The position numbers and the translations under genes are program-made. A stretch of 64,000 bases of DNA from Melioribacteraceae bacterium (GTDB lineage: Bacteria; Bacteroidota; Ignavibacteria; Ignavibacteriales; Melioribacteraceae): NCBI GenBank assembly GCA_016342755.1, contig JAEINS010000013.1, positions 1 through 64,000 on the forward strand. Direction: 5' to 3'. Below are positions 1 to 64,000 of this stretch, one piece after another. Each line of letters starts with the position of its first letter. Position 1 is the stretch's first letter. Below the pieces are notes generated by a model. It had not been told where the DNA came from. It ran no database searches and saw nothing but the letters and a program-made list of their open reading frames with translations.

Positions 1-175
1 CTTTTCATAATTAAAGTGATATCTAAAATTAATAATTTATTTTTATTTTAAATAGTACTTATTTTGCAGATACTCTATTGTAAAAAGAGAGGGTTTCGAA
101 GCTGTTTTAGCGGCTAACGGTAAAGAAGCCTGGAATATTATACAAACCGAAAAAATAGATATTATTGTTTCAGAT

Positions 176-2038
176 ATGCTTATGCCTGTTATGGATGGAT
201 TTCAATTATGCAGAGCTTTAAGAGCAAATATAGATTTTAAGGATATTTATTTTATAGCGGTTTCAGCTACATTTCTCGAGGAATCTGATAAAGAATTTAT
301 ATTACAATTAGGGGCTGATAAATATATTTCCAAACTTGATGGTTTTGATGACTTAGTAATCACTTTAAAAGAAATGAAAAGCGGAACCTTAATTACCGGA
401 GGCGTTTTTAAAAAGCCGGTTTCGGATGAAGAGTTTAATGATACTCACCGCGATAAACTTTTACGAAAACTGGAAGTTAAAATAAATGAATTAGAGGAAA
501 CTAATAATAAACTTAAAATAGAAATTGAAGAAAGAAAAAAAGCTGAAATAAAAATTTCTGAAAATGAAAAATCTCTAAATACTCTGTTTCAGGTGTCGCC
601 GATTCATTTAGCTATTGTAGACTTTAATAGTAATAAAGTTATTAAGGTTAATAAAAGCTGTTTAGATTTTCATAAAACTACAACCACCGATTTTAGTAAT
701 TTTAAAACTATGGATGTATATGTTAATCCTAATGATGCCGATATAGTAAGGGCAAAACTTAAAGAATTTGGCAGAATTGATAATTTAAAACTGCATTTAC
801 GCAGACTGGGAACTGGCGAAACATGCTGGGGATTAGTTTCTTACGCTCCAATAGAATATAATGAATATACCGATGCGGTTTTAGTTAGTGTAGTTGATAT
901 AGATGATATGCATAAGGCTGAGGAAGAAATAAAACATTCGCATGAGTTGTTAAAATTCCATCGTGATAATTCTTCTTTAGGATATATAGAATGGGATAAT
1001 GATTTTAGGATAAAAAAATGGAGTAAATCTGCTGAAAAAGTATTTGGCTGGAAAGCCGAAGAGCTTATTGGAAAAACTTTTTCTGAATGGAAATTTGTTC
1101 ATGAAGATGATCTGGAAAAGGTTAGCAGACTAATTGAAAATGTATCAACGGGCATTTCAACTAAGAATGATTATGTAAACAAAAATTACACAAAAGATGG
1201 CGAGATTATTCATTGTTCATGGTATAACACTGTATTATTAGACGAAAATAAAAATTTAGTTACAATGTTTTCTTTAGTTGAGGATATAACTGAACGCGAA
1301 ATATTTGAAATACGAATGAAGGAATCGGAACATGAATTAAGAGAACTTAACGCTACAAAAGATAAATTCTTTTCTATACTTGCACACGATCTAAGAAGTC
1401 CTTTTTTGGCACTTCAGGGTTACAGTGATCTGCTTTTAGCTGAAGCTCAGGAAAGCTTAACTGAGGAAGCAAAGGAATATACAACATCAATAAATAGAAC
1501 TATAAAAAGATTATTCGGCTTATTAGAAAATTTGTTGCAGTGGGCAAGAGTTCAAACCGGAAAAATGGTTCAAAATCCGGAAATAACTAATTTGGGCGAT
1601 TTAATTACAAACTCAATTCTGTTATTAAAATCTAATGCGGATTCTAAAAGTATAACTGTAAGTAATAATTGTGCGGAAAATGTATCGGTTTACTGCGATA
1701 AACTAATGATAGATACTGTTATCAGAAATCTACTCTCTAACGCGCTTAAATTTACAAATGAAAACGGGAAAGTTATTATTGATGTAAATCTGCGTGAATC
1801 GGAGATAGAAGTTGCTGTTATTGATAACGGCATTGGTATGGACGAATCTAGAATAGAAAAGTTATTTAAGATTGATGAGCAGGTTATAGAACCCGGAACC
1901 TCGGGGGAAAGAGGAACCGGTTTAGGACTAATTCTTTGTAAAGAACTGGTTGAAAAAAATAAGGGACAAATCTGGGTAGAGAGTAAATTTGGCGAAGGAA
2001 GTAAGTTTGCCTTTACACTGCCAAAAAAATCAGATTAA
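176..2038 (+). CDS. Hybrid PAS sensor histidine kinase with 5'-truncated receiver domain
   Basis: Cytoplasmic sensor kinase of 620 residues from the first ATG; no membrane segment is visible. Residues 1-70 are the back half of a response-regulator receiver. A coiled coil (about 88-130) and two PAS domains (about 135-245 and 255-375) follow. The HisKA domain has its phospho-accepting His at 404 in AHDLRSP, and the ATPase domain has N box NLLSNALKF, G1 DNGIGM and G2 GERGTGLGL. The frame stays open and receiver-like upstream to base 56 (REGFEAVLAANGKEAW, then the phospho-Asp at 173-175). A TAG stands at 53-55 and no ATG, GTG or TTG lies in between. The acidic pocket of the receiver is therefore absent. 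The gene is either truncated at its 5' end or makes a kinase with a dead receiver stub. Confidence 0.8.
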   Translation: MLMPVMDGFQLCRALRANIDFKDIYFIAVSATFLEESDKEFILQLGADKYISKLDGFDDLVITLKEMKSGTLITGGVFKKPVSDEEFNDTHRDKLLRKLEVKINELEETNNKLKIEIEERKKAEIKISENEKSLNTLFQVSPIHLAIVDFNSNKVIKVNKSCLDFHKTTTTDFSNFKTMDVYVNPNDADIVRAKLKEFGRIDNLKLHLRRLGTGETCWGLVSYAPIEYNEYTDAVLVSVVDIDDMHKAEEEIKHSHELLKFHRDNSSLGYIEWDNDFRIKKWSKSAEKVFGWKAEELIGKTFSEWKFVHEDDLEKVSRLIENVSTGISTKNDYVNKNYTKDGEIIHCSWYNTVLLDENKNLVTMFSLVEDITEREIFEIRMKESEHELRELNATKDKFFSILAHDLRSPFLALQGYSDLLLAEAQESLTEEAKEYTTSINRTIKRLFGLLENLLQWARVQTGKMVQNPEITNLGDLITNSILLLKSNADSKSITVSNNCAENVSVYCDKLMIDTVIRNLLSNALKFTNENGKVIIDVNLRESEIEVAVIDNGIGMDESRIEKLFKIDEQVIEPGTSGERGTGLGLILCKELVEKNKGQIWVESKFGEGSKFAFTLPKKSD

Positions 2039-2353
2039 CTATTCAATATAAACTGCTGTTCCATAAACTAATATTTCGGCAGCATTCTGCATTATGTAGC
2101 TTGTAGAAAATCTTACATCAACTACAGCGTTTGCTCCCAGCTCCCGTGCCTGTCGTGTCATTCTATCAAGTGCCTGTTCTCTGGATTCACCCATAAGTTT
2201 TGTGTACTCTGCAATTTCTCCGCCAAATATATTTTTAAAAACAGCAATAATATCTTTACCAATATGTCTGGCTCTAATTGTATTTCCTCTAACTATTCCA
2301 AATGTTTTTTTTATCTCTTTCCCGGAAACTGCGGACGAAGTAATTACAATCAC
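2039..2353 (-). CDS. YbjQ/UPF0145 family protein
   Basis: Small cytoplasmic protein of 104 residues with the full length of the YbjQ (UPF0145, putative heavy-metal-binding) family. The family pattern is visible: an N-terminal strand with ITSS, a central GGEIAEYTKLMGESREQAL segment, and LGANAVVDVRF. It begins with GTG at 2353, which overlaps the TGA of the upstream anti-sigma-like gene (GTGA), so the two are translationally coupled. The biochemical role of the family is not settled. Here it looks like the third cistron of a sigma/anti-sigma unit. Confidence 0.85.
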   Translation of the reverse strand: MIVITSSAVSGKEIKKTFGIVRGNTIRARHIGKDIIAVFKNIFGGEIAEYTKLMGESREQALDRMTRQARELGANAVVDVRFSTSYIMQNAAEILVYGTAVYIE

Positions 2354-2793
2354 CTTTGAATCTCCTTATATTTATCTTTAGCTGAATTAAATATTTTTTC
2401 TCTAAATAATGAAAACAAAAGCATTACAAACCCGACGATTAAAGTCGCAATTCCAATTTTAATTATTATAGGTGCAGAGTTATCCGCAAAAAACTGTTCA
2501 ATTGCTTCGAGCGCGGCATAAGTAAACAGAATTATGGCTCCAACAGAAATAACTATCCAGGCAATTCCTCTTTCAAGCCTGTTATAAGTGCTCATCCAGT
2601 ATTTATCCCAAAATTCATTTGTAGGATTTTTTAATGACATTTTAGATAACACCTCCTTCACTTTCTTTTGTTCACTAAATTCTTTTTTTAATTCTTCATC
2701 GTTTTCTAATAATGAATTAAACTCTATTTTTTCTTCAGGCAATAATTCATTTTCAAAATATTTTTCAAGAAGATATATGAATCGTTCATTCAT
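2350..2793 (-). CDS. Putative anti-sigma factor, two-TM membrane protein
   Basis: The 147-residue protein has a soluble, highly charged N-terminal half (about 1-75: EKYFENELLPEEKIEFNSLL and so on), then two hydrophobic segments at about 78-98 and 108-130. The helical, Glu/Lys-rich N-terminus resembles Bacteroidetes anti-sigma N-terminal domains but has no zinc-binding His/Cys. Its ATG overlaps the stop of the ECF sigma gene (TAATG), the usual arrangement for a sigma/anti-sigma pair. Function is inferred mainly from this context: it would hold the sigma factor at the inner membrane until a signal arrives. The inducing signal is unknown. Confidence 0.65.
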   Translation of the reverse strand: MNERFIYLLEKYFENELLPEEKIEFNSLLENDEELKKEFSEQKKVKEVLSKMSLKNPTNEFWDKYWMSTYNRLERGIAWIVISVGAIILFTYAALEAIEQFFADNSAPIIIKIGIATLIVGFVMLLFSLFREKIFNSAKDKYKEIQR

Positions 2794-3296
2794 TACATTT
2801 TACTCGTTAGTTTTTTCGATAATTTTTTTCTTGTGTAAAATAGTTTTGACATAACCGAACCTTCCGGGATGTTTAATAGCTCAGCAATATCTTTATAACT
2901 AAAGTTTTCAAACTCCCTTAATATCAATATCTCGCGCTCCTCCGGTTTCAGGTCGAGCAATGCTTCGGAAACCTTATTTTTAAGTTCTTCATTAATGTAA
3001 GTTTCTTCTGCGGATTCAATTGATAAAAGATTTGAAAAACTTTCAAGATCAGATTCCCTTTTATTTTTTGTATCTCTAATTCTATTAAGGCATAAGTTTT
3101 TTAATATTTTGTAGTACCAGGTAAAAAACTTTTTATTACGGTCATATTTGTCAAAATAATTGTACGCTCTTATAAAAGCTTCTTGAGAAACATCCATTGC
3201 TTCATCATGCTGTCCTAAAATACTTAACGCTGAAAAGTAAGCAGGTTTCATGTTCTGTTTCATCAATAATGTAAATTCTTCTTTTCGGTTTTTCAA
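2793..3296 (-). CDS. ECF RNA polymerase sigma factor
   Basis: This 167-residue protein has the two-domain plan of ECF sigma-70 factors. Region 2 lies at about 10-80 (SQEAFIRAYNYFDKYD and FFTWYYKILKNLCLNRIRD). Region 4 lies at about 105-160, with a helix-turn-helix reading REFENFSYKDIAELL followed by IPEGSVMSKLFYTRKKL. It directs RNA polymerase to a small regulon, probably including its own operon. It is first in a unit with the membrane anti-sigma-like gene and ybjQ, each overlapping the next by a base or more. The divergent nitroreductase starts 120 bp away. Confidence 0.92.
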   Translation of the reverse strand: MKNRKEEFTLLMKQNMKPAYFSALSILGQHDEAMDVSQEAFIRAYNYFDKYDRNKKFFTWYYKILKNLCLNRIRDTKNKRESDLESFSNLLSIESAEETYINEELKNKVSEALLDLKPEEREILILREFENFSYKDIAELLNIPEGSVMSKLFYTRKKLSKKLTSKM

Positions 3297-3380
3297 TTTA
3301 ATTCAGTTTTAATTTCTATAAATATGATACACACAAAATCTTATTTTATTCAAACATTTTTACAATAAATATTTAATAAT

Positions 3381-3388
3381 TAAATTTG
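3381..3388 (+). promoter_or_regulatory. Candidate Bacteroidetes-type -7 box (TAAATTTG)
   Basis: TAAATTTG fits the TAnnTTTG -7 element used by Bacteroidetes sigma-A and lies 28 bp before the nitroreductase ATG. I did not find a convincing -33 TTG, so this is a motif match only. Confidence 0.35.
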
Positions 3389-3416
3389 TTAAGCAAACAA
3401 AATTAAAAGAGAAAAA

Positions 3417-3956
3417 ATGGAATTTCTGGAATTAGTAAAAAAACGAAGAAGTGTCAGATCATATTTATCAAAAGAAATACCTGAAGAGTATCTTGAAAAA
3501 ATTCTAGAAGCCGGGAGACTTGCCCCGTCTGCATGTAATTCTCAGCCCTGGTCATTTATTATAATTAAAGAAAAAGAGATCATCAACAGATTAGTTGATA
3601 GAAGTATGACTGGCAAATACAACATGAACAAGTTTGCTAAAGAAGCTCCTGTAATAATTGTTGCGGTAACCGAGAAATCTAAATATGTAGCAAGGTTAGC
3701 GGGATTACTTCGTGATGTAAAGTATAATTTAATTGATATTGGCATTGTTTGCGATCACATTACATTACAAGCGGCTGAATTGGGATTAGGAACATGCTGG
3801 CTTGGATGGTTTGATGAATCGGAAGTGAAAAAAGTTTTGAATCTTTCTTCAAGAACTAAAATTGATGTGATCTTAACTCTGGGTTTTCCAGCAGATAATT
3901 CTGTAAGAGAAAAACGCAGAAAAAAGATTGAAGATATAGTTACTACAATTGAATAA
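3417..3956 (+). CDS. Nitroreductase family FMN-dependent oxidoreductase
   Basis: A 179-residue flavoprotein of the nitroreductase superfamily, expected to bind FMN and reduce nitro or quinone-like substrates with NAD(P)H. The N-terminal RRSVRSY and LAPSACNSQPWSFI segments are the FMN-phosphate-binding signatures. The later segment LGLGTCWLGWFDE followed by LTLGFPAD is the typical C-terminal half. The length fits the small single-domain subgroup that works as a homodimer. It stands alone on the plus strand, divergent to the sigma operon. The natural substrate cannot be read from the sequence. Confidence 0.88.
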   Translation: MEFLELVKKRRSVRSYLSKEIPEEYLEKILEAGRLAPSACNSQPWSFIIIKEKEIINRLVDRSMTGKYNMNKFAKEAPVIIVAVTEKSKYVARLAGLLRDVKYNLIDIGIVCDHITLQAAELGLGTCWLGWFDESEVKKVLNLSSRTKIDVILTLGFPADNSVREKRRKKIEDIVTTIE

Positions 3957-4024
3957 TGAATGGTTTATACTTCTGAACTTTTTATCGGTATAAAGCTATT
4001 CATTCTGCCAGTTATTGAATTCTC

Positions 4025-4042
4025 ACATAAATGAATTTATGT
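4025..4042. promoter_or_regulatory. Small palindrome upstream of S46 peptidase
   Basis: ACATAAAT-GA-ATTTATGT is a perfect 8-bp inverted repeat with a 2-base centre, 58 bp before the peptidase ATG. It could be an operator, but AT-rich palindromes of this size also occur by chance. Confidence 0.3.
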
Positions 4043-4100
4043 TTAAATGTTTTAATCAGAAAAGTTTGATATTACCAACAATAAATATAGAAGGCGCTTA

Positions 4101-6200
4101 ATGAAAAACTTATTCAAAATGACAAACCTCTTGTTATTACTATCTTTCATCATACTCGGCAATTTAAATGCGCAAGTTGATTTAGACACAGTAAAAGCCA
4201 AAAAATTTGATACCGGCAAAATGTGGACATTTGATTTTCCGCCAGTTGATTATTTGGATGAAACTTATGGATTTAAACCTACTGAAGAGTGGCTGGAAGA
4301 TGTCAGACTTTCAGCATTAAGATATGGCGGAGGCTGTACAGCTTCTTTTGTTTCGGCAGATGGACTTATAATGACTAATAATCATTGTGCCAGAAGAGTT
4401 AAAACCACACTTGCCGAAGAAGGTGAAGATTTAATGGGCAACGGATTTTATGCGGCAACTCTTGAAGAAGAAAGAAAAATACCCGGACTTTTTGTAGATC
4501 AGCTGGTTTTAATTGAAGATGTAACTGAAAAAATTCATAACGCAATTAATGAAGGTGAAACTGACACTGAAAAAATTGAAAATAAAAAGAAAGTTATTGA
4601 TGATTTAATAACTGAATATACTGAGGAAACTGGATTAAAGTGCAATGTAGTAACTCTATTTAACGGTGGTAAATATTCACTTTACGGTGTTAAGAGATAT
4701 GAAGATATACGACTTGTATTTATTCCTGAAGAATCAATTGGTTATTTTGGTGGTGATTTTGATAACTTTACTTTTCCTAGGTACAACCTTGATTGTGCTT
4801 TTGTAAGAGCATATGACGAAGATGGAAAACCGTTAAAAACCGAAAACTTTTTTAAATTCAGTACAAAAGATATTTCTGAAGATGATGTAATTTTTACAGT
4901 TGGAAATCCTGGAAGAACAAGCAGACTTAAAACTGTTGCGCAGCTAGAATATAACAGAGATGTTTCTTATAGAAATTCCGCCACAAGATTAAATTCGTAT
5001 TTCAACAAATTAGAATCGCTTAAATCTGTTTATCCAGAAAAAGCGGATGAATTCGAAAAAATTAAAATAAGAATTGGAAATGGTCAGAAAGTTTATGACA
5101 ATATCTACAAAGGTTTAATCGATCCATATTTAATAGCCCGTAAAAGAGATTTTGAAAATAAACTTAAAGCAGAAGTTAAAGCTAATCCGGAATTGAATGA
5201 AAAATATGGCCATGTCTGGGACGCAATAGAAAAAACCAGAACGGAATTAAAAGATTATGATCAAAAAATTTCTGCTTATTCATTAAGCCGGTTTTATTCA
5301 CCAGCGTATTTTAATATTGCTAAGGATATAATAGAATATGTTGAATCGGATAATTATAACCAGGACAGTGTAAATGTTTTTGTTGATGGTCTGTTTGCGA
5401 AAGAAATTGATGTTCCGTTAGACGGTCTTAAACTTGAGTTAACTATTGATAATGTTATTATGAATCTTGGTAGCGAAAATGAATTAGTTGAAAAATTATT
5501 TGCCGGTAAAAGTGGAAAAGAAGCTGTTGATTATATGCTTTCAAGTTCTATTATAACTGATAAAAACGCCTTAGCTGTGTTAGTAAAAAAAGGGAAAGAA
5601 GAAGTTTTTAATTCAACAGATCCATTTATATATTTTATTGTTAATACAAAAGATGAATTAAAAAAACTGACAGAACTTTCTGAAGAAGTAAATGATACAG
5701 AAGATATTTATGAAGATCTTTTGGGGCGCGCGTTATATGAAGTTCATGGCACAACAATTCCGCCTGATGCCAACTTTACATTAAGATTAAGTGATGGTAC
5801 TTTAAAATCGTTCGATTATAACGGTACCCGCGCTCAATTAAAAACTACATTCTACGGATTATATAACCGTTATTATGGAAATGATAAAGTATATCCGTTT
5901 GAATTACATGAGCGCTGGTTAACAAATGAAAATGAACTTGATAAGTCTGTTCCGTTTAACTTTATATCTACAAATGATATTGTAGGCGGAAACTCTGGAA
6001 GTGCTATTATTAACAAGGACGCGGAAGTTGTTGGTTTAGCTTTTGACGGCAACATTAAAAGTATAGTAGGCCATTTTATTTATATGCCTTATAATAACAG
6101 ATGTGTGGCTGTTTCGGCACTTGGAATGTTAGAAGCATTTAAAAGTATTTATAAAGCAGACAGACTTTATAATGAGTTAGTTGATGGAAAGCTTAAATAG
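4101..6200 (+). CDS. S46 family dipeptidyl-peptidase (DPP7/DPP11 type)
   Basis: Periplasmic serine exopeptidase that removes dipeptides from oligopeptides. The 699-residue length is normal for S46. A signal peptide occupies residues 1-24 (ending NLNAQ). The catalytic His is H95 in MTNNHC, the catalytic Asp lies in GGDFDNFTFPR near 222, and the nucleophile is S632 in GGNSGSA. Eighteen residues after the serine is G650 (LAFDGNI). In characterised enzymes this position is Gly in DPP7 (hydrophobic P1) and Arg in DPP11 (acidic P1), so a DPP7-like preference is inferred. A GAAGG ribosome site precedes the ATG. The enzyme fits an organism that uses peptides. Confidence 0.93.
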   Translation: MKNLFKMTNLLLLLSFIILGNLNAQVDLDTVKAKKFDTGKMWTFDFPPVDYLDETYGFKPTEEWLEDVRLSALRYGGGCTASFVSADGLIMTNNHCARRVKTTLAEEGEDLMGNGFYAATLEEERKIPGLFVDQLVLIEDVTEKIHNAINEGETDTEKIENKKKVIDDLITEYTEETGLKCNVVTLFNGGKYSLYGVKRYEDIRLVFIPEESIGYFGGDFDNFTFPRYNLDCAFVRAYDEDGKPLKTENFFKFSTKDISEDDVIFTVGNPGRTSRLKTVAQLEYNRDVSYRNSATRLNSYFNKLESLKSVYPEKADEFEKIKIRIGNGQKVYDNIYKGLIDPYLIARKRDFENKLKAEVKANPELNEKYGHVWDAIEKTRTELKDYDQKISAYSLSRFYSPAYFNIAKDIIEYVESDNYNQDSVNVFVDGLFAKEIDVPLDGLKLELTIDNVIMNLGSENELVEKLFAGKSGKEAVDYMLSSSIITDKNALAVLVKKGKEEVFNSTDPFIYFIVNTKDELKKLTELSEEVNDTEDIYEDLLGRALYEVHGTTIPPDANFTLRLSDGTLKSFDYNGTRAQLKTTFYGLYNRYYGNDKVYPFELHERWLTNENELDKSVPFNFISTNDIVGGNSGSAIINKDAEVVGLAFDGNIKSIVGHFIYMPYNNRCVAVSALGMLEAFKSIYKADRLYNELVDGKLK

Positions 6201-6242
6201 TATTAAAAAAATTATTATAAACCGTCCCAAAATGTAGACGGT

Positions 6243-6312
6243 TGTCAGACTGAGCTTGTCGAAGTCTGGAAGATGAACTAAATTTAGATCTTCCGACAAG
6301 CTCAAGATGACA
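6243..6312. repeat. Pair of inverted REP-like palindromes with GAGCTTGTCG loop
   Basis: Two copies of a short palindromic element face each other in the tail-to-tail spacer. Copy A (6243-6269) has stem CAGACT/AGTCTG around GAGCTTGTCGA. Copy B (6287-6312, complementary strand) has stem ATCTT/AAGAT around the same GAGCTTGTCG loop. Both carry TGTCA on the outer side. The loop is conserved while the stem bases differ and stay complementary. Together they also form one long hairpin that could end transcription from both sides. Confidence 0.7.
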
Positions 6313-6315
6313 TAA

Positions 6316-8235
6316 TTATATCTTGCTAATTATGTTCATGTTTTGTTCGTTACAAATATCTCTTGCCTCTGCAGTAAATAGAAAATCCAACCGTTGTTTA
6401 TAAAAGTCAGTTATGGTTCTTCGTACCATTTTCAAAGTTGAATTTAGCATTTTATTCTGCTCGGTAAAACCTTCTCCTAAAATAGCAACGTTAGTAGGAA
6501 GCCATCTTTCCGGGAATTCACCTTCAAATTTACCGTTAGTATTGTATTCATCAATTTCAGATTTAATTTTTAGAAGAGCTTCTTTTTGTCCGGCTTCAGA
6601 TTTGATGTTCAATCCTTTGTTTGCCACATATTTTTTTAGTGCTTCTTTATTAGGCACAATTAATCCGACAGTAAATGGCGATTGATTATTATAAAGCATA
6701 ACCTGATCAATATAAACTGAATGATCTGATAGCGATTCTTCAATTCCTTCCGGGCTATATTTTTCACCATCGCCTGCAATTAAAAGACTTTTGTTTCTTC
6801 CTAATACATAGAGAAAATTATCTTTATCAAGGTATCCTAAATCGCCTGTATAAAGCCAACCGTCTTTTAAGGCTTCAGTAGTTGCCTTTTCATTTTTCCA
6901 GTATCCGGCCATTATGTTTTCGCCTTTTGCAACAATTTCACCTTTTTTGCCAATAGGAAGTTCGTTTCCTTTTTCATCACATATTTTAACTTCTAAACCA
7001 TGCACAATTGCACCCGAAGAACCAAGTTTATGTTTAGCCGGAACATTACCGGAAATTACCGGAGCCGATTCAGATAATCCATAACCCTGAAACATTGGGA
7101 TTCCGATAGCATAGAAGAATCTTTGTAACTCAATATCTAAAAGAGCACCGCCACCGATAAAAAATTCTAACCGGCCGCCAAAACTTTCTCTAATTTTACT
7201 GAAAAGTATTTTATCGTAAAATTTTAAAAGAGGTTTCTTAAATATATTTAATCCGGTACTCTTGTTATATCCGTCCTTATTATATGTATATGCTGTTTCA
7301 AGTGCTTTATTAAACAGTTTTTCTACCTTTGGTCCTTTTGCTCTTATTCCTGCTTCAATATTTTTTCTAAAGTTTTTTGCTAAAGCCGGTACACTTAAAA
7401 GAAATGTCGGTTTTATCTCTTTAATATTTTTAGGAATATTTTTTAAAGTTTCCATAGGAGTATTACCAATCTGGATTGAAGCCATACTTGCGCCATTTTT
7501 CATTAAGGTATATATGCCGGCAGTATGTGCAAAGCTGTGATCCCATGGTAATATAAGCAGTGAAAGATATTCTTCAGGAATTGGAAGAAGTGATGTTGAC
7601 TGTTCAACGTTAGCAGTGTAATTTCTGTGTGTTAAAATAATTCCTTTCGGGTCGGCTGTTGTTCCGCTTGTATAACATATATTAGCGTAATCATCTTCTG
7701 ATAGTGACTGCCACAGCTGCTGAAATGAATCTGTGTTATTTGCTAAATACTTAGCTCCAATTGCAGCAACTTCAGAGTAAAGTAGTTCGTCAGAATCTTT
7801 TTCTTTAACTTCATCAAGCAATATTATTTTTTTTAATTGGGGCAGATCATTTTTTATCTGCGAAATTTTGTTTTGCTGAGACGCTGATACAATTACAAAT
7901 TTACAGCCCGAATGATCCAAACGGAATTTTAAATCTTGCAGTTCATCAACTTTAACAGAAATTGGAACGTTTATGCCGCCAATGTATAGAATAGATAACT
8001 CTGAAATTACCCACTGATTACGACCCTCTGATATTAAAGCAACTCTGTCACCTTTTTTAATACCATGTTCTTTTAATCCGCATGCAAAATTGTAAACTTC
8101 TTTTTTAATATCAGTATAAGTTGAGCCGACATAAGTTTTTCCATTATGCTCATGCATTAAGATGTTGTTGGGATATTTTTTTGCACTATCTTCAAAAAGT
8201 CGGGGTAAAGTTCTATTTGCCACAAATTTCTCCAA
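6316..8235 (-). CDS. Long-chain acyl-CoA synthetase (AMP-forming)
   Basis: ANL-superfamily enzyme that activates fatty acids to acyl-CoA via an acyl-adenylate. The 639-residue length fits the FadD15-like long-chain group. The AMP-binding P-loop is YTSGTTADPKGI (about 190-200), motif II is GYGLSESAPV, and the hinge region carries YTGDLGYLD. The usual GR(N/D)K segment is GRNKSLLI, and a C-terminal Lys-containing domain completes the fold. No signal peptide is present, so the protein is cytoplasmic or membrane-peripheral. It is monocistronic on the minus strand. Confidence 0.92.
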   Translation of the reverse strand: MEKFVANRTLPRLFEDSAKKYPNNILMHEHNGKTYVGSTYTDIKKEVYNFACGLKEHGIKKGDRVALISEGRNQWVISELSILYIGGINVPISVKVDELQDLKFRLDHSGCKFVIVSASQQNKISQIKNDLPQLKKIILLDEVKEKDSDELLYSEVAAIGAKYLANNTDSFQQLWQSLSEDDYANICYTSGTTADPKGIILTHRNYTANVEQSTSLLPIPEEYLSLLILPWDHSFAHTAGIYTLMKNGASMASIQIGNTPMETLKNIPKNIKEIKPTFLLSVPALAKNFRKNIEAGIRAKGPKVEKLFNKALETAYTYNKDGYNKSTGLNIFKKPLLKFYDKILFSKIRESFGGRLEFFIGGGALLDIELQRFFYAIGIPMFQGYGLSESAPVISGNVPAKHKLGSSGAIVHGLEVKICDEKGNELPIGKKGEIVAKGENIMAGYWKNEKATTEALKDGWLYTGDLGYLDKDNFLYVLGRNKSLLIAGDGEKYSPEGIEESLSDHSVYIDQVMLYNNQSPFTVGLIVPNKEALKKYVANKGLNIKSEAGQKEALLKIKSEIDEYNTNGKFEGEFPERWLPTNVAILGEGFTEQNKMLNSTLKMVRRTITDFYKQRLDFLFTAEARDICNEQNMNIISKI

Positions 8236-8474
8236 ATATTCTGTTAGATACGAATTCCTAAAAATAACTAATATTTTCTAATTAATCTCCACGGGTTAAA
8301 TTCATGTTCTTTAACGTTAAAAATAGTTCTTACAATTACTTACTGGAAGTTGTTTGAAGCATGCAGTTTATCTTTTTTTTGGGGAGGGGATTTATAATAT
8401 GGAGCGGTTATTAGAATATTATTAAATACTAATTTGACTTTGAAATACATGAATCTTCGGACTAAAATATTCAC

Positions 8475-8503
8475 AGATGACATCTTAGAAAAAGATGTCA
8501 TCT
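8475..8503 (-). terminator. Perfect 12-bp hairpin after outer-membrane protein gene
   Basis: AGATGACATCTT, loop AGAAA, then AAGATGTCATCT gives a perfect stem 16 bases beyond the stop of the minus-strand barrel gene. The following tract on that strand is only moderately T-rich. The rest of 8236-8474 holds no gene that I can support. Confidence 0.6.
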
Positions 8504-8519
8504 ATTTAGCCTTTACTCA

Positions 8520-9158
8520 TCAGAAATAAAATCTTACACCACCACGAACCAAAATACCAGACATGTCATATTCTCTTTCAAAAATCCGGGTATGTCCTCT
8601 TGAATCGTCAACTTCATATTCCCATGTAGGTTCAGAATGATGATAAGCTACTTCAGTAAATATCTCAGAACGTTTTCCAAGTCTAAAATTCATTCCTGCT
8701 CCGGCCCGCCAGGTAAAATCGAAGGCTGTTTCAAGATTATCTTTATTTGGGTTTTCAAAATCACGATAGTTAATTAAAAGAAGTTCACCGCCAATTCCTC
8801 CAGTAATATAAAATCCGCTTCGCTTGTTCATTTGTAAAAAGGCGGTCATTGTAACCATCATAGGAATACTATGGATATCAGTTTTTGCTCTTATTTCGTT
8901 AATGTAAAAATTAGTTCCGTAATAAGTGTTTAGTTCGTGAACTAACTGTTTATCTACATAGTTTTTATTGAACCAGTCAATACTCCAGCCAAGTTCAAAA
9001 TTCCGGTCAATCATTTTACCGCCTTCATAACCAATTATAAAACCGCCTTCGGTAGATTCCGGATTAAAGTAACCAAGTTTAATGGCCGCTGAGTTTCTTT
9101 GTCCAAACATTGTTGTTAAGGGTACTAACAAAATCAATAATAAAAATATCTTTTTCAT
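8520..9158 (-). CDS. Outer-membrane beta-barrel protein (porin-like)
   Basis: A 212-residue exported protein with a signal peptide at 1-19 (ending TTMFGQ) and a C-terminal aromatic ending (GVRFYF) typical of beta-barrels handled by the Bam complex. Alternating amphipathic strands rich in Gly, Tyr and Phe fill the mature part, for example IKLGYFNPES, GGFIIGYEGG and RAGAGMNFRLG. The size suggests an 8-stranded OmpW/OmpX-like or OMP_b-brl barrel. No ligand or channel function can be assigned. A strong hairpin follows the stop codon. Confidence 0.75.
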   Translation of the reverse strand: MKKIFLLLILLVPLTTMFGQRNSAAIKLGYFNPESTEGGFIIGYEGGKMIDRNFELGWSIDWFNKNYVDKQLVHELNTYYGTNFYINEIRAKTDIHSIPMMVTMTAFLQMNKRSGFYITGGIGGELLLINYRDFENPNKDNLETAFDFTWRAGAGMNFRLGKRSEIFTEVAYHHSEPTWEYEVDDSRGHTRIFEREYDMSGILVRGGVRFYF

Positions 9159-9454
9159 AACATCCTCTTATTGTGAAATACATCACACAACCCAACTATG
9201 ATGCCATTAAAAAAAATATTATTTTGCTTTGAGGATTTCCAAATAAAACGTTAGAAACAAAGTTTTAAGATTTTTTCAGAGTATGATTTTTTTATTTATT
9301 TGTACTAAAAAAGAAACACAGAGAATAATTTTTACTACAATGGTATTTAAAATCTTTAATTTTAGTAATATATTTAGTCCATAATAATTGGTATGGAAAA
9401 TGATTAAACCTCGGATACAATTTTAATAAATTTATTAGTAAACGGAGAATTAAA
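9159..9454. other. Divergent intergenic spacer, no gene seen
   Basis: This 296-bp AT-rich spacer separates the barrel gene (minus) and the lpoB-like gene (plus) and must hold both promoters. I found no clear TAnnTTTG box and no hairpin. A minus-strand open frame that extends through it into the lpoB-like gene has no coding character. Confidence 0.5.
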
Positions 9455-10066
9455 ATGAAAAAGCAATTTAACTTATTATCAACTTTATTTGTTGTTGGTC
9501 TTATCTTTTTAGTAAGCTGTGGTGGTGGAAGACAAGTTACAAGAATTGATAAAAATGAGACTATTGATTTAAGCGGAAAGTGGAATGATACTGACGCAAG
9601 ACTTGTTGCCGAAGAAATGATTAGCGATGTTCTTAAAAGACCATGGATAGATGAGTTTTTAAAAGAGCGCGGAAAAAAACCTGTTGTAATAGTTGGAAGC
9701 GTAAGAAATAAAAGCAGCGAGCATATTGAAGTTGATATGTTCACAAAAGAAATGGAAAAAGAATTGTTAAATTCTGGTAGAGTTTCATTTGTTGCTACAA
9801 AAGATGAAAGAGAGCAGGTAAGAGATGAAAGAGCCGACCAGCAAAAATTTTCTTCGGAAGAATCTATGAAACAGTTCTACAAAGAAAAAGGTGCCGATTA
9901 TTTATTGCTGGGTGTTATTAATAGTGTAGAAGATAAGCTTGAAGGCGAAAAAGTTATTAAATATAAAGTTAATCTTGAACTTATTGATGTTGAATCAAAT
10001 ACAAAGGTTTGGATTGGCGACAAAGAAATCAAAAAATATATTGGTCAGGATAAATACGGTTATTAA
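9455..10066 (+). CDS. lpoB: LpoB-like penicillin-binding protein activator lipoprotein
   Basis: A 203-residue lipoprotein with lipobox LVSC and lipidation at C22, then a Gly-rich linker. The mature part matches the LpoB family: LSGKWNDTDARLVAEEM, KPVVIVGSVRNKSSEHI, a KGADYLLLGVINS strand, and KVNLELIDVESNTKVW. In Proteobacteria LpoB spans the periplasm and activates PBP1b; the same role here is inference. GGAG lies before the ATG. The neighbour downstream is a COG3014 lipoprotein, a pairing also found around lpoB in Gammaproteobacteria, which supports the call. Confidence 0.82.
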   Translation: MKKQFNLLSTLFVVGLIFLVSCGGGRQVTRIDKNETIDLSGKWNDTDARLVAEEMISDVLKRPWIDEFLKERGKKPVVIVGSVRNKSSEHIEVDMFTKEMEKELLNSGRVSFVATKDEREQVRDERADQQKFSSEESMKQFYKEKGADYLLLGVINSVEDKLEGEKVIKYKVNLELIDVESNTKVWIGDKEIKKYIGQDKYGY

Positions 10067-10073
10067 TAAAAAC

Positions 10074-10112
10074 ACTCCGGGTTTTTTTTGAATAATGAAA
10101 TCCGGAGTTTTT
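10074..10112 (+). terminator. Hairpin between lpoB-like and COG3014 genes
   Basis: ACTCCGG (10074-10080) pairs with CCGGAGT (10102-10108) across a 21-base loop and is followed by TTTTTC. It may weaken read-through into the next gene. Confidence 0.5.
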
Positions 10113-10145
10113 CATAACTAAACTAAAAATTAATAAGTGATCCTC

Positions 10146-11513
10146 ATGAAGTTTCAAAAATTTCTATCTTTTATTTGTTTATCACTAACTCTTATTGGGT
10201 GTGCTTCAGTTAAAACCAATACTGAATTTTATACTCCGATTATTAAAGATATAAAACATGGTGAGTATAAAAGTGCGGTTGTAAAAATTGAAAATGCTGA
10301 GAAAAGTGATGAATATGGAAATAAGGACAGAGTCCTAAAATATTTGGATAAAGGTATTATTTATCATTACGCTGGCGATTTCGAAAAAAGTAATAAAGAA
10401 TTGGAAGCCGCCGAATATGCAATGGAAGAACTTTTTACTAAAAGTATTTCTAAAGGTGCAGCTTCAATATTGTTAAATGATAATGCTCTTGATTATGCCG
10501 GTGAAGTTTACGAGAATCTTTACATCAATATTTTTAAGGCTTTAAATTATATTCAATTGAAGAAATTTGATGATGCTTATGTTGAAGTAAGAAGAGTGAA
10601 TAATAAGCTTAAAGAATTAGAAGTTAAGTATGAGGATTATGTTGAATCATTAAATAGCTCTGATGACAAAAAATTTGATATTGATCCTGTTGAACTTGAT
10701 TACTTTAATAATGTATTGGCCAATTACATGAGTCATATTATTCTGCGAGCCGATGGTAATGAAGACGGAAGCAGAATATCTTTAGAAAAACTTAATGAAG
10801 CATGGGAAGCACATTCCGATGTTTACAATTATGCAAAACCTTTTGCGGTTGACAGCACAACAACCGCAAGAGAGTTTTTTCTTAATATAATTGCCTTTGC
10901 CGGCAACGCGCCTGTTAAAGTACCAATTGGTGCACGGATTACAACTTTTAATGATTTAATTACAATAACTGATCCTACTAATTTCCATGGAGATGCGATT
11001 CCTTTTCCAGGTGTTAAAGGCGGCTATAATTTTAAATTTGAATTCCCCGAAATAGAAGAGGAAGGAACATTAGTTTATTCTATTCGGGTAAAAGTTGATT
11101 CTCAATATGTTGGTGAGCTGGAACTGCTAGAAAATATGTGCCGTGTTGCAAAAAAAACTTTTGAACAACAAAAAAGTATTACATATTTTAAGACAGCTGC
11201 CAGAGCAGTGTTAAAAGGTATTAGTGCAAATGCCTTAGGTAATAAAGCGAAAAAAGGATCTAATGGATTTCTTGGTGAACTGATGGCTGCTGCAATAAAC
11301 GTTGCTTCGGATCTTTCTGAAAATGCCGATCTTAGATGCTGGCGGACAATGCCCGGCTATAGTTTTGTGGGTGAGTTCCCGATTAACAAAGGAATTCATA
11401 ATATAGAGCTCGGGTTCTTTGACGGAACCGGAAAACTTCTTTACAAAAAGACGTTTGAAAATTATAATGTTGCCGGTGATTTTAATTTGCTTGAAGCTTT
11501 TTATCTGAATTAA
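10146..11513 (+). CDS. COG3014-family lipoprotein with TPR-like helices
   Basis: Starting at ATG 10146 gives 455 residues with a clean lipobox (LIGC, C19). A GTG at 10137 would add three residues without benefit. The helical region at about 30-200 resembles tetratricopeptide repeats (YKSAVVKIENAEK, YAGDFEKSNKELEAAEYAM, FDDAYVEVRRVNNKLKELE). The C-terminal 200 residues are probably beta-rich. The protein matches the COG3014 type that accompanies lpoB in other bacteria. Its biochemical role is unknown; a link to peptidoglycan synthase control is inferred from the neighbour. Confidence 0.72.
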   Translation: MKFQKFLSFICLSLTLIGCASVKTNTEFYTPIIKDIKHGEYKSAVVKIENAEKSDEYGNKDRVLKYLDKGIIYHYAGDFEKSNKELEAAEYAMEELFTKSISKGAASILLNDNALDYAGEVYENLYINIFKALNYIQLKKFDDAYVEVRRVNNKLKELEVKYEDYVESLNSSDDKKFDIDPVELDYFNNVLANYMSHIILRADGNEDGSRISLEKLNEAWEAHSDVYNYAKPFAVDSTTTAREFFLNIIAFAGNAPVKVPIGARITTFNDLITITDPTNFHGDAIPFPGVKGGYNFKFEFPEIEEEGTLVYSIRVKVDSQYVGELELLENMCRVAKKTFEQQKSITYFKTAARAVLKGISANALGNKAKKGSNGFLGELMAAAINVASDLSENADLRCWRTMPGYSFVGEFPINKGIHNIELGFFDGTGKLLYKKTFENYNVAGDFNLLEAFYLN

Positions 11514-11585
11514 TAGTTTGTTTGTCTTATAGACTGTACAGTAAAAGTCGGCGTTTTTATTTATACTCTGACACAAAAAAGTAAA

Positions 11586-12380
11586 TCAGCGTAATTGATT
11601 TACTTTTTTCATAAACAATTCAATTTTATCAGTGTCTAATTCATTCCCCCAACAATTCTCTTTTTTAAAGTATGAACCTATTATTAGTGCATCTGCTGCT
11701 GTAAAATAATTTTTCAAATTATCTAAGTTCACTCCGGAACCAACTAACACCGGAATTTTGGAGGTTACCTTTACATTTTTAATCTCAGAAAGATCGGCTT
11801 CTTTGCCTGTAGAAGAACCCGTAATAATAACACCGTCACTTAAGAAAAATTCGGCGGCGTGCGCTGTTTCAATTATATCGGTATCATTTGTAATTGAATG
11901 CGAGCTATGTTTCTTTTTTATATCTGTGAAGATCTTTATATTTCCGGCTCCAATTTGTTTTTGGTATCGAAGAAGTTCACCGGCATCCGAATCAAAAGTT
12001 CCTTCATCAGCTATGTGGGAAAAAACAAATCCCTCTGTACGTATAAAATCTAATCCGGCAGAATGTGAAGCGGCAAGCGATTGTATATTAGCACCGGCTA
12101 AAATTTGCATTCCTGTTGGCAGATTTGTTTTATTCTTAATTTCATAACCAATTATAGACATCAAAGTTGAAATCTCATGCCCGGCAGATTTTTTTAGATA
12201 CGGAACATCATGCATATTTTCAATTGCCAAAGCATCTATTCCGCATTCCTGGTAAGCTAAAGCCTCTTTTACCGCGGATGAAACTATATCCTTTACACTT
12301 CCATTATATTTAGGTGTTCCCGGAAGTGCTTGTATATGTATCATTCCAATTATAGGTTTGTATAATCCTAATATTTCCAT
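11586..12380 (-). CDS. BtpA/SgcQ family TIM-barrel protein
   Basis: A 264-residue cytoplasmic protein covering the whole BtpA family fold. The N-terminal PIIGMIHIQALPGTPKY and DALAIENMHDVPYL, the central LDFIRTEGFVFSHIADEG, and the C-terminal PVLVGSGVNLDNL and ADALIIGSYFKK are all family signatures. Cyanobacterial BtpA is needed for photosystem I. In non-phototrophs the family (for example SgcQ) has no firm role, and a barrel enzyme acting on a phosphorylated metabolite is likely. The gene stands alone, with a candidate promoter just upstream. Confidence 0.85.
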   Translation of the reverse strand: MEILGLYKPIIGMIHIQALPGTPKYNGSVKDIVSSAVKEALAYQECGIDALAIENMHDVPYLKKSAGHEISTLMSIIGYEIKNKTNLPTGMQILAGANIQSLAASHSAGLDFIRTEGFVFSHIADEGTFDSDAGELLRYQKQIGAGNIKIFTDIKKKHSSHSITNDTDIIETAHAAEFFLSDGVIITGSSTGKEADLSEIKNVKVTSKIPVLVGSGVNLDNLKNYFTAADALIIGSYFKKENCWGNELDTDKIELFMKKVNQLR

Positions 12381-12406
12381 GTCACTTATCCTTAAACTAT
12401 TTTCCT

Positions 12407-12414
12407 CAAAGTTA
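12407..12414 (-). promoter_or_regulatory. Candidate -7 box for btpA-like gene (TAACTTTG)
   Basis: Read on the minus strand, TAACTTTG fits TAnnTTTG and sits 27-34 bp before the ATG at 12380, a normal distance for a leader. Motif match only. Confidence 0.35.
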
Positions 12415-12463
12415 AGTAATATATAAAAGATTTGTTAGTTGGAATTTTATCTGTTTGGGGGGA

Positions 12464-12493
12464 GGGAGTCAGTCTAATGAAAAACTGACTCCC
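12464..12493 (-). terminator. Hairpin after secreted 143-residue protein gene
   Basis: GGGAGTCAGT pairs perfectly with ACTGACTCCC around a 10-base loop, 11 bases beyond the minus-strand stop. The next bases on that strand are C-rich rather than T-rich, so it may act as an mRNA-stabilising end as much as a terminator. Confidence 0.55.
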
Positions 12494-12504
12494 CTTTATG
12501 CAAA

Positions 12505-12936
12505 TTATTTACTTGTGGGGTCGTATTTTTTTAGAATAAATTCAGATGTAAGTTTGAATCCATCGGCAATATCAACAAGAAAATTATTTTTCTCAAAATC
12601 AGTTTTAGAAAAATTTATTTTTTCAAATGCATTTTCATCATTTATTATATATAGAGTAAAAACAATTAGATCTTTTGTTTTTTGGTTGTCAGTTTTTTGA
12701 TACTCTTTTATTAATAGAGGAATATTCTCCTCAATTTGATATAATCCTGTAAAATAAATTGAACTGTTTTTTAGTCCCAAATTATCTGACTTAATTCCTG
12801 ATTGTAAATTTCCAATAAATTTTTCGTATTGGTTTTTTTCAATATGATTTTTTAGCTGTGCAAAAGTTTGTGTTGAAGAAAATATTACTGTTAATAATAC
12901 AGCTATTGCAAAAAACATTGTTGTTAACTTTTTCAT
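12505..12936 (-). CDS. Secreted protein of unknown function, HEAT-like helices
   Basis: A 143-residue protein with a clear signal peptide (1-26, ending TQTFAQ) and a GGAGG ribosome site 6 bases before the ATG. The mature part is all-helical and charged (HIEKNQYEKFIGNLQSGIKS, IPLLIKEYQKTDNQKTKDLI). It looks like two or three HEAT-type repeats that measure out a short solenoid. I do not recognise the family. Upstream lies a triple TGTCAT array identical in spacing to the one before the GH2-like sugar-binding gene, so the two are probably co-regulated. Confidence 0.6.
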   Translation of the reverse strand: MKKLTTMFFAIAVLLTVIFSSTQTFAQLKNHIEKNQYEKFIGNLQSGIKSDNLGLKNSSIYFTGLYQIEENIPLLIKEYQKTDNQKTKDLIVFTLYIINDENAFEKINFSKTDFEKNNFLVDIADGFKLTSEFILKKYDPTSK

Positions 12937-13000
12937 TTCATCCTCCCGGAATTTATTGTTTTTAATTCACTTCTTAAGACGGAGAGGTTGCAGAAATAGT

Positions 13001-13037
13001 TGTCATGTGCAGGTTTCATATTGTCATCAAATGTCAC
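13001..13037 (-). promoter_or_regulatory. Triple TGTCAT operator-like array (copy 1)
   Basis: TGTCAT at 13001 and 13022 and TGTCAC at 13032 (plus-strand reading) are spaced 21 and 10 bp apart, all on one helical face. The array ends 64 bp before the ATG at 12936. The same three words with the same spacings occur at 14263-14299. A small palindrome AAAACAT-GAT-ATGTTTT lies next to it at 13042-13058. Confidence 0.65.
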
Positions 13038-13129
13038 GTTAAAAACATGATATGTTTTAGATGACTTATATATGGAACTTTTCAAAATGTAAAGAACAAA
13101 ATTCAAATATAAATTGAACAATAAAGAGT

Positions 13130-14209
13130 TTACTTGAAAAACATTTCCCAGAAACCTTTTTTTCTTTTTTGGGATTTTTCTCTCTCTTTCCAAAACTCCT
13201 GGAAAGTTTTTAATTTCATAATGCCAACCGGACCTTCATAAATCCCACCATGTTGTGTTACATCTAAAACTCTAACAGCAATTAAATTTTTACTGTTAGG
13301 CGTTAAATCGGATTCATCTAAATAATAAACTCTAAGCTTATTATAATCATCCCATTCGAATTGCTCATTTTCCATATCACCAGTTGAACCAACAAGTTTC
13401 CCGTTCAGATAAACTTCATCGATGTCATCAATTTTGCCCATGACCAGAACAAATTTGCCTGACTGGTTCTGATCAAAATAAAATTCTTTTCTATACCATG
13501 CATAACCGTCATAATCTTGAAATCCATAATGCATCCAGAAACCGGGCACCATAATATTCCCCCATTCCGAGTGATCATAATCGGGTTCCTTCCAAATCAT
13601 TTCATCCCCGATATTAAATTTCCAGCTTCCGGCTAACTGAATTTCAGGATGAACTTTATTGATTTCTCTGAATATGCCAATATCGCCATAAACAATACCG
13701 CCGGCCAATTGCGAATCATAAACTCTAACTGCAATAGTATTTGCGGAGCTGAAATTTAAAACTCTATCAGGAATAGTATAAACCCGTCTGGCATTATAAG
13801 CTGTTGTATAGTTAGGAGGAAAAACTCCGGAGAAGCCTATCAATTCACCATTTATATAAACTTCATCAACATCATCTATATAACCCAAATCCAGGTAAAG
13901 ATTTTCACCTTCGTATATAGCATCTATTTGAAACTCAGTTCTATACCATGCATAACCGTCATAATCATAAAAACCTTCATCTTCCCATGTTGAAGGTACA
14001 CGGATTGTCTCCCATTCTTCATCATAAAAATCTTTTGAAGCCCACTCTTTGTAATCGCCAATTGCAAATTTCCATCTGCCTTTTAGATTAACAACTCTAT
14101 CCCAGTCACTATTGTCGGGGCTTTCAGCCTTTACGGAAAAACAGAGAAGGAAAATCAAAAACAATAATAATGATTTCCGGGACAATTTATTTGATAGAAA
14201 ACTTTTCAT
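13130..14209 (-). CDS. Secreted tandem GH2-type sugar-binding (jelly-roll) protein without catalytic domain
   Basis: ATG 14209 is preferred because AGAGGT lies 7 bases before it and the signal peptide then starts properly (ending CFSVKAES). The mature 330 residues are two copies of a galactose-binding-like domain, as found at the N-terminus of GH2 glycosidases. Each copy has LKGRWKF or LAGSWKF, VP(S/G)xW, GF(Y/Q)DYDGYAWYR, IDD(V/I)DEVY(I/L)NG and IAVRV. No TIM barrel follows. The C-terminus is short and strongly basic. It probably binds carbohydrate in the periplasm or at the cell surface. The gene follows the kinase/regulator/symporter operon but has its own operator-like array. Confidence 0.75.
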   Translation of the reverse strand: MKSFLSNKLSRKSLLLFLIFLLCFSVKAESPDNSDWDRVVNLKGRWKFAIGDYKEWASKDFYDEEWETIRVPSTWEDEGFYDYDGYAWYRTEFQIDAIYEGENLYLDLGYIDDVDEVYINGELIGFSGVFPPNYTTAYNARRVYTIPDRVLNFSSANTIAVRVYDSQLAGGIVYGDIGIFREINKVHPEIQLAGSWKFNIGDEMIWKEPDYDHSEWGNIMVPGFWMHYGFQDYDGYAWYRKEFYFDQNQSGKFVLVMGKIDDIDEVYLNGKLVGSTGDMENEQFEWDDYNKLRVYYLDESDLTPNSKNLIAVRVLDVTQHGGIYEGPVGIMKLKTFQEFWKEREKSQKRKKGFWEMFFK

Positions 14210-14234
14210 TTTATTTACCTCTAACATTATGCAT

Positions 14235-14242
14235 CAAAAATA
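14235..14242 (-). promoter_or_regulatory. Candidate -7 box for GH2-like binding protein (TATTTTTG)
   Basis: TATTTTTG on the minus strand fits TAnnTTTG and lies between the TGTCAT array and the ATG at 14209. The nearest TGTCAT then falls about where a -33 element would be, as expected for an activator site. Confidence 0.4.
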
Positions 14243-14262
14243 AATAAAGATTAAGAAAATCT

Positions 14263-14299
14263 TGTCATTGAAAAGTTTTAAATTGTCATGAAATGTCAT
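14263..14299 (-). promoter_or_regulatory. Triple TGTCAT operator-like array (copy 2)
   Basis: TGTCAT occurs at 14263, 14284 and 14294, spaced 21 and 10 bp, exactly as in copy 1 at 13001-13037. The array ends 53 bp before ATG 14209. The half-site resembles the PhoB-family TGTCAT core, but the 10-bp step differs from the 11-bp Pho box. Confidence 0.65.
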
Positions 14300-14309
14300 C
14301 GATCATGGT

Positions 14310-15518
14310 TTATTCTTTCAATTGATCAACTACAACAGCGCAAACAGCATCTCCGGTTATGTTCAATGAAGTTCTGATCATATCGAAAAGTCTGTCAACA
14401 GCGTAAAGCAGCGGAAGTCCTTCGATAGGAATATCGGCTGCTACCAGCACAGCAACAACTAATAAACTTGGTCCGGGAACACCGGCCTGCCCAATAGAAC
14501 CAATTGTAGCAGTTAATAAGATTGCAATGTATTGTGGAAGTCCCAGATCAACTCCAAACATCTGAGCAAAAAATGTAGCGGCAAGTGCATAATAAATTGC
14601 GTTGCCATCCATGTTTATTGTTGCTCCGAGTGGTAAAACAAATGAAGATGTTTCGTTTGAAACGCCAAGTTCCTCTTCGCAGACTTCAAAATTAATTGGC
14701 AATGTTGCCATTGAAGAAGCTGTAGATAAAGCCACAATTTGCGGTTTATACATTTTAGAATAAAATTTAGTTAATGGTGTTTTCGAAAGCAATTTCAAAA
14801 TAAGAGAGAAGGTTCCGAATCCGTGTAATAAAATTGCCGCAACATAAATTATCAAGAGTTTAAGAACCAATCCAAGTATATCAACACCAAATGAACCAAT
14901 AGAACTGGCCATTAGACCAAATACACCAAAAGGCGCCGTATACATAACAATTTTGATCATCCAGATTAATGCTTCTGTTATGTAATTGAATGTGTTTAGC
15001 AGAAACTCCCTTTTAGATTTTTCAAGAGTCGAGATTCCAATACCAAGCATAAGGCAAAAGAAAAGAACTTGTAAAATGTTACCATCAACAAAGGATTTTA
15101 TTGGGTTAGTTGGAATTATTCCTTTTATGATTTCCCAAAAGCCTGGTGTTGAACCTTCTCCTGCTTGTTCAATTGAAAACATATGCTGAACCGTGTTTAT
15201 ATCAAGTCCGATACCCGGTTTAAAAAGCTCGCCAAAAAATAACCCGATTAAAACTGCAATTGCAGTTGTTGATAAATAATAGATAAAAGTTGCAATACCA
15301 ATTTTACCGGCAGAGCCAGAACGCCCTAACGAAGCGGAGCCGGAGATTACAGATGCTGCAACCAAAGGTATAACAAGCATTTTTATTAGCTGCATAAAAA
15401 TATCTCCAAGAGGAGCAAACATCTGAGATTCTTCAGTCCAGATTAACCCGACAATAGTACCTAAAACCATTGCCGCTAAAATTTGGAATCCAAGATTTTT
15501 TACTAATTTCATTATCAT
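14310..15518 (-). CDS. Dicarboxylate/glutamate:cation symporter (DAACS family)
   Basis: Inner-membrane transporter of 402 residues with the eight-helix plus two-hairpin plan of GltP/DctA. Visible marks are the serine-rich hairpin (ASVISGSASLGRSGSAG), TASSMATLPINFE, the substrate and Na+ site NMDGNAIYYALAATFFAQ, and GVPGPSLLVVAVL in the second hairpin. It takes up glutamate, aspartate or C4-dicarboxylates with Na+ or H+. ATG 15518 and ATG 15512 are both possible starts. The gene begins 9 bp after the response-regulator stop, so it is probably the target of that two-component system and in the same transcript. Confidence 0.92.
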   Translation of the reverse strand: MIMKLVKNLGFQILAAMVLGTIVGLIWTEESQMFAPLGDIFMQLIKMLVIPLVAASVISGSASLGRSGSAGKIGIATFIYYLSTTAIAVLIGLFFGELFKPGIGLDINTVQHMFSIEQAGEGSTPGFWEIIKGIIPTNPIKSFVDGNILQVLFFCLMLGIGISTLEKSKREFLLNTFNYITEALIWMIKIVMYTAPFGVFGLMASSIGSFGVDILGLVLKLLIIYVAAILLHGFGTFSLILKLLSKTPLTKFYSKMYKPQIVALSTASSMATLPINFEVCEEELGVSNETSSFVLPLGATINMDGNAIYYALAATFFAQMFGVDLGLPQYIAILLTATIGSIGQAGVPGPSLLVVAVLVAADIPIEGLPLLYAVDRLFDMIRTSLNITGDAVCAVVVDQLKE

Positions 15519-15527
15519 AATTTTATA

Positions 15528-16211
15528 CTAGTTTGTTATTAATTTATAACCTACCCCGTGGATACTAATTATAAGCTGAGGTTTATTAGGATCTGATTCA
15601 ATTTTTTGTCTTAGTCTTAAAATGAAATTATCAACGGTTCTTGAAGTTGTATAAATATTTTCGCCCCAGACATTTTTAAGTAATTCATCGCGGCTTACAG
15701 TTTTATTTTTATTATTCCAGAGATGATGAATTATTTCAAATTCTTTATAGGACATATTTACCGGTTCCTCATTTTCAAAAACTGAAAAACTTGCAAAATC
15801 AAAATTCAATTTACCAATTTTAACAGTATCGGAAGACTGACCTATTGTAGTATTTCTCCTAAGAATAGCTTTAACTCTGGCAAGTAATTCGCGCAGGCTA
15901 AATGGTTTTGTAACGTAATCATCGGCACCAAACTCAAGTCCCAGAACCTTATCAAGTTCTTCCCCTTTAGCAGTTAGAAAAATAACAGGTGTCTCAATAC
16001 TTTCAGCTCTAATAGTTTTGCACAGATCAAAACCAGAAAGTCTGGGCATCATAACATCAAGTATAATTAGATCATAACTATTCTCTCTGATTTTTATCAA
16101 TCCCTTTTCGCCATCTTCCGCAAGATCAACCTCATAATTTTCAAATTCCAAATTATCTTTTAAGCCTAAGCGCATAGATGCTTCATCATCAACAACTAAT
16201 ATCTTTTTCAT
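15528..16211 (-). CDS. OmpR/PhoB-family response regulator
   Basis: A 227-residue transcription factor. The receiver domain (1-120) has the acidic pair D8/D9, phospho-acceptor D52 in ILDVMMP, Thr80 and K102 in VTKPF. A winged helix follows (about 130-225: MSYKEFEIIHHLWNN, SRDELLKNVWG, TVDNFILRLRQKIE, GVGYKL). It overlaps the 3' end of its cognate kinase gene by 23 bp and is followed at 9 bp by the symporter gene. Proteins of this type bind direct repeats. The TGTCAT arrays 1.2-3 kb downstream are plausible targets, which is inference. Confidence 0.93.
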   Translation of the reverse strand: MKKILVVDDEASMRLGLKDNLEFENYEVDLAEDGEKGLIKIRENSYDLIILDVMMPRLSGFDLCKTIRAESIETPVIFLTAKGEELDKVLGLEFGADDYVTKPFSLRELLARVKAILRRNTTIGQSSDTVKIGKLNFDFASFSVFENEEPVNMSYKEFEIIHHLWNNKNKTVSRDELLKNVWGENIYTTSRTVDNFILRLRQKIESDPNKPQLIISIHGVGYKLITN

Positions 16212-17775
16212 CCTTTATCCATAGCTTTATTTTAGGGAGTGAAATTTTAAATACAGAACCTTTTCCAACTTCACTTTTTAATTCAATTTTACCGGAATGT
16301 GAATCCACAATGTTTTTTACAATTGATAAACCAAGTCCGGTTCCTTTTGTATTATGGACATTGCCGGATGTAGCTCTGAAAAACTTATCGAATATTTTAG
16401 TCCGCTCATCATTGGAGATTCCAATTCCAAAATCTTCCACTTGGAAATATATATAATCCTTATCCTGACCGGTAGAAATAACTATTTCTTTTTTATCTAA
16501 TGAATATTTAATTGCATTATCAATCAGATTTATAACAGCCTCAGAAATTGCTTCACCATCAAACATAGTTGAATCTAAATCATGTTTATCAAATTTACAT
16601 TTAAATCCTTTGTTAGTTAAATGGAACTCATAAGTATCAATAACAAGCTGAATTATTTCGTTCAGATTATTTTCACTAACCTTATAAATTCTTTTGCCAG
16701 CTTCCATTTTTGAAAAATTTAATATCGAAGAAACTATCCGGCTTAATCTGTTTGTCTCTTTGTGAATTATTGAATAGTATTCCTTCTTTTTTTCTTCCGA
16801 TTTAATTCTATCCATTTCTAAAGTTTCAGAAAACATGCTTATCAAAGCAAGCGGAGTTTTTAATTCATGCGAAACGTTAGATACAAAATCAGATTTTAAC
16901 TGAGCAAGTTTCATTTCCTTTTTTATATTATAGAAAACAAATCCGGCAGCTATAAAAATTATTATCAAAGTAAAAACTAAAATTATGTAGTTATAACTGA
17001 GTCTGTCTGCAACTAAGTTTGAAATGGTTTCACCTTTCAGACTAATTCCCAAATTGTAAAATGGAATTAACCATAACGTTTTTTTGTTTGTCATCTTAAT
17101 TTTTTCTAATTCCGGTTCATTTGTATAAACAAGGGATGAATCTCTTATATCTTCAATTTGAGAAATGAATTTCCCTTTTATAACTTCCTGAATTTTAGGA
17201 GCCAGAGTTTCTGTAATAAAATTTCTTGAATCGATTATCATTCCATGGATATTAGTTTCGCCATTATTATTCGGCACTAAAAAGATAAGTGATAGAAATG
17301 AGCTGTTATCATTAGAAAAAAGAGGTTCAATCCTGTTGTAACCAAGATCCAAGTATTTTGATAAATAATTTTTTTTAGAGTCGATTGTTGGTTTTAGACC
17401 GTCTATAATTGCCGAAATAGAATCGCGTTCCTTTTCATCGTTTACATGAAGTGAAATATTCTCTTTGCCGATAATAAATATTGCCTTGATGGGTTTATTA
17501 TTTTGGAACAAGTTTTTGATTCTAATCTCTTTATCAGATTTTTCTAAATCAGAGTATAGAATAATACTATTTATATCACGCTGCCAATCTTTTAATATAT
17601 CTTGAGAATATTGGTTGATAGAGAAAATGATAGTCTCTAACTGCTCGTTATAAGCTTCTTCAATAAATCTTTCATTCTCATTTAAACTATTGAACTGCAT
17701 AAAAAGAATAATAATTAATGGCAAAGCAATAAGAGTTGATAGACCGGCAATTATTTGTTTTAGAGCTTTATTCAT
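16189..17775 (-). CDS. Membrane sensor histidine kinase with periplasmic sensor domain
   Basis: A 528-residue sensor. One transmembrane helix sits at 9-27 and a second at about 262-285. They enclose a periplasmic region of about 230 residues that probably has a double-Cache-like fold. After the second helix come HisKA with H303 in SNVSHELKTP, the N box LIDNAIKYS, G1 EDFGIGIS and G2 TKGTGLGLSIV. It should phosphorylate the OmpR-type regulator encoded immediately downstream. Because the third gene is a dicarboxylate/glutamate symporter, the ligand may be an organic acid or amino acid, as for DctB (inference). Confidence 0.92.
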   Translation of the reverse strand: MNKALKQIIAGLSTLIALPLIIILFMQFNSLNENERFIEEAYNEQLETIIFSINQYSQDILKDWQRDINSIILYSDLEKSDKEIRIKNLFQNNKPIKAIFIIGKENISLHVNDEKERDSISAIIDGLKPTIDSKKNYLSKYLDLGYNRIEPLFSNDNSSFLSLIFLVPNNNGETNIHGMIIDSRNFITETLAPKIQEVIKGKFISQIEDIRDSSLVYTNEPELEKIKMTNKKTLWLIPFYNLGISLKGETISNLVADRLSYNYIILVFTLIIIFIAAGFVFYNIKKEMKLAQLKSDFVSNVSHELKTPLALISMFSETLEMDRIKSEEKKKEYYSIIHKETNRLSRIVSSILNFSKMEAGKRIYKVSENNLNEIIQLVIDTYEFHLTNKGFKCKFDKHDLDSTMFDGEAISEAVINLIDNAIKYSLDKKEIVISTGQDKDYIYFQVEDFGIGISNDERTKIFDKFFRATSGNVHNTKGTGLGLSIVKNIVDSHSGKIELKSEVGKGSVFKISLPKIKLWIKDEKDISC

Positions 17776-17859
17776 TTTTTTAGAATTTTGTTGAACCGAA
17801 AATAAAAAAAACAGATGTTAAACAAAATCTGATTCGATTAAAAAATTAGAGAAGGCAAT

Positions 17860-17997
17860 ATGCCATGCATCACTTTAATAATTATACTTTTAGTTCCGCT
17901 AATGTTTCAAGTTTTTTATTTGCAAATAATGCAGCAAAAGAGGCATAAAGAAATAACCGAAATTTTGAGGCGGGTTGAAGAAAAACTAAACGCCTAG
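17860..17997 (+). CDS. Candidate 45-residue single-pass membrane microprotein
   Basis: This small open frame was read directly from the sequence. It has an AGAGAAGG ribosome site 4 bases before the ATG and ends in TAG at 17995. Residues 5-21 are strongly hydrophobic (TLIIILLVPLMFQVFYL). Residues 25-45 form a charged amphipathic helix (QQKRHKEITEILRRVEEK). This is the layout of many small membrane regulators. It lies alone on the plus strand in the 236-bp spacer, divergent from the sensor kinase and convergent with the lipoprotein gene. Function unknown; a role in modulating the kinase or symporter is speculation. Confidence 0.5.
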   Translation: MPCITLIIILLVPLMFQVFYLQIMQQKRHKEITEILRRVEEKLNA

Positions 17998-18011
17998 TTA
18001 AGTTGCAATTA

Positions 18012-18566
18012 CTAAGCTTTGTTTCCACCGTAAAAATAAATTGTTGGAGTCTCTATAATTTCTAAGCAGGTTCCGGCAAGCAGAATTTCTTTGCCAAGTA
18101 TTAATAAAGATTTTTCATTTGATAAAGTATCAATATCCGCAAACACCTCTTGTTTATTGATCATATTTATTGAAGCAGCAATATATGCCGATTGGCATTT
18201 GAATTTTTGATATTTTTCAAATTGATCTTTTGTACATTCCAGCGTAAGAATAATTTTTTCACCAAAATCTTTTTTTGATTCAGCAATAAGTTTATAGCCA
18301 GCGTATGTTTTTTGAAAATCAATTATAGTCGTATCTATAACTATGCTATTGGCAAAAAGTTTATTTAAGTAGTCATTAAAAATTTTAGGATCTGAGCCTG
18401 GAAGCAATAGAGCATCATATTTTGATAGAAGAGATTTTTCTACTTTTGAATTAAAAGAATACATCTGATTATGCGGAAGTGAATCTGTTTTATTTTTTGA
18501 ACAACTTAGCAGTATTAAAATTCCGCTTACAATTAAAAGAGTTCTGGTAAATTTTGATGAGTCCAA
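18012..18566 (-). CDS. Lipoprotein of unknown function
   Basis: A 184-residue protein with an N-terminal membrane segment and lipobox LLSC (C22), so it is lipid-anchored at the inner or outer membrane. The mature part mixes helices and strands (SLLSKYDALLLPGSDP, LNKLFANSIVIDTTIIDF, GEKIILTLECTKDQFEKYQ) with two further cysteines. I do not recognise a family. It follows the thioredoxin gene by 61 bp on the same strand and may share its transcript. Confidence 0.6.
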   Translation of the reverse strand: MDSSKFTRTLLIVSGILILLSCSKNKTDSLPHNQMYSFNSKVEKSLLSKYDALLLPGSDPKIFNDYLNKLFANSIVIDTTIIDFQKTYAGYKLIAESKKDFGEKIILTLECTKDQFEKYQKFKCQSAYIAASINMINKQEVFADIDTLSNEKSLLILGKEILLAGTCLEIIETPTIYFYGGNKA

Positions 18567-18627
18567 TTTATATCTCCAAATTAAATATGAACTTTTCTAC
18601 AACATAATAATTAAAAAGTTGCAGAAA

Positions 18628-18957
18628 TTAAAACATCATACCGTAAGGTCTGTTAATTTCTTTTTCTAATTCAACAAGACTGATATTCCGAATTTTTCTA
18701 ATAAATTCTTTGCTTTCAAAAAATATAATTAATACAGGAACAGTATGAATACTAAACTGCGAAGATACACCGGGCATTTCTTGAATATCAATATAAACAA
18801 AATCAATTTTAGAGAAATTTTCTTTTAGCAATTCTTTAACCTTAGGACGGACAACTTTGCAAACGCCGCATTCATCCGATCCGAAGTAAACACAAACGGC
18901 TTCAGATTTCTCTATTTTATTTTCTAGTTCTGCCATTGTTGTTATATCAGAATTCAT
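18628..18957 (-). CDS. Thioredoxin-family protein (CGVC active site)
   Basis: A 109-residue cytoplasmic thioredoxin fold with no signal peptide. The redox motif is CGVC in FGSDECGVCKVVRPKV, and the cis-proline is in the HTVPVLIIF strand. The active-site dipeptide GV differs from the GP of housekeeping thioredoxin, so it is more likely an accessory thiol protein. It starts 7 bp after the RecQ stop, in the MATE-RecQ-thioredoxin-lipoprotein unit. Confidence 0.88.
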   Translation of the reverse strand: MNSDITTMAELENKIEKSEAVCVYFGSDECGVCKVVRPKVKELLKENFSKIDFVYIDIQEMPGVSSQFSIHTVPVLIIFFESKEFIRKIRNISLVELEKEINRPYGMMF

Positions 18958-18964
18958 AATTCAC

Positions 18965-20410
18965 CTAATCAAGATTACAAATATCACAATTACCACAGGC
19001 TTCTTCATCATGAAATCCGAAATACTCAGATATATTTACTCTTCTGCACTTTTCGGTTCTAAAATACTGAACTACTGACAAAAGCTTTTTATTATCTGAA
19101 GTTAATTTTTCCTGAAGTAGTTCTTCATCTTCCAACTGTTCGGGTAATTTTTTTATGATTTTTAGATCACCGTATTCTATCGATCCTTCTGTAACTCCGT
19201 ATCTATCAAGCATTCCTAAAGCAGTTTCTAATCTAAAATCATTCCTGTTTTTGTAAGAAAGTTGTTCACGGAGATATTCATTTTTCATGGAATTAGCTTC
19301 GGTTGTTCTGTTTTTTAGAAGTTCATATAAACGATAATAAAACTCGCTGTCAGGATTAGACCATTTAATAAACTCCATCTGCGTGTAAAGGTCATCCTGA
19401 TTATAAATTAATAGACAAAGAGAATCTTTTCCGTCACGACCAGCTCTTCCAATTTCCTGATAATATGATTCGATTGATGATGGAACTTCAGCATGAATGA
19501 TGAAACGAATATCAGCTTTATCAATGCCCATTCCAAAAGCATTAGTTGCCAGCATTAATTTTTCTTTCCCGCTTATGAATTTTCTCTGTATCTGTTTTCT
19601 AATTTTGTTTGGGAGCTTTCCGTGATAAACTCCATGTTTAAAACTTTTGTCGCCAATTTTTTCTGAAAATTTTTCTAAGGTTGAAATAAGCGAAAAATAA
19701 ATGATCCCGAAGCCTTCAAATTTATGAAGCGCATTAATAACCTGATCCATCTTTTCATCGATGTCGTAAGCTTCCTGTGCCTCTAAGCGCAGATTTGGTC
19801 TTTGAATTCCCTGGTGAAATGTTTTAATCTCGTCAGGTTCTAAATGAAGCTTTCTAACTATGTCAATCTGTACGTCCGGTGTCGCAGTGGCTGTAAGAGC
19901 TATTGTTAGAGGATTACCCAACAATTTTCTAAACTCGCCAATTCTTGAATAGTCAGGTCTAAAATCATGTCCCCATTCAGAAACACAATGCGCCTCATCA
20001 ATTGCTAATAAGCCAATTTTTACTTTCTTAATCTCATTTACAAATTCAGTTTTTCTGAACCTTTCCGGCGTTACATATAAAAGCTTTATCTTCCCATTTA
20101 CAAAATCAGATAGTCTTTTCTCTTTTTCAATTTTTGAGACAGTTGAGTTTATATAAGCAGCCGGAATTCCCTTAGCTTTTAAAGCTTCAACCTGATCTTG
20201 CATTAAAGCAATTAACGGACTCATAACTATTGTTCCGCCTTCTAAACATAAAGCCGGGACTTGATAACATAACGATTTACCGCCACCGGTAGGCATTAAA
20301 ACCAATGTGTGTTTTTTATCAGCTAAGATTCTATTTATAATTGTTTCTTGTTTCCCTCTAAAGGAATCGAAACCAAAATATTTTTTTAATATATATTTAG
20401 GAGTGTTCAT
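18965..20410 (-). CDS. recQ: RecQ-type ATP-dependent DNA helicase, short form
   Basis: A 3'-5' DNA helicase for recombination and fork repair. Motif I is MPTGGGKSLCYQVPAL, motif II DEAHCVSEWGHDFRP, motif III ALTATA and motif VI QEIGRAGRDG. The zinc-binding cysteines are at the very C-terminus (KCRRVNISEYF and ACGNCDIC). At 481 residues it is shorter than E. coli RecQ (about 610): it stops right after the zinc motif, so no HRDC domain and no separate winged helix follow. A helical stretch before the zinc site may replace the latter. It overlaps the MATE gene by 14 bp. Confidence 0.92.
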   Translation of the reverse strand: MNTPKYILKKYFGFDSFRGKQETIINRILADKKHTLVLMPTGGGKSLCYQVPALCLEGGTIVMSPLIALMQDQVEALKAKGIPAAYINSTVSKIEKEKRLSDFVNGKIKLLYVTPERFRKTEFVNEIKKVKIGLLAIDEAHCVSEWGHDFRPDYSRIGEFRKLLGNPLTIALTATATPDVQIDIVRKLHLEPDEIKTFHQGIQRPNLRLEAQEAYDIDEKMDQVINALHKFEGFGIIYFSLISTLEKFSEKIGDKSFKHGVYHGKLPNKIRKQIQRKFISGKEKLMLATNAFGMGIDKADIRFIIHAEVPSSIESYYQEIGRAGRDGKDSLCLLIYNQDDLYTQMEFIKWSNPDSEFYYRLYELLKNRTTEANSMKNEYLREQLSYKNRNDFRLETALGMLDRYGVTEGSIEYGDLKIIKKLPEQLEDEELLQEKLTSDNKKLLSVVQYFRTEKCRRVNISEYFGFHDEEACGNCDICNLD

Positions 20411-21743
20411 TTTTTATTACTTCTATTTTGTAATTAAATCTTAATGTAAAAAATATTGCGACAAGTGTTAAGCCAAGCAATAATCCAATCCAAATGCCTA
20501 TTGCACCCATTTCATATTTGAATGCGATTATATAACCAACAGGCAGTGATATTACCCAGTATGCTATAAATGTTGCTATCATTGGGATTTTAACATCAGT
20601 TATACCGCGTAAAAGTCCGAGTCCAACTGCCTGAACTCCGTCTGATATTTGGAAAAACGCTGCTATAACCAGAAGTGACGCGGCAATCTCTATAACCTCT
20701 GTATCAACAACAAAAAGCCAAGGCAGGTAGTTTCTGAATGCGATGAATATTATACCAAACGAACTCATCAAAATTGAAGAAAACATAATGGAACTAAACC
20801 CGATTGGCTTTAGGGAATCGAAGTCTTTCTTTCCCATTGCAGTTCCTACTCTTATTGTTGAAGCTGCTGAGATTCCAAGTATTATCATAAACGAAATTGA
20901 TGCAAAACTAATTCCTATTTGATGAGCCGCTAGTGCATTACTGCTTATCCATCCCATCATTATTGAAGAGAACGAAAATGCAAAGACCTCAAAAAACGCG
21001 GTAAAGCCGCTTGGTACTCCAAGATTAATTAACTTCCTAATTATTGGCCAGTTTATATTTTTGAATCTTAATGTAGGATCGTATTCCTTAAAGTGTTTGT
21101 TAGTTACAACAAAAGAAAAAAGCGCAATAGCCATAAATAATCTTGTTATAAGGCTTGCATATCCTGCTCCGTCAAGTCCCAGAGCCGGCATTCCCAGTTT
21201 CCCGTAAATTAGAATCCAGTTTCCAAAAACATTTACAACATTTGAAATTATAGCTATATACATAGCCGGTTTAGTGAAAGAAAGTCCTTCAATAAACTGG
21301 CGATATGTTTGAAACAGCATAAATGGAATTATTGAAAAACCTATAATTCTCATGTATGATCCGGCCAGCAGAACAACTTCTTCCGGCTGATTTAAATATT
21401 CAAGAAAATAAGAAGCTATAAAAACTAATCCGGTAAAAATTATTGAAAAAAATATATTAACCAATAATGACTGTCTTAGTAAAATTCCGCATTCTTCATG
21501 ATTATTACCGCCTTTTGCCATTGCGACAAGCGGAGTAACAGCGATGCTAATGCCTATTCCAAGTACCAGTAATAGAAAGAAAATTCCATTTACAAGTGAA
21601 GATGCGGCAAGCTGATCGGAACCAACACGCCCTACCATTGCACTATCGGTTATTCCGAGGAGTACATGCCCAAGCTGGCCAATAATAACCGGTACCGCGA
21701 GTGTAAAGGTTTTTTTTATTTCAGAAATATATTTTTTTAGCAT
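20397..21743 (-). CDS. MATE-family multidrug/cation efflux transporter
   Basis: An inner-membrane exporter of 448 residues with 12 predicted helices in two similar halves. The N-terminal VPVIIGQLGHVLLGITDSAMVGRVG is the family signature, and the second half repeats it from about residue 235 (INLGVPSGFTAFFEVFAFS). NorM-type transporters expel organic cations in exchange for Na+ or H+. It is the first gene of a minus-strand unit with recQ, and their coding regions overlap. Confidence 0.92.
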   Translation of the reverse strand: MLKKYISEIKKTFTLAVPVIIGQLGHVLLGITDSAMVGRVGSDQLAASSLVNGIFFLLLVLGIGISIAVTPLVAMAKGGNNHEECGILLRQSLLVNIFFSIIFTGLVFIASYFLEYLNQPEEVVLLAGSYMRIIGFSIIPFMLFQTYRQFIEGLSFTKPAMYIAIISNVVNVFGNWILIYGKLGMPALGLDGAGYASLITRLFMAIALFSFVVTNKHFKEYDPTLRFKNINWPIIRKLINLGVPSGFTAFFEVFAFSFSSIMMGWISSNALAAHQIGISFASISFMIILGISAASTIRVGTAMGKKDFDSLKPIGFSSIMFSSILMSSFGIIFIAFRNYLPWLFVVDTEVIEIAASLLVIAAFFQISDGVQAVGLGLLRGITDVKIPMIATFIAYWVISLPVGYIIAFKYEMGAIGIWIGLLLGLTLVAIFFTLRFNYKIEVIKNEHS

Positions 21744-21782
21744 AACTAGTTTTTATTCACAAGAGAATGGTTTAAAAATAAA

Positions 21783-21850
21783 AAAGATTTCTCATCCCGA
21801 ACATTATTTAGTGAAACTGCATGTTGGCAGACAGGAGATCTTTTTAAAAG
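21783..21850 (-). terminator. Terminator-like inverted repeat after ribH
   Basis: On the minus strand AAAAAGATCTC and GAGAAATCTTTTTT form an imperfect stem around a loop of about 38 bases, followed by TATTTTT. It lies 35-100 bases beyond the ribH stop. GAGAAATCT with ATCCCGA resembles dispersed palindromic repeats known in Bacteroidetes intergenic DNA, so it may be a decayed repeat doing terminator duty. Confidence 0.4.
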
Positions 21851-21882
21851 AGTTTATAAAATTATAACTGTTTTATTGCTTA

Positions 21883-22347
21883 TTAAAGTTTTCCAACCAA
21901 ATCAATCATTTCAATTGCAGTTATAGCAGCGTCCCAGCCTTTATTACCGGCTTTTGTTCCGGCACGTTCAATAGCCTGCTCAATTGTATCGGTTGTTACA
22001 ACACCAAATATTACTGGTACACCGGTTTCAAGACCAACACTTGCAATACCTTTTGAAACTTCTGAAGCTACAAAGTCGAAGTGCGGAGTTGCGCCTCTAA
22101 TAACAGCTCCTAAACAAATAACTGCATCGTATTTGCCCGATGAAGCCATCTTTTTAGAAATAAGCGGAATTTCAAAAGCTCCCGGAACCCAGGTTACTGT
22201 AATATCATCTTCTTTTCCACCGTGCCGTACAATACAATCTATTGCGCCTGATAATAATTTATTAGAAATAAATTCGTTAAATCGGCCAACTATTATTCCT
22301 AATTTTTTACCTTTTGAATTTAAATGTCCTTGTATAACTTTTGCCAT
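21883..22347 (-). CDS. ribH: 6,7-dimethyl-8-ribityllumazine synthase
   Basis: The penultimate enzyme of riboflavin synthesis, which condenses 5-amino-6-ribitylamino-uracil with 3,4-dihydroxybutanone 4-phosphate. Its 154 residues are normal. Conserved pieces are [49 protein letters not shown] (with the catalytic His) and [27 protein letters not shown] (read in parts). It is the last gene of the rib operon, 12 bp after ribBA. Confidence 0.97.
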
Positions 22348-22359
22348 CTCTGTCTCCGT

Positions 22360-23592
22360 TTATTTGTTATCTTTATCATAAAATAACATGTGACCCATTT
22401 TTTCTTGTTTAGTGTTCATGTAAAATTCGTTGCTCTCATTAACTTCGCAAATTATAGGAACTCTTTCGGTTACTTCCAATTCATAACCCTTTAACCCGAC
22501 AATTTTTTGCGGATTATTTGTCATCAATCTTATTTTTTTTAGTCCCAGGTCTTTCAATATCTGAGCACCAATTCCGTAATCTCTTAGATCAGGTTTAAAG
22601 CCCAGCTCAACATTTGCTTCAACAGTATCTCTGCCATGTTCCTGAAGTTCATAAGCTTTTAATTTATTTACAATTCCGATGCCGCGTCCTTCCTGTCGCA
22701 TATAAAGTACAACTCCGCAGCCTTCTTTTTCAACCATTTGTAATGCGCTTGCTAACTGATCTCCACAGTCGCATCTGTTGGAACCAAAAACATCACCTGT
22801 TAAACACTCCGAATGAACTCTTACCAAAACTGATTCTTGTGAAGATAAATCTCCTTTTACTATGGCTAAAGGATTATCGTTTCTATCTATTTTATTTGTA
22901 TATAAATGACATTTGAATTTTCCGTATTTAGAAGGAAGATCAACTATAGCTTCTCTTTCAATAAGTTTTTCTTTATGTCTTCTATATTCAATAAGATCAG
23001 CAATAGTTATAAGTTTCATTTTATGTTTATCGGCAAACTTTCTAAGTTCAGGAACTCTGGCCATTGTTCCATCTTCATTCATAATTTCACATAAAATTCC
23101 GGATGGTTTTAATCCTGCTAAAACTGGAAGATCAAGAGCTGCTTCTGTGTGTCCGGTTCTTTTTAAAACTCCGCCATTCTGCGCAACAAGCGGGAAGATG
23201 TGTCCGGGACGGGCATAATCGGAAGCCGTAGTGTTTTCATCAACTATAGTAACAATGGTTTTATATCTATCGTACGCAGAAATACCAGTTGTAGTACCAT
23301 GTTTGTAATCTATTGTAATTGTAAAAGGTGTTTCATGAATTGATGTATTGTTATCAACCATTTTTGCAAGATTCAATTCTTCAGCTCTTTGCTCAGTTAT
23401 AGAAACGCATAACATTCCGCGGGCTTCTTTTACAATAAAATTTACATGATCGGGAGTAACCATTTCGGAGGCCATAATAATATCGCCTTCATTTTCACGA
23501 TCTTCATCGTCGGCCACAATCACCATTTTACCATTTTTAATATCTTCAATTGCGTCTTCAATTGAATTGAATTTTATTTTTTTATCGGTCAT
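22360..23592 (-). CDS. ribBA: Bifunctional DHBP synthase / GTP cyclohydrolase II
   Basis: This enzyme starts both arms of riboflavin synthesis. The N-terminal RibB domain (1-200) has the acidic loop DDEDRENEGD, RPGHIFPL and RTGHTEA. The C-terminal RibA domain (205-410) has the zinc ligands in SECLTGDVFGSNRCDCG, RQEGRGIGI and TNNPQKI. Both sets of catalytic residues look intact, so both activities are expected. The length (410) fits the fused form. It follows ribE with a 2-bp gap. Confidence 0.97.
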   Translation of the reverse strand: MTDKKIKFNSIEDAIEDIKNGKMVIVADDEDRENEGDIIMASEMVTPDHVNFIVKEARGMLCVSITEQRAEELNLAKMVDNNTSIHETPFTITIDYKHGTTTGISAYDRYKTIVTIVDENTTASDYARPGHIFPLVAQNGGVLKRTGHTEAALDLPVLAGLKPSGILCEIMNEDGTMARVPELRKFADKHKMKLITIADLIEYRRHKEKLIEREAIVDLPSKYGKFKCHLYTNKIDRNDNPLAIVKGDLSSQESVLVRVHSECLTGDVFGSNRCDCGDQLASALQMVEKEGCGVVLYMRQEGRGIGIVNKLKAYELQEHGRDTVEANVELGFKPDLRDYGIGAQILKDLGLKKIRLMTNNPQKIVGLKGYELEVTERVPIICEVNESNEFYMNTKQEKMGHMLFYDKDNK

Positions 23593-23594
23593 TT

Positions 23595-24236
23595 TTAATA
23601 TCCTAGTTTATTAAACCATTCTGCTGAAAATTTTTGGTCTTCAGGTTTATTAGCACTAATTAATTTTTCTATATATTTTGCAAGAACATCTGTTTCCAAA
23701 TTTACAGTTGAACCAGTTTGTTTGGTCATTAATACTGTTTTTTGCCAAGTGTGCGGAATAACAGAGATATTTATTTTATTATAATTTACTTTTGCAATTG
23801 TTAAACTGATACCGTCAATTGTAATTGAGCCTTCATCAATTAAGTATTTATCTAAGTGGCTGGGTACATCAATTTCGAGATCGTAATTATCGCCAAGTTT
23901 AGTAATGTTTGTAATTGTTCCAATTCCATTTACATGACCCAAAACAAGGTGACCGCCTAATCTGTCGGAAAGCCGCAAAGCTCTTTCAAGATTAACATTA
24001 GCATTTACAGTTATATTTTTTAGAGTTGTTTTGTTAAGAGTTTCTCCAACGGTATCAGCCCAAAAAGCATTTTTATCAATTTCGGTAACAGTTAAACAGA
24101 CTCCGTTTACGGCAATGGAATCATCTACTTTTGAATTTTCTAAAACCGTATTAGCAGATATCTTAAGCTTTTTTCCTCCCGCAATTGGTCTTATTGAAAC
24201 TACTTTCCCAACTTCTTCAATTAATCCGGTGAACAT
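23595..24236 (-). CDS. ribE: Riboflavin synthase, alpha subunit
   Basis: Dismutates two lumazine molecules into riboflavin. The 213 residues form the usual two internally similar lumazine-binding barrels. The first starts MFTGLIEEVGKV with AVNGVCLTV, and the second is GHVNGIGTI with TIDGISLTIA. The C-terminal helix that makes the trimer is present (DVLAKYIEKLI). The gene overlaps ribD by one base and precedes ribBA by 2 bp, so it is in the core of the operon. Confidence 0.96.
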   Translation of the reverse strand: MFTGLIEEVGKVVSIRPIAGGKKLKISANTVLENSKVDDSIAVNGVCLTVTEIDKNAFWADTVGETLNKTTLKNITVNANVNLERALRLSDRLGGHLVLGHVNGIGTITNITKLGDNYDLEIDVPSHLDKYLIDEGSITIDGISLTIAKVNYNKINISVIPHTWQKTVLMTKQTGSTVNLETDVLAKYIEKLISANKPEDQKFSAEWFNKLGY

Positions 24237-25312
24237 TATTTTTTCCTAAATACACTTTTAATGTCGTCACCTAATTTATCAAGACTAACAAGTTCAAGTT
24301 CAATTGTTGAAGTTAACTTAACAGCATCTAATCCTTTACCAAATAACTTAGGTGTAGAAAGGAAAATAATTTCATCAAACAATTTTTGTCCTATAAATTC
24401 CGAGAATATTCTCTGTCCGCCTTCAACAAAAAGTGAACTGATATTTTCTTCCCCTAGAATTGCTAAAACTTCTTTTAGATCTAATAAACCATCGTATTGG
24501 GTTTGTAATTCAATTACCCTTACTCCATTTTTCTTAAGGCTGTTTATTTTTTCCGGGTTGGAATCTTTTCTGGTGAAAAGCCATGTACTAGCCTGATTAC
24601 CGTCTGTGAAAATTTGAGATTCAACCGGACTTATCAATTCATCATCTAAAACAATTCTGTAAGGATCACGTCCTTCTATATGCCTGACGGTAAGCTGCGG
24701 ATTATCAATGCCAACGGTGTTTGCGCCTACCATTACCGCATCATAATAAGATCTTTGCTGATGAACAAAAATATTAGCTTCAACTCCTGTAATTTGAGTC
24801 TGGGATCCAATATCATCGTTAATTTTCCCATCCAGTGATTTTGCGATTTTCAGAGTTACATAAGGCATTCTAGACTTAATATATTTGAAAAAGAATCTAT
24901 TTAACTGTTTTCCTTTTTTTTCCGAAACACCGGTAACAACCTCAATACCGGCTTCTTTTAATATTTTAATACCTTTTCCTTTCACTTCCGGATTAGGATC
25001 AACATTCGCGATAACAACTCTTTTTATGTCATTCATAATAATTGAAGGAACACAAGGAGGTGTTTTTTTATTTTCATGGCAGCAAGGTTCAAGATTAACA
25101 TAAAGAGTTGCTCCGCTAACACTTTCGGAAGAGTTTGTTATAGCAAGCGCTTCGGCATGAGGACCGCCAAATATTCTATGATAATTTTCAGAAATTATTT
25201 TATCATCTTTAACAATTACACAGCCAACTAGCGGATTTGGACTTACTGCACCTCTACCATGTTCAGCTAATTCAAGACATCGACGCATATATTTTTTATC
25301 AATATTTTCCAT
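24236..25312 (-). CDS. ribD: Bifunctional riboflavin deaminase/reductase
   Basis: Carries out the second and third steps after GTP cyclohydrolase II. The N-terminal deaminase domain has the zinc motif HAEALAI and NLEPCCHENKKTPPC. The C-terminal reductase domain (from about 145) starts VTLKIAKSLDGKI and contains MVGANTVGIDNPQLTVR. I start at ATG 25312, which has GGGTGG 4 bases before it, rather than at TTG 25324. It is the first gene of ribD-ribE-ribBA-ribH. The 120-bp leader is too short for, and shows no trace of, an FMN riboswitch. Confidence 0.94.
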   Translation of the reverse strand: MENIDKKYMRRCLELAEHGRGAVSPNPLVGCVIVKDDKIISENYHRIFGGPHAEALAITNSSESVSGATLYVNLEPCCHENKKTPPCVPSIIMNDIKRVVIANVDPNPEVKGKGIKILKEAGIEVVTGVSEKKGKQLNRFFFKYIKSRMPYVTLKIAKSLDGKINDDIGSQTQITGVEANIFVHQQRSYYDAVMVGANTVGIDNPQLTVRHIEGRDPYRIVLDDELISPVESQIFTDGNQASTWLFTRKDSNPEKINSLKKNGVRVIELQTQYDGLLDLKEVLAILGEENISSLFVEGGQRIFSEFIGQKLFDEIIFLSTPKLFGKGLDAVKLTSTIELELVSLDKLGDDIKSVFRKK

Positions 25313-25424
25313 ATTTCCACCCAAAAAATTTTTAATCCGATTATAAAGATAACAATAAATTACCTAAGTTTTGTTCTTGTGTGATTAGAATTCTTAATAA
25401 CTAGCCATCCATAAAAATATTTGT

Positions 25425-25432
25425 TAAGTTTG
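25425..25432 (+). promoter_or_regulatory. Candidate -7 box for mrp operon (TAAGTTTG)
   Basis: TAAGTTTG fits TAnnTTTG. It ends one base before ATG 25434. If used, that ATG would lie at or before the transcript start, which argues for the later TTG start of mrp. Confidence 0.4.
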
Positions 25433-25457
25433 CATGTTAAAAAAAATGGAGGTTAAA

Positions 25458-26561
25458 TTGTCAATTTCTGTGGATGCTGTTCTTAAATCGTTAGGAACGG
25501 TAGATGATCCGGATCTGAAAAAGGATCTGGTTACGCTTAATATGATTAAAGATGTTAAAGTTGATGGAAACAACATTTCGTTTAATGTTGAACTTACAAC
25601 TCCAGCCTGTCCTTTAAAAGATAAAATAAAAAGTGATTGTCTGGAAGCTATAAAAAGAGATATTCCTGAAGCTGAAAATATCGGTATAAATATGACTGCA
25701 CAAGTCAGATCAAATAATAATGCAAAAAAAACTGATGTACTGCCGAATGTAAAAAATACGATTGCTGTTGCAAGCGGTAAAGGCGGGGTTGGTAAAAGTA
25801 CAGTTGCTGCAAATTTAGCAATTTCTTTAGCTAAAGAAGGTGCTAAAGTTGGTTTAATAGATGCTGATATTTATGGACCAAGTATTCCCATGATGTTTGG
25901 TATAAACAGCAGACCAAAAATTTATCAGGATCCAAATACACAAAAAATGATTCCGCTGGAAAACTTTGGCGTTAAGTTAATGTCTATTGGTTTCTTAGTT
26001 GATGAGAGTCAGCCGGTAATTTGGCGCGGACCAATGGCAAGCGGAGCGGTAAAACAATTTATGACTGATGTTGAATGGGGTGAACTTGATTATTTAATAT
26101 TTGATCTTCCTCCCGGAACTGGTGATATTCAGCTTACATTAGTTCAAACAATTCCTCTTACCGGAGCTGTTATTGTTACAACCCCTCAGGATGTTGCAAT
26201 TGCTGACGCAAAAAAAGGTTTGCAAATGTTTCCGAAAGTAAATGTGCCTGTTCTGGGAATTATTGAGAACATGAGTTACTTTATTGCGCCCGACACCGGA
26301 AATAAATATGATATTTTTGGAACAGACGGCGGCAAAAAATTAGCTGAGGAAAGTAATGTAGAATTTCTTGGCGGAATACCAATTGATCCAAGAATTAGAG
26401 AAGGCGGCGATAGAGGTAAACCAATTGTTAATGAATTGGAAGATTCTGAACATACTGTTAAAATTAGAGAAATTGCCAGAAACCTTGCGGCTCAGATTAG
26501 TATAAGCAACATGAATAAAGTAACTCCTAAGATTGAAATAAATTTAGGAAATAATAATTAA
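25458..26561 (+). CDS. mrp: Mrp/NBP35-family iron-sulfur cluster carrier ATPase
   Basis: A cytoplasmic P-loop ATPase that holds and transfers Fe-S clusters. The N-terminal MIP18-like domain (SVDAVLKSLGTVDDPDLKKD, with TPACPLKD) precedes the deviant Walker A SGKGGVGKST near residue 103 and DLPPGTGD. Usual bridging cysteines of the CxxC type are not obvious near the C-terminus. TTG 25458 is preferred: a perfect GGAGG stands 5 bases before it and overlaps the in-frame ATG 25446. ATG 25434 would lie on the promoter box. A nifU-like gene follows at 13 bp. Confidence 0.88.
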   Translation: MSISVDAVLKSLGTVDDPDLKKDLVTLNMIKDVKVDGNNISFNVELTTPACPLKDKIKSDCLEAIKRDIPEAENIGINMTAQVRSNNNAKKTDVLPNVKNTIAVASGKGGVGKSTVAANLAISLAKEGAKVGLIDADIYGPSIPMMFGINSRPKIYQDPNTQKMIPLENFGVKLMSIGFLVDESQPVIWRGPMASGAVKQFMTDVEWGELDYLIFDLPPGTGDIQLTLVQTIPLTGAVIVTTPQDVAIADAKKGLQMFPKVNVPVLGIIENMSYFIAPDTGNKYDIFGTDGGKKLAEESNVEFLGGIPIDPRIREGGDRGKPIVNELEDSEHTVKIREIARNLAAQISISNMNKVTPKIEINLGNNN

Positions 26562-26574
26562 GCAGAGGTTATAA

Positions 26575-26811
26575 ATGAAAGATGAAATGCATGAAAAAGT
26601 AGAAAATGCATTACAATCAATTCGCCCATATTTGCAGGCAGATGGCGGAGATGTTGAACTTGTTAATATTACTGAAGAAGGAATTGTGGAAGTTCGTTTA
26701 ACCGGAGCATGTGTTGGATGCCCAATGTCTCAGATGACACTAAGAGCAGGTGTTGAGCGCGCCTTAATTAAGGAAGTTCCCGGAATTAGAAGAGTGGAAG
26801 CAGTTAGTTAA
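26575..26811 (+). CDS. NifU C-terminal-domain Fe-S scaffold (Nfu type)
   Basis: A 78-residue stand-alone NifU C-terminal domain that carries a 4Fe-4S cluster on a CxxC motif (GACVGCPMSQMTL) bridging a dimer. Conserved IRPYLQADGGDVELV precedes it. It probably works with the Mrp ATPase, 13 bp upstream, in delivering clusters to apo-enzymes. There is no A-type or IscU-like domain attached. Confidence 0.95.
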   Translation: MKDEMHEKVENALQSIRPYLQADGGDVELVNITEEGIVEVRLTGACVGCPMSQMTLRAGVERALIKEVPGIRRVEAVS

Positions 26812-26853
26812 TATATTAATATAGTAGATATATTTTTTATACGAGGAGAAAAA

Positions 26854-27612
26854 ATGCGTAAAATATGCGTAGCTGGAAACTGGAAAATGAATAAAGATCT
26901 TAATGAAGCTGTTTCATTAATTTCTGAACTTAAAAAAACTTTAGAGAATCAAACAATTAATGCTGATGTTATAATCTGTCCGCCGGCAATTGCTTTAGAA
27001 ACTTCAAAAACATTGATTGAAGGAACTGCAATTCAGTTAGGTGCGCAAAATATGCACTTTGCGGATAGTGGCGCTTATACCGGTGAATTATCAGCTTCAA
27101 TGCTAAAAAGTGTTGGCTGTAAATATGTTATTTTAGGTCACTCTGAAAGAAGAACTATTTTTGGCGAATCAAACGAAGTAATAAATAAAAAAGTTAAAAA
27201 AGCTTTAGCAGACGGAGTTGATCCAATTTTCTGTATTGGCGAAACTTTAGAAGAACGTGAATCCGGAGTAATGCAAAAAGTTATTGAAGAACAGGTTCGT
27301 AAAGGTTTAGCGGAAGTTACAGTTGAAGAGTTAGGAAAAGTAATTGTTGCCTACGAACCAGTTTGGGCAATTGGAACTGGAAAAACTGCTAGTCCGGAAC
27401 AAGCTCAGGAAGTTCACGCTTTCATTAGAGGATTGTTAAAAGAAATGTATTCTGAAGAAGCTGCTGAAAAAGTTATTATTCAGTATGGCGGTAGTGTAAA
27501 ACCAGGTAATGCCGATAAATTATTATCTCAAAAAGATATTGATGGCGCGTTAGTTGGCGGTGCATGTCTTGATGCTGAATCTTTCTTTGGGATTATTAAA
27601 GCCGCAAAATAA
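26854..27612 (+). CDS. tpiA: Triose-phosphate isomerase
   Basis: A glycolytic enzyme of 252 residues interconverting DHAP and glyceraldehyde 3-phosphate. The substrate-binding lysine is K11 in AGNWKMN, the catalytic His is in ILGHSERR, and the catalytic Glu is in AYEPVWAIGTGKT, followed by the mobile loop. The phosphate-binding QYGGSVKPGN and GALVGGACL are present. GAGGAG lies 8 bases before the ATG. It is the third gene of an mrp-nifU-tpiA run closed by a strong terminator. Confidence 0.98.
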   Translation: MRKICVAGNWKMNKDLNEAVSLISELKKTLENQTINADVIICPPAIALETSKTLIEGTAIQLGAQNMHFADSGAYTGELSASMLKSVGCKYVILGHSERRTIFGESNEVINKKVKKALADGVDPIFCIGETLEERESGVMQKVIEEQVRKGLAEVTVEELGKVIVAYEPVWAIGTGKTASPEQAQEVHAFIRGLLKEMYSEEAAEKVIIQYGGSVKPGNADKLLSQKDIDGALVGGACLDAESFFGIIKAAK

Positions 27613-27638
27613 ATTAAACTTATAAAAGTAATTAGGAG

Positions 27639-27665
27639 AGGACGCAAATATTGCGTCCTTTTTTA
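27639..27665 (+). terminator. Rho-independent terminator after tpiA
   Basis: AGGACGCAA, loop ATA, TTGCGTCCT, then a T-run. This perfect 9-bp GC-rich stem is one of the best terminators in the window. Confidence 0.9.
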
Positions 27666-27669
27666 ACGT

Positions 27670-28491
27670 ATGACAAAAGCAGTACTTCCAAACTTGTTAG
27701 AAAAATATTTAGAAAGGATAAAGGCAGAAAAGAGTAAAAAATGGGGGTATTAAAACAATGGCTAAGAGACGAGGGAAGTATAAGAGGCAAAGTCCAGATG
27801 AAGTCTATAACCTAGGGCAGATCAGAATGGTGTGAAACCGATGGAGTGGTAATTTCCGATGATCACATTATTATTATTGAAATAAAAGGTGGGGCATTTA
27901 CCTATACAAACCCGGCAAATGATTTTAATTCACATATAAACTCTATAAAAGATTTACTGATCAAGCCAGCAAAACAGAGTGAAAGATTTATAAACTATTT
28001 GAACAGTAGTAATGAAGTTAAATTGTACAACAAAGATCACGATGAGATAGCAATTATTAAGAATGAAGATTATAGAGTTATTACTGCGAAAGCAGAAACA
28101 CTTTCTGATATCGGCATGGATACAGAGTAGGAATAGATACGTATTTTGGGAAACTTTACAGCGATCCTGAGAATGAAGTTTTAACAAAACAAGATATCCA
28201 AGAGCATCTAGAGTCAATAATAAAAATCACAAGTGTTAAAATCGGGAAATGTTATATTTGGCGTAGTATTAGACTTTAATCAAACCAAAATAACAGATGT
28301 TGATTTTTTTGAAATTCAGCCTAATGAGATTCCTGGTAATGAAATAGAGAAAGCGGAAAAAGAGTTGCCAAAATTTTATTCTAGAATGAAAGATAAGTTT
28401 TTGCTAGATAGCCGAAAAAGGAAGGTCGGAAGAAATGATACATGCCCGTGTGGCAGCGGTAAAAAAATATAAAAAATGCCATGGGAAATAG
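27670..28491 (+). pseudogene. Decayed nuclease-like protein with SEC-C zinc motif
   Basis: Pieces of one protein lie in shifted frames. ATG 27670 opens 27 codons and stops at 27751. From 27816 the sequence EWCETDGVVISDDH, with IIIIEIKGG, resembles the D...ExK core of PD-(D/E)xK/NERD-like nucleases, and it stops at 28128. A third piece in another frame (TYFGKLYSDPENEV) continues, and a fourth ends in VGRNDTCPCGSGKK. The last break is one extra A in a run of seven at 28461-28467. Removing one A restores YKKCHGK and a stop at 28491, completing a SEC-C zinc motif. At least three lesions make the gene dead. Confidence 0.75.
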
Positions 28492-28504
28492 GTTGTTTGA
28501 TTTC

Positions 28505-28687
28505 TTAGCGTGTTGATTCTCCACTTACAAATACTACCTTCACAAATTTTGACGGGTAATCTACTGTTATTCTTTGTAAAAGAGTCATTTTATCCGCTAA
28601 CAATTCTTTGGGCATTCTACCAATAATTTCGGTTTGATCAAAAAATACAATAATATCTCTTATCTTCGCATTATTTTCTTGACTTTT
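28505..28687 (-). pseudogene. 3' fragment of a lost gene, no start codon
   Basis: An open frame of 60 codons on the minus strand reads like real protein (AKIRDIIVFFDQTEIIGRMP, LLQRITVDYPSKFVKVVF) and ends at TAA 28505. An in-frame stop lies at 28688-28690 and no usual start codon follows it, except an internal ATG that would leave 36 residues. It appears to be the C-terminal end of a gene cut off at the palindrome side. I cannot name the family. Confidence 0.5.
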
Positions 28688-28708
28688 TTATTTCTTCTTT
28701 CACTGACT

Positions 28709-28762
28709 ATATTGCACTATAATTTAAAATAGTCTTGACTATTTTTAATTATAGTGCAATAT
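28709..28762. repeat. 54-bp near-perfect palindrome before AAA ATPase gene
   Basis: Arms of 26 bases (ATATTGCACTATAATTTAAA at the left, continuing AATAGTC) pair with the right arm ending TTATAGTGCAATAT. There is one mismatch and a 2-base centre. It ends 4 bp before the ATG of the ATPase, so the RNA hairpin would cover the ribosome-binding region. It could be an operator, a translation block, or a transposition or recombination site. Confidence 0.8.
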
Positions 28763-28766
28763 TTAC

Positions 28767-29942
28767 ATGTTAATTTATAAAACAGAGTATAAAGTGAACA
28801 GATATCTTTATAAACATGTAATAAAAGATCTAAAAAAAAAGATGGTATTTATTACAGGTCCAAGACAAGTTGGGAAAACCTTTTTCTCAAAACAAATTAT
28901 GTTGGAATTCAAAAATCCCCAATACTTTAACTTCGATAATGTTGAGGATAAGTTAATAATACAACAAATGATCTGGCGTAAAGATTCTGATTTATTAGTC
29001 TTTGATGAAATTCATAAAAAAAAGGATTGGAAAAACTTTATTAAAGGAGTATTTGATTCAAAGAATATTAACCAATCAATATTGGTTACCGGTAGTGCCC
29101 GTCTCGATACTTTCAGACAAGTTGGAGATTCATTGGCTGGAAGATATTATCATTATCATTTGAATCCTTTTTCGATTAAGGAATTAAAAACCACACTGTC
29201 TAATTATGAAAGATTGGAACAAATAAACAATTATGGTGGATTCCCGGAACCTTTAATTCAAAGTTTAGAGATTCCGATTGAAGAGGCAGAGATTGAATTA
29301 AAAAGATGGCAAAATCAGTATTATACTGATTTGATAAGAGAGGATATTTTTGAGTTTAGTAAACTTCGGGAAATCAATTCCATGAAAACGCTTCTGGAAT
29401 TGCTAAGGTCAAGAGTTGGTTCTCCTTTATCCTATTCTGCATTAGCAAATTTATTAGAGTTATCAGTAAATACTGTAAAAAAATACATTGAAATTCTGCA
29501 AAGTCTTTATATAGTATTTTTAGTCAGACCTTATCATAAGAATGTTGCAAGATCTATATTAAAAGAACCTAAAATATACTTTTATGATACTTCCTATATA
29601 AAGGGTGATGAAGGAATTAAACTCGAAAATACAGTAGCTATTTCTTTACTTAAGCATTCTCAGTTTTTATACGATTCTAAAGGTGAGAAAATTGAATTAA
29701 ATTATATCAGAACAAAGGAAGGAAAGGAAATTGATTTTTGTCTGACAAAAAATGATGCGCCTCTTAACTTTATAGAAGTAAAATTGAGTGATAAAAATAT
29801 TTCTAGAAATCTAAAATACTTTATTGAGAAATTTCCGAATGTAAAGGGAATTCAATTGGTCCATAATTTGCATCAAGAACGGGATGAATCTGGAATCTCA
29901 GTTTTACGTGCCTCTGACTGGCTTATGGAAATCAGTGCTTAA
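28767..29942 (+). CDS. AAA ATPase with DUF4143 domain
   Basis: A 391-residue ATP-binding protein of the AAA_14/DUF4143 type. Walker A is TGPRQVGKTFF (about 32-39), Walker B DLLVFDEIH (about 79), and sensor I is LVTGSAR. An ALANLLELSVNTVKKYIEIL winged-helix-like segment follows, and the C-terminal DUF4143 domain has a nuclease-like LNYIRTKEGKEIDF...FIEVKLSD strand pair. These genes are common, mobile and often lone in genomes; their function is unproven. It sits in an accessory patch with two pseudogenes, right behind a long palindrome. Confidence 0.88.
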   Translation: MLIYKTEYKVNRYLYKHVIKDLKKKMVFITGPRQVGKTFFSKQIMLEFKNPQYFNFDNVEDKLIIQQMIWRKDSDLLVFDEIHKKKDWKNFIKGVFDSKNINQSILVTGSARLDTFRQVGDSLAGRYYHYHLNPFSIKELKTTLSNYERLEQINNYGGFPEPLIQSLEIPIEEAEIELKRWQNQYYTDLIREDIFEFSKLREINSMKTLLELLRSRVGSPLSYSALANLLELSVNTVKKYIEILQSLYIVFLVRPYHKNVARSILKEPKIYFYDTSYIKGDEGIKLENTVAISLLKHSQFLYDSKGEKIELNYIRTKEGKEIDFCLTKNDAPLNFIEVKLSDKNISRNLKYFIEKFPNVKGIQLVHNLHQERDESGISVLRASDWLMEISA

Positions 29943-30290
29943 AACATTACATTTATATGTTATTGAAGTTATAAAAATATTTTGTCTTATAGTATCAAAC
30001 CATTTTGACTTACAATAACACAGATCTATCTTAAGGACATGCTGATACCCTCCATAGTTATAGTAGACAATTTTTAGTCATTAACAAGAAAAAATTAACC
30101 AGGCTTAGTTGCATTTTGAAATTTGTGATTAAGACTTTTTTCATTCATTCATTCGTGCAATCATATAATTGCAGCTATTATAACTCCTTATATTTCAATA
30201 GTTTTAATACATTTCAAGCATCTTTAAATCAATTGATTTGCCTCCTTTATTTTATTATATTTATAACCTTTGTTTAATCAAATTTATGTA
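29943..30290. other. Non-coding spacer between ATPase and glycosidase-like gene
   Basis: About 350 bp with no open frame I can support and no recognisable RNA. It has a short TTCATTCATTCATTCG run at 30142-30157 and weakly complementary words (GTATCA near 29991, TGATAC near 30044). It may be debris from the same insertion history as the upstream patch. Confidence 0.4.
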
Positions 30291-32879
30291 ATGGGAAAGA
30301 TGTCAAAATTGAAATTTGCTGTTGTTATTGCCGCGCTATTATCCTTTGTTTTTACAGATTCAAATGCCCAAATAAAGATTAAGAAATTGCCCGATTATAA
30401 GTTCGAAATAGTGGATTCGGTATTTCATAATTTTACGGACACCAGAAAAATTGTAAGTCTTCACGAGGATTGGAAAGTCTCTATTGAAGATGATGAAAAA
30501 AAGGCTGTTACATCTATTCCGTCTACTTTTAAAACTGACGAAGTTTTAATTTTTGAGCGGGATATAAATCTTACTCAATCTCAAATTCTTAATAACAGAA
30601 TTAAACTTCAATTTCTTGGGATTAATTACGCTGCGGAAATTTCTTTAAACGGATTGGTAATTCACAAAAATCCTGGCGGTGAAATTCCATTTATAATCGA
30701 GCTTCCACGAGATATTCTAAAATCCGATTCAGTTAATACATTGTCATTAAAAGTTTTACACGAACTTGATGCTGAAGCTACAATCCCTTTGAGCCATGGA
30801 ATTTATATGCCCGAAAATTGGGGCGGAATTTTTAGAGACGTTCTAATGATTTTAATGCCGGATGTAGCAATCTCCGGTTCAAAAATTAAATATACTTTAA
30901 GTGAAGATCTTAAAAGTGTTGATTTCGATTGTTTTGTTGATATTACTAAAGAAATATTAAATGGAGCAAAACGGGATACTTTAAAGAATTATAAACTTGA
31001 AGTAAATGTATATGGACCGGATGGTAAATTAGCGGCCAAAAAAAATAAAATAAAAGTCGATTTAAACGGGAAAGATGAAGTTTCATATAAAGTCTCGCTG
31101 GATATAAAGAAGCCAAAACTGTGGTCGCCGGATGTACCGCAAGAATATTTAGTAAAAATTTCTCTTTACAATGACTCGTTAAAAATTGATGAAACTGTAC
31201 AGGCAAAATCTTTGTACTCATTTAAAAATAGCAGTGAAGGATTAGTATTAAACGGGAATGAAATTAAGATAAACGGTGTTACATATTTTCAATCCTATGG
31301 TGAATATGGCAGTTTGGTTACGGTTGAAAAACTTAGAGACGATCTTAAACTTATAAAAGATACGGGTTTTAACACAGTCCGGTTTTCAAAAACTGTCCCT
31401 CATCCTTACGCGCTTCGAATTTGTGAAAAAATTGGTCTTTTAACCTTTGTCGAAATTCCGCTCAATTCAGTTAACGAAGATTTAAGTTCCGATCAAAGTT
31501 TTAGAGAAAGGGCAATCGGTTATTCTAAATATTTTATAGAATCTTTTGAAAAAATGACTTCATTTTCCGCAATTGGTTTAGGAAGCTCATACTTATCAAA
31601 TTCAGCAAAACATAATTCATTTCTGCATTCTTTGGCCGAAGCGGTTAGAGCCAGAACTAATAAGCTGATTTTCACTTCCTTCATCGGGTTTCCGGAAAAA
31701 GATATTGAAAATGTTGATCTTTTTGGAATAGAAGTTTCTAACAATCCCATTCTTGAAAACAAAGATAAGTACGATAATTCAGTCGCTAAACTTGGGAAAG
31801 AAAAAATAATAATTACAGAAGCAACTTATTCTACATTTAACGGAAGCACAAGCGGATACGATAATGATAATTCGTTTGAAGCTCAGGCGAAATATTTTGA
31901 AGAAATAATTAATTTTTCTGCGAATGAAAAACTGCCGGCATATTTTGTAAATACAATGTTCGATTTCAGAGGCGAATATGCCCCGTTCTCAACTGGTTTT
32001 AACGAACAGAATATATATCAGATAGGTATAGTAGGTGAAGATAGACTTATAAACAGGATTTCTTACAAAGTAATAAATAATAAACTTAAAAAAGGCGATA
32101 AAGTTACCATACCAATGGGCGATAAAACTGATGATTCCCCAATTTTCTTTGTTCTAATAGGACTTGGAATTGCTTTGGTAATGGGGCTTTTAATAAATTC
32201 AAAAAGAAAATTTAGAGAAGATGCATCCCGCGCCTTACTTAGACCTTATAACTTTTATGCGGACATTCGCGATCAAAGAATATTATCCGGTTTTCATTCA
32301 AACTTTCTGATGGTAATTTTAGCCGGTTCAAATGCTCTATTCCTCACAAACATGTTCTATTTTTTAAGGACAAATTTTTTGTTAGACCAATTTGTAGAAG
32401 CGTTCGGAATTTACTCTCTTAAAGAATTTGTAAGCTATGTTGCATGGAATCCTTTAGTTGCATTCCCGTATTTATTTGCTATATCAATTGTCGGCATATT
32501 TATAATAAGTGTAATGGTTTATATTTCTTCCTTTTTTGTAAAGAACAGAGTCCTTTTTTCAAGCGTTTATTACATGGTAACCTGGTCGTTTTTACCATTA
32601 GCACTGCTAATTCCGGTAGAACTTGTTTTATATAGAATTTTAGTAGAAAATATTGTTAATGTCTACGCGTATTATTTTGTAATATTATATGCGTTATGGT
32701 TAATTCAAAGACTATTCAAAGGTGTGTATGTAATCTTTGATGTAAGACCGTTCACAATTTATTTTTATTGTTTCGTTTTAGTTGTAGTGGTTTTTGGCGG
32801 AATTTTATTCTACTTCCAATTGTCAGAAGCGGCAATTTTTAACATCATTAATGCATACAAACAATTTGTGCTAATGTAA
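30291..32879 (+). CDS. GH2-like glycosidase domain fused to Yip1-like membrane domain
   Basis: About 862 residues from ATG 30291 (TTG 30270 and ATG 30300 are alternatives). A signal peptide ends at SNAQ. The N-terminal part is a GH2 sugar-binding jelly roll (LNGLVIHKNPGGEIPFII). An immunoglobulin-like domain and a TIM barrel (INGVTYFQSYGEYG, DTGFNTVRFSKT) follow. In GH2 enzymes the acid/base lies in a GNE motif. Here the place reads SAIGLGSSYLS, so it is lost, while a nucleophile-like E510 (IIITEATYS) remains. The last 240 residues hold a membrane helix and a five-helix Yip1-like bundle. Probably a carbohydrate-sensing or structural membrane protein rather than a hydrolase. The SMC gene follows 13 bp later. 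Confidence 0.7.
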   Translation: MGKMSKLKFAVVIAALLSFVFTDSNAQIKIKKLPDYKFEIVDSVFHNFTDTRKIVSLHEDWKVSIEDDEKKAVTSIPSTFKTDEVLIFERDINLTQSQILNNRIKLQFLGINYAAEISLNGLVIHKNPGGEIPFIIELPRDILKSDSVNTLSLKVLHELDAEATIPLSHGIYMPENWGGIFRDVLMILMPDVAISGSKIKYTLSEDLKSVDFDCFVDITKEILNGAKRDTLKNYKLEVNVYGPDGKLAAKKNKIKVDLNGKDEVSYKVSLDIKKPKLWSPDVPQEYLVKISLYNDSLKIDETVQAKSLYSFKNSSEGLVLNGNEIKINGVTYFQSYGEYGSLVTVEKLRDDLKLIKDTGFNTVRFSKTVPHPYALRICEKIGLLTFVEIPLNSVNEDLSSDQSFRERAIGYSKYFIESFEKMTSFSAIGLGSSYLSNSAKHNSFLHSLAEAVRARTNKLIFTSFIGFPEKDIENVDLFGIEVSNNPILENKDKYDNSVAKLGKEKIIITEATYSTFNGSTSGYDNDNSFEAQAKYFEEIINFSANEKLPAYFVNTMFDFRGEYAPFSTGFNEQNIYQIGIVGEDRLINRISYKVINNKLKKGDKVTIPMGDKTDDSPIFFVLIGLGIALVMGLLINSKRKFREDASRALLRPYNFYADIRDQRILSGFHSNFLMVILAGSNALFLTNMFYFLRTNFLLDQFVEAFGIYSLKEFVSYVAWNPLVAFPYLFAISIVGIFIISVMVYISSFFVKNRVLFSSVYYMVTWSFLPLALLIPVELVLYRILVENIVNVYAYYFVILYALWLIQRLFKGVYVIFDVRPFTIYFYCFVLVVVVFGGILFYFQLSEAAIFNIINAYKQFVLM

Positions 32880-32892
32880 TTTTGGAGTTTAG

Positions 32893-35800
32893 TTGTATCT
32901 ATCAAAGTTAGAAATACAAGGTTTTAAATCATTTGCAAATAGAACCGTAGTTAATTTTACAAAAGGAATTACCGGTATAGTTGGGCCAAATGGCTGCGGC
33001 AAAACAAATATTGTTGATGCTATTAGGTGGTCTTTAGGCGAACAAAAGAGCAGTACGCTCCGTTCCGATAAAATGGAAGCAGTTATTTTTAACGGTACAC
33101 GTAATAAAAAACCAATGGGAATGGCAGAAGTATCATTAACATTGGTTAATGATGATGGTGTACTTCCCACGGAGTATTCTGAAGTAACTATTACAAGACG
33201 TATTTTTAGATCGGGTGAAAGTGAGTACTTACTTAACCGCCAAATTTGCAGATTAAAAGATATTACTAATCTTTTTATGGATACGGGAATGAGTTCAAAT
33301 GCTTATTCTGTAATCGAATTAAAAATGATTGAAACTATTCTTAGCAACAAGGCAGAAGAACGCAGAAATATGTTTGAAGAAGCTGCCGGTGTAAATAAAT
33401 ACAAACTTCGCCGAAGACTGGCTCTTAGAAAACTGGATGAAGTTAAATTAGATTTAACCCGTGTTAATGATATTGTTTCTGAAGTTGAGAAAAAAGTACG
33501 GGCCTTAGAAAGACAGGCAAAAAAAGCGGATAGTTATAATCAGATAAATATGGTTCTAAAGGAAAAAGAACTGGATTACGCTGAAAGGGAATTTTCTTTT
33601 TTCTCTAATGCGCAGACTGAAAATGAAATTAAAACCAAGGGATTTTCGAACCGTAAAAATGAAATAGATGCCGAGATTAGTGAAATTGAAAACGAACTTA
33701 TAGTTTACCGCGATCAAATTTCTGAAATAGAGGTTGAGTTAATAGCAAAACGAAAAGAGATTTCTAAGCAGACTGAAAAACTTCATAATGTTCAAAAAAA
33801 TATTTCTGTTGCCGAAGAAAGAAACAGATCGCACGAATCTAATCTTGTTAGATTTAAACAAGAACTTGAAGAATTACAAATGCAGCTTGAAGAAGCTGAA
33901 GAATCGATATTGATAAATCAGGATTCTATTACTGAACTTGAAATTGATATTGAGAATAAAAGTAATGAAATAGAAGGCAGCGACGAGTTTCTTGAGGGAA
34001 AAAACCAACTGGTTTTAGCGAGTAAGAGTAATCTTAAAGTCCAGAATGATTTGATTATTGAGCGATTTAAAGATATAAACGCAAAAGAAAATGAGCTTGA
34101 TAATAATACAAGATCGCTTAATAAAATAACTGCTTTAATTGAGAAACTGAATGAAAAAATTCAGACAGTTACTGGTAAAATTGCTAAGACTGTGGGTTAT
34201 TTAGAGGAACTAAATAGTGAAAAAGATGATGCCCAAAATAAATTAAATAAGGCTGAAGAACTATTAAACAGTAAGCAGATTGAAAAAGAACAGCTTGAAC
34301 AAAAGCTCTCGGAATTGAAAGATAATGAGCTTGAAGAAAAAAGCATAATGATAAATCTCAAAAATAAAGTTGAGTTCCTTCAATCACTTATAACTAATCT
34401 GGAAGGCTTTTCTAAGGGTTCAAAAACTTTAATCGAAAGTAATGAATGGTCGGATAAAGAAAAAACTTTATTTGCTGATGTTGGCAACGCCGAAGAAAAA
34501 TACCGTATTGCAATGGAAGCTGCGTTAAAATTTGTAATCAATAATCTGCTTATCGAAAATATTGATGAACTAAAAAAAGCAATTTCCTATCTTAATGAAA
34601 ATGATCTTGGTAAAGCATCATTTTTCTTATTGCAAAAGCAGTCAGAGAAAAAAAGTCTGTTAGAAAAAATTACAGACTTTAGCCTTAAACGTAAAATTAA
34701 AAAAGTAGAAATTGAAAAAGGATTTCTGGGATGGGCGCATACTTTTGTAAAGACCAGTAATAAATGGAAACCTTATTTTGAAAAAGTTCTTTCCCAGACA
34801 ATTATTACTGAAAACCTGGAATCTGCCTTAACATTAAATAAAAAATATCCGGCATTTAATTATGCTACTTTAAGCGGTGATTTTGTTCAATCGCAAGGAA
34901 TAATAGAGGCGGGTTCTGCTCCTAAATTAGATGAAACTTTGTTTGGCAGAAAACAGGCTCTGGAAAATCTTCAGAAGGAACTTCCAAAGTATGAAGTGAA
35001 TTTAGGGAAACTAAGAGAGTTAATAGAAGAGACTGAGGATAAACTTTCGAGTATTGATTTAAAAGCAATTGCCGATGAAGGAAAAATATTTTCGAATGAA
35101 TTATCAAATGTTGAAAAGCAGATTTCTCAGTTTGAATTTGAACGTGAAAAAGCTAACGAGGATGTAGAGAAGTCTAGAACTGAACTTCATGAGGTTGTTA
35201 GTGAATCAAACACGCTTAATAGTAAAATTGAAGAGTTAAGTGTAAATATTGAAGATGAGAAAAAGGCAAGAGAAGTTGAAGAAGAAAAATTAAGGGCTTT
35301 GGAAACTGAGGTTAAAACGGCTGAACAGAATTATAATAATGCCATAGATGAAATTAACCAGAAGAAACTTGAGCTAGAGAGGCTTCGCGGGAAAAAGCAG
35401 AATACAGTAAATGCTATTTCGCGTTTAGAGGAATCTAAAAAGACAATTGCGCAGTCTATTGAAAAAAGAGAAAAAGATATTACAAATACTCAAGAAGAAA
35501 TGGTTGCCATTATTACAATACTTGATGATAACCAGATTGAATATGATGATATATATGAAGTTCAGCAGCAATTAACAAGTGAAGAGTTTGTGATTAATGA
35601 GAAAATGTTGTCGTTAAAAAGAGAAGCTTCTAAATTTGAAAAGGAGCTTAATCAGCATAGAAATGAGCGGCAGACAATTTCGGATAAACTTCATCATGTT
35701 GATCTGGATAATAACAGGATAGGTCTTAAACTGGAAAACCTTGTGCAGAGCATTCGTGAAGACTACAGTGTTGAACTGGAAATTAAAGAGTTTGAAGACA

Positions 35801-36483
35801 ATGATACTTTTAATTTTGAAGAAAGATCTAAAGAAGTTTCCAGTTTAAAAATTCAATTGAAAAATCTTGGCCCTATAAATCTGCTTGCATACTCAGAGTA
35901 TGAAGAGGAAAAAGAGCGACTTGAGTTTTTACATAGTCAGCGTAATGATTTAATTGATTCTGAAAAAGATCTTGTGAAAACAATTCATGAAATAAACGAA
36001 ACAGCTCAGGCATTGTTCAAGGATACGTTCGAACAGATTAGAGAAAATTTCATAAAAATATTTAGAACCCTCTTTAATCCGGGTGATGAAGCTGATCTGG
36101 TTATACAAGAAGGTGTAGATCCTCTTGAAGCTAAAATTGAAATTATCGCAAAGCCAAAAGGGAAAAGACCTACTGGTATTGAGCTTCTTTCGGGCGGTGA
36201 AAAAACGCTTACTGCAACGGCTTTATTGTTTGCTATATATCTGGTTAAGCCTAGTCCGTTTTGTATTTTGGATGAAGTAGATGCTCCTCTTGATGACGCG
36301 AATGTGTCTAGATATACAAGGCTGATTTCTGATTTCAGCAAGAACACACAGTTTATAATGGTAACACACAACAAGCGTACTATGGAAGCTGCCGAAAATA
36401 TGTACGGTGTTACAATGCAGGAAGAAGGAGTCTCCAAACTTGTCGGAGTACAGTTTAATGATGATCTTAAACAAATTGCCTAA
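32893..36483 (+). CDS. smc: Chromosome segregation protein SMC
   Basis: A condensin ATPase of 1196 residues. It starts at TTG 32893 with GGAG 5 bases before it, giving the standard YLSKLEIQGFKSFANRT opening. Walker A is GPNGCGKTN (31-39). Coiled coils span about 170-500 and 680-1000, with the hinge between (about 510-660). The C-terminal head has LLSGGEKTLTATALLF and Walker B FCILDEVDAPLDDAN, with the D-loop and H-loop THNKRTME. It loops and organises DNA with ScpAB, which are not in the window. Confidence 0.97.
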   Translation: MYLSKLEIQGFKSFANRTVVNFTKGITGIVGPNGCGKTNIVDAIRWSLGEQKSSTLRSDKMEAVIFNGTRNKKPMGMAEVSLTLVNDDGVLPTEYSEVTITRRIFRSGESEYLLNRQICRLKDITNLFMDTGMSSNAYSVIELKMIETILSNKAEERRNMFEEAAGVNKYKLRRRLALRKLDEVKLDLTRVNDIVSEVEKKVRALERQAKKADSYNQINMVLKEKELDYAEREFSFFSNAQTENEIKTKGFSNRKNEIDAEISEIENELIVYRDQISEIEVELIAKRKEISKQTEKLHNVQKNISVAEERNRSHESNLVRFKQELEELQMQLEEAEESILINQDSITELEIDIENKSNEIEGSDEFLEGKNQLVLASKSNLKVQNDLIIERFKDINAKENELDNNTRSLNKITALIEKLNEKIQTVTGKIAKTVGYLEELNSEKDDAQNKLNKAEELLNSKQIEKEQLEQKLSELKDNELEEKSIMINLKNKVEFLQSLITNLEGFSKGSKTLIESNEWSDKEKTLFADVGNAEEKYRIAMEAALKFVINNLLIENIDELKKAISYLNENDLGKASFFLLQKQSEKKSLLEKITDFSLKRKIKKVEIEKGFLGWAHTFVKTSNKWKPYFEKVLSQTIITENLESALTLNKKYPAFNYATLSGDFVQSQGIIEAGSAPKLDETLFGRKQALENLQKELPKYEVNLGKLRELIEETEDKLSSIDLKAIADEGKIFSNELSNVEKQISQFEFEREKANEDVEKSRTELHEVVSESNTLNSKIEELSVNIEDEKKAREVEEEKLRALETEVKTAEQNYNNAIDEINQKKLELERLRGKKQNTVNAISRLEESKKTIAQSIEKREKDITNTQEEMVAIITILDDNQIEYDDIYEVQQQLTSEEFVINEKMLSLKREASKFEKELNQHRNERQTISDKLHHVDLDNNRIGLKLENLVQSIREDYSVELEIKEFEDNDTFNFEERSKEVSSLKIQLKNLGPINLLAYSEYEEEKERLEFLHSQRNDLIDSEKDLVKTIHEINETAQALFKDTFEQIRENFIKIFRTLFNPGDEADLVIQEGVDPLEAKIEIIAKPKGKRPTGIELLSGGEKTLTATALLFAIYLVKPSPFCILDEVDAPLDDANVSRYTRLISDFSKNTQFIMVTHNKRTMEAAENMYGVTMQEEGVSKLVGVQFNDDLKQIA

Positions 36484-36500
36484 GGAAGTCCATTCTATTT

Positions 36501-37232
36501 ATGATTGATTCTGACAACAGAAATTTTAAAGTGTTCATTGATTTTGATGGAACAATTACCACAACAGATGTTGGCGAACAAATGTTTCTGAAATTTAGCG
36601 ATAGAGAATATAATCTTAAAGCCATTGCAGAATGGGAAGATGGTAAAATGAGTTCTTCCGAGTTGTGGAATAAAATGTGTAAAGCAACTCATGATTTTGA
36701 CAGAACAGAATTCGAAAAATTTCTTGAAACAATTGAGATTGATGAAGCGTTCCATAAGTTTGTTGGTTATTGTTCTGAGCATGGTCATGAATTATTTATT
36801 GTAAGTGACGGTTTTGACTATTATATAAACAGAATATTAGCCCGTGAAGGTTTATCCTCTATTAAAACTTACTCAAATAAGCTTTCCTTTGATGAAGAAA
36901 AAAAATTACTCCCATCATTTCCATATACTGATTCTGAATGTCATATTTGCGCAAACTGCAAAAGAAATCATGTTATTAGTGAAAGCAGTGATGAAGAGTT
37001 TAGCATATACATTGGTGATGGCGGTTCTGATAAATGTCCTGCTCAGTTTGTAGATTTTATATTTGCAAAAAATACTCTGTTGAAATTTTGTGAAGTAAAC
37101 AGAATTACATATTTCCCGTATATAAATTTTCATAATGTAATTAGAAAGTTTGAAGAACTAAGAAACAAAAAAAGGTTAAAGAAAAGACATCAGGCTTTTT
37201 TAAAACGAAGAGATGTTTATCTACAAGGATAA
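36501..37232 (+). CDS. HAD-IB phosphatase, MtnX-like
   Basis: A 243-residue cytoplasmic phosphatase. Motif I is FIDFDGTIT with the nucleophile Asp, motif II IVSDG, motif III a Lys in the KRNH area, and motif IV IGDGGSDKCPA. A CHICANCK cluster in the middle is typical of the MtnX-like group. MtnX dephosphorylates an intermediate of methionine salvage, but no other salvage genes are nearby, so the substrate is open. The C-terminal 35 residues are unusually rich in Lys and Arg (RNKKRLKKRHQAFLKRR). It lies between smc and lpxB, 17 bp after smc. Confidence 0.8.
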   Translation: MIDSDNRNFKVFIDFDGTITTTDVGEQMFLKFSDREYNLKAIAEWEDGKMSSSELWNKMCKATHDFDRTEFEKFLETIEIDEAFHKFVGYCSEHGHELFIVSDGFDYYINRILAREGLSSIKTYSNKLSFDEEKKLLPSFPYTDSECHICANCKRNHVISESSDEEFSIYIGDGGSDKCPAQFVDFIFAKNTLLKFCEVNRITYFPYINFHNVIRKFEELRNKKRLKKRHQAFLKRRDVYLQG

Positions 37233-37240
37233 AATAAAAT

Positions 37241-38383
37241 TTGAATAATAAATTATTAATAATTGCCGGTGAAGCTTCCGGAGATTTACATGGAGCATCT
37301 TTAATTAACGAATTAAAGAAACGCAAATCTGATCTTATAATATCGGGAGTTGGCGGTGATAAAATGATTGCCGGCGGCATGGACGCGTTGTTTCATATTA
37401 AAGATATGGCTTTTCTTGGTTTTGTTGAAGTTATAAAACATATTCCGTTTATAAAAAAAGTCCAGAATGAATTAATTGAACATGTTAAAAAGGAAAATAT
37501 TAAAACGGTTGTTTTAATTGACTACCCCGGATTTAACTTAAGTATAGCTAAGAAATTTAAAGCGCTTGGTATTGAAATAGTTTATTATATTTCGCCGCAA
37601 ATCTGGGCATGGGGCCAGCATAGAGTAAAAAAAATTAAAAAACTTGTTTCAAAAATGCTGGTGTTATTCCCATTCGAGAAGAAGTTTTATGAAAAGCATG
37701 GTATAGAAGTAGAATATGTCGGTCATCCTTTAATTGAGCAGATTGAGAAAGCTGATTTACTATCGAGAAAAGATTTTTTTGAAAAGTTTAATTTAGATGA
37801 AGGGAAAAAGATTTTGTTGATTTTGCCTGGCAGCAGAATTCATGAGATTGAAAAAATATTTCCTAAATGTTTAGACGCGGCCGAAAATTTGTGCGGCAGT
37901 TTTAATATGCAGACTGTTGTTGCCTGTTCCGAAAATATTGATGCTAATATTTTTAATCCTTATTTAAATAATAAGTTCAAAATTATTAAAGGATTTACTT
38001 ACGAATTATTTAAGTACTCGGAATTTGGAATTATTAAATCTGGAACTTCAACATTAGAAGCCGGATTATTTGAACTTCCTTTTATTGTAGTTTATTATAC
38101 TTCCAGATTAACTTATTTAATTGGAAGAACTTTAGTGAAGATCAAAAACATTGCTTTAGTTAATATTGTTGCTGAAAAAAACATTGTTCATGAATTGATT
38201 CAGGATGATGTTAACACAGACAATATTGTTCAGAAAAGTTCTGATATAATGAGTAGTTCTAAAAAGTGTAAAGAAATTAAATCTTCGTTAAGTGAATTAA
38301 GATCGAAGCTTGGAAGCGTAGGTGCTTCATCAAAGGCAGCAGAAATAATCTTAGCAGAGTTAGATGCAGTTAAAAGAAATTAA
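37241..38383 (+). CDS. lpxB: Lipid-A-disaccharide synthase
   Basis: A GT-B glycosyltransferase that joins UDP-diacylglucosamine to lipid X, making the lipid A disaccharide at the inner membrane. Family marks are AGEASGDLHGASL, ISGVGGDKM, ISPQIWAWGQHRVKKI, LPGSRIHEIEKIFP and SGTSTLEAGLF. The length (380) is normal. The start is TTG 37241 with AAGGA about 11 bases upstream, 8 bp after the HAD gene. It heads an lpxB-acyltransferase-lpxK cluster with overlapping genes. Confidence 0.96.
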   Translation: MNNKLLIIAGEASGDLHGASLINELKKRKSDLIISGVGGDKMIAGGMDALFHIKDMAFLGFVEVIKHIPFIKKVQNELIEHVKKENIKTVVLIDYPGFNLSIAKKFKALGIEIVYYISPQIWAWGQHRVKKIKKLVSKMLVLFPFEKKFYEKHGIEVEYVGHPLIEQIEKADLLSRKDFFEKFNLDEGKKILLILPGSRIHEIEKIFPKCLDAAENLCGSFNMQTVVACSENIDANIFNPYLNNKFKIIKGFTYELFKYSEFGIIKSGTSTLEAGLFELPFIVVYYTSRLTYLIGRTLVKIKNIALVNIVAEKNIVHELIQDDVNTDNIVQKSSDIMSSSKKCKEIKSSLSELRSKLGSVGASSKAAEIILAELDAVKRN

Positions 38384-39005
38384 AAAAAATATTTTATGGT
38401 TCTTAGGAAACCGATTTTTGTTTTATTCTGCAAGTCTGCTTTGCAAAACTGTAAGAATTGAAAAGAAAAATTTTTCGGGTATTGAGGAATTAATAAATAA
38501 TGATAAAAATTTTGTTTTAGCATTTTGGCATGGATCAATGTTTATTCCCTGGTACATTCACCGCCGACAAAATTTTTCGGCAATTGTAAGCAAAAGTAAA
38601 GACGGACAGTTATTAGTGAATTTATTAAACAAGTGGAAATATAATGTAGTAAGGGGTTCTAGCCATGTTGGCGGAAAAGAGGCTTTGGATACTTTAATTA
38701 CGCTGGCTAATGAAAATAACCCGATTGCAATTACACCGGATGGACCAACAGGACCAAGACACGAAATGAAAGCCGGAGCGGTAATTACAGCGCAGCGGAC
38801 TGAGATTCCTCTTATTTTATGCGGTGTTTCGTATAGCAGTAAAGTTGAACTTAAGAGCTGGGATAAACTAGAAATTCCTAAGTTGTTTAGTAAAGTAAAA
38901 GTAGTTTATTCTGATTTGATTTATATTAATAAAAATTTAAATCGCGAAGAAACTTCAAAAATCATAAAAGAATGTGAAATTAAATTAAATAATTTAATAA
39001 ATTAG
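38364..39005 (+). CDS. DUF374 lysophospholipid-acyltransferase-like protein
   Basis: A 213-residue membrane-associated acyltransferase of the DUF374 group. The catalytic pair is in FWHGSMFIPW (HxxxF/W type), with TPDGPTGPRHEMKAG as the glycerolipid-binding motif. It overlaps lpxB by 20 bp and ends immediately before lpxK, so it very probably acts on lipid A or its precursors, for instance as a secondary acyltransferase. No LpxL/LpxM-type gene is in the window. Its exact acceptor is unknown. Confidence 0.85.
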   Translation: MQLKEIKKNILWFLGNRFLFYSASLLCKTVRIEKKNFSGIEELINNDKNFVLAFWHGSMFIPWYIHRRQNFSAIVSKSKDGQLLVNLLNKWKYNVVRGSSHVGGKEALDTLITLANENNPIAITPDGPTGPRHEMKAGAVITAQRTEIPLILCGVSYSSKVELKSWDKLEIPKLFSKVKVVYSDLIYINKNLNREETSKIIKECEIKLNNLIN

Positions 39006-40049
39006 ATGTTGAAATTTTTCCAAATATTGTTATCACCGTTTGTGGCTGTTTATTACTTAATAATTAAGGTGCGCAATATATTATTTGATGCCGGAATTTT
39101 TAAGTCAGAGAAAGTTTCAACAAAAATAATTTCAGTTGGCAATATTGTTGTTGGCGGAGCTGGTAAAACACCAACTGTTATTTATGTTCTTAACATTTTG
39201 AAAAAAGCCGGAAAAAAAGCCGGTGTACTAAGCAGAGGCTATGGAAGAAATTCTAAAGGATATAAATATGTTTCGGATGGTGAAAAGTTTTTCACCGATG
39301 TTAGCGAAAGCGGAGACGAAATTTATTTAGCCGCAAATGAGTGCGGAGTTGCAGCGGCAGTATCTGAAAAACGCGTTGAAGGTGCAAAGAAATTTCTTGA
39401 TGAACAAAGCCTGGACGCGATTGTTTTAGATGACGCTTTCCAGCATAGATGGATTTACAGAGATATTGATATACTTGTATTCGATCAGCGTTTCTTAAAT
39501 AAAGTTGGTAAACGTGTACAGAATATGCTGCCGTTAGGAGTAATGAGAGAGCCGTTCAGATCAATTGCCAGAGCAAATATAGTTATTATCAATAGAAAAT
39601 TTTCAGATAAAACTGAACTCCCAAAACCATTAGGAAAATATTTTAATAATAAAAAAGTGTTTTACGGAAAGTATAAAGCAACCGGATTATATGATGTTAA
39701 AAATCATAATAGTTATAGCTTAAAAGAATTTCAAGGTCAAAGAAGCCTGGTTATATGCGGCATTGCAAGACCTTATTCGTTTTTGAATAGATTAGAACAG
39801 AATAAAATCAATATCAAAAATAAAATTTTATTCCCTGATCATAAAGAATACACTAATAAAGAAGTTCAATTGATTAGAAAAAAATTCTATAGTACTAATG
39901 CTAACTCTGTACTTACAACGCAGAAAGATGCTGTAAAACTAACCAAGTTTTCTAAAGAACTGGATGATATAGATATATATTATCTTAAAATTGAATTAGA
40001 AGTAGAAAATAAAGAAGAATTTGAAAAAGAAATAATAAATATATTTTGA
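39006..40049 (+). CDS. lpxK: Tetraacyldisaccharide 4'-kinase
   Basis: Phosphorylates the 4' position of the lipid A disaccharide using ATP. An N-terminal membrane-associated helix (FQILLSPFVAVYYLIIKV) is followed by Walker A in SVGNIVVGGAGKTPTV (about 44-57), GYGRNSKGY, and the catalytic and binding segments LDDAFQHRWIYRDIDIL and PLGVMREPF. The 347-residue length is normal. Its ATG directly follows the stop of the DUF374 gene. Confidence 0.95.
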   Translation: MLKFFQILLSPFVAVYYLIIKVRNILFDAGIFKSEKVSTKIISVGNIVVGGAGKTPTVIYVLNILKKAGKKAGVLSRGYGRNSKGYKYVSDGEKFFTDVSESGDEIYLAANECGVAAAVSEKRVEGAKKFLDEQSLDAIVLDDAFQHRWIYRDIDILVFDQRFLNKVGKRVQNMLPLGVMREPFRSIARANIVIINRKFSDKTELPKPLGKYFNNKKVFYGKYKATGLYDVKNHNSYSLKEFQGQRSLVICGIARPYSFLNRLEQNKINIKNKILFPDHKEYTNKEVQLIRKKFYSTNANSVLTTQKDAVKLTKFSKELDDIDIYYLKIELEVENKEEFEKEIINIF

Positions 40050-40080
40050 TAACAAACCAATCACATTGGAGGTAACCTAA

Positions 40081-42972
40081 ATGGCGAAAACACCCAAATA
40101 TGTCTATTTCTTCGGCGGAAAAAAAGCTGAAGGCAGAACTGACATGAAAAACCTGCTTGGCGGAAAAGGTGCAAACCTTGCTGAGATGATTAACATTGGT
40201 CTGCCAGTACCAAACGGATTTACTATTACAACAGATTTTTGTACTGACTATTATGCAGGCGGGAAAAAATTTCCTAAAGTATTAAAAGATCAAGTTTCCG
40301 TAGCTCTTAAAAAAGTAGAAAAAAATATGGGCGCCAAATTTGGTGATGCTAAAAATCCTTTATTACTATCAGTCCGTTCCGGAGCAAGAGCTTCGATGCC
40401 TGGTATGATGGATACTATATTAAACTTAGGTCTTAATGAAGTAACAGTAGAAGGCTTAATTGCTAAAACAAACAATCCTAGATTTGCGTACGATTCTTAC
40501 AGAAGATTTGTTTCTATGTACGGCGATGTTGTATTAGAAATGAAACCAGAAGATAAACATTCAGTTGATCCTTTTGAAGAAATTCTGGAAGCTAAAAAAG
40601 CTAAAAAAGGTATTGAGTTAGATACTGATTTAACTGCTGAAGATTTAAAAGAATTAGTAGCAGAATTTAAAGCAGCTATTAAAAAGAATACTGGTAAAGA
40701 TTTCCCTGAAGATCCTATGGAACAATTATGGGGAGCAGTTGGTGCTGTATTCGATTCCTGGATGAACGAAAGAGCTATTGTTTATAGAAAATTAAATGAT
40801 ATTCCCGCAGCATGGGGAACAGCAGTAAATATACAATCCATGGTTTATGGAAATATGGGTGAAGATTCTGGTACTGGTGTTGCGTTTACACGTGATCCTG
40901 CTTCAGGCGAAAGAGTATTTTACGGTGAGTATTTATTTAATGCACAGGGTGAAGATGTTGTTGCTGGTACAAGAACTCCTCATCAAATTGTTGAGCTTAA
41001 AAAAGACAGTCCAAAATTATATAAAGAATTAGACGACATTAAAAATATTCTTGAAAAACATTATCACGAAATGCTGGATATTGAATTTACAATTCAGCAG
41101 GGTAAATTGTGGATGCTTCAATGCCGTGTTGGTAAAAGAACAGGTTTTGCTGCTATCAAAATTGCTGTTGATATGGTTCGTGAAAAACTTATTACAAAAG
41201 AAGAAGCTCTTCTTAGAATTGAACCGGATCAATTAAATCAATTATTAAGACCAATTTTTGATACTGAACAAAAAGAAAAAGCTATTAAAGAAGGTAAATT
41301 ACTGGCTAAAGGATTAAACGCCGGTCCCGGTGCTGCATCTGGTAAAGTTGCTTTTAATGCTGTTGATGCCGAAATAATGGCTGCAAAAGGCGATAAAGTA
41401 ATTCTTATTAGAATTGAAACATCACCAGAAGATATTAAAGGTATGAATGCTTCGGAAGGTATTTTAACTGCTAAAGGCGGAATGACTTCTCATGCGGCTC
41501 TTGTTGCCCGTCAGATGGGTAAAGTTTGTGTTGCTGGTTGCGGTGTATTAAATATTGATTACAAAAAGCAAACAATGACAGTTGAAGGAAAGAAACTTGT
41601 TATTAAGAAAGGTGATTATGTTTCTATTGATGGTACAACTGGCGAAGTTATTGCCGGAAATATTGAAACAAAACCATCAGAAGTAGTTCAGGTACTGGTT
41701 ACAAAAGAATTAGATGCTAAAAAATCTGCAGTTTACAAAACATATAAAGATGTTATGAACTGGGCAGACAGTGCAAGAACTTTAGGTGTTAGAACTAACG
41801 CTGATGAACCTGCACAATGCGAAAACGCTCTTGCATTTGGTGCTGAAGGTATTGGTCTTACACGTACAGAACATATGTTTTTCGAAGGCGATAGAATTAT
41901 TGCTATCCGTGAAATGATTCTTGCTGATAGTGAAGAAGGCAGAAAAACTGCTTTAGCAAAATTACTTCCTCATCAGAGAGGTGACTTTGAAGGTATTTTC
42001 AAAGTAATGAAAGGTAAACCAGTAACAGTAAGATTCTTAGATCCTCCTTTACATGAGTTTTTACCGCAGGAAGCAAAAGATATAAAAGTAATGGCCGATA
42101 CAATGGGTATTTCGGTTAAGCAGGTAAAAGACAAAATTGCTTCAATGCATGAAATAAACCCAATGTTAGGATTTAGAGGCTGCCGTTTAGGAACCGCTTA
42201 TCCTGAAATTACTGCAATGCAGGCACGTGCAATATTAGAAGCCGCTTGTAACGTTGCAAGTCAGGGTATTAAAGTATTTCCAGAAATTATGATTCCTTTA
42301 GTAAGTACAGTTGCCGAACTTAAAGGTCAGGAAGCAATTGTTCGTGAAGTTGCAGCACAAGTATTTGCTGAGAAAAAGAAAAAAGTTAATTACCTTGTTG
42401 GTACAATGATAGAGTTACCACGTGCCGCATTAACAGCTAACGAAATTGCAGAAGTTGCTGAATTCTTTAGTTTTGGTACTAACGATTTAACTCAGACAAC
42501 ATTTGGTCTTTCAAGAGACGATGCAGGTACTTTCTTACCAATGTATGTTGATAAAGACATATTACCACGCGATCCGTTTGAAAGTTTAGATCAAAATGGT
42601 GTTGGACAGTTAGTTGAAATAGGAACACAAAAAGGTCGTTCGGTAAGAGAAAACTTAAAAGTTGGTATCTGCGGCGAACATGGTGGCGAACCTGAATCAG
42701 TTGAATTCTGTCACAGAACCGGATTGAACTATGTTAGTTGTTCTCCATTTAGAGTTCCAATAGCAAGACTTGCTGCTGCAAGAGCTGCTCTTAAGGATCC
42801 TAAATTAGCGGTTAAATCTGCAGATAAAAAGCCTGCTAAAAAAGCGGCTGTTAAAAAGGCTGTTGCAAAGAAGCCTGCAGCTAAAAAAGCAGTTGCTGAA
42901 AAACCTGTAGCCAAGAAGGCGGCAGCTAAAAAAAATGATAAAAAAGCAGTTAAGAAAAATACTAAAAAATAA
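40081..42972 (+). CDS. ppdK: Pyruvate, phosphate dikinase with Lys/Ala-rich C-terminal tail
   Basis: Interconverts pyruvate, ATP and phosphate with PEP, AMP and pyrophosphate. The ATP-grasp domain starts [20 protein letters not shown] (in parts). The phosphohistidine domain has H471 in [13 protein letters not shown], and the PEP/pyruvate TIM barrel ends [16 protein letters not shown] and [13 protein letters not shown]. Catalytic residues look intact. The core ends near residue 911, as in normal enzymes of about 880-910. The last 52 residues (912-963) are 22 Lys and 15 Ala in [11 protein letters not shown]-like repeats, resembling histone H1 tails. GGAGG precedes the ATG by 7 bases. Confidence 0.96.
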
Positions 42973-43001
42973 AAAAGTCTATTTTTAATAGATTTTGCAT
43001 T

Positions 43002-43032
43002 AAAGCGGAACCTTTTATAAGGCTCCGCTTTC
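43002..43032 (+). terminator. Terminator hairpin after ppdK
   Basis: AAAGCGGAACCTT pairs with AAGGCTCCGCTTT with one mismatch and a short loop, 30 bases after the ppdK stop. The T-run is within the stem end (CTTTC). Confidence 0.7.
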
Positions 43033-43089
43033 GATGTTTATAGACAAAAGTATTTGTGAATTAAGATTAAGTGAGTAATAGGAGAGAAT

Positions 43090-44127
43090 ATGAAACTATC
43101 TGATTTTAAATATAATCTTCCTAAAACTTCAATTGCTAAATTCCCGGTTGAACCGAGAGATAGTGCAAAGTTGATGGTTTTAGATAGACAAAATCAGACT
43201 ATAGAAACAAAGAAATTTACCGACATAGTTGAGTATATGTCGAAAGGTGACGTTCTTGTTGTTAATGAAACGAAAGTAATGCAAGCTAGATTATATGGTA
43301 ACAAAGAAAGAACAAATGCGAAAATTGAAGTTTTTGTGCTTCGTGAATTAAATTCTGAAGAAAACATTTGGGATGTTATTGTTGATCCGGCACGCAAAGT
43401 AAGAATTGGTAATAGAATTTATTTCAATGATAATTTATGGTGTGAAGTTATTGATAATACAACTTCAAGAGGACGTACAGTTAGATTTAATTGTGAGTCT
43501 GGCGATGTTTTTAAGGAAATTGAGAAAATTGGTTTAACTCCGTTACCGCCATATATTAAGCGTGATGTTGTTCCTGAAGATAAAGAAAACTATCAGACAA
43601 TGTTTGCTAAAGAAGATGGTTCGGTTGCCGCGCCAACTGCTGGTTTGCATTTTACACCTGAGTTGATAAAGAAGATCAAGAAAAAAGGAATTAAGATTGT
43701 TCCTGTAATTCTTCACATTGGTTTAGGAACATTCAGACCTGTTGAAGTTGAAGATTTAACGAAACACCGAATGGATTCTGAGTACTTTGAAATTCCTGAC
43801 GAAACGGCAGATGTTATTAACAAAGCTATTGATGGTAAAAAAAGAGTTTTTGTTACTGGTACAAGCGCAACCCGTGCCGTAGAAAGCAGTGTAACAGCCG
43901 AAGGTTATGTAAAGCCTGATTACGGATGGACTGATAAGTTTATATTCCCTCAATATTCTTTTAATGTATGCAGACAGCTTATAACTAATTTCCATCAGCC
44001 TGAATCTACCCTTTTAATGCTTTCAACTGCATTTGGCGGATACGATTTTGTTATGAAAGCTTATAAACATGCTATAAAGGAAAAGTATCGTTTCTTAAGT
44101 TATGGCGATGCAATGCTGATTATCTAA
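43090..44127 (+). CDS. queA: tRNA queuosine synthesis enzyme QueA (S-adenosylmethionine:tRNA ribosyltransferase-isomerase)
   Basis: Moves the ribosyl group of SAM onto 7-aminomethyl-7-deazaguanine in tRNA to make epoxyqueuosine. The 345-residue protein opens KLSDFKYNLPKTSIAKFPVEPRDSAKLMVL (in parts). It has DVLVVNETKVMQARLYG, the core AAPTAGLHFTPELI, and HIGLGTFRPVEVEDL. The C-terminus has TNFHQPESTLLMLSTAFGG. GGAGAG lies before the ATG. ispD follows with a 2-bp gap, so the two are cotranscribed. Confidence 0.97.
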   Translation: MKLSDFKYNLPKTSIAKFPVEPRDSAKLMVLDRQNQTIETKKFTDIVEYMSKGDVLVVNETKVMQARLYGNKERTNAKIEVFVLRELNSEENIWDVIVDPARKVRIGNRIYFNDNLWCEVIDNTTSRGRTVRFNCESGDVFKEIEKIGLTPLPPYIKRDVVPEDKENYQTMFAKEDGSVAAPTAGLHFTPELIKKIKKKGIKIVPVILHIGLGTFRPVEVEDLTKHRMDSEYFEIPDETADVINKAIDGKKRVFVTGTSATRAVESSVTAEGYVKPDYGWTDKFIFPQYSFNVCRQLITNFHQPESTLLMLSTAFGGYDFVMKAYKHAIKEKYRFLSYGDAMLII

Positions 44128-44129
44128 TT

Positions 44130-44807
44130 ATGAAAAATATTGCTATAATACCTTCAGGCGGCAGCGGATTAAGAGCCGGTGCCAATATTCCTAAGCAATA
44201 TTTAAAGTTTAACGGGAAAGAATTAATTGCTTACACATTGGAAGTTTTCCAATCGTGTGAGCTAATTGATGAAATAATTATTCCGGCAAAAAAAGAATAC
44301 TTTAAGCTATTGAACCAAATTAAAGAAAAGTATTCTATAAGTAAATTGATAAAGATTGTAGAAGGCGGGAAAGAGCGCCAGGACTCTGTGTATAATGCTC
44401 TTTCCCATATTTCCACAGATGAAAAAACGTTTGTAGCTGTACATGATGCTGCTCGCCCGCTTTTACCAATTAATATTTTAAATACCGCTTTAAAATCTGT
44501 TCAGAAGTTCGATAATATTGTTATCGCTATAAATGCAAAAGATACTCTTATAAATGGCGATGAATTTGTTGATTCTTTTATTGAGAGGAAATCTGTATTT
44601 TATGTTCAGACTCCACAAATTTTTAAGTACGAAAATTTGAAAAAAGCCATGGAATTGGCCAAAAAAGAAAATTTTTATGGTACTGATGAGTCGATGTTAG
44701 TAAAAAGAGCCGGATTTGAAGTGAAAATAGCTGAAGGTTCAGCTCTTAATTTTAAGGTTACAACAGAATCGGATATTGAATTATTTAAGGCAATAACAAA
44801 GGTATAA
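44130..44807 (+). CDS. ispD: 2-C-methyl-D-erythritol 4-phosphate cytidylyltransferase
   Basis: The third enzyme of the MEP isoprenoid pathway, transferring CMP to methylerythritol phosphate. The N-terminal nucleotide loop is IIPSGGSGLRAGANIPKQYL. GGKERQDSVYNAL and VAVHDAARPLL, with the substrate lysine and aspartate, follow. QTPQIFKYENL and TDESMLVKRAG complete the family pattern. Length 225 is normal. The first residue of the motif (S in PSGGSG) replaces the usual A (PAAGSG), a tolerated change. Confidence 0.95.
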   Translation: MKNIAIIPSGGSGLRAGANIPKQYLKFNGKELIAYTLEVFQSCELIDEIIIPAKKEYFKLLNQIKEKYSISKLIKIVEGGKERQDSVYNALSHISTDEKTFVAVHDAARPLLPINILNTALKSVQKFDNIVIAINAKDTLINGDEFVDSFIERKSVFYVQTPQIFKYENLKKAMELAKKENFYGTDESMLVKRAGFEVKIAEGSALNFKVTTESDIELFKAITKV

Positions 44808-44879
44808 TGAGAAATTGTTAAGATTTATTTACTTTGTAAAAGTTATATAAATTCTATAAATTTAACTTCTTGTTATTAT

Positions 44880-44896
44880 CCTTTATAGTATAAAGG
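44880..44896. promoter_or_regulatory. Small palindrome upstream of plsY
   Basis: CCTTTAT-AGT-ATAAAGG, with perfect 7-bp arms, lies 40 bp before the plsY start. Operator-like position; function unknown. Confidence 0.3.
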
Positions 44897-44935
44897 GTTG
44901 TTGTATTAGAGTAAAAAAATAATAAAAGGATTATT

Positions 44936-45595
44936 ATGTACGAATTTTTAGCAATAATATTATTGGCATATTTAGTAGGCGCAATTCCTACAAGTATTAT
45001 TGTAAGTAAATTGGTAAAAGGTATAGATATAAGACAGCATGGAAGCGGTAATGCCGGCGGTTCAAATGTATTTCGTGTTATTGGCTGGAAATTTGGCATT
45101 TTAACAATTGTTCTTGACGCGCTAAAAGGTGTAATTGCAGTTGTATTTATTTCACGCTTATTTTCAACTACAATTCCTTTTTCTAACCAGACTCCTTTTG
45201 ATGATTTTACAATTATTCAAATTTTAGCCGGACTTTTTGCCGTAATTGGTCATATATGGACTGTCTTTGCCGGATTTAAAGGCGGTAAAGGTATTGCTAC
45301 CGCGCTAGGATTTATGCTCTCTATTGTAACTATTGATATGCTACTGGCTTTAGTGATATTTGCAATTGTTGTTTCAATTTCAAAATACATTTCTCTAGGT
45401 TCTTTATCAGCGGCATTTTCAATTCCTATTATAATGATAGTTAGGGAAAATGTTTTTAATGTTGATATTCAGGGATATCACACAATTCTGCCTTTTGTAA
45501 TTTGTATAGCATTATTAGTGCTCTATACACATCGCGCTAATGTTTCCAGATTATTAGCAGGTAACGAAAATCAAATATCATTATCTAAAAAATAA
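44936..45595 (+). CDS. plsY: Acyl-phosphate:glycerol-3-phosphate acyltransferase
   Basis: An inner-membrane enzyme making lysophosphatidate from acyl-phosphate and glycerol 3-phosphate. It has the three short conserved motifs of the family: AYLVGAIPTS, HGSGNAGGSNVFR with the Ser/Arg residues, and FKGGKGIATALG. About seven hydrophobic segments fit the 219-residue length. The next gene, gpsA, supplies the glycerol-3-phosphate substrate, a functional pairing 12 bp apart. Confidence 0.96.
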   Translation: MYEFLAIILLAYLVGAIPTSIIVSKLVKGIDIRQHGSGNAGGSNVFRVIGWKFGILTIVLDALKGVIAVVFISRLFSTTIPFSNQTPFDDFTIIQILAGLFAVIGHIWTVFAGFKGGKGIATALGFMLSIVTIDMLLALVIFAIVVSISKYISLGSLSAAFSIPIIMIVRENVFNVDIQGYHTILPFVICIALLVLYTHRANVSRLLAGNENQISLSKK

Positions 45596-45607
45596 TTTTA
45601 GATTATT

Positions 45608-46603
45608 ATGAAAATTTCTGTTTTAGGTGCCGGTGGCTGGGGAACAGCTCTTGCTATTTTACTCCATTTTAATGGTCATAAAGTTACCCTTTGGGAATTT
45701 GATAAGCGATATGCAAAATCCCTAAAGAGATCAAGAAAAAACAAACTTTACCTTCCCGGTGTAGATCTTCCGGATGAATTAAATATAACACACTCTTTAG
45801 ATGAAGCTGTGCAAAAACAGAATATGGTTGTTATTGCGGTACCTTCGCAATTTGTAAGAAGTGTGCTTTCCAGTGTTAAAAAAATTGATTTCTCTGATGT
45901 AACTTTTGTAAGTGTTTCTAAAGGAATAGAAAAAGGAACGCTTATGACGGTTGAAGAAGTTATTAAAGATGAGTTTCCAAATATAAATGATGAACATTTT
46001 GGAGTGTTGTCCGGTCCAAGTCATGCAGAAGAAGTAAGCAGAAGAATTCCTACTACGGTTGTTGCTGCATCAAGAAGTGATGATACAGCCAGAAGAATTC
46101 AGTCAGCGTTTATGTGCTCCTATTTTAGAGTTTATTCCAGCAACGATATAATTGGTGTTGAACTTGGCGGAGCTTTGAAAAATATATTTGCTATAGGGGC
46201 TGGTATAATTGACGGCGCTAAATTTGGCGATAATACTAAAGCAGCTATTATGACCAGAGGAGTTTCTGAATTAGCCAGGTTAGGAGTTACCCTTGGTGCA
46301 AAGAAAGATACTTTTTACGGTTTATCCGGTATGGGTGATCTTATTGTAACATGCAGCAGTAAACACAGTAGAAATCGTTATGTGGGTGAACAGATTGGAA
46401 TGGGGCACAAGTTAAAGAATATTATAAAGAAAATGGATATGGTTGCTGAAGGTGTAGAAACCACGCGCTCAGCCTACGAACTAGCCAAAATTAAGAGTAT
46501 TGATACTCCGATTATAAACGCTATTTATTCTATTCTTTATGAAGATAAAGATCCAATTCTGTCAACTTACGAATTAATGGAAAGGGCAATGAAACCAGAG
46601 TAA
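45608..46603 (+). CDS. gpsA: Glycerol-3-phosphate dehydrogenase [NAD(P)+]
   Basis: Reduces dihydroxyacetone phosphate to sn-glycerol 3-phosphate for phospholipid synthesis. The Rossmann motif is VLGAGGWGTALAILL, followed by VVIAVPSQFVRSVL, SKGIEKGTL and LSGPSHAEEV. The catalytic lysine is in ELGGALKNIFAIGAGI, with the helical domain continuing GLSGMGDLIVTCSSKHSRNR (in parts). Length 331 is normal. It follows plsY closely. Confidence 0.97.
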   Translation: MKISVLGAGGWGTALAILLHFNGHKVTLWEFDKRYAKSLKRSRKNKLYLPGVDLPDELNITHSLDEAVQKQNMVVIAVPSQFVRSVLSSVKKIDFSDVTFVSVSKGIEKGTLMTVEEVIKDEFPNINDEHFGVLSGPSHAEEVSRRIPTTVVAASRSDDTARRIQSAFMCSYFRVYSSNDIIGVELGGALKNIFAIGAGIIDGAKFGDNTKAAIMTRGVSELARLGVTLGAKKDTFYGLSGMGDLIVTCSSKHSRNRYVGEQIGMGHKLKNIIKKMDMVAEGVETTRSAYELAKIKSIDTPIINAIYSILYEDKDPILSTYELMERAMKPE

Positions 46604-46679
46604 ACGGGTTTTGTTTAAACATTTTTTCTCTTATTTTTACCTCAGGTATATAATCATCTTCTTAAGCGGGTAAATCTTA

Positions 46680-48860
46680 ATGTCTCAAATTAAAATTACT
46701 GATTCCGTAAAATATATAAAGTCGGTTGGACCTAAGCGTGCTGAATTATTTGAAAAGATTGGTATCAGATCAATAAAGGATCTACTCTTTTTTCTTCCAA
46801 CGCGGCACCTGGACAGATCAACAACTTTAACTGCCGACAAAGTGATTGATCATCTTATAAACGGCTACGAAGGCGAGGTTACAATTATTGGGCGGGTTGT
46901 TGATTCTGAAATTATAAGGTACGGGAAGAAGCAGATATTCAAAGTTCAGATGCGGGATTCAACAGGTTTTTTTGAGTGTGTCTGGTTCCAGGGCATTAAG
47001 TTTTTTAAAGGAAGATTCCAGGAGAATGAAGAATATGCAATTGCCGCAAAACCGGTTTTAACAAAATATGGCAACCTTCAATTTTCACATCCCGATTTTG
47101 ATAAACTTGATTCTGAGGAATTTAGCGACTTCAATAATACAGGCAAGATTATTCCTTTTTATAAGCTCCCTAAAGAAGTAAAAGGGAAAAATTTGGGCGA
47201 TTATAGTTTGCGCAAAATAATTTCGAATGCTGTCGAAAATTTTGGAAATCAACTGAAAGAAACTTTGCCCGAAGAAATTATAAAGAGTAATGATTTAGGC
47301 GGAATAAATGAAACCATCCAGAGTATACATTTTCCAAACTCGCTTGAGCAGTTAGGAGATGCAAAAAAAAGATTCAAATTTGAAGAACTTTTTTATCTTG
47401 AAGCATTATTGGCTTTAAGAAAATTCAATATTAAAGGGAATATTCCCGGATATAGTTTTAAAGTGAAGAGCAGATTAGTTCATAACTTTTTAGAAAAACT
47501 TCCATTCGAATTAACACAGGCTCAGTTAAATGTACTTCATGATATCCGTTTAGATATGGAAAGTAATTCGCCAATGAACCGGATGCTTCAGGGAGATGTT
47601 GGAAGCGGAAAAACAATTGTTGCTTTAATCTCAATGTTAATAACGGCCGATAATGGATATCAGTCAGTGATAATGGCACCAACAGAGATTTTAGCAAATC
47701 AGCATTACAAAACTATTAGCAGTTTACTTGCCGGACTTAACATTAATGTTTATTTATTATTAGGCGGACAGAAAAAATCTGAAAGAAAAGAAATTCTAGA
47801 AAAAATAAATTCTGATGAAAAGTCAATTATAATAGGCACACACGCTCTTTTTGAGGATGAGGTTATATTCAGGAAACTTGGATTAGTTGTTATTGATGAA
47901 CAGCACAGGTTTGGTGTTGCCCAGAGATCAAGACTTATTGATAAATCACATTCTCCTGATATTTTAATTATGACAGCTACACCAATACCAAGAACACTTA
48001 CTATGACTGTTTATGGCGACCTTGACCTTTCTATTATTAAGGAGAGACCGGGAAACAGACTGCCGATAAAAACGTATTTGCGCGGCGAAAAAAAACTTCC
48101 GGATATCTATAAATTTATTTGTGATAAAAACAAAGAAGGATATCAGGCTTATATTGTTTATCCGCTGGTTGAAGATTCGGATAAGCTGGATCTAAAATCT
48201 GCGGAAACACATTTTGCTGAACTAAAGGAAACCTATTTCTCAGATATTAGTCTTGGTATTGTTCATGGTAAAATGAGTTGGAAAGAAAAAGAAGAAGTAA
48301 TGAAAGGGTTTTCGGATAAGAAGTTTGATGTACTAATTTCGACAACTGTTATAGAAGTAGGTATAGATATTCCAGATGCAAATATTATGGTTATAAATGA
48401 CGCAAGCCGGTTTGGTCTTTCGCAGCTTCATCAATTAAGAGGAAGAGTTGGAAGAAGTGATAAACAGGCATATTGTATTCTTGTGGCTGAGGATAAATTT
48501 GTTGTCAGTTCAAATAAATTAAACTTTAATTTTGAATATTTATCAAACGCACAGATAGAAAAATTTAAAGCTGCTATCAGATTAAGCTCGATGGTTAAAT
48601 GCAACAGCGGATTTGATCTTTCTGAAATCGATTTAAAACTTCGCGGACCAGGCAATATATTTGGAACTGAACAAAGCGGATTGCCTAATCTGCAATTTTC
48701 AGATTTAAGGGAAGATACAGAAATTCTGTTAAATGCTAAAAATTCTGCTTTCAGTATTATCGAAAATGACCCTACTCTTATAAATCCGGCGTATAATTGT
48801 ATTAAAAGAAAGTTAAAGGAAGTTTATTCTGAAAATTTAAAATTCTCACAAATAGCTTAA
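46680..48860 (+). CDS. recG: ATP-dependent DNA helicase RecG
   Basis: A branch-migrating helicase that regresses stalled forks and processes Holliday junctions. The N-terminal wedge (OB-fold) domain spans about 55-165. Helicase motifs are I GDVGSGKTIVALISM, Ib APTEILANQH, II VVIDEQHRFGVAQR (DEQH), III TATPIPRTL, and VI QLHQLRGRVGRSDKQAYC. Length 726 is typical. It is the last gene of the plsY-gpsA-recG stretch, separated by 76 bp from gpsA. Confidence 0.97.
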   Translation: MSQIKITDSVKYIKSVGPKRAELFEKIGIRSIKDLLFFLPTRHLDRSTTLTADKVIDHLINGYEGEVTIIGRVVDSEIIRYGKKQIFKVQMRDSTGFFECVWFQGIKFFKGRFQENEEYAIAAKPVLTKYGNLQFSHPDFDKLDSEEFSDFNNTGKIIPFYKLPKEVKGKNLGDYSLRKIISNAVENFGNQLKETLPEEIIKSNDLGGINETIQSIHFPNSLEQLGDAKKRFKFEELFYLEALLALRKFNIKGNIPGYSFKVKSRLVHNFLEKLPFELTQAQLNVLHDIRLDMESNSPMNRMLQGDVGSGKTIVALISMLITADNGYQSVIMAPTEILANQHYKTISSLLAGLNINVYLLLGGQKKSERKEILEKINSDEKSIIIGTHALFEDEVIFRKLGLVVIDEQHRFGVAQRSRLIDKSHSPDILIMTATPIPRTLTMTVYGDLDLSIIKERPGNRLPIKTYLRGEKKLPDIYKFICDKNKEGYQAYIVYPLVEDSDKLDLKSAETHFAELKETYFSDISLGIVHGKMSWKEKEEVMKGFSDKKFDVLISTTVIEVGIDIPDANIMVINDASRFGLSQLHQLRGRVGRSDKQAYCILVAEDKFVVSSNKLNFNFEYLSNAQIEKFKAAIRLSSMVKCNSGFDLSEIDLKLRGPGNIFGTEQSGLPNLQFSDLREDTEILLNAKNSAFSIIENDPTLINPAYNCIKRKLKEVYSENLKFSQIA

Positions 48861-48960
48861 ATCAGTTAAAGTTTGCAACAATAGAATATAACAAACGTCC
48901 TATATTTATAAGTAATGTTAAGCATTATTTTAAGCACTTTATTAAATAAAAGTTATTCGA

Positions 48961-48968
48961 TAGTTTTG
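48961..48968 (+). promoter_or_regulatory. Candidate -7 box for propeller phosphatase (TAGTTTTG)
   Basis: TAGTTTTG fits TAnnTTTG and lies 25 bp before the ATG at 48994. No clear -33 element was found. Confidence 0.35.
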
Positions 48969-48993
48969 TATAATCAAAAAATAAATTATTAAT

Positions 48994-51900
48994 ATGAAGA
49001 AAATATTCCAATATATATATTTCTGCTTCTTTCTTACATGCAGAGCAGTTTTTCCTGGTAATGAAATTTTAAAATTTGAACATTTTAATTCTGAACACGG
49101 ATTATCCCAAAGTACAGTTAACGCAATTGTTCAGGATAAAAAAGGTTTTCTTTGGTTTGGTACTGAAGATGGTCTAAACAGATATGACGGCTATAACTTT
49201 AAGGTTTATTATCCAGAAATAAAAAATAGTAATTCTTTAAGCCATAATTTTATTTTAGCACTGTTTGAAGATACTGATGATTGTTTATGGATAGGAACTA
49301 ATGGCGGCGGATTAAACAAGTTTGATAAAGTTCATAATAAATTTACAGTTTATAAACATGATTTGAATGATATTAACTCGTTAAGCAGCAATATTGTTAC
49401 CGGAATATATAAAGACAAGAACGGAATTATTTGGGTTGGAACTGATAACGGGCTTAATAAATTTGATGAAAGAAAAAATAAATTAGTAAGATATATCTCC
49501 TCAAAACATAATAACTCCATTTCGTCTGATTATATAAGCGTTATAAAGGAAGATAGCGATGGTGTACTCTGGATTGGCACTAATAACGGGCTAAATAAAT
49601 ATAATAGTGAATCTGATGATTTTGAACGATATCTGCAAAATGAAAAAAATGAATTTGTTGGGGATTACATTTACGATCTTTACGAAGATAAAGTTGGCGC
49701 CATCTGGATTGGAACAGATCAAGGATTAAACCGCTACGATAAATTTACAGGCACATTTAAAAATTATACACACAATAAATATAATCCGGCAAGCTTAAGT
49801 AACAGTATAGTTAGAACAATCTGCGAAGATGATCTTGGATTGTTGTGGATAGGAACCGATGGCGGCGGTATATCGGTATTTAACCGATTAACAACTACCT
49901 TCGAGAGACATTCGCATTCAGTTTATAACAATAAAAGTTTAAGTAAAAATGAAATTAGGAAAATCTTTTTTGATAATTCCGGGATTGTATGGGTTTCAAC
50001 TTATGGCGGCGGATTAAATAAATTTGACAGAGAGCGTGAGAAATTTAATCTCTATTATAGAGATATAACAAAACAAACATCACTTTCTAATAATATGATC
50101 TGGAATTTTTGTGTCGACAGCTCAAATATTCTGTGGATTGGAACTGACGGCGGCGGTTTGAATTCTTACGATAAGAGAGAAAAAAGTTATAAAACCTACC
50201 AGCATATTAAAAACAAAAATAGTATTACTAATAACTATGTAAGAGCAATTATAGAAGATAGAATTGGTAATATATGGATAGGAACTGATGGCGGCGGCTT
50301 AGATAAATTAAATCCCGGAACGGGAGAATTTAAGCATTATAAAGCAAAGCAGGATAATAATAGTCTTAGCAGTAACCGTATACGACCGCTTTTTGAAGAC
50401 AGTATGGGAAATATATGGATTGGAACAACTGATGGCGGTTTAAACAAACTGGATGTTTTTACTGATAAAATTATAAGTTATCAGAATATTCCAGATATGA
50501 GTACCAGTATAAGTCATAATTTTGTTTATTCAATTTGCGAAGATATAGACGGGTATATCTGGGTCGGAACCTGGGGAGGAGGCTTAAATAAGTTTGATCC
50601 GGTAAAACAATCGTTTAAAAGATTTAAACATGATGCTGACGACAGTAAAAGTTTAAGCAATGATTTAGTACTGACTATACTTGAAGATTCAAATAGAAAT
50701 TTGTGGTTTGGTACAAGCGGCGGCGGATTAAATCTGTTCAATAAAAAAGATCAAAGTTTTACTCACTTTAGGGTTCAGGATGGATTGCCAAGCGATGTAA
50801 TTTATGGAATTCTTGAAGATAAGTCGGGCGATCTGTGGTTAAGTACAAATAAAGGTTTATCACGATTTGATAAAAAAACGTTAACATTTACTAATTTTAA
50901 TACTAGCGATGGTTTACAAAGCAACGAATTTAATGGCGGTGCTTATTATAAAGCAGCATCCGGCGAAATGTTTTTTGGAGGTATTAATGGATTTAATTCA
51001 TTTTTCCCTTCCGATATTAAACAGAACAAACAAATTCCTAAAGTTATTATAACAGATTTTCTGATTTCAAATAAAAGTGTAGTACCTGGTGATAAATCTG
51101 TATTAAGTAAAAGTATATTTTATACTGATGAAATTGAATTGACTTATGAAGACGATATGTTTTCGTTTGAGTTTTCTTCTTTAAATTTTGCTTCTCCTGA
51201 AAAAAACTTATACAAATACAAAATGGAAGGTCTTAATAAAGATTGGATTTTTTCTAATTCAAATAAAAGATTTGTTACTTATACAAATATGGAGCCCGGA
51301 GAATATACCTTTAGAGTAATGGGTTCTAACAACGATGGAATCTGGAATGACGAAGGTGATTCAGTTAAAATAATTATTTATCCTCCAATCTGGGCAACTC
51401 TGTGGTTTAGAATAATATTATTTGTCTTAATAGTTATTCTGGTCTATTCTTTTATAAAAAGGAAGACTAATGTTATTAGGATGAAAACTGAGCTAAAAGG
51501 TGCTCATGATGCTCAGATGTCGATTATGCCGCAGAGCGATCCGGTAATAGAAGGATTTGATATATCGGGTATTTGTCTGCCTGCGTTTGAAGTAGGTGGC
51601 GATTTTTTTGAATACATTTGGCTGAATGAGGAAAAAACAAAATTGGGTATTGCTGTCGGTGATGTTTCAGGTAAAGCCATGAAATCGGCAGTTACAGCCA
51701 TTATGACCAGCGGATTAATTTTAGCTGAATTTAACGGCCGTTCAAAAACGGATAAAACAATGTCCAGACTTAATAAACCTCTGTTTCAGAAAACAAGCAA
51801 AAGTATGTTCACCGCACTGTTATTGGCCTCGTTTGATAAAGAGAGCAAAGAATGTGAATTTACAAATGCAGGACTTATAAGACCAATTTTAAAAAAGAAT

Positions 51901-52218
51901 AAAGTTGTTACTCACCTAGAATCAGAAGGACCAAAATATCCATTGGGAATATTGGAAAATGTTGAGTATGAAAATAATCATATTAAATTAGAAAGCGGTG
52001 ATGTACTAATTTTCTTGTCTGACGGAATTCCGGAAGCGCAGAATAAGGATCAGCATTTATACGGGCTTAATATTCTTACCGATCTAATATGGAAAATGGA
52101 TACTGATAAATTTTCAGCTCATGAGATTAGAAACAATATTATTGATGACGTTAAAAAATTCTCTGATGGAACAGAACATCCGGATGACATGACTTTAGTG
52201 GTAATTAAGGTCAAATAA
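48994..52218 (+). CDS. Periplasmic two-propeller sensor with Y_Y_Y domain and cytoplasmic PP2C/SpoIIE phosphatase
   Basis: A 1074-residue membrane signalling protein. After a signal peptide come about 14 repeats of the LW(I/F)GT-x-GGLN-(K/R)FD type (residues 45-680), enough for two seven-bladed propellers. A Y_Y_Y immunoglobulin-like domain (about 690-800) and one membrane helix (WFRIILFVLIVILVYSF, near 815) follow. The output is a SpoIIE-type PP2C phosphatase: MPQSDPVIEGFDI, FEVGGDFFEY, VGDVSGKAMKSA and FLSDGIPEAQN, with the metal-binding Asp residues. It should reverse Ser/Thr phosphorylation of an anti-sigma antagonist, as RsbU does. The partner is not in the window. Confidence 0.9.
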   Translation: MKKIFQYIYFCFFLTCRAVFPGNEILKFEHFNSEHGLSQSTVNAIVQDKKGFLWFGTEDGLNRYDGYNFKVYYPEIKNSNSLSHNFILALFEDTDDCLWIGTNGGGLNKFDKVHNKFTVYKHDLNDINSLSSNIVTGIYKDKNGIIWVGTDNGLNKFDERKNKLVRYISSKHNNSISSDYISVIKEDSDGVLWIGTNNGLNKYNSESDDFERYLQNEKNEFVGDYIYDLYEDKVGAIWIGTDQGLNRYDKFTGTFKNYTHNKYNPASLSNSIVRTICEDDLGLLWIGTDGGGISVFNRLTTTFERHSHSVYNNKSLSKNEIRKIFFDNSGIVWVSTYGGGLNKFDREREKFNLYYRDITKQTSLSNNMIWNFCVDSSNILWIGTDGGGLNSYDKREKSYKTYQHIKNKNSITNNYVRAIIEDRIGNIWIGTDGGGLDKLNPGTGEFKHYKAKQDNNSLSSNRIRPLFEDSMGNIWIGTTDGGLNKLDVFTDKIISYQNIPDMSTSISHNFVYSICEDIDGYIWVGTWGGGLNKFDPVKQSFKRFKHDADDSKSLSNDLVLTILEDSNRNLWFGTSGGGLNLFNKKDQSFTHFRVQDGLPSDVIYGILEDKSGDLWLSTNKGLSRFDKKTLTFTNFNTSDGLQSNEFNGGAYYKAASGEMFFGGINGFNSFFPSDIKQNKQIPKVIITDFLISNKSVVPGDKSVLSKSIFYTDEIELTYEDDMFSFEFSSLNFASPEKNLYKYKMEGLNKDWIFSNSNKRFVTYTNMEPGEYTFRVMGSNNDGIWNDEGDSVKIIIYPPIWATLWFRIILFVLIVILVYSFIKRKTNVIRMKTELKGAHDAQMSIMPQSDPVIEGFDISGICLPAFEVGGDFFEYIWLNEEKTKLGIAVGDVSGKAMKSAVTAIMTSGLILAEFNGRSKTDKTMSRLNKPLFQKTSKSMFTALLLASFDKESKECEFTNAGLIRPILKKNKVVTHLESEGPKYPLGILENVEYENNHIKLESGDVLIFLSDGIPEAQNKDQHLYGLNILTDLIWKMDTDKFSAHEIRNNIIDDVKKFSDGTEHPDDMTLVVIKVK

Positions 52219-52332
52219 AATTGTCTTGTCCGATGCAATAAAAATAGTTAAATTTACCATTCAAATTTTATTACCAACAGAAAAGGAAAGCTATAGACAT
52301 ATTTCTACATTTTTAACTCTAATTAAGTAACA

Positions 52333-52340
52333 TATATTTG
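52333..52340 (+). promoter_or_regulatory. Candidate -7 box for TonB receptor gene (TATATTTG)
   Basis: TATATTTG fits TAnnTTTG, 18 bp before the ATG at 52359. This would give a very short leader. Confidence 0.35.
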
Positions 52341-52358
52341 TAAGTTGTTGAGGTTATA

Positions 52359-54722
52359 ATGTGGAATAGTTTTCCCAAATCAATTCTAATAGCATTTATT
52401 CTAGTACTATCTCTAAATTCTATTTTTGCACAATCACCAGGGGTTGTAATTAGTGGCCGTGTAACAGTTGCGGGTTCTAATGAACCATTGCCTAATTGTA
52501 ATATTATTGAAATTATAACTGCAGTTGGCTGTATAACTGATGAAAACGGATATTATAAATTAAAACTTCCCGTGGGTCATCAAAAAATAAAGTTTAGTTA
52601 TATTGGCTACTCTTCAAAGATTATATCTAAAAATATTAAAGAAAATACTTACTTGAATATTCAATTGAAGAAGGAACTAATTGAGCAGGGTGAAGTTGTT
52701 GTTATAGACAGCAGAGAAGAACTGGAAGTTAGTGTTCAGCAGCTGCAGGCCGAAGATATAAAACAAATGCCCACAATTTATTCTGATGTTCTTCGAAGTG
52801 TAAAAATACTTCCCGGTGTTACCTCGAATAATGAATTAAGCAGTTCTTATAATGTGCGCGGTGGAAATTACGATGAAAATCTGATTTACCTAAATGGTTA
52901 TGAAGTGTACAGACCTTTCTTGTTAAAAAACGGAGTTGAAGAGAATCAGTCAATTATAAACGGTGATTTAGTTAAGTCCTTAAATTTTTATGGCGGCGGA
53001 TTCTCAGCCAGGTTCGGTGATAAAATGTCATCCGCACTCGAGGTTAATTATAATTCTGATGTTACAGATAAATTAACAGGTATTACAAAAGTTAATTTGT
53101 ACAATGCTGCATTCTCTTTAAAAAAGAAGTTCGGAAAATTAAGTTTAGTTGGCGGCGTTCGTTATGCATTCCCAAATCTATTTTTAGATAAGATACAGAC
53201 AAGAGGCAGTTATAATCCCCGTTTTAGTGATATACAAATTTTAGCAAATTATAAAATCAATAAAAATTCGGGTCTTGAACTTTTTATTCTAAATGCTACA
53301 AATAAGTTTAATGTAACTCCCGAAAGTTGGTCGGGACATTATAAAGGAGTAGCTATATTTGATGTAAAGGAAATAAGATTAGAATATGATGGCGACAGTA
53401 AATATAGTTTTAATACAGGGTTAATAGGATTACGATATTCAAATATTTTAAGTGAAAGGCAAAAAATCGATTTCTCAATTGCCCGGTATTCTAATAACGA
53501 AAGGGAAAAAGCAAATCTTGAAGGAAGAGTTTATTATTTAGAAAATGTTTACAATCCGGATGATAGGTTATACTTAAAATCAAGATTTGAACAATCCGAT
53601 AATTATTTAGATATGTCAACTTATGAATTGAAGTTTGACTGGAACTATAATTTAGGCAGCCATTCTTTAAGCTCGGGGATAAACTTAAAACTAAGCGATT
53701 TGAAAAATAGATCGAGCGAGTTTCTTAAAGAGGTTGGAGATAGTTCAGTTCATGAAACACCCATTCAGACTAACTATAAACAGAACGAATCTTTTAATTC
53801 TTATGCTTTTTATATACAGGATAAAATTAGTCTGGGTGAGTCTGTTCAGATGAATTTAGGTGTCAGAGCTTTAAGCTATCAGTATAATAAGGAGTTTATT
53901 ATTAGTCCCAGAATTGGTCTTTTCTGGTACATCAATAAAATAAACACTTTAAAATTCAGTTATGGGCATTATTATCAGCCGCCATATTTTTATGAAATTA
54001 AAAATAAAAATCTGAATGATTCTGAAAAATTAAAAGCTCAGAAATCAATCCATTATATTTTGGGATGGGAATATAAAGCAAAGCCGGATTTAACTTTCCA
54101 GGCGGAATTATATCATAAAAAACTGAGTAATATTATTCCTTATCATGTTGATCAATTGAAACTTGAGTATTCTGATGAAAACAATTATGAAGGATATGCC
54201 TACGGACTTGATCTGTTAGTAAAGGGTGAAATCTCCGATGGAATGAACAGTTGGATTGGATACAGTTATTTAAGTTCTAAGGAACGCGAGGCGGGAACCA
54301 AAGATTATCAGCGCAGATTATTAGATCAATCTCATACGCTTCAAATATTCATTCAGGATAAAATGAAAAAGAGTAAACATATTCAGGCGCATGTAAGGTT
54401 TTTAGTCGGCAGCGGATTTCTTTATCACCCAAGAAGCATAGAATATAATGAAGCAAATAATAGAGACGAATTAGCTATAGATTACGAATCATCAACTTCA
54501 TTTTCTAGATATTTAAGAGCGGATATGGGATTATCGGCAAAGTATAATTTGGGAAATGACTGGAATATTATTTTGGTGGCGGAAGTTTTTAATATTTTTA
54601 ATAATTATAATGTTGCTTCTTATTCATGGTATCAGATACTTCCTAATGATAGAACGCCGGTTCGTGTTCCGCATATTTATTCGAAAAGATTTTTTAATTT
54701 AAGTGCCGAAATTAGTTTCTAG
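52359..54722 (+). CDS. TonB-dependent receptor with carboxypeptidase-regulatory-like domain
   Basis: An outer-membrane active transporter of 787 residues. A signal peptide (ending LNSIFAQ) is followed by the CarbopepD_reg-2 domain (VVISGRVTVAGSNEPLPNCN, residues 29-105), the plug (about 115-230: LRSVKILPGVTSNNE, SSYNVRGGNYDENLIYLNG) and a 22-strand barrel ending in LSAEISF. No SusD partner is adjacent, so it is not part of a polysaccharide-utilisation pair. The substrate is unknown: siderophore, cobalamin, peptide or oligosaccharide. It starts 140 bp after the propeller phosphatase. Confidence 0.92.
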   Translation: MWNSFPKSILIAFILVLSLNSIFAQSPGVVISGRVTVAGSNEPLPNCNIIEIITAVGCITDENGYYKLKLPVGHQKIKFSYIGYSSKIISKNIKENTYLNIQLKKELIEQGEVVVIDSREELEVSVQQLQAEDIKQMPTIYSDVLRSVKILPGVTSNNELSSSYNVRGGNYDENLIYLNGYEVYRPFLLKNGVEENQSIINGDLVKSLNFYGGGFSARFGDKMSSALEVNYNSDVTDKLTGITKVNLYNAAFSLKKKFGKLSLVGGVRYAFPNLFLDKIQTRGSYNPRFSDIQILANYKINKNSGLELFILNATNKFNVTPESWSGHYKGVAIFDVKEIRLEYDGDSKYSFNTGLIGLRYSNILSERQKIDFSIARYSNNEREKANLEGRVYYLENVYNPDDRLYLKSRFEQSDNYLDMSTYELKFDWNYNLGSHSLSSGINLKLSDLKNRSSEFLKEVGDSSVHETPIQTNYKQNESFNSYAFYIQDKISLGESVQMNLGVRALSYQYNKEFIISPRIGLFWYINKINTLKFSYGHYYQPPYFYEIKNKNLNDSEKLKAQKSIHYILGWEYKAKPDLTFQAELYHKKLSNIIPYHVDQLKLEYSDENNYEGYAYGLDLLVKGEISDGMNSWIGYSYLSSKEREAGTKDYQRRLLDQSHTLQIFIQDKMKKSKHIQAHVRFLVGSGFLYHPRSIEYNEANNRDELAIDYESSTSFSRYLRADMGLSAKYNLGNDWNIILVAEVFNIFNNYNVASYSWYQILPNDRTPVRVPHIYSKRFFNLSAEISF

Positions 54723-54770
54723 ATTTATTTAAATTAGGGGAGTAATATAACTCAATTAATAACGGGCTTT

Positions 54771-55583
54771 ATGAAAACAAATGTATTTAAAGTATTATTT
54801 ATCCTCTTTTTAACTATTGGTTGTTCTGAAAATAAAGAGATTAAAACTTTAACAAAAGATGTTAAAGTTCCTGAATTTATTTGTCTGGGTAATGAACCGT
54901 TCTGGTCGCTGGAAATTAAACAAAACAGTATGATGTTTTCTGAAGCTGGATACGATACAATTATTTGCGGCAAGGTTTTTAATGCAGATCTAAAGGGCGA
55001 CAGTATTGTTTATACAGCTTCCGGAGATGTAAACCTTTCGGCTGTTATTATAAAAGCTGATTGCAGTGATACTATGTCGGATAATAAATATGAATATAAA
55101 TCGGTTGTTAAGGTTAACGGCAAAAAGTATAATGGCTGCGCGAAGGAAAGATCACTTCCCAAAATTGAATCTCCTTTTGAATATAATATTAAACATACAT
55201 TTTCGGATAAATGGACTGAAGATAATTTAAAACTTAGTTTTAATTCTGAAGATATACTAAATGATATAATCTATTTTAAAATAGAATCTGTGGATGGTAA
55301 ATTATTATTCAAAAAACAAATTAAACCAGACTGTTTTATTAAAGCCGCTGCTTGTATTCCGGTAAATGAATTTGATAAGATAGATAGTGTTAAAGCCTTA
55401 TTAAAAGGTCTTAGTTCTTTTCTGTCACCGAATAATTTTGTTAAACCGGCTGAGTATTTTATTAAGGATAATGAAACTGGCGACGTTAAAACATCTGAAT
55501 GGCTTTTTATCTTTGATTCTAAGATTGATGGAAAAACCGGATTGTTTTATTCAAAGACCCAAAAGAATATATTAGAGTTTTAA
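54771..55583 (+). CDS. COG3650-like lipoprotein
   Basis: A 270-residue lipoprotein (lipobox TIGC, C18). Residues 35-130 match the COG3650 type: FICLGNEPFWSLEI, then DTIICGKVF and the ending KYNGCAKERSLP. In other proteins this domain is fused or close to META/HslJ domains and acts in the envelope without a known activity. The C-terminal 140 residues (FSDKWTEDNLKLSFNSEDIL) are unassigned. It precedes a second lipoprotein gene by 3 bp. Confidence 0.7.
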   Translation: MKTNVFKVLFILFLTIGCSENKEIKTLTKDVKVPEFICLGNEPFWSLEIKQNSMMFSEAGYDTIICGKVFNADLKGDSIVYTASGDVNLSAVIIKADCSDTMSDNKYEYKSVVKVNGKKYNGCAKERSLPKIESPFEYNIKHTFSDKWTEDNLKLSFNSEDILNDIIYFKIESVDGKLLFKKQIKPDCFIKAAACIPVNEFDKIDSVKALLKGLSSFLSPNNFVKPAEYFIKDNETGDVKTSEWLFIFDSKIDGKTGLFYSKTQKNILEF

Positions 55584-55586
55584 GTT

Positions 55587-56378
55587 ATGAAAAATTTAAA
55601 AATTTTATTTGTTCTTACCCTGCTGTCGGTTTATGCCTGTTCGCAAAATGATAAGCAGGAATTAACTTATACAATGGTTGCGCTGGAAAATAGAAGTATA
55701 GAAGCGGATACTTCCGCGGCTAATGCTACAGTAATTAAATTAAACTATCCCAAAATTATTTCCACTAATTCTGAGGTTATTAAGAAGTGTATACAGGATA
55801 GTATAGATAAATTTATTTTAAGTGAAATGTTTGACATTGCTAAAATGGATCAGCATGAAAATATGCTTAAACAGTTTATTAATGAATATGAAAATTTCAA
55901 AAAAGATTTTCCGGATTACAAGCTGAGATGGTATTTAATTAAAAATGTAAAAGTGATTTTCAGCAACAATCAAATTATTTCATTAGCTATGATTAATGAT
56001 TCCTTTACTGGCGGAGCACATCCTAATTATACAAAGTATTTTATGAACCTGGATCTGGACAGAGGAAGTAAAATTAAATTGTCGGATATTATTGTTGATG
56101 ATAAAATTTCAGAACTTAATAAAATAGCTGAAAGAAAATTCCGTGAAATAAATAATCTGGATTCAGTAAAAACTTTGAGTGATTTGGGCTATTGGTTTGA
56201 GAATGATAAATTTGAAGTAAATGAAAATTTTGCCATTACGGCTGAAGGAATAACATTTTATTATAACAGCTACGAAATTGCTCCATATTCATTAGGGCAA
56301 ACAACGTTATTCATTTCATATAAAGATTTAGACGGTATTATAAGTGTTGATAAATATAAATTAACGGTTAACAATTAG
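55587..56378 (+). CDS. DUF3298/RsiV-like lipoprotein
   Basis: A 263-residue lipoprotein with lipobox VYAC (C18). The conserved block SFTGGAHPNYTKYFMNLDLDRGSKIKLSDI (read in parts) and ISYKDLDGII are signatures of the DUF4163/DUF3298 family, which includes the lysozyme-binding anti-sigma RsiV and the deacetylase PdaC. There is no sigma-binding or catalytic domain here. A glycan- or lysozyme-binding role in the periplasm is possible. It lies 3 bp after the COG3650-like gene and 9 bp before galE. Confidence 0.75.
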   Translation: MKNLKILFVLTLLSVYACSQNDKQELTYTMVALENRSIEADTSAANATVIKLNYPKIISTNSEVIKKCIQDSIDKFILSEMFDIAKMDQHENMLKQFINEYENFKKDFPDYKLRWYLIKNVKVIFSNNQIISLAMINDSFTGGAHPNYTKYFMNLDLDRGSKIKLSDIIVDDKISELNKIAERKFREINNLDSVKTLSDLGYWFENDKFEVNENFAITAEGITFYYNSYEIAPYSLGQTTLFISYKDLDGIISVDKYKLTVNN

Positions 56379-56387
56379 GGTAATTAC

Positions 56388-57401
56388 ATGAAAATTTTAG
56401 TAACCGGCGGTGCAGGGTATATTGGAAGTCATACTTGTGTAGAATTAATTAATGCGGGATTTGATGTTACAGTTGTTGATAATTTTTGTAACAGCAGTAA
56501 AGAGTCTCTAAACAGAGTTGAGCAAATTACCGGTAAAAAAATAAAATTTTATGAGTGTGATCTGCTTGACAAAAAAAATCTGGAAAAGGTTTTTGAGGAG
56601 AATAATTTTGATTCCGTTATTCATTTTGCAGCGTTAAAAGCAGTTGGCGAATCAGTTGCAATGCCATTAAAATATTATCATAACAATATTACCGGTACGT
56701 TATGTCTTCTTGAAGCCATGAAGAAATTTAATGTTAAGAGTATCGTATTCAGCTCTTCCGCTACAGTTTACGGCGATCCGGCAACAGTTCCAATCACCGA
56801 AGATTTTCCGCTTTCCGCTACTAATCCTTACGGCAGAACTAAGTTGATGATTGAAGAAATATTAAAAGATATGCATGTTGCAGATAATTCTTTTACTGTA
56901 ATTATACTCAGATATTTTAATCCGGTTGGTGCTCATGAGAGCGGATTGATTGGAGAAGACCCAAATGGAATTCCAAATAATCTGCTGCCTTTTATTTCGC
57001 AAGTTGCTGTTGGTAAGTTAAAAGAATTATCAGTATTTGGTGATGATTATAAAACTGCCGATGGAACCGGTGTTAGAGATTATATACATGTGGTTGATCT
57101 TGCAAAAGGGCACGTTAAAGCATTAATGAAACTTGAAAAATCTTCTGGTATTCTTATTTATAATTTGGGAACCGGAAATGGATTTAGTGTTCTAGAAATG
57201 GTTAAAGCGTTTGAAAAAGCATCAGCTAAAGAAGTTAAATATAAAGTAGTTCCCAGAAGAACCGGCGATATTGCGGAGTGTTTTGCTAATCCGGCAAAGG
57301 CTGAATCTGAATTGGGATGGAAGGCTGAATTAGGTCTCGAAGATATGTGTAATTCCAGCTGGAAATGGCAATCAAGAAACCCAAATGGATTTAACAAATA
57401 A
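56388..57401 (+). CDS. galE: UDP-glucose 4-epimerase
   Basis: Interconverts UDP-glucose and UDP-galactose, supplying galactose for envelope glycans. An extended SDR of 337 residues: the NAD site is [27 protein letters not shown] follows, the catalytic Ser is in FSSSATVYG, and the YxxxK motif is NPYGRTK. Substrate-side [33 protein letters not shown] and [12 protein letters not shown] are all present. It is the last gene of the lipoprotein-lipoprotein-galE run, closed by a terminator. Confidence 0.96.
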
Positions 57402-57501
57402 AACAAGAATCTTTTGCCAGCTCACATGCAGTTTTATGCTGAACTGTTTGCCATTTTAATTGAGTGAAGCGACAGAAAAATTCAGATTAATTATTATTGT
57501 G

Positions 57502-57534
57502 AAAGCAGTGCGAGTTAAAGTACTGCTTTTTTTT
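57502..57534 (+). terminator. Rho-independent terminator after galE
   Basis: AAAGCAGT and ACTGCTTT form the stem with a 12-base loop, followed by a run of eight Ts. The rest of the 327-bp spacer 57402-57728 shows no supportable gene; a 65-codon frame crossing the terminator is rejected. Confidence 0.8.
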
Positions 57535-57728
57535 ACCTTCCAAAGATTAAACAAATGGTTGCAAACGACCGGCAATTTAATATTAACAATAGTTGTGAAA
57601 ACAATTATTAATAATTCTGATATTAAAGCCGGAATTAAAAAAGCATTTTTATTTTAATAGAGTTCTAAATAGAGCTAAAAATAATTATCTTCACAGAATA
57701 TTTTTTTATTATTGGGGAGATTTATTTA

Positions 57729-59762
57729 ATGAAGCAATTAATCCTTTTAATTTTATTATTGGGGACAGTAATGACAAGCGCCCAGCAGCATACTTTAACT
57801 CCGGTTCCGTCAGAATTCAAATTCACACAAAACAAGTTTGCAATTAATGATTCACTTCATATTATTGTAAAGGGAAAACCGGATAATCGAATTTACAGTT
57901 ATGCAACCAGAGTATTAAGAAGATTAGATGAGAGAACAGCTCAATTTTTTTATCAGGAAGAAGTTAAACCAAATGATAAAAACGGAAATGTAATTATTGA
58001 AGTTGAACGTCCTGGAAAAGTTATCTTAGGTGAAGATGAAAGTTATGAACTGACAATTAATAATGAAACTGTAAAAATTGAAGCTGCAACCGATCTTGGC
58101 GCAATTCATGGGCTCGAAACACTTTTACAATTATTAAGAGCAGATGAAAACGGATATTATTTTCAGGGTGTTGAATTATTAGATAATCCAAGATTTAAGT
58201 GGCGCGGACTAATGTTAGATCTTTGCCGACATTTTATCCCGATGGATGTTGTTCTTCGAAATATTGACGCAATTTCAATGTTCAAAATGAATGTTCTGCA
58301 TCTGCATTTAACTGAAGATCAGGGATTCAGAGTCGAGTGTAAAACGTATCCATACTTACACAAAAGCGGTTCGGATGGAAATTATTACACACACGATGAC
58401 ATTAAAAAAATAATAAAATATGCTAATGAAAGGGGAATTAGAGTTATTCCAGAATTTGATATTCCCGGACACGCAACAAGCTGGTTTGTTGCCAACGATG
58501 AATTAGCAAGTGCTCCTGGGCCTTATACAATCGAAAGAAAATGGGGAGTTTTCGATCCTACATTTGATCCTACAAAAGAAGAAACCTACACATTTTTTAA
58601 CGGGTTTTTTAAAGAGATGGCGGAATTATTTAATGACGAATATATGCACATTGGCGGTGATGAAAATAACGGGAAACAGTGGAAAGCAAACGAAGAGATT
58701 CAGGCTTACATGAAAAAAAATGATATTCATGACAAGCATGAATTACAGGCATATTTTAATCAAAGAATATCTAAAATATTAACAAAGTATAATAAAAAGA
58801 TGGTTGGCTGGGATGAAATACAGCATCCCGATTTACCGGGTAATATTGTTATTCATTCATGGCGCGGTAAACAAGGCATTAAAAAAGCTGCGGAAAATGG
58901 TTATAATGTAATGCTATCAAACGGCTGGTACATCGATTTAATGCAGTCTACAAAGGATCAATACCTGAATGATCCGCTTCCTGAGGAATTTAATAATGTG
59001 GAAAATATAGACTCACTTGTATTGGGAGGAGAAGCAACAATGTGGGCTGAGAATGCCACAACTGAAAATATTGATTCCAGGATTTGGCCAAGAACAATTG
59101 CTATTGCAGAAAGATTGTGGTCCAAACAAAATATAAATGATTTTGATGATTTTCTAAAAAGAATGGAAATTAACAGTCTAATACTAGAAGAGCTGGGAAG
59201 TAAACATATATCTTATTATGATATGATGTTAAGACGTTTATCCGGTTCCGCAAATATAAATCCGCTAAAAACATTTGTAGATCTTGTTGAACCTTTGAAG
59301 GATTATGACAGACACGGTAATTTTTCTAAAACTCATAATGATAAAAGACTTACTTCATATCATCCATATACAAGAGTAATGGATGTAGCAAAACCTGATC
59401 CGGCATGCGCAATTAGATTTGATAGACTGGTTGAGCAATATATTGATGAGCCAAACAAATACAATTTTGAAAAGTTAAATGAAATATTTGAAATGTGGAT
59501 TGGGAATGATAAAGAACTTCAGGAGCTTATTAGTAAAAGACCAATCTTAATGGAGATGAAACCTATGGCGGATAATTTGAAAATAGTTTCTGAATTAGGA
59601 AAAGAAATTGTTTCAATTATTAGTGAAATAAAAATTGTTGATGAAGACTGGAAATTAAAGGCTGATGAAATTATTAAGAGGTCGTATGAGCCATACGGCC
59701 AGGTTAATTTAATGATTGTTCCCGCAATTGAAAAATTAGTGAAGGCGGCAAAAGTTTTATAA
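57729..59762 (+). CDS. GH20 beta-N-acetylhexosaminidase, secreted
   Basis: Removes terminal GlcNAc or GalNAc from chitin-like or glycoprotein glycans by substrate-assisted catalysis. Signal peptide 1-18 (ending MTSAQQ). The zincin-like N-terminal domain lies at about 20-150, then the TIM barrel opens FKWRGLMLDLCRHFIP. The catalytic pair is D311/E312 in HIGGDENNGKQW. Substrate-side tryptophans are in VIHSWRGKQG and EATMWAENA. The last 170 residues are a helical extension. GGGGAG precedes the ATG. It is probably periplasmic or surface-exposed. Confidence 0.95.
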   Translation: MKQLILLILLLGTVMTSAQQHTLTPVPSEFKFTQNKFAINDSLHIIVKGKPDNRIYSYATRVLRRLDERTAQFFYQEEVKPNDKNGNVIIEVERPGKVILGEDESYELTINNETVKIEAATDLGAIHGLETLLQLLRADENGYYFQGVELLDNPRFKWRGLMLDLCRHFIPMDVVLRNIDAISMFKMNVLHLHLTEDQGFRVECKTYPYLHKSGSDGNYYTHDDIKKIIKYANERGIRVIPEFDIPGHATSWFVANDELASAPGPYTIERKWGVFDPTFDPTKEETYTFFNGFFKEMAELFNDEYMHIGGDENNGKQWKANEEIQAYMKKNDIHDKHELQAYFNQRISKILTKYNKKMVGWDEIQHPDLPGNIVIHSWRGKQGIKKAAENGYNVMLSNGWYIDLMQSTKDQYLNDPLPEEFNNVENIDSLVLGGEATMWAENATTENIDSRIWPRTIAIAERLWSKQNINDFDDFLKRMEINSLILEELGSKHISYYDMMLRRLSGSANINPLKTFVDLVEPLKDYDRHGNFSKTHNDKRLTSYHPYTRVMDVAKPDPACAIRFDRLVEQYIDEPNKYNFEKLNEIFEMWIGNDKELQELISKRPILMEMKPMADNLKIVSELGKEIVSIISEIKIVDEDWKLKADEIIKRSYEPYGQVNLMIVPAIEKLVKAAKVL

Positions 59763-59796
59763 TAAATAGATATAGAAAGACAGAAACGTTTTAAAA

Positions 59797-59830
59797 CAAA
59801 AAAAGCCCCAATAATTTGGGGCTTTTTTTT
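59797..59830. terminator. Bidirectional terminator between hexosaminidase and HU genes
   Basis: An A-run, AGCCCCA, ATAATT, TGGGGCT and a T-run form a hairpin flanked by A and T tracts, so it can serve both converging genes. Confidence 0.9.
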
Positions 59831-59839
59831 AAAAAATAT

Positions 59840-60154
59840 TTATTTTTTTGGTGGATAAACAGCATCCTGGCAAGTTTTAGAAACTTTAAATTTCACAACT
59901 TTTTTTGCAGGAATTATAATTCTTTCGCCAGTTGAAGGATTGATACCTTTTCTTTTCTTTCTAGCAACAACAACTAATTTACCAACGCCAGGAAATGTAA
60001 AACCTTTTTTAGCTTCTTTGTAAGAAACAGCAGCATATTCAACCAAAAAGTCGTTAGCTAATTTTTTTGTGATGCTTAATTTTTTTGCAAAGTGATCAAC
60101 TAATGCAGCTTTTGTCATTGCACTTGCTTTTGTCGCTGGACTTGCTTTTGCCAT
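59840..60154 (-). CDS. HU-family nucleoid DNA-binding protein
   Basis: A 104-residue histone-like protein that bends DNA as a dimer. It has the dimerisation helices (MTKAALVDHFAKKLSITKKL), the GFTFPGVGKLVVVARKKRKG strand, and the arm tip NPSTGERIIIPAKKVVKFKVS (in parts). It differs from standard 90-residue HU by a 12-residue N-terminal extension rich in Ala, Ser and Lys (MAKASPATKASA). GGAG 7 bases before that ATG supports the extended start. It ends against a bidirectional terminator. Confidence 0.93.
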   Translation of the reverse strand: MAKASPATKASAMTKAALVDHFAKKLSITKKLANDFLVEYAAVSYKEAKKGFTFPGVGKLVVVARKKRKGINPSTGERIIIPAKKVVKFKVSKTCQDAVYPPKK

Positions 60155-60405
60155 GTTTTGTTCTCCTATTTATGATTGAGTTAAAGGCTAACATGAAAAT
60201 AAATATTATTTCAAAAAAAGAAAAGAAAAAAATTGCATTATTTATAGGTATTTGAAGAAATTATTGACTTTTTTTCTTTATATCACTGAATTTTGGTGGT
60301 TTATGTAAAAAATGTAATTAGCTGAAATTTTTTTTTTGAAAAACTGAGTTGTTAGTATGTTTAGTTTTATTAGTAATAAATGAAAAGTAAACTTAAATAG
60401 AATTG

Positions 60406-61737
60406 TTATAATCGTATTGTAAAGGTAGTTCCGGCATCTAATTTTGAGGAAACTTTCATAATACCGTTATGAGCACGTATAATTTGTTTCGATAAACTTA
60501 AGCCAATACCAGAGCCTTCTGTCTTTGTACTAAAGAATGGAATAAATACTTTATCCAATACATTCTCAGTTATGCCAACACCATTATCGGTAACTGATAA
60601 AACAGTATTTCCGTAAATATCATTATGCGCTTTTAAAATAATTAACGGGTTGGCTGAATTCTTAAGCGCATGGATTGCGTTTACTATTAGATTAATAAAT
60701 ACCTGCTCAATTAAAGAACGATCGGCGTATATCTTAATATTAGATGGCAGTATTTCGCATTCAATATTTATCCGGTATTTTTCAACATCCTCTTTTAACA
60801 ATAATAATACTTCGTTGAATATATTTTTTACTTCAAGCTGTTCAAAATTTGGAGTTGGTATTTTTGTTAGTGACCGGTATTGATTTACAAATTTAATTAA
60901 CCCGTCACTCCGTTTTTGAATAGTATTTATGGCATCATTAACATCCTGTCTTGTTTCACCCGTAAGATCCGTCTTATTAGAATCCAGCATCGTTTTTACC
61001 GTTCCGGCAAGTGAAGATATTGGTGTTACAGAATTCATTATTTCATGAGTTAGAACTCTAATTAGCTTTTGCCATGCTGCCATTTCCTGTTCTTCCAATT
61101 CACTCTGGATGTTTTGTAAGGCAACCATCGAGTAAATTTGACCACGTAACCTAAACTCCGTTGTATAAACAAGAATGTGAAAACTATCCATATCATATTC
61201 AAGTTTCACAATACGTTTTTCATTCGGTTTAATTTCAGAAAGTATTTTTAATAAATCGGGATGTTGATTTTTTAATGTTAAAATTGATTTAAGATAACGT
61301 ATATCCAAAAGTCGTTTTGCAGCTTTGTTAATTAGCTCAACCTCTCCGTTATTTGTATAAGCTATTAAGCCAATATTAATGTGTTGAACAACAGTCTGCA
61401 AATATCTTAAATGTTCTTCTTTTTCATTCCGGGTTTTTCTAAACTGAGCAATAACCTCATTAAAAGCGTTGTTAAGATTGGAGAACGAACCGCCCAATTT
61501 ATTCTGGGTAAACGATTGTGAGAAATCGGAATATTTAATTGAAAATAGGAACCGGGATAATTCGGTGTTTGTAGTATCAACATATTTTATTAGCGAATAG
61601 GTTTCAAGTACAATTAAAAAGCTCAACAATATAATTGCAATCAATAAGTTATAGATGAATATTGAAGCAAATAACAGAAATATTGTTACGATTAATATTA
61701 ATATTCTTAGTATAAGATTAAGCTTAAAGTTTTTCAT
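60406..61737 (-). CDS. NtrY-like membrane sensor histidine kinase
   Basis: A 443-residue kinase with two adjacent membrane helices at 6-28 and 30-48 and almost no periplasmic loop, so it probably senses within the membrane or cytoplasm. A PAS-like domain (about 108-210: VVQHINIGLIAYTNNGEVELIN) precedes HisKA with H231 in VLTHEIMNSVTPI. The ATPase domain has VFINLIVNAIHAL, VTDNGVGI and GSGIGLSLSKQI. Its ATG overlaps the stop of the sigma-54 regulator by 4 bases, so they form a cognate pair. Confidence 0.92.
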   Translation of the reverse strand: MKNFKLNLILRILILIVTIFLLFASIFIYNLLIAIILLSFLIVLETYSLIKYVDTTNTELSRFLFSIKYSDFSQSFTQNKLGGSFSNLNNAFNEVIAQFRKTRNEKEEHLRYLQTVVQHINIGLIAYTNNGEVELINKAAKRLLDIRYLKSILTLKNQHPDLLKILSEIKPNEKRIVKLEYDMDSFHILVYTTEFRLRGQIYSMVALQNIQSELEEQEMAAWQKLIRVLTHEIMNSVTPISSLAGTVKTMLDSNKTDLTGETRQDVNDAINTIQKRSDGLIKFVNQYRSLTKIPTPNFEQLEVKNIFNEVLLLLKEDVEKYRINIECEILPSNIKIYADRSLIEQVFINLIVNAIHALKNSANPLIILKAHNDIYGNTVLSVTDNGVGITENVLDKVFIPFFSTKTEGSGIGLSLSKQIIRAHNGIMKVSSKLDAGTTFTIRL

Positions 61738-63110
61738 AACCCAAATTTTTCAAGTCTTCTGTATAAAGATGTTCTTGTTAATCCTAACTCTTTAGCTGCT
61801 TTAGAAATATTACCATCATGTTTTTTTACAATTTTTTTAATGATGTTTTTTTCGATCTCTTCCAGATTGTAAGTATCAAAAATTAAGCTCGTATTATTCT
61901 TATTTCTTCTTGGTAAAAATATATCTTCTGAAGTTAAAATGGGACTCTCACTCATAATAACGCTTCTTTCAAGTGTATGCTGAAGTTCTCTAATATTTCC
62001 CGGCCATGTGTAATTTTTCATTTTATCAAGTGCTGATTTCGATATATCCAGAGAATCCTTATTATATTTTTTTCTAAATGATATTAAAAAATGTTCAGAA
62101 AGAAGCGGAATATCTTCAACTCTTTCTCTAAGCGGCGGCAGATTTATTTCAACAGTATTTATCCTGTATAAAAGATCTTGTCTAAATTTACTCTCGTTAA
62201 CCATATTGCTTAAAGGCATATTGGTAGCACAGATTAGGCGTATATCAATGGGTATTAACTTGTTAGAGCCAACTCTGCGGACTTCTCTGTTCTGCAAAAC
62301 CGAAAGGAGTTTAGGCTGAAGTTCCAAAGGCAAATTTCCAATCTCGTCTAAAAATAAAGAGCCGCCCGAAGCAATTTCAAATCTGCCTGCTCTGTCTTCG
62401 CGTGCGTCAGTAAAAGCTCCCTTTACATGTCCAAATAGTTCGCTCTCAAAAAGTGTTGATGAGATAGCACCCATATCAAGATTTATGAAAGCTTCTTCAG
62501 CCCGCTGCGACTGCCGATGCAGAGCCCGGGCAACTAATTCTTTCCCGGTTCCATTTTCACCAAGTATTAAAACATTTGCCTCAGTTAAAGCAACTTTGTT
62601 TATGATATCAAAAACTTCTTTCATTTTATCAGAAATTCCAATTAGATTATGAAATTTTTGATCGAGATCATTACTTAATTGTTTCTGCTGATTACGCAGA
62701 TTAGCAAGTGCTACTTTCGATTCGCGCAGTTTTAATGCCGATGTAATTGTTGTTAGAAATTTTTCATTCTGCCAGGGTTTTAGAACAAAATCTGTAGCAC
62801 CTTCCTTAACGGCTTTTACTGCCATTTCAACATCGCCAAAGGCGGTAATCAGAAGTACTACAGCCGACGGATCGATTTGTATTATTTTATTCAGCCAGTA
62901 AAAACCTTCATGCCCGCTTGTAACATCCTGAGTGAAATTCATATCAAGAAGAATAACATCGTAGTTTTCTTTGTCTAAAAGGTTTGGGATTTTATTTGGA
63001 TCTTCTTCAGTTGTTATAAAATCGATATGAGGTTTTAACAATAGTTTTGCGGCAAGTAAAACATCGGGGTTATCATCTACTATTAATATTTTTGTTTTTT
63101 CTTTTTGCAT
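61734..63110 (-). CDS. Sigma-54-dependent response regulator (NtrC family)
   Basis: A 458-residue enhancer-binding protein. The receiver has D12/D13 and phospho-acceptor D56 in ILLDMNF. The AAA+ domain has Walker A GENGTGKELVAR (about 183), Walker B GGSLFLDEIGNLP and the sigma-54 contact loop as GAFTDA instead of GAFTGA. The C-terminal Fis helix-turn-helix is GNISKAAKELGLTRTSLYRRL. It is encoded upstream of its kinase and divergent from an efflux adaptor whose promoter region carries a sigma-54-like box and two palindromes. Confidence 0.95.
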   Translation of the reverse strand: MQKEKTKILIVDDNPDVLLAAKLLLKPHIDFITTEEDPNKIPNLLDKENYDVILLDMNFTQDVTSGHEGFYWLNKIIQIDPSAVVLLITAFGDVEMAVKAVKEGATDFVLKPWQNEKFLTTITSALKLRESKVALANLRNQQKQLSNDLDQKFHNLIGISDKMKEVFDIINKVALTEANVLILGENGTGKELVARALHRQSQRAEEAFINLDMGAISSTLFESELFGHVKGAFTDAREDRAGRFEIASGGSLFLDEIGNLPLELQPKLLSVLQNREVRRVGSNKLIPIDIRLICATNMPLSNMVNESKFRQDLLYRINTVEINLPPLRERVEDIPLLSEHFLISFRKKYNKDSLDISKSALDKMKNYTWPGNIRELQHTLERSVIMSESPILTSEDIFLPRRNKNNTSLIFDTYNLEEIEKNIIKKIVKKHDGNISKAAKELGLTRTSLYRRLEKFGL

Positions 63111-63197
63111 TTAGAATTTAGCTTTAATAAAAAGAATCTTATAACAATAATTATACCTTGCAATTTGATCTGGAAATTAAAGAAAAAAAAACAAAGA

Positions 63198-63213
63198 TGT
63201 TCGATTCCGAACA
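63198..63213. promoter_or_regulatory. Palindrome 1, candidate enhancer site
   Basis: TGTTCG-ATTC-CGAACA is a perfect 6-bp inverted repeat, centred 21 bp from palindrome 2 and about 93 bp upstream of the sigma-54-like box. Confidence 0.6.
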
Positions 63214-63220
63214 CAATAAA

Positions 63221-63232
63221 TACGATATCGTA
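63221..63232. promoter_or_regulatory. Palindrome 2, candidate enhancer site
   Basis: TACGATATCGTA is fully self-complementary. It shares TnCGATnnCGnA with palindrome 1, two helical turns away. Confidence 0.6.
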
Positions 63233-63295
63233 CACTTCTTTTATTGATTCATAAAAAATAGGTTAATATTAAAATGAAATTGGAGAATAATATTC

Positions 63296-63311
63296 AGGCA
63301 CATTTGTTGAA
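63296..63311 (+). promoter_or_regulatory. Sigma-54-like promoter of efflux adaptor operon
   Basis: AGGCAC-N5-TTGAA against the consensus TGGCAC-N5-TTGCA: the GG and the spacing fit, while the C of the -12 GC is A. The predicted start near 63323 is about 15 bp before the ATG at 63338. Confidence 0.55.
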
Positions 63312-63337
63312 TATTTAATAAAAAAAAAGTGCGGGTT

Positions 63338-64000
63338 ATGGATAGACAAATTGAAAAGAAGTTTTGGTCATTAAAAAGAATTCTGGGAATATCGTTCGGG
63401 ATTTTATTTTTAGCATTTATAGTTTACAGTTTTGTTTTTGGCGACAGCAGCAGAAAGCTAAATGTTGATAAAGACAGAATAACAATTTCAACAGTCAGAG
63501 TTGAAGCGTTCCGTGAATTCATACCTCCTATTGGTGAAGTGATGCCGATAGAAACGTTCTTTCTTGATGTAACTGAAGGAGGAAGAATTGTTGAAAAATT
63601 TATTGAAGAAGGAGCTTTTGTTGATATTGGTGATCCGATAATTAAATTGGATAACCCGACTCTGTCGTTAAGTTTAATGTTTAACGAGTCGCAAGTTTTC
63701 CAGTCCTTAAACGATCTTCGCGGCACCAGACTGCAGATGGAGCAATATAAATTAGATATAAAAAGAAGATTGCTTGATATCGATTTTCAGATAAAATCGC
63801 AGAAGCGTGAATATGAACTGAGAAAAAAGTTGTTTGAAAAAGGACTGGGTTCACAAATTGAATACGAAGAGAGCAAGGATAATTACGATTATTTAAAAGA
63901 GTATAAGGCCTTAACACTCGAAACACAGCGTCAGGACTCACTTTTTAGAGTAGAGCAGATTAGAAATCAGGAGAGCAATGTTAAACAAATGGAACTTAGT
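63338..64000 (+). CDS. HlyD-family periplasmic adaptor of an efflux system (partial)
   Basis: Read directly from the sequence; 221 codons are open to the window edge. An N-terminal membrane anchor (about residues 14-34: LGISFGILFLAFIVYSFVFG) is followed by a lipoyl/barrel half (TEGGRIVEKFIEEGAFVDIG). A long alpha-helical hairpin starts near residue 115 (LDIKRRLLDIDFQIKSQKRE). This is the plan of RND or ABC efflux adaptors of the HlyD/MacA type. The rest of the hairpin and the second barrel lie beyond 64000. It is divergent from the sigma-54 regulator and probably controlled by it. Confidence 0.85.
   Translation, partial: MDRQIEKKFWSLKRILGISFGILFLAFIVYSFVFGDSSRKLNVDKDRITISTVRVEAFREFIPPIGEVMPIETFFLDVTEGGRIVEKFIEEGAFVDIGDPIIKLDNPTLSLSLMFNESQVFQSLNDLRGTRLQMEQYKLDIKRRLLDIDFQIKSQKREYELRKKLFEKGLGSQIEYEESKDNYDYLKEYKALTLETQRQDSLFRVEQIRNQESNVKQMELS

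Follow-up and report, generated by a model that had tools for sequence, protein, structure and literature searches.

A four-unit repeat array with two types of -10 element, probably read by an OmpR/PhoB-family regulator, upstream of secreted-protein genes in Melioribacteraceae and their class

The window analyzed here, a stretch of 64,000 nucleotides from the genome of a Melioribacteraceae bacterium (contig JAEINS010000013.1, forward strand), contains two arrays of short direct repeats. Because these arrays are real, and because they recur across the class together with one sensor-regulator pair, comparison of the sequences indicates that they most likely serve that pair as the switch for a few secreted-protein genes. 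More specifically, we think it quite probable that each array is the activator operator of the adjacent OmpR/PhoB-family regulator, set on a weak promoter with a -10 element at a fixed place, and that one target gene (G) would be transcribed by the housekeeping sigma factor and the other (H) by an ECF-type sigma factor. The general kind is known: an operator-plus-promoter unit of an OmpR-family regulator, here with predicted binding. What is distinct is the layout of four units with steps of 10, 10 and 11 bp, and the presence of two types of -10 element under one operator.

The exact pattern TGTCA-N16-TGTCA-N5-TGTCA occurs at 13001-13036 and at 14263-14298 of the window, with steps of 21 and 10 bp; seen from the coding strand, which is the minus strand here, the pattern is TGACA-N5-TGACA-N16-TGACA. 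These are the two triple arrays of a preliminary description of this DNA, recovered at exact coordinates (the last TGTCA unit of array 1 reads TGTCAC) and supported by shuffling. The window includes 36 TGTCA words on the plus strand and 30 on the minus strand, and the two arrays are the only triples with steps of 6-39 bp. In 150 dinucleotide shuffles of the window, the exact array never appears, close-spaced TGTCA triples of any spacing appear at a mean of 0.08 per shuffle, and two triples of equal spacing, as the window holds, do not appear at all. A search of the bacterium's own genome (4,731,990 bp) allowing at most one mismatch to the array pattern, the genome-wide check that had been proposed, reports just these 2 matches, and 0 for a reversed control pattern. 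Thus, the probability that the arrays are chance repeats or a functionless local duplication is negligible: no shuffle produces the exact array, and distinct H and G arrays recur in relatives, a conservation that already refutes such a reading and agrees with the earlier view that this is no plain duplication. The window has no match to known RNA families at the gathering threshold.

Aligning the relatives changes how the array is read. Thirty-one arrays can be aligned over 46 columns with no gap, and on the coding strand they show TGACA at 0, T[G/T]ACA at 10, TTAC at 20, and TGACA or TGACT at 31, that is, steps of 10-10-11. The third half-site is TTAC in most of the 31 arrays; in the window it is degenerate (AAACC or AAACT), and it fills the 21-bp gap. 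A model of three half-sites and a 21-bp gap was dropped for one of four once the relatives were aligned. The triple array as described earlier has three real TGTCA units, and it missed a fourth, degenerate half-site because all that is left of the third unit in the window is its AC (AAAC). On the minus strand, array 1 (13001..13036) then consists of TGACA at 13036-13032, TGACA at 13026-13022, the degenerate AAACC at 13016-13012, and TGACA at 13005-13001, and array 2 (14263..14298) of TGACA at 14298-14294, TGACA at 14288-14284, the degenerate AAACT at 14278-14274, and TGACA at 14267-14263.

The 31 aligned arrays were used to build a sequence-only array model of 46 columns. It has two confident matches in the bacterium's own genome, array 2 (E 1.7e-6) and array 1 (E 4.2e-6), and the next best has an E-value of 0.19, which is what a small local regulon, as suggested earlier, should look like. 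A weight matrix made without the window's own two rows gives the window arrays 28.4 and 27.2 bits, and the next window position 0.6.

The order of the locus is kinase, regulator, symporter, array 2, G, array 1, H, and then a BtpA-family gene. The sensor histidine kinase (16189..17775, minus strand) has two hydrophobic segments, at residues 8-26 and 263-281, which would flank a periplasmic sensor region; fold-search matches using the whole protein as query cover mainly the kinase core. The proposed binder (15528..16211, minus strand) is an OmpR/PhoB-family response regulator by its domains, Response_reg (PF00072, 9.8e-32) and Trans_reg_C (PF00486, 2.8e-23). The sodium:dicarboxylate symporter (14310..15518, minus strand) lies between the regulator and array 2, and we place it outside the conserved unit because tblastn did not find it in 20 related loci. 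Both arrays are, as had been noticed, upstream of minus-strand genes for secreted proteins, array 2 of G and array 1 of H. The G gene (13130..14209, minus strand) encodes a secreted protein of 359 aa with two Glyco_hydro_2_N-like jelly rolls, in which no catalytic domain was found. Its start is probably the ATG at 14209 and not that at 14227, since the latter would leave a 3-nt leader. A protein search of the 57 other genomes in the relatives' set finds 24 near full-length G orthologues with 45-56% identity. The H gene (12505..12936, minus strand) encodes a secreted HEAT-like protein of 143 aa, with a predicted structure of helical repeats (pLDDT 85.8); a fold search reports no match at E<=0.001, and its best rows are designed HEAT-like alphaRep proteins. 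At 9455-12380 of the window, a gene that we take to be LpoB-like, a 458-aa gene and the BtpA gene stand together, and the same cluster is seen again in relatives (L034, L045).

Of the 58 genomes in the relatives' set, which includes the bacterium's own, 29 have arrays at E<=0.01, as have 66 of the 341 genomes of a class sample at E<=1e-3. Their targets are mostly a small secreted HEAT-like H gene or a secreted jelly-roll G gene. Among 20 related loci inspected, the arrays stand before H or G in most, and the regulator (60-73% identity) is nearby in 12; the suggested check of conservation upstream of orthologues thus comes out positive, with related arrays upstream of many G orthologues. Array-H-G or array-G-H is found repeatedly behind the regulator in further families of the class. 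Non-window arrays are outside any ORF of at least 80 aa in 52 of 53 cases, and 48 of 53 have an ATG ORF of at least 50 aa starting at most 500 bp away. An H-family gene is present within 300 bp for 30 of the 35 non-window arrays first labelled H. With the window's own, 36 promoters were first labelled H; 31 are verified, and 5 are not before a detected H gene.

Targets also change, which we count against our best explanation. Genus g52 has four arrays first labelled H, and a TonB-receptor gene replaces H there: three of the arrays (L102, L106, L107) have an 823-aa ORF 130 bp downstream, the L106 protein is by Pfam a TonB-dependent receptor with a CarboxypepD_reg domain, and the other two proteins begin alike. 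No ATG ORF was found downstream of the fourth. In one genome (G040) a third array, also first labelled H, precedes the gene of a TonB C-terminal protein (L041:8779-9225), downstream of G. The targets identified are thus secreted or outer-membrane proteins and a TonB_C protein, with the kinase itself added in a single genome (G031), where one array stands before the kinase gene; this last array speaks for our best explanation. Against it, the bacterium's own kinase-regulator operon has no array upstream (best score -18.8). In named Bacteroidota and KSB1, nine loci with G homologues were inspected by eye for an upstream array and none was seen; L130, L131 and L137, where the stretch looks coding, are uninformative. 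The listings of the literature searches contained nothing recognised as the array or the locus, and no paper on the two-component system.

What ties the arrays to the regulator is where they occur. A regulator orthologue (at least 59% identity; next best 48%) is present in 31 of the 58 genomes, and a kinase orthologue in 30, leaving out a partial kinase-core match in G039. The array and the regulator are both present in 28 genomes, the array only in 1 (G009), the regulator only in 3 (G022, G043 and G049), and neither in 26 (Fisher 8e-12, kinship of genomes ignored). For the 341 genomes of the class, using thresholds of E<=1e-75 for the regulator and E<=1e-3 for the array, there are 54 with both, 12 with the array only, 21 with the regulator only and 254 with neither, 75 having the regulator (Fisher 1.4e-33, again with kinship ignored). 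As for the exceptions in the first set, G009 has arrays and no detected regulator orthologue in a genome that is 86% complete, G022 and G043 have the regulator and no array at E<=0.01, and in G049 a weaker array, scoring 12.4 and below threshold, stands some 300 bp ahead of H. Linkage adds to this. Of the 100 arrays listed, 54 are on the same strand and at most 3 kb downstream of the regulator; outside the 58 genomes, 34 of the 59 arrays listed are 0-3 kb past the regulator stop on the same strand, many within about 100 bp. We regard the linkage outside the 58 as the stronger evidence, since the co-occurrence counts ignore kinship and loci of the first set served to build the model.

Could a different regulator of the same family bind, the arrays merely traveling with the kinase-regulator operon? 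The bacterium's own genome has at least 3 further OmpR-family regulators with 42-45% identity, and the G009 arrays without an orthologue would fit as well, but arrays distant from the operon (G023:C5, G013:C84, G027:C16, G010:C17) are in genomes with the orthologue on another contig, and 26 of the 27 genomes without the orthologue show no array at E<=0.01. We consider another binder improbable, and the adjacent regulator as the one that would read the arrays. Its RTVDNFI segment, which we take to be the recognition helix, has R, T, D, N and F invariant in 38 regulators. Direct repeats at steps of roughly 10-11 bp are what the OmpR/PhoB family reads, and the regulator-linked arrays have 10-10-11 steps. 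The regulator resembles RegX3, MtrA, YycF and PhoB, and reaches no cut-off among the 25 NCBIfam matches listed; for the equivalogs, the scores and cut-offs are 216.9 vs 270 and 214.5 vs 296.2 for PhoB, 218.1 vs 340 for YycF (WalR), and 164 vs 341 for CpxR.

The promoters were compared using 53 of them, 51 from relatives and the 2 of the window. Seven of 60 matches were left out of the counts, one inside an ORF (G002:C1:118131) and six with E>=0.0046. Downstream of array 2, the TAnnTTTG box reported earlier is real: TATTTTTG, of the Bacteroidota housekeeping type, is at 14242-14235 on the minus strand (14235..14242), at column 61, 25 bp downstream of where half-site 4 begins, with a predicted +1 at 14230. 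TAnnTTTG is absent at array 1. In the same register there is CGTCTTA (12975..12981, minus strand), an ECF-type -10-like element with a predicted +1 at about 12968, and ACAAC(T), an ECF-type -35-like element (12999..13003, minus strand), overlaps half-site 4. This register is shared. TAnnTT[TA] is present at column 61 in 27 of the 53 promoters, and in no more than 3 at each of the other columns between 44 and 99; GTCT/GACTA is present at column 61 in 19 of 53 and in at most 1 elsewhere. The distance from array to start codon, 64 vs 53 bp, which had been taken as a difference of one helical turn, is incidental; it reflects leader length and not helical phase, because both arrays are equidistant from the -10-like element.

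The two types distribute differently over the two genes. At column 61, the 16 G promoters include 11 with TAnnTT[TA] (window array 2 among them), none with GTCT, and 5 of neither type, and beyond the relatives' set there are G promoters with a CGTA-type element (L196, L197). No conserved -35 of their own was seen in the G promoters. Among the 31 verified H promoters, 20 are of the GTCT/GACTA type (window array 1 included) and 11 of the TAnnTT type. Lineages differ as CGTC, CGAC or CGTA at about one place. A fifth unit similar to TTACA or TGACA, 9-10 bp past the fourth, is found in 8 of 16 TAnnTT-type vs 1 of 20 GTCT-type promoters (counted on those first labelled H). One genome has tandem arrays before a single H gene (G009:C13 365145 and 365259; L203/L101), with GACTAA vs TAnnTTT as -10.

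In Flavobacterium johnsoniae, TAnnTTTG begins with its T at -12 (PMC6847099); by that measure the half-sites would lie at about -68, -58, -48 and -37, and the +1 would fall on column 73. Of the 36 promoters first labelled H, 33 have a purine at column 73 and 33 a pyrimidine at column 72; the corresponding numbers for the 16 G promoters are 14 and 8. By this predicted spacing, the position of the array is that of a class II activator, one that replaces or overlaps the -35 element.

The observed arrays, with their conservation, register, target genes, and linkage to and co-occurrence with the regulator, could then work as follows, where we infer binding, phosphorylation, activation as opposed to repression, and the sigma factor of each promoter. 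Two dimers of the phosphorylated regulator would sit head-to-tail on the four half-sites (about -68, -58, -48, -37), beside or in place of the -35 element, and would recruit RNA polymerase to a weak promoter with its -10 at a fixed distance. The targets in the bacterium's own genome would be G, through TAnnTTTG and the housekeeping sigma factor, and H, through ACAACT/GTCTTA and an ECF-type sigma factor. The same geometry might suit a repressor, which by occupying the -35 would block polymerase until a signal arrives, and half-site 4, at about -37 to -33, does overlap the ECF-type -35 of the H promoters. We find a repressor unlikely, however. The register of half-site 4 to the -10 is fixed across many promoters, which an activator that touches sigma needs and a repressor does not; the G promoters have no conserved -35 of their own; and there is precedent in PhoB, which according to PMC4971064 is needed at ECF sigma-VreI promoters.

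On which sigma factor would read the H promoters, the evidence points both ways. In one genome (G114), the locus is followed by genes for an ECF sigma factor and an anti-sigma factor with zf-HC2 and HEAT_2 domains. This anti-sigma, whose two parts are separated by one hydrophobic segment in both copies inspected, is present in 31 of the 58 genomes, own included, and in 24 of the 29 genomes with arrays vs 7 of the 29 others (Fisher 1.5e-5, kinship ignored). In the bacterium's own genome, contig C37 (L235) has at 5550-8339 an operon of ECF sigma, zf-HC2/HEAT anti-sigma and DUF4097 genes, with an autopromoter of the type [A/C]CAACC[T/A]TT..GTC[T/A]AA. This promoter type, seen at the GTCT-type H promoters, is common to 28 of 29 ECF/anti-sigma loci (L205-L233, only L224 failing; L193 failed as well), and in L234, outside that count, no ECF promoter was found by eye. 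By a criterion of ACAAC as -35, GTCTAA as -10, and 17-18 bp between AAC and GTCT, array 1 fits an ECF-type promoter, ACAACTATT-18-GTCTTA, with a score of 12.1 to which the last half-site contributes in the -35 part, and 0 of 100 letter shuffles score as high. Also in the window, at 2350-3296, there is another ECF sigma gene, similar to that of G114 (E 2.6e-15); a small membrane-protein gene comes next and probably encodes its anti-sigma factor.

That GTCTTA is instead a housekeeping -10 of variant form, or a conserved element of some unrelated kind, is a reading that we give a substantial minority chance. In none of the 58 genomes does AACT-N15/16-CGTCTWA show an excess over its reversed control (own genome 5+4 vs 9+10), the control being uneven as it is without the CG dinucleotide, and a genome-wide ECF regulon defined by that pattern was set aside. 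The likeness to a -35 comes in part from the half-site: 11 of 20 GTCT-type H promoters have an ECF matrix score of at least 10, but so do two G promoters, through an inner half-site, and 3 of 16 G promoters score 7.9-10 via an inner half-site with a poor -10. Against this, the promoter is shared by the 28 ECF/anti-sigma loci, the CGTC, CGAC and CGTA variants keep about one place, and AACT directly past half-site 4 is found in 17 of 20 GTCT-type vs 1 of 16 TAnnTT-type promoters (Fisher 4e-6). The anti-sigma does not separate the types, being present in 15 of 18 GTCT-type genomes vs 9 of 11 other array genomes, and G009, G017 and G042, all three with promoters of the GTCT type, gave no anti-sigma match. 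Given these three genomes, the missing genome-wide excess and the missing separation, we treat the ECF part as a lead.

Of 30 anti-sigma ORFs, 28 match the HEAT repeats of the H family, with E-values from 2.4e-11 to 0.004, and no further ORF outside H does, in a small test set and with HEAT being generic. An E-value of 1.5e-18 between H and an anti-sigma was inflated, the protein having entered the model, and was recomputed without that protein. We can speculate, tentatively and with some doubt, about a two-input envelope circuit, in which the kinase-regulator pair and an ECF sigma with its HEAT anti-sigma would converge on one promoter whose -35 is the last half-site. H, as a secreted stand-alone HEAT protein akin to the presumed periplasmic sensor part of the anti-sigma, might feed back on the sigma factor, by competing for the anti-sigma's ligand or by binding the anti-sigma. 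A switch between housekeeping and ECF sigma within the regulon would then require a change only in the -10 and in the bases past the last half-site.

What do we gain? A two-component system acquires a predicted operator, a tiny and testable list of targets, and predicted start sites. The promoters make a natural series, one operator with two sigma-type -10 elements at the same spacing, so that the sequences themselves would show sigma switching under a single activator, which can be tested directly. The preliminary description's picture of a small local regulon, with the regulator at 15528-16211 as candidate binder, is supported; absent from it are the fourth half-site, the spread over the class and the two kinds of -10.

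Among known systems, the pho box is similar in having an OmpR-family regulator and direct repeats of the TGTCA type; unlike in E. coli, TGTCA is here on the template strand. The two targets here are not phosphate genes, and the NCBIfam cut-offs for PhoB are unreached. PhoB binds as head-to-tail dimers, in E. coli and P. aeruginosa, to a box at or just upstream of the -35 (PMC4971064, PMC3348028), and its repeats are 7-bp units plus 4 bp, an 11-bp step (PMC4971064). Here there are four units with steps of 10, 10 and 11 and an inner TTAC, which depart from the 11-bp step and agree with the earlier remark that the half-site is PhoB-like and the step is not that of a Pho box. The P. aeruginosa PUMA3 system has a PhoB box upstream of an ECF sigma-VreI promoter and requires both inputs, which shows, by analogy, that an OmpR-family regulator can be required at an ECF promoter (PMC4971064). 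The likeness is that of a response-regulator box at an ECF promoter, with the sigma factor presumed in our case; the PUMA3 pho box is two repeats upstream of the -35, whereas here the last of four half-sites overlaps the -35-like element. The WalR/VicR site, given in PMC4168254 as TGTWAH-N5-TGTWAH, resembles ours in a half-site TGT[A/C]A on one strand and in having exported targets, and YycF has the best NCBIfam score among the matches listed, below its cut-off; it differs in having two half-sites, 11 bp apart, vs four here. Finally, the Bacteroidota housekeeping promoter, TTTG/TAnnTTTG (PMC6847099), shares its -7 element with array 2, other G promoters and some H promoters, and differs in that the array here occupies the place of the -33 element.
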